Virus record (IMG/VR): IMGVR_UViG_3300036832_000542
Location: 1-23,723 of that record
DNA from: a virus
Strand: one strand, 5' to 3'
DNA length: 23,723 nt
Part shown: positions 1 through 23,723 of the stretch, in pieces
Position numbering within the stretch: position 1 is the first letter of the stretch
Layout: each line of letters opens with the position of its first letter
Program-made: the position numbers and the translations under genes
The notes under the pieces: model-generated
Database searches by the model: none
What the model was told of the DNA's origin: nothing
Seen by the model: the letters and a program-made list of their open reading frames with translations, nothing else

Positions 1-675
1 TACCTCGGCTGGCGCGACTTCCTGGTGGACCTCGTGCGCTCGGGCAAGCGGTCGCGCCGCTCGCTCCTGCTCGAACTGGACAAGGCGACGGCCGATGACA
101 CCGTCACCGTGGAGGCCCTCGACGTGCGAACCGGCGACTTCCGCGAGGTGCTCGGCGACATCGAGCCGGGATCGGTCGCGCTCGTGCTCACCGACCCGCC
201 GTATCCGGCCGAGTATCTGCCGCTCTGGTCCGACCTCGGCAAGTTCGCCACCGTCGCGCTGGCACAGGGCGGATCCCTCGTCGCCTACTGCGGCCAGTCG
301 ATCCTGCTCGACGCCGGTGGACGGCTCGAGGAGTACCTGCGCTACTGGTGGACGCTGGCGCTGCTCAATGGCCACGGATCGCAGATGATCCCCGGCAAGT
401 GGGTCTCAGCCGGGTGGAAACCGCTGCTCTGGTTTGTGAAGGACACCCGTCGGGGCCGGGAGATGCTCCCCGACCGGATCGACGGCTCATCGCCCCGTAA
501 GACACTGCCCACGGGTGACGGCGACGACTGGGCCCAGGGGCTGGCCGAGCTCGAGCCGATCATCTCGGCCCTGACCGTGCCGGGCGACCTCATCGTGGAC
601 CCGTTCGCCGGCAGCGGCACGGTCGGCCTGGCGGCCGAGCGGTTTCACCGCCGGTTCATCGGGGCCGACCTGTGA
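1..675 (+). CDS. DNA methyltransferase, beta class (N6-adenine or N4-cytosine), 5' end cut off
   Basis: Transfers a methyl group from S-adenosylmethionine to an exocyclic amino group in DNA. The open frame runs in from base 1, so the N-terminus is missing; the first internal start is GTG at 25. The catalytic motif DPPYP (near 190-205) comes first and the AdoMet-binding motif DPFAGSGTVGLAAERF lies at the C-terminus (near 595-640). That order is typical of the beta class (N6_N4_Mtase family). The segment before DPPY looks like the end of an N-terminal regulatory or ParB-like domain, but too little is present to say. No restriction enzyme is adjacent, so it is probably an orphan enzyme that protects or marks phage DNA. 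It overlaps the next gene by GTGA. It lies in the left arm that may be an alternative allele (see the 127-bp repeat). Target specificity cannot be read from the sequence. Confidence 0.85.
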   Translation, partial: YLGWRDFLVDLVRSGKRSRRSLLLELDKATADDTVTVEALDVRTGDFREVLGDIEPGSVALVLTDPPYPAEYLPLWSDLGKFATVALAQGGSLVAYCGQSILLDAGGRLEEYLRYWWTLALLNGHGSQMIPGKWVSAGWKPLLWFVKDTRRGREMLPDRIDGSSPRKTLPTGDGDDWAQGLAELEPIISALTVPGDLIVDPFAGSGTVGLAAERFHRRFIGADL

Positions 676-1214
676 CGACTGAACAGTGGTTGCCACCGAG
701 CCGCCGGCCCGACAATGAGGCGGCCGGCTGGCTTGGCTACTACTGCCGCTGTCATCTGCCGCGCGTGTTCGATCTCGTTGACGCCGATGGTGTGGTCCCG
801 GTGGTCTGGCACTACTTGAAGGCCGAAACGCATACCTACCGGTTGTTCGAGGAGAAACCGTCCGGTCAGGTGCTCCACCCGAGCCAGGAACGGACATTCC
901 GGCACCTCGTGGCCGGCCTGGGGCTGTCGGTCTACGTCATCCATAACGCCGAGTGGCTCGGCGTCCCGCGATTCCCGATCGAGGTGACCCGGCTCGGGTC
1001 ACCCGACCAACATCGGACCTTCGGACGGCCCCAGTTCGACAACTGGATGCGCGACGGGCTCTGCCCGCTCGATCCAGCCGAGGCCGAGCGGTGGAGCACC
1101 CGTATCGAAGAAGAAGACGCCCTACTCGATGAGTCCCGAGCTGACCGGGAATGGGCGGCCTTCCAGGCATGGTGCGACGAACACCCCGACGAGCTCGGCC
1201 GCCCGTTCTCGTGA
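672..1214 (+). CDS. Unknown phage protein between methyltransferase and initiator (180 aa)
   Basis: I do not recognise a firm family. GTG at 672 overlaps the preceding stop, and the product is acidic at its C-terminus. Its first half has a compact region with CRCHLP, a DLVDADGVVPVVWHYLK segment and RLFEEKPSGQ followed by SQERTFRHLVAGLG, then VYVIHNAEW. The spacing D...(E)EK...Q is vaguely like PD-(D/E)XK or VRR-type nuclease folds, but this is a weak impression. It sits in the same slot (after a methyltransferase, before the initiator) as the unrelated-looking gene at 22371-23078 in the other cassette, suggesting a function linked to methylation or replication. Its stop overlaps the GTG of the initiator gene, implying coupled translation. 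Confidence 0.6.
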   Translation: MTTEQWLPPSRRPDNEAAGWLGYYCRCHLPRVFDLVDADGVVPVVWHYLKAETHTYRLFEEKPSGQVLHPSQERTFRHLVAGLGLSVYVIHNAEWLGVPRFPIEVTRLGSPDQHRTFGRPQFDNWMRDGLCPLDPAEAERWSTRIEEEDALLDESRADREWAAFQAWCDEHPDELGRPFS

Positions 1215-1867
1215 GCCTCCGGGCCACCCGCCACATGGTCGCCCTGCGCCACGAGGGCAAGCTGCCCGGCGGCGCCCGCCTGCTCGTGCTCCTCGTGCTG
1301 GCCGACTGGGCCCGCCAGGACACGGGCCTTGCCCGGGTGTCCTTCCGTGAGCTCGCCGACCTCTGCGGCGTCCATACCAACACCGTGAACCGGGCCCTCG
1401 ACGACGGCTACCGGGTCGGCGCCCTGGCCCTCGTCGAGCGGGGCAAGCGGGGCCGGGCGAGCACCTACCTCTGCCCGCCGAATCCTGTGGATAACTCCGA
1501 GCCGGGCGACCCCGATGTGCGCGCCTCATGCGCGCAAGGATGCGCGCAAGTAGCGCGCATGGAGTCACCTTCGAGCGCGCACCATGCGCGCACTCCCTAT
1601 CCGAGAATTACCGAGAGCAAAGAGAGCCCACCGCCGGCTGTCCCCAAGGGGCCAGCGGCGGGCTCTTTTGCCAGCCGAGAGCGCACCCCCTACGGCGACC
1701 GGATCCCCGAGCGCGACCGGCCGGCCAACGCGGCCGCTTGGCTGGCGACACTGCCCCCCGACGCCGACGACTACGACGCCCGGGAGTCGGCGACCCTGTC
1801 GTGGCCCCATGACCCCGACATGCGGGCCCACGCCCTCGATGTCTGGGCGAGCGAGCACGCCCGATGA
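1211..1867 (+). CDS. Winged-helix replication-initiator-like protein, copy A
   Basis: 218 aa from a GTG that overlaps the upstream TGA (GTGA). Residues about 20-90 form a helix-turn-helix/winged-helix domain of the HTH_36 type, with recognition region ELADLCGVHTNTVNRALDDG followed by a beta-wing ending in TYLCPP. The middle (about 95-150) is low complexity, because the DNA there is a row of GCGCGC boxes and a hairpin. The C-terminal 45 residues (AAAWLATLPPD onward) are compact and identical to copy B as far as the window shows. An N-terminal DNA-binding domain over boxes placed in the middle of its own gene is the arrangement of lambda O-type initiators, so I infer a replication initiator. 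A transcription regulator is the alternative. The stop overlaps the ATG of the C5 methyltransferase (ATGA). A longer in-frame start at 1151 exists, but homology with copy B begins at 1211. Confidence 0.7.
   Translation: MSLRATRHMVALRHEGKLPGGARLLVLLVLADWARQDTGLARVSFRELADLCGVHTNTVNRALDDGYRVGALALVERGKRGRASTYLCPPNPVDNSEPGDPDVRASCAQGCAQVARMESPSSAHHARTPYPRITESKESPPPAVPKGPAAGSFASRERTPYGDRIPERDRPANAAAWLATLPPDADDYDARESATLSWPHDPDMRAHALDVWASEHAR
1486..1600. other. Candidate replication origin A: DnaA box plus GCGCGC boxes inside the initiator gene
   Basis: TGTGGATAA at 1486-1494 is the exact reverse complement of the high-affinity DnaA box TTATCCACA. Downstream lie six boxes sharing TGCGCGC or its complement: GTGCGCGCC (1517-1525), two tandem ATGCGCGCAAG units 12 bp apart (1528-1538 and 1540-1550), an inverted AGCGCGCAT (1552-1560), an inverted AGCGCGCAC (1574-1582) and ATGCGCGCAC (1584-1593). 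A short less GC-rich stretch (GAGAATTACCGAGAGCAAAG, about 1603-1622) follows. The same order (DnaA box, boxes, AT-richer spot, hairpin) occurs in copy B. Seen: the repeats. Inferred: origin function, by analogy with iterons inside phage initiator genes. Confidence 0.55.
1624..1665. repeat. Hairpin inside initiator gene, copy A
   Basis: The inner stem is GCTG-t-CCCC / GGGG-c-CAGC (1637-1656), extended by GCC/GGC, with an outer stem GAGCCC (1624-1629) / GGGCTC (1660-1665) followed by TTTT. Copy B keeps the inner core but has GTTCGCC/GGCGAAC outside, so both sides of the outer stem changed together. It looks like an intrinsic terminator but lies in an open reading frame that continues another 200 bases with a conserved protein end. 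A structural role at the origin is therefore more likely than simple termination. Confidence 0.6.
1724..1850 (+). repeat. 127-bp exact direct repeat, left copy
   Basis: Identical to 23597-23723, the last 127 bases of the window. The bases just before differ (G at 1723, C at 23596). It covers the 3' part of the initiator gene. The length equals a widely used de Bruijn k-mer and one copy ends exactly at the contig end, so it is most likely an assembly-graph overlap marking a branch point. Confidence 0.95.
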
Positions 1868-2751
1868 CCCGGCCCACCGTCGGGTCACTCTGCACCGGCA
1901 TCGGCGGGATCGACCTCGGCCTGGAGCGGGCCGGGTTCGAGATCCGCTGGCAGTGCGAGATCGACCCCTACTGCCGCAAGGTGCTGGCCCGGCACTGGCC
2001 CGGTGTGCCCTGCCATCCCGACGTGGAGGACCTGCCCTGTGACCTGGGACCAGTTGACCTTGTGGCCGCCGGATACCCCTGCCAGCCCTTCAGCCTCGCC
2101 GGGACCAGAGCCGGCGACGGCCATGAGCACTACCTCTGGCCCGCCATCGTCGGCGCCCTTCGCATGGTTCGACCCGGCCACGTCCTGCTGGAGAATGTCC
2201 CAGGGCACCTTTCCCTGGGCTGGGACCGGGTCCTCGGTGACCTGGCCGCGCTGGGGTATGACGTGGAATGGACGTGCATACCGGCGGCCGCCGTTGGTGC
2301 GCCTCACCTTCGCTGGCGGCTGTTCGCTATTGCACACGCCAACGGCGACAGCGAATCAAGCGTGCCCGTCAATGCGTTCTCGGGACGCGGGGTCGTGGTT
2401 TCCGACACCGACCGCGACGGAGTACGGGAACAACCAGTCACCGAGCTCGGGTGCAGCGGTGCGACCGTCTTTGCAGACAATGGCGAGGAGTGGGCTTTGG
2501 CCGACGCCGTCGGCGCGGGACTGGCGATCATGCGGCGCGAGCCCCGAAACGATGGCGAGGAATGCCCGACCACTAAACGAGACGGTGACGGGCGGCGACA
2601 CTGGGAGTCTGAACCCGCCGTGGGTCGAGTGGCTAATGGGGTTCCCAATCGGCTGGACAGAATGCGAACCCTTGGCAACGCGGTAGTGCCACAGGTGGCC
2701 GAGCTCGTCGGCCGTCACCTGCTGGCCCACCTCGACCGGGTGGCCCGGTGA
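1864..2751 (+). CDS. dcm: C5 cytosine DNA methyltransferase (Dcm family)
   Basis: 295 aa; ATG overlaps the initiator stop. Methylates carbon 5 of cytosine in DNA. Visible motifs: I, SLCTGIGGIDLGLERAGF (residues about 8-25); IV, YPCQPFS with catalytic Cys73; VI, ENVPG (110-114); VIII-like, VGAPHLRWRLF (144-154); and a C-terminal X-like motif TLGNAVVPQVAEL. It belongs to the short phage class in which the segment between motif VIII and the final helix is brief and ends in a GRVANGVPNRLDRMRTLGNA-like run. No partner nuclease is seen, so it is probably an orphan enzyme. Third-position GC drops in the second half (about 2290-2690) compared with its neighbours, which fits the overlapping +1-frame gene described separately. 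It is shared by both cassette alleles. Confidence 0.9.
   Translation: MTRPTVGSLCTGIGGIDLGLERAGFEIRWQCEIDPYCRKVLARHWPGVPCHPDVEDLPCDLGPVDLVAAGYPCQPFSLAGTRAGDGHEHYLWPAIVGALRMVRPGHVLLENVPGHLSLGWDRVLGDLAALGYDVEWTCIPAAAVGAPHLRWRLFAIAHANGDSESSVPVNAFSGRGVVVSDTDRDGVREQPVTELGCSGATVFADNGEEWALADAVGAGLAIMRREPRNDGEECPTTKRDGDGRRHWESEPAVGRVANGVPNRLDRMRTLGNAVVPQVAELVGRHLLAHLDRVAR
2123..2686 (+). CDS. Overlapping +1-frame protein with WVEWLMGFPIGWT ending, nested in the C5 methyltransferase gene
   Basis: The frame one base ahead of dcm is open from 2003 (GTG) to the TAG at 2684-2686. Possible starts are GTG 2003, ATG 2123 and ATG 2197; I give 2123 arbitrarily. Its product contains WPRWGMTWNGRAYRRPPLV, repeated PTPTAT and LWPTPSARDW, RPLNETV and SLNPPWVEWLMGFPIGWT. 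These are hallmarks I know from phage proteins found next to or fused to C5 methyltransferases, of unclear function. The same bases encode valid Dcm motifs in frame 0. Over 2499-2686 my hand count of third-position GC is about three quarters in this frame and about two thirds in frame 0, so this is not a simple GC-driven shadow. It could be made by internal initiation or by frameshifting, or it could be a fossil of the ancestral frame. Confidence 0.45.
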   Translation: MSTTSGPPSSAPFAWFDPATSCWRMSQGTFPWAGTGSSVTWPRWGMTWNGRAYRRPPLVRLTFAGGCSLLHTPTATANQACPSMRSRDAGSWFPTPTATEYGNNQSPSSGAAVRPSLQTMARSGLWPTPSARDWRSCGASPETMARNARPLNETVTGGDTGSLNPPWVEWLMGFPIGWTECEPLATR

Positions 2752-3023
2752 CCCACGTCACGCTCTCCACCCGGCCCCACCTCGACGCCCCCTACGCCGT
2801 GGCCCAGACGGTCACCCCCACCGACTGCCCCGGCGTCTACGTCGACTGGACCGGGGTACGGCCGGCGCTGCGGTTCGTCTACGGCTGGATGGCCGGCGAA
2901 GGGCCGAGCGTCTGGGCCGTGGTCGGCCGCGACCACTGGCTGGAGCGCGTGGCCTGGCTCGGCGACGGGCCGTATGTGGCGATCACCGGCAACGAGCGCC
3001 TCCGCTTCGAGGTGGACGGGTGA
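2748..3023 (+). CDS. Small hypothetical protein (91 aa)
   Basis: GTG at 2748 overlaps the dcm stop (GTGA), so translation is probably coupled. No signal peptide or membrane segment is seen. It is rich in aromatic residues, with a WTGVRPALRFVYGW segment and WAVVGRDHWLERVAW, suggesting a small compact beta-rich domain. No family recognised. Its position between methyltransferase and packaging genes is typical of lineage-specific early phage genes. Confidence 0.6.
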   Translation: MTHVTLSTRPHLDAPYAVAQTVTPTDCPGVYVDWTGVRPALRFVYGWMAGEGPSVWAVVGRDHWLERVAWLGDGPYVAITGNERLRFEVDG

Positions 3024-3271
3024 GACGACGTCAGACCCCACCACGTCACCCGGTCACCGGCCGATTCCTCGCCTTCGACTGCGAGGTCGACTGTCTCGAA
3101 CACTGCGCCGGCCTCTGCGGCGCCGTTCTCGTCACCGACGAGGACCTCGATCTCGGCCCGGGCGCGGGCCTAGCGAAAGGAGCCTCTCCGTGGAATATCT
3201 GCAACGGGCCGGATCCGTCACTCCCTCGACGGTACGACGCCGGCCACCCGCGCCCGGGCCGCGAACCATGA
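3020..3271 (+). CDS. Small hypothetical protein with a regular CxxxC series
   Basis: 83 aa from a GTG overlapping the previous stop. Residues about 22-36 contain four cysteines at exact four-residue spacing (C-EVD-C-LEH-C-AGL-C). This would place them along one helical face and could bind metal, which is inference only. The last third lies over a strong Shine-Dalgarno and alternative start for the next gene (3176-3192), is proline/arginine rich, and looks less protein-like. The true end may be functional only as a translational overlap. No family recognised. Confidence 0.5.
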   Translation: MRRRQTPPRHPVTGRFLAFDCEVDCLEHCAGLCGAVLVTDEDLDLGPGAGLAKGASPWNICNGPDPSLPRRYDAGHPRPGREP

Positions 3272-3552
3272 CCAACGCCACCGACACCGACCTGCGTCTG
3301 CGCCTCGTGCTGGGCTCGGTGCTGTCACGGCTGCGCCTGCGCGGTATCGCCCACCGTTGGATGCTCGACGCCATATCGGGCGCACTGGACGACGCCGGCA
3401 TCCGGGCGCTCGTCGTCGACCTCGACGCCTTCGATCGCAGCGGCGGCGCCAAGCGCGCGCCGAGGCGCTGCCCGGTGCGCGACCGTGACGGCGGCTACGA
3501 GGTCTACGAGGTGCGCTGGTTCAGCCGGCTCGAACAGACCGACGCTGGGTAG
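3190..3552 (+). CDS. Hypothetical protein (120 aa from GTG 3190; 94 aa from ATG 3268)
   Basis: Two starts compete. GTG 3190 has a strong Shine-Dalgarno AAAGGAG at 3176-3182 with seven bases of spacing. ATG 3268 overlaps the TGA of the previous gene (ATGA). I prefer 3190 because of the ribosome site, though the segment before residue 27 is proline-rich and less conserved-looking. The body has a leucine/arginine helix (LRLRLVLGSVLSRLRLRG), an acidic ALVVDLDAFDR segment and a C-terminal GYEVYEVRWF strand. No family recognised; it lies in the run of small genes before HNH/terminase. Confidence 0.55.
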   Translation: MEYLQRAGSVTPSTVRRRPPAPGPRTMTNATDTDLRLRLVLGSVLSRLRLRGIAHRWMLDAISGALDDAGIRALVVDLDAFDRSGGAKRAPRRCPVRDRDGGYEVYEVRWFSRLEQTDAG

Positions 3553-3562
3553 AGTCCAGGTC

Positions 3563-3727
3563 ATGGGCGATACCGTCATGCTGCGCCGGTTCCTGGTGGT
3601 CTGTGCCGCCGTCGCTGCCATCGTGCTGGGCGTCGTGGTCCTGGTCGGTGCGCCCACCAACAGCCTCGACCTGTTGGCCGGTGCCGGTATCGCCAGTGGC
3701 GCTGGTCTGTTGGTCCTGCTCATCTAG
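3563..3727 (+). CDS. Small two-helix membrane protein (54 aa)
   Basis: ATG 3563. Two hydrophobic segments (about residues 9-28, FLVVCAAVAAIVLGVVVLVG, and 36-54 ending in GLLVLLI) flank a short polar turn. This is a small double-spanning membrane protein with basic residues (LRR) before the first helix. Function unknown; superinfection exclusion or a holin/antiholin are possible, but a better holin candidate lies next to the endolysin. No clear Shine-Dalgarno is visible. TAGAGT at 3550-3555 ends seven bases before the ATG and could be a -10 box of a leaderless transcript, since the same arrangement recurs at 20285-20299. Confidence 0.6.
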   Translation: MGDTVMLRRFLVVCAAVAAIVLGVVVLVGAPTNSLDLLAGAGIASGAGLLVLLI

Positions 3728-3729
3728 TC

Positions 3730-4011
3730 ATGACCACACCGCCAGACCCGCGGTACAACACCACGGCCTGGCGCAAGGTGCGCCTGTTGGTGCTCGACCG
3801 GGATCGTGGACTGTGCCAGATGCACGGTCGCAAGTGCACGAGGTACGCCACCCAGGTGGACCACGTCGTGGCCATCGAGGACGGTGGGGCGTTCTATGAC
3901 GTGGCCAACCTGCGTGCTGCGTGTCGCACCTGCAACGCCGGCGCCGGGTCGACGGTGCGTGAGCGCAAGCGCTACCGCGACAGCGTGGCCCGCTATGCCA
4001 CCCGGTTCTAG
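3730..4011 (+). CDS. HNH endonuclease
   Basis: 93 aa, metal-dependent nuclease. It shows the classic small phage HNH layout: TTAWRKVRLLVLDRD, a Cys (LCQMHGRKC), the VDHVVAIEDGG His-containing motif, a VANLRAACRTCNA segment with Asn and the second Cys pair, and a basic tail (RERKRYRDS). HNH proteins directly upstream of terminase genes are known to assist terminase in cutting DNA at cos or pac sites in HK97-like phages, and its position here, 229 bases before the small terminase, fits that role. Confidence 0.85.
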   Translation: MTTPPDPRYNTTAWRKVRLLVLDRDRGLCQMHGRKCTRYATQVDHVVAIEDGGAFYDVANLRAACRTCNAGAGSTVRERKRYRDSVARYATRF

Positions 4012-4239
4012 ACACCGGGTGGACTGACCATGGTGGCCACCACTGACGACACTGACGACACCACCCATGCGCGCGCTGACTGACCTCTCGACCTCGTCGA
4101 CCTCGTCGCCGCCGCCACCCCGGGCGCGCCGCGCCGTCGGCACCCCCCCGCGTTTTTTGGTGGGGCCATGCGCCTACATCCGCCAATGCCTCAATATTTG
4201 CGCTCTGTTCGCCCAGGTCAGAGCGGTTAGGCAGGGTTG
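4012..4239. other. Intergenic region between HNH and terminase; possible packaging site
   Basis: About 230 bases without a convincing gene. It holds a 10-bp perfect palindrome GGTGGCCACC (about 4031-4040), tandem CTGACGACA units (about 4046-4062), a repeated CGACCTCGT run (about 4088-4108), GGCGCGCC (4123-4130), and a C-run/T-run segment at 4145-4163. The right end is AT-richer (CAATATTTGCG). In many HK97-like phages the cos or pac site lies in this interval. No overhang can be identified from a single contig. Confidence 0.35.
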
Positions 4240-4536
4240 GTGAGTGATCGGCGCCACCATGGCCGCGTTGAGGTGGGACTCGATGCCGATCTCCTCGACC
4301 GCCGCGATATCCAGCGCTCCGAGCGCTCGGCGCTGCGCTCCCAGGCCCACGCCGTGGACCTGGCCGAGGCCAGCGGCGACCCCGAGCAGATCACGAGGGC
4401 GAATCTCGGCTACCTCGAACTGCGCCGGGCGGCGGGGCTGACGGCCGGTGGGTCCAAGCCCGTCGACGCTTTCGACGAGCTCCTGGCCGAGCTCTCTCGG
4501 CCCGGCGCCGGTTCGAGCGACCGCCCGCAGCCCTGA
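4240..4536 (+). CDS. Putative terminase small subunit
   Basis: 98 aa from GTG 4240 (a TTG at 4237 is in frame). The protein is short, helical and charged: RSERSALRSQAHAVDLAEASGDPEQITRAN (not one motif but a helical run), then YLELRRAAGL and a C-terminal KPVDAFDELLAELSRPG. Small proteins ending in 'DELLAEL' directly before the large terminase are common in actinophages and are usually taken as small terminase, but I see no clear HTH. The role is inferred mainly from position. Confidence 0.5.
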   Translation: MSDRRHHGRVEVGLDADLLDRRDIQRSERSALRSQAHAVDLAEASGDPEQITRANLGYLELRRAAGLTAGGSKPVDAFDELLAELSRPGAGSSDRPQP

Positions 4537-5905
4537 CCGGCGCACCTTCGGCGGGGCCGTGGCCAAGCTGGCCGAGGCCTACGGCCGGCCGCCCATGCCG
4601 TGGCAGCGTTACACCCTCGATGTAGCACTGGAGGTCGACGAGCGGGGTCGATTCTGCTACCAGCTCGTCATCGTCACCGTGCCCCGCCAGTCGGGCAAGA
4701 CGACCCTGTTCGGCGCCGTCCTCGACCACCGGGCCCTCGTCATGCCCCTGGCCCGGTGCTGGTTCACCCAGCAGTCGGGCAAGCACGCCACCGACTGGCT
4801 CATCAACGAGCATTGGCCGCTGCTCGCCCCGTTCGTGCCCAACGTCCACCTCCGGCGCGCCGCGGGGTCCGAGCACATCAAGTGGCTGCGCTCGGGCGGC
4901 CTCGTGCGCCCGTTCCCACCCACGCCCGACGGCCTGCACGGCAAGGTCAGCGATCTCGTCGTGGTCGACGAGCCCTGGGCCTTCGACCAGGTCCGGGGCA
5001 CCGAGCTCGACCAGGCCATCGTGCCGACCATGGCCACCAAGCCCAACGGCCAGGTCTTCAAGGTGTCCACGGCCGGCGATGCGACCTCGACGTGGTGGCT
5101 GGGCACGGTCGAGGCCGGCCGGGCCGCCGTCGCCGCCGGGAGGACCGAGGGCGTGGCCTACTTCGAGTGGTCCTGCCCCGACGGGCTCGACCCGACCGCC
5201 CCGGACTCCTGGCCGCTCTACCATCCGGCCTACGGGCTGACCATCGGCCCCGAGGCCATGGCCGCCGCCCTGGAGATGCTCGGGCCCGATGAGTTCGCCC
5301 GGGCCTACGGCAACCGCTGGGTCTCGACGGTGGCCCGGGTCATCCCGATCGGGGCCTGGCGGGCCGCCGCCGAGGACGGCGCCCCGCTCCCAGGCCCCGG
5401 AGAGGTGGCCTTGGCCTTCGACGTGGCCGTGGACCGCTCCGACGCGGCGATCGTGGCCGGGTGGCGTGACGAGGCCTCTACGGGCCACCTGGAGGTCGCA
5501 GAGCACCGGCCCGGCGTCGGCTGGCTGCCCGAGCGACTGGCCGAGCTCGTCGAGAAATGGCGGCCGTCGGTGGTCGCCTACGACAAGGCCGGGCCGGCCC
5601 TCGACATCGCCGACGTGCTCACCCGCGGCGGCATGGCCCTGGAGGGCCTCGGGCCGAGGGACTACGCCGCCGCCTGCGCCGGGTTCTTGGAGGCCCTCGT
5701 GGCCGAGCCGCCCACCGTCCGGGTGCGCCGCCACGAGGCCCTCGACGCCGCCGCCGCCGGGGCGGCCCGCCGGGCCCTCGGCGACGCCTGGGCCTGGGGC
5801 CGGCGCCAGTCGGGCGGCTCGATCGCCCCGCTCACGGCGGCCACGGTGGCGCTCTGGGCCGCCGACCACGCCCCGGCGTCGCTCGGTGACTTTCGCATCT
5901 ATTGA
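4448..5905 (+). CDS. terL: Terminase large subunit
   Basis: The ATP-driven DNA packaging motor and nuclease. Numbered from GTG 4448 (485 aa): Walker A VPRQSGKT at about 78-85; Walker B LVVVDEPW at about 168-175; a coupling segment KVSTAG at about 205; and an RNase H-like nuclease domain with FDVAVDRSD from about 322 and VVAYDKAG at about 377. The start is uncertain. GTG 4448 overlaps the small subunit by 89 bases and GTG 4559 is the next in-frame start, but the family-like run DRRTFGGAVAKLAE begins before 4559, which favours the longer form. It acts with the portal encoded 34 bases downstream. Confidence 0.92.
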   Translation: MGPSPSTLSTSSWPSSLGPAPVRATARSPDRRTFGGAVAKLAEAYGRPPMPWQRYTLDVALEVDERGRFCYQLVIVTVPRQSGKTTLFGAVLDHRALVMPLARCWFTQQSGKHATDWLINEHWPLLAPFVPNVHLRRAAGSEHIKWLRSGGLVRPFPPTPDGLHGKVSDLVVVDEPWAFDQVRGTELDQAIVPTMATKPNGQVFKVSTAGDATSTWWLGTVEAGRAAVAAGRTEGVAYFEWSCPDGLDPTAPDSWPLYHPAYGLTIGPEAMAAALEMLGPDEFARAYGNRWVSTVARVIPIGAWRAAAEDGAPLPGPGEVALAFDVAVDRSDAAIVAGWRDEASTGHLEVAEHRPGVGWLPERLAELVEKWRPSVVAYDKAGPALDIADVLTRGGMALEGLGPRDYAAACAGFLEALVAEPPTVRVRRHEALDAAAAGAARRALGDAWAWGRRQSGGSIAPLTAATVALWAADHAPASLGDFRIY

Positions 5906-5929
5906 TGCCGACCCGTGACCTGTCAAACT
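5902..5929 (+). promoter_or_regulatory. Candidate promoter before the portal gene
   Basis: TTGATG (5902-5907), 16 bases, then CAAACT (5924-5929), ending ten bases before the portal GTG (5940). This would give a nearly leaderless transcript, consistent with the lack of a clear Shine-Dalgarno before 5940. It overlaps the end of the terminase gene. Sequence match only. Confidence 0.3.
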
Positions 5930-5939
5930 GGGGCGCGTC

Positions 5940-7145
5940 GTGACGGTCGTGTCTGCCGCCCAGGTCGTACCCCGGGCCAGTCTGCGGGACAGTGGCCTCG
6001 TGCCGCCTCCGGGCACCATCGGCGGCGGCACCTGGGGCATCCCCGGGCCCTACGTCTGGGACGCCACCACGGCCCGCCAGATCCCATCTGTCGGCCGCTG
6101 CCTCGGCCTGTACGGCGGCATGGTCAAGCAGATGCCGATGAACTGCTACCGGGGCGGCCAGCCGCTGCCCCGGCCCCGCCTGTTGGCCCGGCCCGACCCG
6201 ACGCGGGGCGGCCCGTGGTTCGTCCAGGTGTCGGTCGAGGACTACCTGCTCAACGGCAACGCCATTTCACAGGTCACGGCCCGCGACGTGAACGGCTGGC
6301 CGCTGGCCATGGTCTGGTGGCCGGCCTCGTGGGTCTACATCTCGTGGATGCCGCCCGACCCCAACAACGTCGAATACTGGCTGCTCGGCACCAAGATGAG
6401 GACCGAGGACGTGGTCCACGTCCGGCGCGGGGCCGACCGCTGGTATCCGGTGCGCGGTACCGGCGTGGTCGAGGAGAATCTGGGCACGCTCAACCGGGTG
6501 GCGGCCGAGGAGATGTACGAGGCCTCGGCCCTGTCCAACGGCGCCGTGCCCTCGGTCGCCATCATCACGCCCCAGGCCACCCTGACCCAGGACGTGGCCG
6601 ACGACGCCAAGGCCAACTGGATCACCAAGTTCGGCGGGCCCAACCGTGAGCCCGCCGTCCTGCCCAACGGCACCGTGGTCCAGCCGCTGGCCTGGTCGCC
6701 GTCGGACGCCCAGCTCACCGAGGCCCGCCGCATGTCGCTGACCGACGTGGCCAATATGTTCAACCTCGACGGCTACTGGCTCGGGGCCCCGGTGGCCGGC
6801 ATGACCTACCGCACGGCCGGCCCGCAGTATCAGCAGATTCTGCGGACCTCCCTCGAACCGGTGCTGGCCGACTTCGAGGATGTCTGGAGCGACGCCTGGC
6901 TGCCCCGGGGCCAGTCGGTGCACTTCGACCGTAACCAGCTGCTCCGTGACGACCTGACCACGACGGCCGCGGCCATGGCCACGCTCGTCGGCGCCGGCAT
7001 CATCGCCCCGGCCGAGGCCCGGGCCTACATGGACCTGCCGACGGCCCAGGGCGACCTGCTCGCCGTCGCGCCTTCGATCGACCCCGGACCGGACCCGGCC
7101 GGCACCGTGCCGCCGGCGCTAGGAGGAGGCCCGAGCCCACCATGA
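5940..7145 (+). CDS. Portal protein, HK97 family
   Basis: 401 aa, GTG start. Forms the ring at the capsid vertex through which DNA enters and to which the tail joins. It shows the usual HK97/phage_portal layout: an N-terminal segment with VGRCLGLYGGMVKQMPMNCYRGG, a core with EDYLLNGNAISQV, the EDVVHVRR strand, AAEEMYEASALSNGAVPSV, then the wing/clip SLTDVANMFNLDGYWLGAPV and a C-terminal proline/glycine tail. The C-terminal stop overlaps the protease ATG (ATGA), and an AGGAGG just upstream supplies the protease ribosome site. Confidence 0.9.
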   Translation: MTVVSAAQVVPRASLRDSGLVPPPGTIGGGTWGIPGPYVWDATTARQIPSVGRCLGLYGGMVKQMPMNCYRGGQPLPRPRLLARPDPTRGGPWFVQVSVEDYLLNGNAISQVTARDVNGWPLAMVWWPASWVYISWMPPDPNNVEYWLLGTKMRTEDVVHVRRGADRWYPVRGTGVVEENLGTLNRVAAEEMYEASALSNGAVPSVAIITPQATLTQDVADDAKANWITKFGGPNREPAVLPNGTVVQPLAWSPSDAQLTEARRMSLTDVANMFNLDGYWLGAPVAGMTYRTAGPQYQQILRTSLEPVLADFEDVWSDAWLPRGQSVHFDRNQLLRDDLTTTAAAMATLVGAGIIAPAEARAYMDLPTAQGDLLAVAPSIDPGPDPAGTVPPALGGGPSPP

Positions 7146-7816
7146 GAACCTTCGAGGCCACGGCGGCCAACCCCGGACCCGACGGCAACGCCGAGCAGCA
7201 CCCGGCCTACCGCTCGACCTTCGCCCTGCGAGACAGCGGCCGGGTGGGGCATCACTACCTGGAGGGCCGCGCCGTGCCCTATGACACCCCGGCCAATGTC
7301 GGGTGGTTCATGGAGGCCCACGCCTTTAAGTCCCTGGAGCGCTCGACCCGCGGCGGCACGGCCCGCCAGTTGCCCTTGTTGCTGTTCCATGACAACCGCT
7401 CGTGGCCGGCCGGGCACGCCGAGCAGTGGACGCACGAGGCCGACGGCCTCCACGGCGTCTGGCGCCTCAACGACACGCCCGAGGCCCAACAGGCGGCCGA
7501 GCTCGCCGCCGCCGGTGACCTGACCGGGCTCTCGATCGGGTTCCAACCCATCCGCTCGCAGTGGGAGATGCTCGACCAGGGCGACTGGGATCCCGACGCC
7601 GGGCCCGACCACATGGACCGGGTCACCCGGCTCGAATCTCGCCTGCTCGAAGTGTCACTGACGCCGACGCCGGTCTTCGCCGATGCCGAGGTGACCATGG
7701 TGCGCCACGCCCGGCGCACCTATTCGGCCACCGACCGGCGCACCTGGCTCGGCGGCACGGGCACGCCCGAGCTGGATCACTGGCGGCGCTTGACCGCTGA
7801 CTTACACTCGCGATAG
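7142..7816 (+). CDS. Prohead (capsid maturation) protease
   Basis: 224 aa serine protease of the HK97/U35 family that removes the scaffold-like part of the capsid protein during head maturation. Visible: EGRAVPYDTPANVG, the catalytic His segment LLLFHDN (His83), the catalytic Ser segment DLTGLSIGF, and the C-terminal RLLEVSLTPTPVFADAEV strand typical of the family. ATG with AGGAGGAGG about 12 bases upstream. It lies directly between portal and capsid, the standard order. Confidence 0.9.
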   Translation: MRTFEATAANPGPDGNAEQHPAYRSTFALRDSGRVGHHYLEGRAVPYDTPANVGWFMEAHAFKSLERSTRGGTARQLPLLLFHDNRSWPAGHAEQWTHEADGLHGVWRLNDTPEAQQAAELAAAGDLTGLSIGFQPIRSQWEMLDQGDWDPDAGPDHMDRVTRLESRLLEVSLTPTPVFADAEVTMVRHARRTYSATDRRTWLGGTGTPELDHWRRLTADLHSR

Positions 7817-7962
7817 CGAAGCACGCGGCCAGCCCCGCCGCTCGTCCCCGGCCCTCGGCCCGGGTGCCGACCAGGTCGGCCCCACCCGGAGGCCACGACG
7901 AGGACACGCCGGCGCCAGCACCTGAGCGCCCGAAGTGTCGATGCGACCCGGAGGTCTGACCC
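7803..7962 (+). promoter_or_regulatory. Candidate capsid promoter and structured mRNA leader
   Basis: TACACT at 7803-7808, at the very end of the protease gene, is a good actinobacterial -10 box, though no good -35 lies at the right distance. It would start a transcript with a leader of about 145 bases before the capsid GTG at 7963. The leader has no convincing gene and contains a hairpin: CGGGTGCCGA (7861-7870) pairs with TCGG (7876-7879) and CACCCG (7883-7888) with a small C bulge. A separate strong promoter and stable leader would fit the high demand for capsid protein. Confidence 0.35.
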
Positions 7963-9363
7963 GTGAATCCTGTCCTGGTGTCCCTGCACGAGCAGCGCGA
8001 GACCCAACTGGCCAACATGGACGCCCTGTTGGCCCAGGTGGCGGCCGACGGCCGTGACCTCGTCGAGGCCGAGCGCAAGCTGCTCGAAGCGTGCCGCCAA
8101 CGGGTGGCCGAGCTCGACGAGCAGATAGAGCCGCTGGAGGCCATCGAGGCCCTGCGCGGGACCCACGCCGACACCCTGGCCGCCCTGCCGCGCGCCGAGC
8201 GCCTGGCCGCCACGCCCCGGCGGGCCGACGGCGGCGAGCGCGCCCCCGTCTACCGCTCGGCCGGCGCCTTCCTGGTCGACTACCTGGCCGCCCGCGGGAT
8301 CTCCGACCGTGGCGTGCCCGACCGTGAGGCCGAGGCCCGCCTGGCCCAGACCCGGGCCGTGGCCGACCAGAAGACGACCGACACGACGGGCATCCTGCCG
8401 ACGCCGATCGTCGGCCAGGTGGTCAACCTCATCGACGCCAACCGGCCGTTCGTCTCCTCGCTCGGCGGGGCCAAGGCCCTGGCCGGCATCCCCGGGGCCA
8501 CCTTCACCCGCCCGAAGATCACGACCCACACGACCGTCGGCCAACAGGTGCCGGCCGGCGGGGCCGGGGAGAAGACCCAGCTACCCAGCCAGAAGATGAC
8601 CATCTCGCCGGTGTCCTTCGCCAAGAACACCTACGGCGGCACGGTCGACATCAGCCGCCAGGACATCGACTGGACGAGCCCGAGCGCCTGGGACATCTTG
8701 GTGCGCGACCTGGCCAACGTCTACGCCGTCCAGACCGAGACGGCGGCCTCGGCCGCCTTCAAGGCGGCGAGCACGGCGACGCCGGTGGTCGTGGCGACCA
8801 ACGACCTCAAGGGTTGGACGCTGGCCCTCTACACCGCGGCCATGCACAGCTACCAGGCCGGGTTCATGATGCCCGACCGGATCTGGTGCAGCCTCGATGT
8901 CTGGGCCGCGCTGGGTTCATTGGTCGACGTGGCCCGGGTCGTGTTCCCGGCCGACAGCGCCGTCGGCGGCGACGCCATGGACGGCATGGACGCCGGCGGG
9001 GCCAGCCTGGCCAACTTCCGCGGCGACATCCTCGGCCTGCCCCGAATCGTCGTGCCGACCTTCGCCGCCGGGACGTGCATCGTCGGGCCCTCGGGCCTCT
9101 TCGAGGTCTACGAGGAGGTCATCGGGCTGCTCAGCGTCATCGAGCCCAGCATCCTCGGCGTCCAGGTCGCCTACGGCGGCTACCTGGCCTGGGGCACGCT
9201 GGCCGGCGGGGCGTTCGTGTCGCTGACGCCACCGGCCGGGATGCCGACCATGGCCGAGCTCGACGGCGACGCTCCGGCCGAGGCACCGGCCGACGAGACC
9301 CCGCCCGAGGTCAGCGGCGGCTCGGGTCCCTTGCCGGCCAAGAGGGCGGCCAGTCCGAAGTGA
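7963..9363 (+). CDS. Major capsid protein, HK97 fold with N-terminal scaffold (delta) domain
   Basis: 466 aa, GTG start with GGAGG at 7950-7954. The first 100 residues are a coiled-coil-like delta domain (VEAERKLLEACRQRVAELDEQ), presumably cut off by the protease encoded upstream. Then come ADQKTTDTTGILPTPIVGQV and INANRPF-type HK97 capsid strands, an E-loop-like region (GEKTQLPSQKMT), the long spine helix region SAWDILVRDLANVYAVQTE, and a P-domain ending VAYGGYLAWGTLAGGAFV. The final 45 residues are an acidic/proline tail. It forms the icosahedral shell. Confidence 0.92.
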   Translation: MNPVLVSLHEQRETQLANMDALLAQVAADGRDLVEAERKLLEACRQRVAELDEQIEPLEAIEALRGTHADTLAALPRAERLAATPRRADGGERAPVYRSAGAFLVDYLAARGISDRGVPDREAEARLAQTRAVADQKTTDTTGILPTPIVGQVVNLIDANRPFVSSLGGAKALAGIPGATFTRPKITTHTTVGQQVPAGGAGEKTQLPSQKMTISPVSFAKNTYGGTVDISRQDIDWTSPSAWDILVRDLANVYAVQTETAASAAFKAASTATPVVVATNDLKGWTLALYTAAMHSYQAGFMMPDRIWCSLDVWAALGSLVDVARVVFPADSAVGGDAMDGMDAGGASLANFRGDILGLPRIVVPTFAAGTCIVGPSGLFEVYEEVIGLLSVIEPSILGVQVAYGGYLAWGTLAGGAFVSLTPPAGMPTMAELDGDAPAEAPADETPPEVSGGSGPLPAKRAASPK

Positions 9364-9773
9364 CCTGGACGCTCAAACCTCGCGGCTCGTGGGGTGAGGC
9401 GACCTCGTCGGCACCGGCAACCGACTTCCCGGCAGCGCTGGCGCTGCCGGGGAGTTGGCACTGGTATCCGGGCGGCACGACGTTGTTGGTCCGTAAGGAC
9501 CAGTGGGCCACGCTGGGCGCCATCCCGGGCGTGGACTCGATCGTGCCCAACGGCGGGCCGGTGGCCGGCGGTACCGGGGTCACCATCAACGGGGAAGGGC
9601 TGACCGGCTCGACCGGCGTGACCTTCGGCGGCACGGCGGCCACCGGGTTTCTGGTCAACGCCGACAACCGGATCACCTGTATCGCCCCGGCCCACGCCGC
9701 CGGCGCCGTCGCCGTCGTCGTGCTCAATCCGCGGGGCAACGTGACCGTCAACAACGGGTTCACCTACTCGTAA
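9360..9773 (+). CDS. IPT/TIG (Ig-like) domain protein, possible capsid or connector decoration
   Basis: 137 aa from a GTG overlapping the capsid stop. The N-terminal 50 residues carry WHWYPGGTTLLVRKDQWATL. The rest is one immunoglobulin-like IPT/TIG fold: SIVPNGGPVAGGTGVTING (first strands), GLTGSTGVTFGG, and a CIAPAHAAGAVAVVV strand ending with NNGFTYS. This 'P..GP..GGT.V.I.G' pattern is typical of IPT/TIG domains. Ig-like proteins on phage heads bind cell-surface sugars weakly. The place directly after the capsid gene fits a head decoration protein, but a connector part is also possible. Confidence 0.75.
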   Translation: MTWTLKPRGSWGEATSSAPATDFPAALALPGSWHWYPGGTTLLVRKDQWATLGAIPGVDSIVPNGGPVAGGTGVTINGEGLTGSTGVTFGGTAATGFLVNADNRITCIAPAHAAGAVAVVVLNPRGNVTVNNGFTYS

Positions 9774-10144
9774 TGGCCGCCTGGCCGCAGTTGAAAGAGG
9801 TCCGGGCGTTGCTGCGCCTCCAGCCCGACCCGGTCGAGGACGGGTTCATCGCCTCGGCGCTGGCCGCGGCCATCGACTACGGCAACCGGAGGACGAACTA
9901 CCAGTGGCCGCCCTCGGGGTTTCCTCCCGACCCCGGGGTGCGGTCATCCCTCGACACCGACCCGCTCGACCTGCCCGACGCCGTACACGAGGCCTGCCTG
10001 TTTCACGCGGCGCGCCTCTACCGTCGCCGCGACACGATCGACGGCACGATCGGGTTCGGTGACGCCGGCGTCGTGCGGGTCGGGCGTTACGACGCCGACA
10101 TCGAGGCCCTCTATTCGAGCGTCGGGCCGCTCGTGTTCGGGTGA
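9773..10144 (+). CDS. Head-tail connector / adaptor (gp6-like)
   Basis: 123 aa; its ATG overlaps the preceding TAA (TAATG). All-helical adaptor type: LKEVRALLRLQPDPVEDGFIASALAAAIDYGNRRT, then LDLPDAVHEACLFHAARLYRRRDTIDG and a C-terminal GRYDADIEALYSSVGP. The pattern (helix, 'A..YI/IDY', 'P..v..A.l..A..LYRRR') matches gp6-type ring proteins that bind beneath the portal. Position after the capsid gene agrees. Confidence 0.75.
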   Translation: MAAWPQLKEVRALLRLQPDPVEDGFIASALAAAIDYGNRRTNYQWPPSGFPPDPGVRSSLDTDPLDLPDAVHEACLFHAARLYRRRDTIDGTIGFGDAGVVRVGRYDADIEALYSSVGPLVFG

Positions 10145-10536
10145 GCTGGGACCGCCCGGCCGTGGCCGCCGCCCTCGCCCAGGTGTTGACCGACGCCGTG
10201 GCCGCCGCCGATCTGGCCGTGACCGTCTTCAAGGCGCCACCGCTCACGCTCAACGCCCCGGCCCTCGTGGTCGGGTTCCCGGCCACCGTCGCCTACCACG
10301 TCCCGGCGTTCAGCGTCGACCTGGCCACCATCGTGGTGACGGCCATGGCCGGCATCGACGACCCCGACACGGCCGACCAACTGACCACACTGGCCCGAGA
10401 GGCCATCGAGGCCGACTCGTCACTCGGCGGCGTCGTGCCGGTGGCCAAGCCCGTCGAGCAGCGCAACTGGCGCGGCCTCAACGTCGGCGGGAGCGATTTC
10501 CTCGCTGTTGACCTAGCCGTAGAGATCCACGCATGA
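10141..10536 (+). CDS. Head closure or tail terminator-like protein
   Basis: 131 aa from a GTG overlapping the previous stop. Begins VSWDRPAVAAALAQVLTDAV, followed by strands (VVGFPATVAYHVPAFSVDLATIVV) and a helix DTADQLTTLAREAIE, then a strand-rich C-terminus ending FLAVDLAVEIHA. The fold pattern (alpha, beta sheet, alpha, beta) and place just before the major tail protein match tail terminator (tail completion) proteins that cap the tail tube. Sequence alone does not separate terminator from head closure protein. Confidence 0.6.
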   Translation: MSWDRPAVAAALAQVLTDAVAAADLAVTVFKAPPLTLNAPALVVGFPATVAYHVPAFSVDLATIVVTAMAGIDDPDTADQLTTLAREAIEADSSLGGVVPVAKPVEQRNWRGLNVGGSDFLAVDLAVEIHA

Positions 10537-10550
10537 AAGGGACATGACCG

Positions 10551-11201
10551 ATGGCCGACCCCGTAGCCGCAGTGACAACGCCGGTCATGATGACCGACAC
10601 CTACGTCGAGCTGGAGGCGATCAACCTCAAGTGCTTGTGCATGTCGGTCAAGCTGCAGGCCGAGAACAAGCCCATCGAACAGATCACGTTCTGCGGCGTG
10701 CAGGATTATCCGGGCCCGGTGAAGTGGCACCTGGTCATGAAGCTGGCCCAGACCTTCGACGCCGGCGGCACCGACGCCGCCCTGCAGCTCGCCATCAACA
10801 ACTACGCCGCCAACGGGGCCCCGGCGCCGTTCAAAGTGCGCCCGTTCGGGTCGCGCCCGGCCGCCACCAACAATCCCGAGTTCACCGGGTTCGCCATCCC
10901 CCAGCCTTACGACATCTTCGGTGGCGACGCCGGAGCGGCCTCCGAGGTCGACGTGGACTGGATCCTCACCGCGCCACCGGTGCGGGGCACCGGCGCCGCC
11001 ATCCCGGCCACCGGGGCCTCGGCCGGCACGCCGGGCCAGTTCTCCCCGGCCGGGTGCACCGTCCCGGCCAACCTGGCCGGCCTGTCCGGCGTCACGGCCA
11101 GCCCGACGACGACGTGGGGCGCCGGCCAGTACGTCGTGACGGCCGACCTGTTGGCCGCCAACTGGAACGGCACGGCCTGGGTCGCCGGCAAGCACCCGTG
11201 A
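10551..11201 (+). CDS. Major tail (tube) protein with C-terminal decoration module
   Basis: 216 aa; ATG with AAAGGGA upstream. The first 145 residues form the tube domain (NLKCLCMSVKLQAENKPIEQ, FCGVQDYPGPVKWHLVMKLAQTF, ending EVDVDWILT). After a GTGAAIPATGASAG linker the last 60 residues (GQFSPAGCTVPANLAGLSG, TTWGAGQYVV, WNGTAWVAG) form a small module of a type common at the C-termini of actinophage virion proteins, likely exposed on the tail surface. It assembles hundreds of copies around the tape measure. Confidence 0.8.
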   Translation: MADPVAAVTTPVMMTDTYVELEAINLKCLCMSVKLQAENKPIEQITFCGVQDYPGPVKWHLVMKLAQTFDAGGTDAALQLAINNYAANGAPAPFKVRPFGSRPAATNNPEFTGFAIPQPYDIFGGDAGAASEVDVDWILTAPPVRGTGAAIPATGASAGTPGQFSPAGCTVPANLAGLSGVTASPTTTWGAGQYVVTADLLAANWNGTAWVAGKHP

Positions 11202-11674
11202 GCGAACCCGTCGTCGGCATCGTCGGCATGGCCGCGCTGCGGCGCGACCTGGCCCGTATGGCCACCGACGAGTCGGGCCCGCTCTACGCCGCCCTCAAGC
11301 AGGCCGGCACCGAGGCCATCCAGCCGATCATCGAGGCGGCCCGCTCGGCCATCCCGGCCAGCGACCGGGCCAGCGCCGAGGGCCGCGGCAAGCTGGCCGC
11401 CTCGGTGCGCGGCTCGGGCACCCGCACCGGGGCCACCGTCCGCATGGGCTCGGCCGCCGTGCCCTACGCCGGCTGGATGGAGTTCGGCGGGACCCGGCGC
11501 TCTCCGCACCGGTCCTTCCGCGAGATCGTCCACACCGGGCGGTACCTGTACCCGGCGGCCCGGGGCCTGGAGGGCCGGGCGGCCGAGAGCTACTCCTACG
11601 CCCTCGGCCGGATCTTCGCCAGTGCCGGCGTCTGGACCAACACCACGAGCGACCCGGGAGCGATCCATGACTGA
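11198..11674 (+). CDS. HK97 gp10-like head-tail/tail component
   Basis: 158 aa from a GTG overlapping the major tail stop. Begins with a helical LRRDLARMATDESG segment and contains AIPASDRASAEGRGKLAASVRGSG and the gp10 hallmark VPYAGWMEFGG followed by SPHRSFREIV and YLYPAARGLE. These are characteristic of the HK97 gp10-like family, proteins acting in head-tail joining or tail completion. Order here is unusual in that it follows the major tail gene instead of preceding it, as in some actinophages. Confidence 0.75.
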   Translation: MSEPVVGIVGMAALRRDLARMATDESGPLYAALKQAGTEAIQPIIEAARSAIPASDRASAEGRGKLAASVRGSGTRTGATVRMGSAAVPYAGWMEFGGTRRSPHRSFREIVHTGRYLYPAARGLEGRAAESYSYALGRIFASAGVWTNTTSDPGAIHD

Positions 11675-12011
11675 CAACGGCGACCCCATCTACGACGACG
11701 AGCCGGTCGTCATCTCGGCCACCGGGTTCGCCATGCGGATCTCGGCCGACGGGTTGCGGGCGCTCAAGAAGGGCTCGGGCCACACCATGACCGAGCTACT
11801 CTCCGACGAGGACGACGAGGTAAGTCGGTTGCAGGTGCTCGCCTTCGCCGAGCTCTACCGGCGCCTGGCCCCGCTCGGCCACCTGCCCGACGCGGCCGAG
11901 CTCTGGGCCCGGGCCGGCCAGGTCGAGCTCGACCTGGAATCGCCGGCACCGGACCCTACGCCCAGCGGGCCCTCGACGGGCTCGCCACCTTCTGCCGATA
12001 TTGGCGCATGA
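11667..12011 (+). CDS. Tail assembly chaperone, G-type
   Basis: 114 aa; ATG 11667 overlaps the end of the previous gene. Acidic N-terminus (YDDEPVVISATGF), a helical core (GLRALKKGSGHTMTELLSD, VLAFAELYRRLAPLG, AAELWARAGQVELDLE), then a low-complexity proline/serine tail (SPAPDPTPSGPSTGSPP). The tail is poor in structure, while the -1 frame over the same bases reads as a good protein (GTGPYAQRALDGLATFCRYW) joining the downstream T-type gene. This is the expected look of a G/GT frameshift pair located before the tape measure. Confidence 0.75.
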   Translation: MTDNGDPIYDDEPVVISATGFAMRISADGLRALKKGSGHTMTELLSDEDDEVSRLQVLAFAELYRRLAPLGHLPDAAELWARAGQVELDLESPAPDPTPSGPSTGSPPSADIGA

Positions 12012-12115
12012 GCCCGGCCGAGGTGGACGCCCTCGACCCCGAGGTGTACGCCGCGTTCATCCGCTACATGGTGCGTGAGGCGCGCGAGATCGAGCGCGCC
12101 AACAAGCGGCGGTAA
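12008..12115 (+). CDS. Tail assembly chaperone, T-type (frameshift extension)
   Basis: Reads MSPAEVDALDPEVYAAFIRY followed by a charged helix MVREAREIERANKRR: 35 aa if started at ATG 12008, which overlaps the G-type stop as ATGA. The frame is open upstream and continues with GPYAQRALDGLATFCRYWR directly before that Met, so the natural product is probably a G-T fusion made by -1 frameshifting somewhere before about 11942. I found no canonical X_XXY_YYZ slippery heptamer in the overlap by eye. GT proteins bind the tape measure and recruit tail subunits. Confidence 0.65.
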   Translation: MSPAEVDALDPEVYAAFIRYMVREAREIERANKRR

Positions 12116-12118
12116 GCC

Positions 12119-14449
12119 ATGGCCGGCCCGTCGATCGTCGTCCGGGTCTTCGGTGACCTGAAGGCCCTGGCGTCGTCCTTCAGCGACGGCGCCAAGACGG
12201 CCCAGTCCGGCGCGGCCGGGATCAAGTCGGCGTTCTCCTCGGTCCTCGGCCAGCTCAACCAGGCCGGCGTGCTCGGCCCGTTCGGCGACCAGATCCAGAG
12301 CGTCTCCAACGCCCTGGACGGCGTGGCCAAGAAGGGCGGCAGCTTCAGCACCAAGCTGCTCGGCACCGGGTCGGCCCTGACCGCCGTCGGCCTCGCCTTC
12401 ACGGCTATGGGCGCCTCGGGCAAGCAGGCCACCCAGCAGCTCGACGCGGCGATCACCAACAGCGGGCACAACGCCGGGACCTACAAGGACCGCATCGACG
12501 CCGCCGTCAAGAGCCAGGAGAAGTTCGGCAACACCGCCGTGCAGACCAAGGGCGCGCTGCAGATCCTCACCCAGGCCACCGGCGACCCGGCCAAGGCCCT
12601 GCAATACCTGGGCACGGCGTCGGACCTCGCCGCGGCCAAGCACGAGGACCTGACCACGGCGGCCGGGCAGCTCGGCAAGGCCTACAACGGGGCCGGCCGG
12701 ATCCTGAAGGACTTCGGCATCACGGCCCTGCCCAAGGCGGCGGCGGCCCAGAAGGCCCTGACCTCGGCGACCAAGGAGGCGGTCAGCGCCGACAGCGGGC
12801 TGGCCACGGCCAAGCAGAAGCTGTCGGACCTCCAGGCCATCGACGCCACCAAGGGCCCGCTGACCCTGCAACAGCAGTTCGCCCTGCGCGACGCCCAGAA
12901 GGCGGTGACCGACGCCACCGACAAGGCCACGTCGGCGCACGCCAAGGTGCGGGCGGCCCAGGATCTGGCGGCCACGGCATCCAAGTCACAGGGCAAGACG
13001 CTCGACGAGCTCGGGGCCAAGTTGAAGGGCCAGGCGGCGGCGGGCGCCGATTCGTTCACCGGCAAGATGCGCGACCTGCGGGCCAAGGTCACCGACGCGG
13101 CCGAATCGTTCGGCCAGAAGTTCGGGCCGGCCCTCGCCGGGGCCGGTGCGGCCATGACCGGACTGGCCACCGTCGGCAAGATCGCCAGGGGCGTCAAGGA
13201 CTTCGCCGAGGGCGAGAAGGTGGCCGCCGCGGCCACGAGGATCGCCACCACGGCCCAGTGGCTGCTGAACGTGGCCATGGACGCCAACCCGGTCGTGCTC
13301 ATCGCCCTGGCCATCGTCGGCCTCGTGGCGATCATCGTGCTGCTGGCCATCAAGTTCAAGGCCGTGCGCGTGGTCATCGAGGACGTGGCCAAGTTCATCA
13401 AGACGGTCGCCGTCGATGCCTTCCACGGCCTCGATGCGGCGGTCAAGGCCGTCTGGAACTGGATCAAGCAGAACTGGATGCTCATCGTCGGGTTCTTCCT
13501 AGGCCCGATCGCCCTTATCGCCGCCGCCTTCTTGAAGTGGCACGACCAGATCATCGGGTTCTTCACCAAGCTGCCCGGCGAGATCCTGAAAGCCCTCGGC
13601 GCGCTGGGCAAGCTGCTGGAGCAGGCCGGCAAGGATCTCCTACAAGGGCTCTGGAACGGCATCCAGTTCATCTGGAACACGGTGGGGCCTTGGCTGGCCG
13701 GGCTGGCCGTGCGGATCCTCACCACCATCGGATCGCTGCTCGGTACCCTGCTCGGCGCCGGGCGCGACCTGCTCCAGGGCCTGTGGAACGGGATCGTCAA
13801 TATCTGGACCACGGTGTCGGGCTGGTTGGCCGGGACGGCCGGGCGCATCGTCGGCGCCGTGGGCGACCTGCTCGGCACGCTGTTCAACGCCGGCTGGAAT
13901 CTCATCAAGGGGTTCTGGAACGGCATCGGCAACATCTGGTCGGCCGTCTGGGGCTGGTTGAGCGGGCTGGGCGACCGGGCCCTGCACGCCATCCCCGAGA
14001 TGGCCGGGTTCCTGGTGCACGCCGGCGAGCAGCTCATCCACGGGTTCATCAACGGCATAAAGAACGTGGGCGGCGACATCGGCGGGGCCATCGTCGATGT
14101 CGTCAAGAACGGCGCCAGTGGCCTGCTGCACTTCCTGCACATCACGAGCCCCTCGAAACTGTTCATGGGCTACGGCCAACAGACCATGCAGGGCTACGCC
14201 GACGGCCTCTCGTCGATGTCCGACACCGTGGCCAGTGCCATGACCAACGCCATCCCGACGCCGGCCAGCGTGGCCGGGGCCTTCGGCGTCCCCTCGGTGC
14301 CCGGTGCGGCCGGCCCCGGGGCGGCCATCCTCGGCGGCGGGCGCTCGGGCCCGGCCGTCGTCGTCCAGACGGCCAACTTCAACAGCGACATCGACGTGGA
14401 TTCGTTCATGCGCCGGGTGGCCTGGGTGTCCTCGACCAGGGGCATGTAG
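12119..14449 (+). CDS. Tape measure protein
   Basis: 776 aa, sets tail length and passes into or through the membrane at DNA entry. N-terminal coiled-coil/helical part (FGDLKALASSFSDGAK, SALTAVGLAFTAMG), a long Ala/Lys/Asp-rich helix (about 220-300), a TMP core (MRDLRAKVTDAAESFGQKFG), hydrophobic segments around residues 385-420 (PVVLIALAIVGLVAIIVLLA) and 445-465, then a set of 44-residue repeats, and a C-terminal globular part with ITSPSKLFMGYGQQTMQGYADG, a motif typical of actinophage and Firmicutes tape measures. Compared with many siphophages (over 1000 aa) it is short, predicting a tail near 110-120 nm at about 1.5 angstroms per residue. Confidence 0.92.
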   Translation: MAGPSIVVRVFGDLKALASSFSDGAKTAQSGAAGIKSAFSSVLGQLNQAGVLGPFGDQIQSVSNALDGVAKKGGSFSTKLLGTGSALTAVGLAFTAMGASGKQATQQLDAAITNSGHNAGTYKDRIDAAVKSQEKFGNTAVQTKGALQILTQATGDPAKALQYLGTASDLAAAKHEDLTTAAGQLGKAYNGAGRILKDFGITALPKAAAAQKALTSATKEAVSADSGLATAKQKLSDLQAIDATKGPLTLQQQFALRDAQKAVTDATDKATSAHAKVRAAQDLAATASKSQGKTLDELGAKLKGQAAAGADSFTGKMRDLRAKVTDAAESFGQKFGPALAGAGAAMTGLATVGKIARGVKDFAEGEKVAAAATRIATTAQWLLNVAMDANPVVLIALAIVGLVAIIVLLAIKFKAVRVVIEDVAKFIKTVAVDAFHGLDAAVKAVWNWIKQNWMLIVGFFLGPIALIAAAFLKWHDQIIGFFTKLPGEILKALGALGKLLEQAGKDLLQGLWNGIQFIWNTVGPWLAGLAVRILTTIGSLLGTLLGAGRDLLQGLWNGIVNIWTTVSGWLAGTAGRIVGAVGDLLGTLFNAGWNLIKGFWNGIGNIWSAVWGWLSGLGDRALHAIPEMAGFLVHAGEQLIHGFINGIKNVGGDIGGAIVDVVKNGASGLLHFLHITSPSKLFMGYGQQTMQGYADGLSSMSDTVASAMTNAIPTPASVAGAFGVPSVPGAAGPGAAILGGGRSGPAVVVQTANFNSDIDVDSFMRRVAWVSSTRGM
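13634..14161 (+). repeat. 44-residue (132-bp) tandem repeats in the tape measure
   Basis: Four in-register units start at 13634, 13766, 13898 and 14030, exactly 132 bp apart. Each begins with a D/N/Q-L-(L/I)-x-G-(L/F)-(W/I)-N-G-I signature (DLLQGLWNGI, DLLQGLWNGI, NLIKGFWNGI, QLIHGFINGI) followed in the first three by a W-rich amphipathic helix. The DNA copies have diverged at many sites, so the repeat is old and kept at protein level. The fourth unit merges into the C-terminal domain. Confidence 0.85.
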
Positions 14450-15357
14450 TGGTCTGTGTCCGCACGGCCTGGCTCGAGTACCCCGGCGGCCCGACCGTCT
14501 ACCTGGAGAACGCCGCCCTCGGCTACTTCTGCTCGTCGCTCGACCTCGGGATGGGCGCGCCCCGCGAGGTCATCGACAACAAGCCCGACCGCGACGGGGC
14601 CGACGACCGGACCCAGTTCATGGGGCCGCGCACGGTGACGGTCGCCATTACGGCCATCCTCGGCGCCGGGGCGAGGGTCGACGACGTGGCCACCTCGTTC
14701 TCGCCGTTCATGGTGCCGTCGGTGCGCTCGAATCTGCACTACGTCCTCGACCGGGGCACCAACCCCGAGCGGGTCATCTCGGGCCTGCGGGTCGCCAACT
14801 ACGACTGGCCCGTCGTCGGCCCCGACACCCGCGACATTGCCCTGCAGTGGATCGCCAGCGATCCGGTGGCCCGGGATCCGGCGGTGAAGGTGGTCACCTC
14901 ATGGGCCGGCGTGTCGGGCGGCGGCGCCGGGCGCACCTATCCGCTCAACCCGCCGCGGGTCTACCCGACCAGCGGCGGCGGCTCGGTGTCGGGCGTCATC
15001 CACCCGGCCGGCGACCTGGGCGCGCTGCCCGTGCTCGACATCTACGGCCCGGTCACCTCGGCCGTCGTCACGGTGAGCAACCAGCCCTATCCGGGCGGCG
15101 GTTTCTACAGCAACCAGGTGAAGACGGTCACCGGCTACGTCATCCCGGCCGGCCATTTCCTGCGGGTCGATACGTCCTCGAAGGACGTTTGGTACGACGG
15201 CGACCACCAGCAGCCCTCGGGTAGTGCCATCGACTGGCAGTCCTGGCTGTTCCCACCGCTCACCCCGGGCACCGACCACCTGCTCCAGCTGGCGGGCAGC
15301 ACGACGACCTCAAGCACTCAGGTGCAGGCGACCTGGCAGGACGGCTACCTCGTATGA
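14449..15357 (+). CDS. Distal tail protein (Dit-like)
   Basis: 302 aa from GTG 14449, which shares a base with the tape measure stop (TAGTG). The open frame extends far upstream over the tape measure but that part is a shadow. N-terminal Dit-like beta domain (WLEYPGGPTVYLENAALGYF, MGPRTVTVAITAILGAG, FSPFMVPSVRSNLHYVLDRG), a middle sheet, then a galectin-like C-terminal half (YPLNPPRVYP, VIHPAGDLGALPVLDIYGPV, FLRVDTSSKDVWYDG, PGTDHLLQLAGS). The second half matches phage tail proteins of siphovirus gp18/Dit type. It forms the hub between tail tube and tip. Confidence 0.75.
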   Translation: MVCVRTAWLEYPGGPTVYLENAALGYFCSSLDLGMGAPREVIDNKPDRDGADDRTQFMGPRTVTVAITAILGAGARVDDVATSFSPFMVPSVRSNLHYVLDRGTNPERVISGLRVANYDWPVVGPDTRDIALQWIASDPVARDPAVKVVTSWAGVSGGGAGRTYPLNPPRVYPTSGGGSVSGVIHPAGDLGALPVLDIYGPVTSAVVTVSNQPYPGGGFYSNQVKTVTGYVIPAGHFLRVDTSSKDVWYDGDHQQPSGSAIDWQSWLFPPLTPGTDHLLQLAGSTTTSSTQVQATWQDGYLV

Positions 15358-16610
15358 CGATCACCGCCCTCCAGGGCCCGCAGACCACCGGGCTGCTCCC
15401 CGGCCAGGGCCGCTGGTTCCTGACGCTGCACCAACGTCTGTTGTCGCTCGCCCCGTTCAACCGCACGGCCATCATCGAGCTCGACGGGGCCCACGGGCGC
15501 CAGTTAACCCAGGCCTGGAACACCCCGGCCGTGCTGCAGTTCTCGATCGACGGGCGCAGCCAAGCCGCGGCCTATATCCAAGAGCTGACGACCGAGGTCG
15601 TGGCCTGGCGCCGGGCCGAGTACGGCGGCAACGCCGTGCCCTACTTCCGGGGCACGGTGGCCCAGACCGAGGACGAGATATCGGCCGACCGTCACACCGT
15701 CACTGTGACGTGTCACGACGCCATGGCCACGCTCATGCGCCGCTACCTCATCGGCACCAGCCCGGTGATGTATACCAATGTCGACCAGGACGACATCGTC
15801 AGTGCCCTCGTGGCCGCGGCGTCATCGATGGCGGCGCCGTTCAACAACACCAGCTTCCTGCCGGTGCAGGTGGCCCTGTTCAACCAGCAGGGCGGGTTCC
15901 GGGGCAAGAGCGGCCAGATCCGCACCCGCACCTACTTCGGCGGCCAGTCGATCGGCCAGGCCATCGACGACCTCTCACGGGTCCAGGGCGGGTTCGACTG
16001 GGCCGTCGTGCCCGAGGCCGACAACGGCGTCGACTGGCTGTACGTCTTCTACCCCTACGCCTCGAACAGTCTCACGACGGTGCTGCAGTACGGCTCGACG
16101 GTGTCGGCGCTGACCCGCACCGTCAACAGCGCCGACTATGCCAACTACTACCGCTCGATGGGCAACAACGGCCAGAGCGACCCGACCCTGCCCCAGCTCG
16201 TCGGCTCGGCCTGGAACACCGACGCCACCGACGCCACCCACGGCATCGGCCTGTGGCAGGCCACCGACGACGCCAGCGACGTGACCATCGCCCAGACCCT
16301 GACCGACACGGCCAACGGCGACCTGCTCCTCAACGGCCAGCTGGTCCCGGCCTACACCCTGACGCTGCGCCCCGGCGTCTACCAATGGGGCAAGACCGTG
16401 CGCCCGATCAATATCGGCGACGCCCTCCAGCTCGTCATCCAGTCGGGCCGGCTGAATGTCAGCACGACGGTGCGGGTCCTCGGCCTCGTCTTCGACATCG
16501 GCGACGACGGCGAGGAGAACGTCGAGGTGACCGTCGGCCGCCCGACCCGCAACCTGGCCGACCTGCTCTGGGAGCAGAACCAGGCCATCCAGGCCCTCAA
16601 CCGGAGGTGA
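15354..16610 (+). CDS. Tail tip (Tal-like / gp37-like) protein
   Basis: 418 aa; ATG overlaps the Dit stop (ATGA). It has the layout of actinophage minor tail proteins of the ReqiPepy6 gp37-like kind: AIIELDGAHGRQLTQAWNTP, VLQFSIDGRS, VAWRRAEYGGNAVPYFRG and TVTCHDAMATLMRRYLI, then IGQAIDDLSRVQGGFDW and a C-terminal INIGDALQLVIQSGRLNVS and NLADLLWEQNQAIQALNRR. No enzymatic domain is visible. It probably closes the tail tube and carries the receptor-binding protein encoded next. Confidence 0.75.
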   Translation: MTITALQGPQTTGLLPGQGRWFLTLHQRLLSLAPFNRTAIIELDGAHGRQLTQAWNTPAVLQFSIDGRSQAAAYIQELTTEVVAWRRAEYGGNAVPYFRGTVAQTEDEISADRHTVTVTCHDAMATLMRRYLIGTSPVMYTNVDQDDIVSALVAAASSMAAPFNNTSFLPVQVALFNQQGGFRGKSGQIRTRTYFGGQSIGQAIDDLSRVQGGFDWAVVPEADNGVDWLYVFYPYASNSLTTVLQYGSTVSALTRTVNSADYANYYRSMGNNGQSDPTLPQLVGSAWNTDATDATHGIGLWQATDDASDVTIAQTLTDTANGDLLLNGQLVPAYTLTLRPGVYQWGKTVRPINIGDALQLVIQSGRLNVSTTVRVLGLVFDIGDDGEENVEVTVGRPTRNLADLLWEQNQAIQALNRR

Positions 16611-16614
16611 ACCC

Positions 16615-17532
16615 GTGAGCCGATACACGCCGCTCTGGCTGCAACAAGGCTCGTACGCGGCCAGCGTCGACCGCCGCCTGATCGCCGCCCTCTGGCCGGC
16701 CGCGGCCATGAACGGCGGCGCCGTGAGCCCGGGCACGGCCATGGCCGTCAATATCGCTCCGGGCTACGTCGCTATCCCGGTCCAGTCGGGCGCCACGACG
16801 GCGCTCTGCGCCTGGGACGCCGTCGAGTCGGTGGCGCTGAACCCGGCGCCCGGGGCGGGCCTCAACCGTATCGACGTGATCTACGCCCAGGCCCGGGGCA
16901 ACGACATCGACAGCGGCTCGAACAACGATTTCATCTTTAACGTGCTGACCGGCACGGCGGCGGCCTCGCCGGTCGCCCCGTCGCCCTTGCCCAACAACAG
17001 CGTCGCCGTGGCCCAGGTGTTCGTGCCGGCCCAGTCGGCCAACGTCACCGCGGCCAATATCACCCAGTCGCACCTGCCGAGCGCCGCCGTGCCGCCGGCG
17101 GGCGTGCCGGCCGGGCGGATCGTGCCCACCACGCAGACGGTGCTGGCGACGGGGGCGACGGGTGGCATCGACCTCTCGACCACCGACTACCTCTACGGGG
17201 GCATGGTCCGCACGGCATCGACCCTCGTCGTCCCGGTGGCCGGCATCTACCGCGTGGCCTGTTCGCTGGCCTGGCAGATTTCCAATGGCCAGGTGCCGGC
17301 CAGCCAGTTCTCGTTCACGTTGTTGTTCAAGAATGGCGCCGCAGCGCGTCAGTGGGCCGCTTTCACCAACTGGACCACCTGGCTCGAATGCTCGGGTGCC
17401 GATGACATCAAGTGCAACGCCGGCGATGCGCTGGGGATGTCGGGGTTGCAAAACACGGGCGGGGCTGCCGGCAGCTTCCCCCTGGCCGACCGCACGTTCC
17501 TCTCGGCTCACCTGATCTCGACCGGACCCTAG
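16615..17532 (+). CDS. Minor tail / receptor-binding protein with C1q-like C-terminus
   Basis: 305 aa; GTG with GGAGG at 16603-16607. Residues 1-150 are a baseplate-type domain common in actinophage tails (SRYTPLWLQQGSYAASVDRR, SPGTAMAVNIAPGYVAIP, GAGLNRIDVIYAQARG, VAVAQVFVPA). A Pro/Ala linker (about 155-170) leads to a jelly-roll that looks like C1q/TNF (STLVVPVAGIYRVACSLAWQ, FTLLFKNGAAARQWAAF, KCNAGDALGMSGLQNTGG). Trimeric C1q-like knobs often bind host surface glycans, so this is the best host-recognition candidate in the window. Confidence 0.75.
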   Translation: MSRYTPLWLQQGSYAASVDRRLIAALWPAAAMNGGAVSPGTAMAVNIAPGYVAIPVQSGATTALCAWDAVESVALNPAPGAGLNRIDVIYAQARGNDIDSGSNNDFIFNVLTGTAAASPVAPSPLPNNSVAVAQVFVPAQSANVTAANITQSHLPSAAVPPAGVPAGRIVPTTQTVLATGATGGIDLSTTDYLYGGMVRTASTLVVPVAGIYRVACSLAWQISNGQVPASQFSFTLLFKNGAAARQWAAFTNWTTWLECSGADDIKCNAGDALGMSGLQNTGGAAGSFPLADRTFLSAHLISTGP

Positions 17533-17546
17533 AAAGGACCACCACC

Positions 17547-17666
17547 GTGACCCACTTCAACAACGACCCCGAGCCCGCACCCGAGCCGGCCCCCGAGCCC
17601 GAGACCGAGCCCAGCCACGAGCCAATCGCCGAGCCCGAGCCCGACACCGAAGGCGGGGAGGAGTGA
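17547..17666 (+). CDS. Short acidic Glu-Pro repeat protein (39 aa)
   Basis: GTG 17547 with GAAAGGA at about 17532-17538. After THFNNDP the protein is almost entirely E-P/P-E dipeptides with acidic residues (PEPAPEPAPEPETEP) and ends in EGGEE. Small acidic proline-rich proteins between tail and lysis genes are seen in other actinophages, but no function is known to me. It overlaps the endolysin GTG (GTGA), so it may serve mainly to couple translation. Confidence 0.6.
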   Translation: MTHFNNDPEPAPEPAPEPETEPSHEPIAEPEPDTEGGEE

Positions 17667-18478
17667 CGCTGGCCCGCAAGTGGATCGGCTCGCCCAACTA
17701 TTCGAGCCGGGGCGGCAGCGCCGTCCGGCTGATCGTCCTCCACACGGCCGAGGGCTCGACCACGATCGAAAGTCTCGGCAACTACTTCGCCAATCCCAGC
17801 TCCCAGGTGTCCAGCCACACCGGCATCGACGACACGCCCGGCACCGTCGGCGAATTCGTACATAGAGACCAGAAGGCGTGGACGGCGGCCGACGCCAACC
17901 CGTACAGCGTCCAGACCGAGCTCTGCGCCTTCGCCGCCTGGACGCCGGCGCAGTGGGCGGCGCATCCCAACATGCTCGACAACTGCGCCAAGTGGATCGC
18001 CGAGGAGGCGGCCGCGTTCAGCATTCCCATAGTTCGGCTCAACGCCACCCAGGCCCAGGACGGGCGCAGCCGCGGCGTCTGCCAGCACGTCGACCTCGGC
18101 TCGGCCGGTGGCGGGCACTGGGACTGTGGCGGCGGGTTCCCCATGGACCAGGTCATAACCCAGGCGGTGCACGGGTCCTCGGCCCCGGCGCCCGAGGAGG
18201 ACGATTCGATGCCCAAACAGTGGCTTTTACAAGACGGCGACAGCGGCGGGTACTGGCAGCTCTACGAGGACGGCGGCATCGCGGCTTATGACGGGGCGCC
18301 GTATCTCGGCGGCGTGAACAATCACCAGTACAACGCCGCCGGCTGGCCGGTGGCCGGCCTGGCCCAGTTCAGCGACCGCCACGGCGAGGGCTATTGCATC
18401 ACCCTCGACGCCGGCAAGGCGGGCGGCGACCGGTTCCGGCGTTACCGCTTCCCGCGGGACGCCTCGGCCCGGGTCTAG
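17663..18478 (+). CDS. Endolysin: N-acetylmuramoyl-L-alanine amidase with C-terminal wall-binding module
   Basis: 271 aa; cuts the bond between MurNAc and the stem peptide of peptidoglycan. Residues 1-170 are an Amidase_2 (PGRP-like) domain: LIVLHTAEG with zinc ligand His27, VSSHTGIDD, and CQHVDLGSAGGGHWDCGGG containing the second His and the Cys/Asp zinc site (near 142-155). An acidic Ser/Pro linker (SSAPAPEEDDS, 172-182) leads to an 89-residue C-terminal module with GYWQLYEDGGIAAYDGAPYL and NAAGWPVAGLAQF, resembling the GYW/DGGI/GDA repeats of actinobacterial wall proteins. No signal peptide, so export needs a holin, encoded next. Confidence 0.88.
   Translation: MTLARKWIGSPNYSSRGGSAVRLIVLHTAEGSTTIESLGNYFANPSSQVSSHTGIDDTPGTVGEFVHRDQKAWTAADANPYSVQTELCAFAAWTPAQWAAHPNMLDNCAKWIAEEAAAFSIPIVRLNATQAQDGRSRGVCQHVDLGSAGGGHWDCGGGFPMDQVITQAVHGSSAPAPEEDDSMPKQWLLQDGDSGGYWQLYEDGGIAAYDGAPYLGGVNNHQYNAAGWPVAGLAQFSDRHGEGYCITLDAGKAGGDRFRRYRFPRDASARV
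18194..18211 (+). promoter_or_regulatory. Internal Shine-Dalgarno and ATG within the endolysin gene
   Basis: GAGGAGG (18194-18200), eight bases, then ATG (18209-18211), in frame with the amidase. The start falls exactly at the linker/binding-domain boundary (Met183) and would give an 89-aa wall-binding polypeptide ending at 18478. Internal starts that make free binding subunits are known for some Gram-positive phage endolysins (for example enterococcal Lys170). The GAGGAG also encodes the acidic linker, so chance cannot be ruled out. Confidence 0.45.
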
Positions 18479-18736
18479 GTGGCCTGGATCGGGCCCGATG
18501 GCCAGGCGGTGCACTTCGGCCCGGTGCGCCGGCTCGTCACGTTCCTGCTCGGCGTGGCCGTCATCATCGACGCCCTCACGGCCCCGCAGAATGTCATCGG
18601 CGAGCTCGTCGTGGGCATGGTGCTGATCGGCCTCGTGCCGATCGACGAATACATCGGCGTACTCAACACGAGGCGCCGAGCTCGACCGGCCCCGGGCTCG
18701 GATCCGGGCACGACCTACGGCGGGCCCCGGGGCTGA
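18479..18736 (+). CDS. Holin-like small membrane protein
   Basis: 85 aa; GTG directly follows the endolysin stop. Two hydrophobic segments (about 17-35, RLVTFLLGVAVIIDALTA, and about 41-58, ELVVGMVLIGLVPIDEYI) and a basic/proline C-terminal tail (NTRRRARPAP). Small size, two membrane helices, charged tail and position beside the endolysin make it a holin candidate that would open the membrane for the amidase. No strict family motif is recognised. Confidence 0.6.
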   Translation: MAWIGPDGQAVHFGPVRRLVTFLLGVAVIIDALTAPQNVIGELVVGMVLIGLVPIDEYIGVLNTRRRARPAPGSDPGTTYGGPRG

Positions 18737-18773
18737 CCCCCGGCGGCGCCTAAGGCGGGGCGACCGCCGGGGG
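18737..18773. terminator. Strong hairpin right after the holin gene
   Basis: CCCCCGGCGG (18737-18746) pairs perfectly with CCGCCGGGGG (18764-18773), and the loop holds a second stem CGCC-taa-GGCG. It starts at the first base after the TGA. No U-run follows, as is usual for hairpin terminators in high-GC actinobacteria. Likely terminator of the late operon. Confidence 0.6.
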
Positions 18774-18899
18774 CGGCCCACACTGCCAGTGCAAGGGACC
18801 GCGGGACCGGGCAGGGCCCTGAATGTCGGTGGCGCGCCGGGCCCGTCGCGGGCAGACTGCCAAGAGGTGCCCGCCGTCCGGCGTGCGCCTTCGCCAAGT

Positions 18900-18955
18900 G
18901 ACCAGGGCGGGCACTACGGGGGCATTATGGGTACCCCCCCAGGCCCGCCCTGGTC
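18900..18955. terminator. Long symmetrical hairpin between late operon and integrase
   Basis: GACCAGGGCGGGC (18900-18912) pairs over 13 bp with GCCCGCCCTGGTC (18943-18955), and the loop contains a further GGGGG/CCCCC pairing. It lies between convergent genes (late operon rightward, integrase leftward), so a bidirectional terminator is the simplest reading. A 6-bp hairpin CCGGGG/CCCCGG follows at 18971-18988. The rest of the gap 18737-19048 holds no gene that I can support. Its AT-richest part (19002-19025) is a possible but unproven attP region. Confidence 0.5.
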
Positions 18956-19042
18956 CGCGCCATTGTCTGCCCGGGGACCGCTCCCCGGAAACCCCCGTAT
19001 GACGAATTTGTTACTGAATCAATGCCACCTTCGGATAGGACC

Positions 19043-19057
19043 GTCGCATCATGCGAC
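19043..19057. repeat. Dyad at the integrase stop codon
   Basis: GTCGCAT-C-ATGCGAC, 7-bp arms with one central base, overlapping the integrase stop (19049-19051). It could be part of attP, an Int/Xis arm site or a weak terminator. Only the symmetry is seen. Confidence 0.4.
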
Positions 19058-20005
19058 CACCCGAAGTTGGGTACGCCGGCGGGGCTTGTCATCCGGGGGG
19101 ATGGGCTCGGGGGCGCCGTAGTCACGGCCGGCCATGGCGGCCCGCATACGGTCGAGGTTCGAGTGGCGCAGGTAGATGGCCGTCGTGGCGAGGTGCTGGT
19201 GGCCCAGCATCTCCTGCACCGTGCGGAGGTCTTTCGAGAGCTCGTAAACGTCCGAGGCGCAGGTGTGGCGCAGGGCATGGCCCGAGCGCCCGTCGTAGGG
19301 GCCGGCCTTGATCCCGGCCTTGGCCATCCAGGCCGACACCAGCTTCACGACGGCCGACGGGTTCAGGGCCTGGCCCCGCGGCGGGCGCTGGGATCCGATG
19401 AGGATGCCGGCGTGGCGGCCCCGGTCGGTCAGGTACTTGTCGAGGTGCACGGCGACCTCGTCGGGCACCGGCACCATGCGCTCGTGGCCGCCCTTGCCCC
19501 GGACGAACAGGGTCTGGCCGTCCTGGTCCCAGTCGGCCAGCTCCAGCGTCGCCACCTCGGCCGCCCGCAGCCCGCACCCGAGCATGAGCATGACCACGGC
19601 CCAGGCCCGCTGATCGGGCAGGACTTCGAGCAGGGCGCGCACCTGGGCCCGGGTGAGCGCCCGGGGCACCCGGCGCGGTTCACGCACCCGGGGCACCCGG
19701 GTGCACGGGTCGGCGGCCAGGTGGCCCTCATCCACCATCCAGGCCGTGAAGCCCTTTACGGTGGACAGGTAGGCCCGCCGGGACGCCGGGGCCAACTGGA
19801 GCGAACCTAGCCACCTCTCGATGCCCGCCCGGGTGAGGTCCGTCACCTTCGGGCAGACGGCGACCAGCGTGGCGAGGCGGGACCTGTGAAGGCCGGCCGA
19901 CTTAGCGCCAATCTCGGCGCGCGCCGATCGCCCTTCCAGGTAGGTGGATACCCGGGCGGCCGTGGTCATCGTTTTCGATGCATTGCGGCGGGTACCGGTG
20001 GTCAC
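19049..20005 (-). CDS. int: Tyrosine site-specific recombinase (phage integrase)
   Basis: 318 aa from GTG 20005, or 306 aa from ATG 19969; neither has a clear Shine-Dalgarno. Catalyses integration and excision through a 3'-phosphotyrosine. N-terminal SAM-like core-binding domain (TRAGIERWLGSLQLAPASRR, YLSTVKGFTAWMVDEG), then the catalytic domain with the full set of active residues: Arg147 (GCGLRAAEV), Lys171 (VRGKGGHER), His243/Arg246 (HALRHTCAS), His269 (LGHQHL) and Tyr278 (TTAIYLRH). There is no recognisable N-terminal AP2-like arm-binding domain, so it belongs to the short XerC/D-like type. It is the only leftward gene, convergent with lysis genes and divergent from the early operon, as in a lysogeny switch. 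Confidence 0.92.
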   Translation of the reverse strand: MTTGTRRNASKTMTTAARVSTYLEGRSARAEIGAKSAGLHRSRLATLVAVCPKVTDLTRAGIERWLGSLQLAPASRRAYLSTVKGFTAWMVDEGHLAADPCTRVPRVREPRRVPRALTRAQVRALLEVLPDQRAWAVVMLMLGCGLRAAEVATLELADWDQDGQTLFVRGKGGHERMVPVPDEVAVHLDKYLTDRGRHAGILIGSQRPPRGQALNPSAVVKLVSAWMAKAGIKAGPYDGRSGHALRHTCASDVYELSKDLRTVQEMLGHQHLATTAIYLRHSNLDRMRAAMAGRDYGAPEPIPPDDKPRRRTQLRVVA

Positions 20006-20127
20006 AGTCTGCGCCCAGACTGGGAGAACCCTGGGAACACGGCCGTGACGGGCAACCTGTCACATGATTGCCACAGATACCGTCGAGAACGCCCAGGTGG
20101 CCTGGGCATATACCACATGGTATATGC
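20005..20127. promoter_or_regulatory. Dyad-rich control region between integrase and early operon
   Basis: Four inverted repeats in 123 bases: CAGTCTG-4-CAGACTG (20005-20022), GTGAC...GTCAC (20045-20063, with inner GG/CC), GCCCAGG-tgg-CCTGGGC (20091-20107) and GCATATACC-acat-GGTATATGC (20106-20127). The last is AT-rich in a GC-rich genome and shares two bases with the third. A further CCCGT-t-ACGGG lies at 20195-20205. These look like operators and Int/Xis or repressor sites. No gene fits in 20006-20298. Confidence 0.6.
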
Positions 20128-20262
20128 GCACTGGCCCTTGACCAGGGGCGATGTGAAGGGTTCGGAGGGCATCGTTTGTGACCGCGGACGCTTGCCCGTT
20201 ACGGGTCGATGTCCGGGCGGCACCCAAGTGTAAATCCAGACCGTTCGCGGGCGGTGTCACCG

Positions 20263-20290
20263 TTGACTTGTGCGCCCCGTTCGTCAGAGT
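20263..20290 (+). promoter_or_regulatory. Candidate leaderless promoter of the early operon
   Basis: TTGACT (20263-20268), 16 bases, CAGAGT (20285-20290), then eight bases to ATG 20299. The start point would fall on or next to the ATG, and no Shine-Dalgarno precedes it. Leaderless messages are common in actinobacteria. TAGAGT seven bases before the ATG at 3563 is a similar arrangement. Confidence 0.45.
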
Positions 20291-20298
20291 GGGCAGTC

Positions 20299-20481
20299 AT
20301 GCCCGACACTGCTGACGAACTACTGACGGTCGACGAGGCCCTCGCCGAGTTCCCCTATTCGCGCCGCACGATCGAGCGCTGGATTGCCATCGGACTACTG
20401 CAGACGGTGCAGCCCTACGTTCGCACCCAGCGCTACGTGCTGCGCTCGCAGCTGGAGCAGGTCAAGTCCTCGGCGTCGTGA
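20299..20481 (+). CDS. Excisionase-like / MerR-type small HTH protein
   Basis: 60 aa: ELLTVDEALAEFPYSRRTIERWIAIGLL then RTQRYVLRSQLEQV. This is the 'HTH_17' excisionase/DNA-binding pattern (helix-turn-helix followed by a wing with R-Y/V-L-R-S-x-L). First gene of the rightward early operon, divergent from the integrase, so it is probably the recombination directionality factor or the regulator of the int/early switch. The in-frame upstream extension to 20209 is unlikely. Ends in GTGA overlapping the next start. Confidence 0.75.
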   Translation: MPDTADELLTVDEALAEFPYSRRTIERWIAIGLLQTVQPYVRTQRYVLRSQLEQVKSSAS

Positions 20482-20639
20482 GCGACGTTCCGAATATCAG
20501 CGCCGTCTACCCGCTCGCCTGGCTGGATCCGGCTATGCGGTGCTCGGTCTGTGGCGACTTGGCTCGCTATAGCGATGTCTGGGGCGACGAGCTCTACTGC
20601 TCCCAGGTCTGCCGCGATCGGCACTGGGAAGGATCGTGA
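20478..20639 (+). CDS. Small zinc-finger-like protein (53 aa)
   Basis: GTG 20478 overlaps the previous stop and the gene ends in GTGA overlapping the next. Contains CSVCGDLARYSD and, after GDELYCSQVCRDRHWEG, a second Cys pair: CxxC...CxxxC with His nearby. This is a plausible single zinc knuckle. Too short for confident family assignment; the overlap with both neighbours and the Cys pattern support it as a real gene. Confidence 0.6.
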   Translation: MSDVPNISAVYPLAWLDPAMRCSVCGDLARYSDVWGDELYCSQVCRDRHWEGS

Positions 20640-21427
20640 GCACGGCCGAGGTCGTCCCCGTCGGCCCTGGCGCGCTCGTCGTCCCGGTCGCCCCGCTGGC
20701 CGACATCGTCGAGGCCGTGCGCCAGTACGAGGAGACGGCCGGCGCCATCCTGCGCCCGGGTGACTGGCAGCGCGCCGCCGACGGCCGGTTCGTCGTCCGC
20801 TCGGGCTGGCGCCGCCTGGCGCTGGCCTTCGGGTTCACCGACGAGCTCGCCACCCGTGATGTCGAGTACACCGAGGCGGGCGACATACGCCGGGTAACGA
20901 CGGTGGTCCGGGTCGTCGCCCCTAACGGCCGGGCGTCCACCGGCGTCGGCGTCTGCTCGCTGACCGAGAAATGCTGCGACGGCCCACCAGACTGCCGGCG
21001 CCGCCATGCCCACTGTGAGCCCGGCTGCCGGGCCCGGCGCCACTGGACGGCGCCCGACCACACGATCTCGGCCACCAGCTACACCCGGGCGCTCTCGCGG
21101 GCCATCGCCGACCTCGTGGCCGGTGCGCCGCCCGAGGACGACGACGACGGCACGGGCCCGTTCAGTGGCCACGACACCTACGAGCCGGCGGCGCGTATGC
21201 GGGCGCCAACGCCAACGCCCATCGAGGCCGACCCGGCCACGGGCGAGGTCCTGGGCAAGGTGTCGTCCGACGAGATCCTCGACCGGATGCGGGCCCTGTC
21301 CAACGAGGACCAGGCCGGCCTCTCGGCCTACTTGGAGCACGCCGGGATCCCGACGCCGCCCCGCTCGCCCGTTCAGTTCCGCAAGGTGGCCCGGTGGCTG
21401 GAGGCGAACGACCGGGACAGCCGGTGA
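20636..21427 (+). CDS. Putative single-strand annealing / recombination-associated protein
   Basis: 263 aa; GTG with GGAAGGA upstream. The core (about 45-165) has RFVVRSGWRRLALAFGF, VTTVVRVVAPNGRASTGVGVCS and, after a His, SATSYTRALSRAIADLVAGA. The scheme 'K/RSGWR+lA.AFG ... ARA.APNGR...G.G.cs ... H..A.TRA..RAI.DLvg' recurs in phage and archaeal-virus proteins that I loosely associate with ssDNA-binding/annealing (ERF/Rad52-like) roles; this is from memory and unproven. Here the loop after GVGVCS is enlarged by a Cys/His-rich insert (CCDGPPDCRRRHAHCEPGC) that could bind zinc. A small C-terminal helical domain (SSDEILDRMRALSNEDQAG) follows. Confidence 0.5.
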   Translation: MSTAEVVPVGPGALVVPVAPLADIVEAVRQYEETAGAILRPGDWQRAADGRFVVRSGWRRLALAFGFTDELATRDVEYTEAGDIRRVTTVVRVVAPNGRASTGVGVCSLTEKCCDGPPDCRRRHAHCEPGCRARRHWTAPDHTISATSYTRALSRAIADLVAGAPPEDDDDGTGPFSGHDTYEPAARMRAPTPTPIEADPATGEVLGKVSSDEILDRMRALSNEDQAGLSAYLEHAGIPTPPRSPVQFRKVARWLEANDRDSR

Positions 21428-22371
21428 ACCGCGACGAGGCCGAGGAGTACACGGCGGCGCTCGGGCAGATCGGCGGCGGCCTTTGGCGACAGATCCTCTG
21501 GGCACAGCAGCAGGGGGTTCCGGCCGCGCTGGGCCTGTCGCTGCGCGAGTGGGTGGACGGGAGCCTCGGCGGCTACGTGCGCATGGCAGTCGAGGAACGC
21601 CGGCGCGTCGTGGCCGAGCTGACCGACGAGGGCATGTCGTTGCGACAGGTGGCCGACGTGGTGGGCGTCAGCAAGTCGCAGGTGTTCGAGGACTTGTCCA
21701 CTTCTGGACAGTCGGGCGACGACGAGCAGGGCGACGAGGCCAGCCGGTGTCCAGAAGTGGACATCCTCCCAGACCCAGACGCGGACCGCTCCGAGCAGGT
21801 GGCCGAACTGGCTCGCCAAGGTGGCCCCGAGCCGGTTTCAGCGCCGCCGCTGCCGGTCGGACGGTATGCGTGCCTCGTCATCGACCCGCCGTGGCCCATG
21901 CGCAAGATCGAACGCGAGACCCGGCCGTGGCAGGGAACCGAGCTCGACTACCCCGTCATGACGGTCGAACAGATCGGCGACCTGGCGAAGGACATTGACA
22001 CTCTCGCCGAGGCCGACGCCCACCTGTACCTCTGGGTGACACACCGGTTCATGCCCGACGGCCTGGCACTGCTCAAGCGGTGGGGCTTCAAGTACCAGTG
22101 CCTCATGACCTGGAACAAGAACACCGGGATCGTGCCCTACTCATGGATGTATGACACCGAGCACGTGCTCTTTGCCACCCGGGGGGCGCTCAAGGTCGCC
22201 CGCCGGGGACTGCGGCTCTCGTTTGACGAGCCGGTCGCCGGCCACAGCATAAAACCCGAGGTGTTCTACGACCGGGTACGCCTGGCCTCGCCGGGCCCTC
22301 GGCTCGATATGTTCGCCCGCCAGACCCGTGAGGGGTTCGACACCTGGGGCGCCGAGATCGGGGCGGCGTGA
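21424..22371 (+). CDS. MT-A70 family DNA N6-adenine methyltransferase with N-terminal HTH
   Basis: 315 aa from GTG 21424, overlapping the previous stop. Residues about 60-92 form a helix-turn-helix (VVAELTDEGMSLRQVADVVG then VSKSQVFEDL), followed by a flexible acidic linker, then the MT-A70 domain: LVIDPPWPM catalytic motif (residues 152-160), LYLWVTHRFMPDGL, GFKYQCLMTWNKN, the AdoMet/target region TEHVLFATRGALK, and KPEVFYDRVRLASPGPRLDMFARQ. It methylates adenine in DNA. The HTH suggests sequence-specific docking, perhaps on the two dyads in its own linker DNA. It occupies the same slot as the beta-class enzyme of the left arm. Confidence 0.88.
   Translation: MNRDEAEEYTAALGQIGGGLWRQILWAQQQGVPAALGLSLREWVDGSLGGYVRMAVEERRRVVAELTDEGMSLRQVADVVGVSKSQVFEDLSTSGQSGDDEQGDEASRCPEVDILPDPDADRSEQVAELARQGGPEPVSAPPLPVGRYACLVIDPPWPMRKIERETRPWQGTELDYPVMTVEQIGDLAKDIDTLAEADAHLYLWVTHRFMPDGLALLKRWGFKYQCLMTWNKNTGIVPYSWMYDTEHVLFATRGALKVARRGLRLSFDEPVAGHSIKPEVFYDRVRLASPGPRLDMFARQTREGFDTWGAEIGAA
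21695..21763. promoter_or_regulatory. Two 16-bp dyads inside the MT-A70 gene
   Basis: TGTCCA-CTTC-TGGACA (21695-21710) and TGTCCA-GAAG-TGGACA (21748-21763). Each is an inverted repeat and the two are also exact reverse complements of each other. Start-to-start spacing is 53 bp, very close to five helical turns. They lie in the linker between the HTH and the catalytic domain. They could be operators for the protein's own HTH, or could form a 16-bp hairpin in the message. Confidence 0.65.
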
Positions 22372-23078
22372 TGGCGTTCGCCGAAGACTTCGAATTCAGC
22401 GACCGATTCCGCCAGCACTTGTGCGAGATCGCAAAGAACGTGTTCCGGCCCCAGGTCGCGCCGCAGATGGACGACTGGCAGCGAAACACCGACTTTCTGC
22501 TGAGTGTGGACGTTCCGCACCGGGACGGCCTTATCCGGATCTCAGCGCGATGCCGGCGCCGCAAGTACATCGGCCGTTACGGCGCAAAGGATTTCACCGT
22601 CCGCTACCGGCGGCCGAGCGGCGTCGCCACGGAAATGGTCAAGATGCTGAACGGCTGGGGAGATCTGTTCGTCTATGGGTTTGAGGCCGCCGACGGATCG
22701 GACCGCCTGTTCCCATATTTCGTCGGGAATACCCAGTTACTCCGGCAGTCGATCCGTGACGGCTGCGGGCCGTGGGCAATCCGGACCAACAAGGACGGCA
22801 GCTCGTCTATGGCCGTCTTCCGGCTAATGGACATGCCGCTCGGGTTCGTCCTCTACAGCGAAGGGATCACCATCGACGACGAGGACATCTGGTTCCAGTG
22901 CCCTGGCTGCTACACGCGACGAGGAATGCCACTCGACGACCGAGGACAGGCGGGGGACGGTTTCGAGCGCCGCTGCCTGTTCTGCGGGCATGAATGGCGA
23001 TCGGCTCGCTCTGGCCACCTCTTCAAGCCCGGCGCCTCGGCCCTGCCGCCGAATCGCCTTGGGATCGAGTCCAACTGA
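22371..23078 (+). CDS. Unknown phage protein with C-terminal zinc ribbon (235 aa)
   Basis: ATG 22371 shares a base with the MT-A70 stop (TGATG). The first 160 residues are a mixed alpha/beta domain: DFLLSVDVPHRDGLIRISAR, CRRRKYIGRYGAKDFTVRYR, EMVKMLNGWGDLFVYGFEAA. The run of polar strands followed by 'GWGD.f.YGF' recurs in phage early proteins of unknown function and may be a nuclease-like fold, but I cannot identify an active site with confidence. The C-terminus has a zinc ribbon: FQCPGCYTRRG ... RRCLFCGHEW (CxxC-x31-CxxC). It precedes initiator copy B by five bases. GC is somewhat lower than in the structural genes. Confidence 0.6.
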   Translation: MAFAEDFEFSDRFRQHLCEIAKNVFRPQVAPQMDDWQRNTDFLLSVDVPHRDGLIRISARCRRRKYIGRYGAKDFTVRYRRPSGVATEMVKMLNGWGDLFVYGFEAADGSDRLFPYFVGNTQLLRQSIRDGCGPWAIRTNKDGSSSMAVFRLMDMPLGFVLYSEGITIDDEDIWFQCPGCYTRRGMPLDDRGQAGDGFERRCLFCGHEWRSARSGHLFKPGASALPPNRLGIESN

Positions 23079-23083
23079 CGCTC

Positions 23084-23723
23084 ATGAGTCTCCGAGCCAC
23101 CCAGCACGTCTGGTCGCTGCGTGACGAGGGCAAGATCCCCGGTGGCGCCCGCCTGGTCGTCCTCCTGGCCGTGGCCGACTCGGCCCGGTCCAACACGAAC
23201 ATGGCCCGGGCGTCCCAGCGCCAGCTCGCCGAGCTCTGCGGTGTCCACACGATGACCGTGGCCCGGGCCCTCGACGACGGCTACCGGGCCGGCGCCCTCG
23301 CCGTCGTCTATCGCAGTCGGGGCAGTGGCCCGAGCGTCTTCCTCTGCCCGCCCGGCCCTGTGGATAACTCAGCCGAGCCCGAACCGAACTGCGCGACTGA
23401 GTCGCGCAGCGATGCGCGCAGCCTGCGCGACTCACGCGCGCAGTACCGCGCGACTGACGCGCGCAATCCCAGGAACGGGAATTACCAGGAGGCGAAAAGT
23501 TCGCCGCCGGCTGTCCCCAGGGGGCCAGCGGCGAACCGTTCGCCGGCCACCGAGCGCACCCCGTACGGGCCCAAGGTCGCCCCCGCCGATTGGGACGCCA
23601 ACGCGGCCGCTTGGCTGGCGACACTGCCCCCCGACGCCGACGACTACGACGCCCGGGAGTCGGCGACCCTGTCGTGGCCCCATGACCCCGACATGCGGGC
23701 CCACGCCCTCGATGTCTGGGCGA
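23084..23723 (+). CDS. Winged-helix replication-initiator-like protein, copy B (cut by window end)
   Basis: 213 codons of a gene homologous to 1211-1867 from its first residue: SLRAT, EGKIPGGARLVVLLAVAD, and recognition region QLAELCGVHTMTVARALDDG against ELADLCGVHTNTVNRALDDG in copy A. The N-terminal DNA-binding half is clearly diverged from copy A, the middle is repeat-rich in both, and the last 42 codons are identical at DNA level. If the contig is circular the gene would finish at 1867 (AAAWLATLPPD...ending in ASEHAR). Divergence at the DNA-binding domain together with different repeat boxes suggests changed binding specificity. Same functional inference as copy A: origin binding and recruitment of host replication proteins. 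Confidence 0.7.
   Translation, partial: MSLRATQHVWSLRDEGKIPGGARLVVLLAVADSARSNTNMARASQRQLAELCGVHTMTVARALDDGYRAGALAVVYRSRGSGPSVFLCPPGPVDNSAEPEPNCATESRSDARSLRDSRAQYRATDARNPRNGNYQEAKSSPPAVPRGPAANRSPATERTPYGPKVAPADWDANAAAWLATLPPDADDYDARESATLSWPHDPDMRAHALDVWA
23359..23466. other. Candidate replication origin B inside the initiator gene
   Basis: The same TGTGGATAA DnaA box occurs at 23359-23367. It is followed by a near-perfect palindrome with 10-bp arms CTGCGCGACT / AGTCGCGCAG and one central base (23389-23409), then ATGCGCGCAG (about 23412-23421), CTGCGCGACTC (from 23423), CGCGCGCAG (about 23435-23443), GCGCGACTGACGCGCGCAA (about 23448-23466). The core GCGCG is shared with copy A, but the preferred flank here is GCGCGACT, not ATGCGCGCAAG. 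An AT-richer spot (GGAACGGGAATTACCAGG, about 23471-23488) and the hairpin follow as in copy A. Confidence 0.55.
23499..23536. repeat. Hairpin inside initiator gene, copy B
   Basis: Outer stem GTTCGCC (23499-23505) / GGCGAAC (23530-23536), inner stem GCTG-t-CCCC (23510-23518) / GGGG-c-CAGC (23521-23529). The inner core is identical to copy A except for one loop base, while the outer stem differs on both sides in a base-pair-preserving way. No T-run follows here (CGTTCG), unlike copy A, which argues against a shared terminator function. Confidence 0.6.
23597..23723 (+). repeat. 127-bp exact direct repeat, right copy at window end
   Basis: Identical base for base to 1724-1850 and ends with the window. 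If joined to the left copy, copy B continues into the shared 3' end (1851-1867) and the C5 methyltransferase, closing a circle of 23596-1723 = 21,873 bp. Confidence 0.95.

Follow-up and report, generated by a model that had tools for sequence, protein, structure and literature searches.

The window analysed here is the entire stretch of 23,723 nucleotides of the IMG/VR virus record IMGVR_UViG_3300036832_000542. Near its two ends lie homologous genes for putative replication initiators, which lead into one and the same 127-nt sequence; we term the sequences entering it from the left end of the contig and from its right part arm A and arm B, respectively. The pertinent features are as follows:

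1..675, plus strand: arm A, gene for an N6_N4 DNA methyltransferase, cut by the contig start so that its C-terminal part is left (Pfam N6_N4_Mtase, E=2.4e-12)
672..1214, plus strand: arm A, gene of 180 aa, coupled to the methylase and without a family match; has a short E-x-K motif in common with the gene after the methylase in relatives
1211..1867, plus strand: initiator A, 218 aa, lambda O-like, with an N-terminal HTH (phrog_391 'replication initiation O-like', E=5.4e-5; Pfam HTH_36, E=3.8e-5)
1518..1592, plus strand: iteron array A within initiator A, six GCGCGC cores spaced 11-12 nt apart, except where one step is skipped (clustering compared with codon shuffles, P=0.0035)
1724..1850, plus strand: internal repeat copy, the graph node at which arms A and B enter common sequence; encodes the C-terminal part common to both initiators
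1864..2751, plus strand: C5-cytosine methyltransferase, directly downstream of the node and common to both arms as assembled (Pfam DNA_methylase, E=3.2e-34)
4150..4205, plus strand: probable cos site (packaging end), which the contig runs through; 28 of 71 relatives' contigs begin at this feature
20636..21427, plus strand: conserved gene upstream of arm B, with a homologue upstream of the initiator in G020 and G026
21394..22371, plus strand: arm B, MT-A70-type methyltransferase (Pfam MT-A70, E=7.7e-19; phrog_359, E=5.9e-40)
22368..23078, plus strand: arm B, 236-aa gene, named a zinc-ribbon gene in the preliminary description; no family match
23084..23723, plus strand: initiator B, 218 aa, completed in frame by 1851-1867 after the join (weak match to phrog_4617, replication initiation protein, E=0.0015)
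23390..23465, plus strand: iteron array B within initiator B, seven cores of the GCGCG type spaced 11-12 nt apart (clustering compared with codon shuffles, P=0.001)
23597..23723, plus strand: terminal repeat copy at the contig end, a k-mer overlap with 1724-1850

Self-comparison of the window showed that 23597-23723 is an exact copy, 127 nt in length, of 1724-1850 and that the match stops at the next base to the left (G versus C), confirming what the preliminary description had reported. Apart from a 26-mer at 1390/23263, which falls within the same homologous region, there is no other exact repeat of at least 22 nt in the window. The opening 20 to 127 bases of the window do not recur anywhere in it; hence, only the right contig end sits in a repeat. 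A tRNA-related repeat was also considered, and the window contains no tRNA. The 127-bp match is not a chance occurrence, since it lies in register, at an offset of 21,873, with a homology of 643 nt (1208-1850). Within this homology a diverged part (1208-1723 versus 23081-23596) precedes the exact 127 nt; its ungapped identity is about 78% across the first 233 nt (1208-1440), followed by gapped homology up to the exact part.

The two initiators of the window are alleles of one gene with a common, identical end, and the contig halts exactly 127 bases into the identical stretch. A codon-wise comparison of A and B gave an identity of 75% for residues 1-95 (the HTH part), of 46% for residues 96-171 (iteron/linker) and of 100% for the C-terminal part, whose 42 codons are free even of synonymous changes. 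Given that both starts (1211 and 23084) lie 513 nt, i.e. 171 codons, upstream of the repeat, initiator B reads in frame across the join of the two repeat copies. Of the marks of an O-like initiator, an iteron array inside the gene is present in both alleles and a profile match is likewise found for both, that of B being weak; members of this initiator family in relatives have stronger matches to the same PHROG families (1e-8 to 1e-16 for L132 and L141). No other clusters of this kind in the window are as dense as arrays A and B, of which B is the denser; the cores span 1519-1586 in A and 23391-23460 in B. The bases flanking the common GCGCG core differ between the two arrays. In three relatives (G006, G016 and G026) other motifs are repeated inside the initiator gene, mostly at steps of about 22 nt. 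Hence A and B are, weakly by profile, putative lambda-O-like replication initiators, each with an internal iteron array of its own, and iteron binding and origin activity are predicted functions.

Upstream of the initiators the arms are unrelated, with an N6_N4 methylase and the 180-aa gene in A versus an MT-A70 methylase and the 236-aa gene in B. The arm-A methylase is 66-78% identical to genes in three members of the clade (G031, G033 and G034), where these occupy the same slot, between the integrase and HNH/terminase; this indicates that arm A is not foreign. In L146 (10001-11121), L148 (10001-11151) and L154 (10001-11145) a methylase of the arm-A type is directly followed by a gene of 144-168 aa with D-x-D and E-x-K motifs. 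The 180-aa gene of the window shows only about 23% identity to these post-methylase genes, and it is possible that arm A and its relatives carry a putative methylase-nuclease cassette. The 236-aa gene of arm B matched no Pfam or PHROG family, none of the fetched records contained a relative of it, and its structure model was uninformative (mean pLDDT 32). A tyrosine integrase (19049-20005, minus strand), with a close relative in G020, and an excisionase-like gene (20209-20481, plus strand) indicate that the phage is temperate.

Relatives were fetched via TerL, the C5-methylase and the arm-A methylase, and 33 whole records were read. Pattern searches with initiator A or the gene at 20636-21427 recovered no relatives, and no record of a close relative was found in the phage collection. 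In the genome collection TerL had distant relatives only (33-36%), in Sphaerimonospora, Streptomyces, Paractinoplanes and Frankia, which offer a hint of actinomycetes as hosts. Neither a 42-nt piece taken from the node nor the initial 30 nt of arm A occurred in any public viral contig, and neither haplotype is therefore independently confirmed.

The length of the repeat is an assembly k-mer size. That 127 is a standard value of k had been proposed earlier, and it finds support in the end repeats of the relatives, which are exactly 127 bp in three that are closed as circles (G009, G010 and G033) and exactly 97 in four others (G011, G015, G017 and G031), all from metagenome 3300047160. In the simulations of the COBRA study, breaks that repeats caused in metaSPAdes and MEGAHIT assemblies came with end overlaps of the maximum k (PMC10914622). 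Among contigs from the same assembly, L044 and L062 have precisely their first 127 bases in common, and L030 contains the opening 127 bases of L079 at an internal position; such overlaps are not always 127, with 118 and 123 also being seen. In five relatives (G003, G006, G007, G008 and G016) the two contig ends carry two slightly different alleles of one region, with the greatest divergence in G003 (77 mismatches in 796 nt). These overlaps of length k and two-allele ends together indicate that contigs running once round a circle into a second allele are common in the clade. IMG/VR classes the five two-allele contigs as linear, and their closure gives circles of 20.6-23.6 kb.

A graph built with k=127 from the circle 1724-23596 and a piece running from position 1 into the common part resolves into a tail unitig of 1850 and a self-loop unitig of 22,000, and tail plus loop minus k gives the window letter for letter. 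A control graph of a single linear molecule that has both copies and continues in unique sequence beyond 23723 yielded the same tail and loop, implying that the length of 127 marks a graph node and not the number of molecules. Following this control the length alone was rejected as proof of two molecules. The window thus displays what is expected of a lasso contig, namely an overlap of length k with the next base mismatched and a tail and loop that rebuild it, the latter not being specific to two molecules. The 127-bp repeat is most likely, indeed almost certainly, a trace of the computing and not a structure of the phage.

We consider it very probable that the contig is a lasso, comprising a 21,873-bp circle with arm B and a tail, arm A, from a second related phage. 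It would represent a 'rho' path through a de Bruijn graph of k = 127, in which the main genome is the circle corresponding to 1724-23596, bearing the MT-A70 methylase, the 236-aa gene and initiator B with its internal iterons. The left tail, 1-1723, with the N6_N4 methylase, the 180-aa gene and initiator A with its own iterons, would come from the second phage in the sample and run into the sequence of the circle at the node 1724-1850. Having started in A, the assembler would have gone once round the circle and halted after re-entering the node, leaving exactly k bases as the terminal repeat. The sample would accordingly hold two replication-module haplotypes that differ in the DNA-binding domain, iterons and upstream cassette and are joined inside the initiator gene; the C-terminal part of the initiator is identical in both, and from the node onward they would share k bases or more.

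The repeat, the two alleles, the end overlaps of the relatives and the identity of the graph path with the window are direct observations; that they reflect two molecules rather than one we infer, with the relatives favoring this in three respects. Each of the eight other records with a member of the initiator family has a single copy (8/8), and only the window has two. The clade contains A-type methylases. Furthermore, the 21.7-kb relative G020, which starts at the probable cos site, presents in succession a homologue of the gene at 20636, small genes, its sole initiator, a small gene, a C5-methylase downstream of that initiator, a homologue of the membrane gene at 3563-3727 and an HNH gene, and this backbone order is the one that the join creates for arm B. 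The preliminary description had proposed a lasso contig with a circular genome of about 21.9 kb and, for the joined copies, a sensible order of MT-A70 methylase, 236-aa gene, initiator B, C5-methylase, small genes and packaging genes. This order is as had been stated, with initiator B in frame and a matching backbone order in G020; the circle stands at 21,873 bp and its graph rebuilds the window, the term circular being apt only for the joined intracellular form. Likewise, 1-1723 had been taken for an alternative allele and second route into the node, which agrees with the initiator homologue in register and the methylase of the clade. Arm A, however, does not rejoin the circle on the left and its left end cuts the methylase gene, which makes it an arm of a fork and not a closed bubble. 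The doubt voiced about two origins in one phage also held up.

Were the contig instead a part of a single temperate phage larger than 23.7 kb, modules B and A would stand in tandem with two initiators and origins and methylase cassettes of their own, recent gene conversion would have rendered the C-termini identical, and the contig would end at an unresolved repeat. In the graph, a molecule of this kind yields the same tail and loop, and both modules would fit within the genome sizes of the clade, which reach 29.9 kb. Against this stand the single copy in every relative with this initiator and the agreement of the joined order with G020. Moreover, a repeat longer than 127 would normally be extended to the next fork, giving an overlap greater than k (a mild argument), and a repeat of exactly 127 would owe its length to coincidence. 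We regard one such molecule as very unlikely. It is also most unlikely that the join is chimeric, with arm A stemming from an unrelated replicon that has only the node in common and the junction from A to 1851 existing in no molecule. Assemblers can indeed fuse strains at shared k-mers, and arm A fails to rejoin the circle on its left; yet it carries a homologue of initiator B in register, the closest relatives of its methylase occupy the corresponding slot in phages of this clade, and both arms read in frame through the gene that contains the node.

A true terminal redundancy of virion DNA, i.e. direct terminal repeats, has next to no likelihood, despite the repeat being exact and reaching one contig end, because it would call for a copy at both ends, whereas the other copy lies within the contig, 1.7 kb away from the opposite end, and the length equals an assembly k. 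The clade also points to an end site elsewhere, and this alternative was rejected. Among the 71 relatives bearing TerL, the contigs that begin at the probable cos site do so at a conserved T-tract, 245-335 bp ahead of TerL (e.g. G001, G004, G014, G019 and G020). In G003, which spans this region, the end and the start of its close relative G004 are separated by seven bases (CTGATGC), a gap of the kind that the loss of a single-strand overhang from the ends of G004 would leave. Hence, there is probably a cos-like site about 270 bp before TerL, and particles probably hold linear DNA with cos ends near 4150-4205. These starts in the relatives suggest that the DNA is probably packaged in linear form, the circle being the joined intracellular form.

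With the lasso as the favored explanation, the record most likely represents a 21,873-bp genome with one initiator, one origin and two methylases, and not one of 23.7 kb with two origins and three methylases. The overlap, exact over k=127 and located where the contig breaks, resembles the maximum-k end overlaps of de Bruijn assemblers (COBRA, PMC10914622) and the bubbles and mosaic paths described with Phables (PMC10563150), and in those cases too strain variation and shared regions are the cause. It differs from the usual end overlap in that one partner is internal, as a consequence of which end-repeat tests such as that of IMG/VR class the contig as linear; lasso contigs thus escape completeness tests of this kind.

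In lambda the origin (ori-lambda) is located within gene O (PMC6022878). The A and B initiators are like lambda O (PMC6022878) in having an N-terminal HTH, iterons inside the gene, an AT-richer stretch after the iterons and a separate C-terminal part, and the likeness extends to the PHROGs 'replication initiation O-like' match, though the sequence matches are weak. Unlike in lambda, the iteron core in the window is GCGCGC at 11-12 nt steps, and the gene below the initiator encodes a C5-methylase rather than a P-type helicase loader. Lambdoid phages exchange replication modules in a mosaic fashion. The window recalls such exchange in that a different DNA-binding part with its iterons is placed on a common C-terminal part; it departs from it in that two haplotypes of one soil phage population are concerned and the upstream methylase cassettes also differ. 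The arrangement of two replication-module haplotypes joined inside the initiator gene is ordinary phage mosaicism, a neat but expected case of it.
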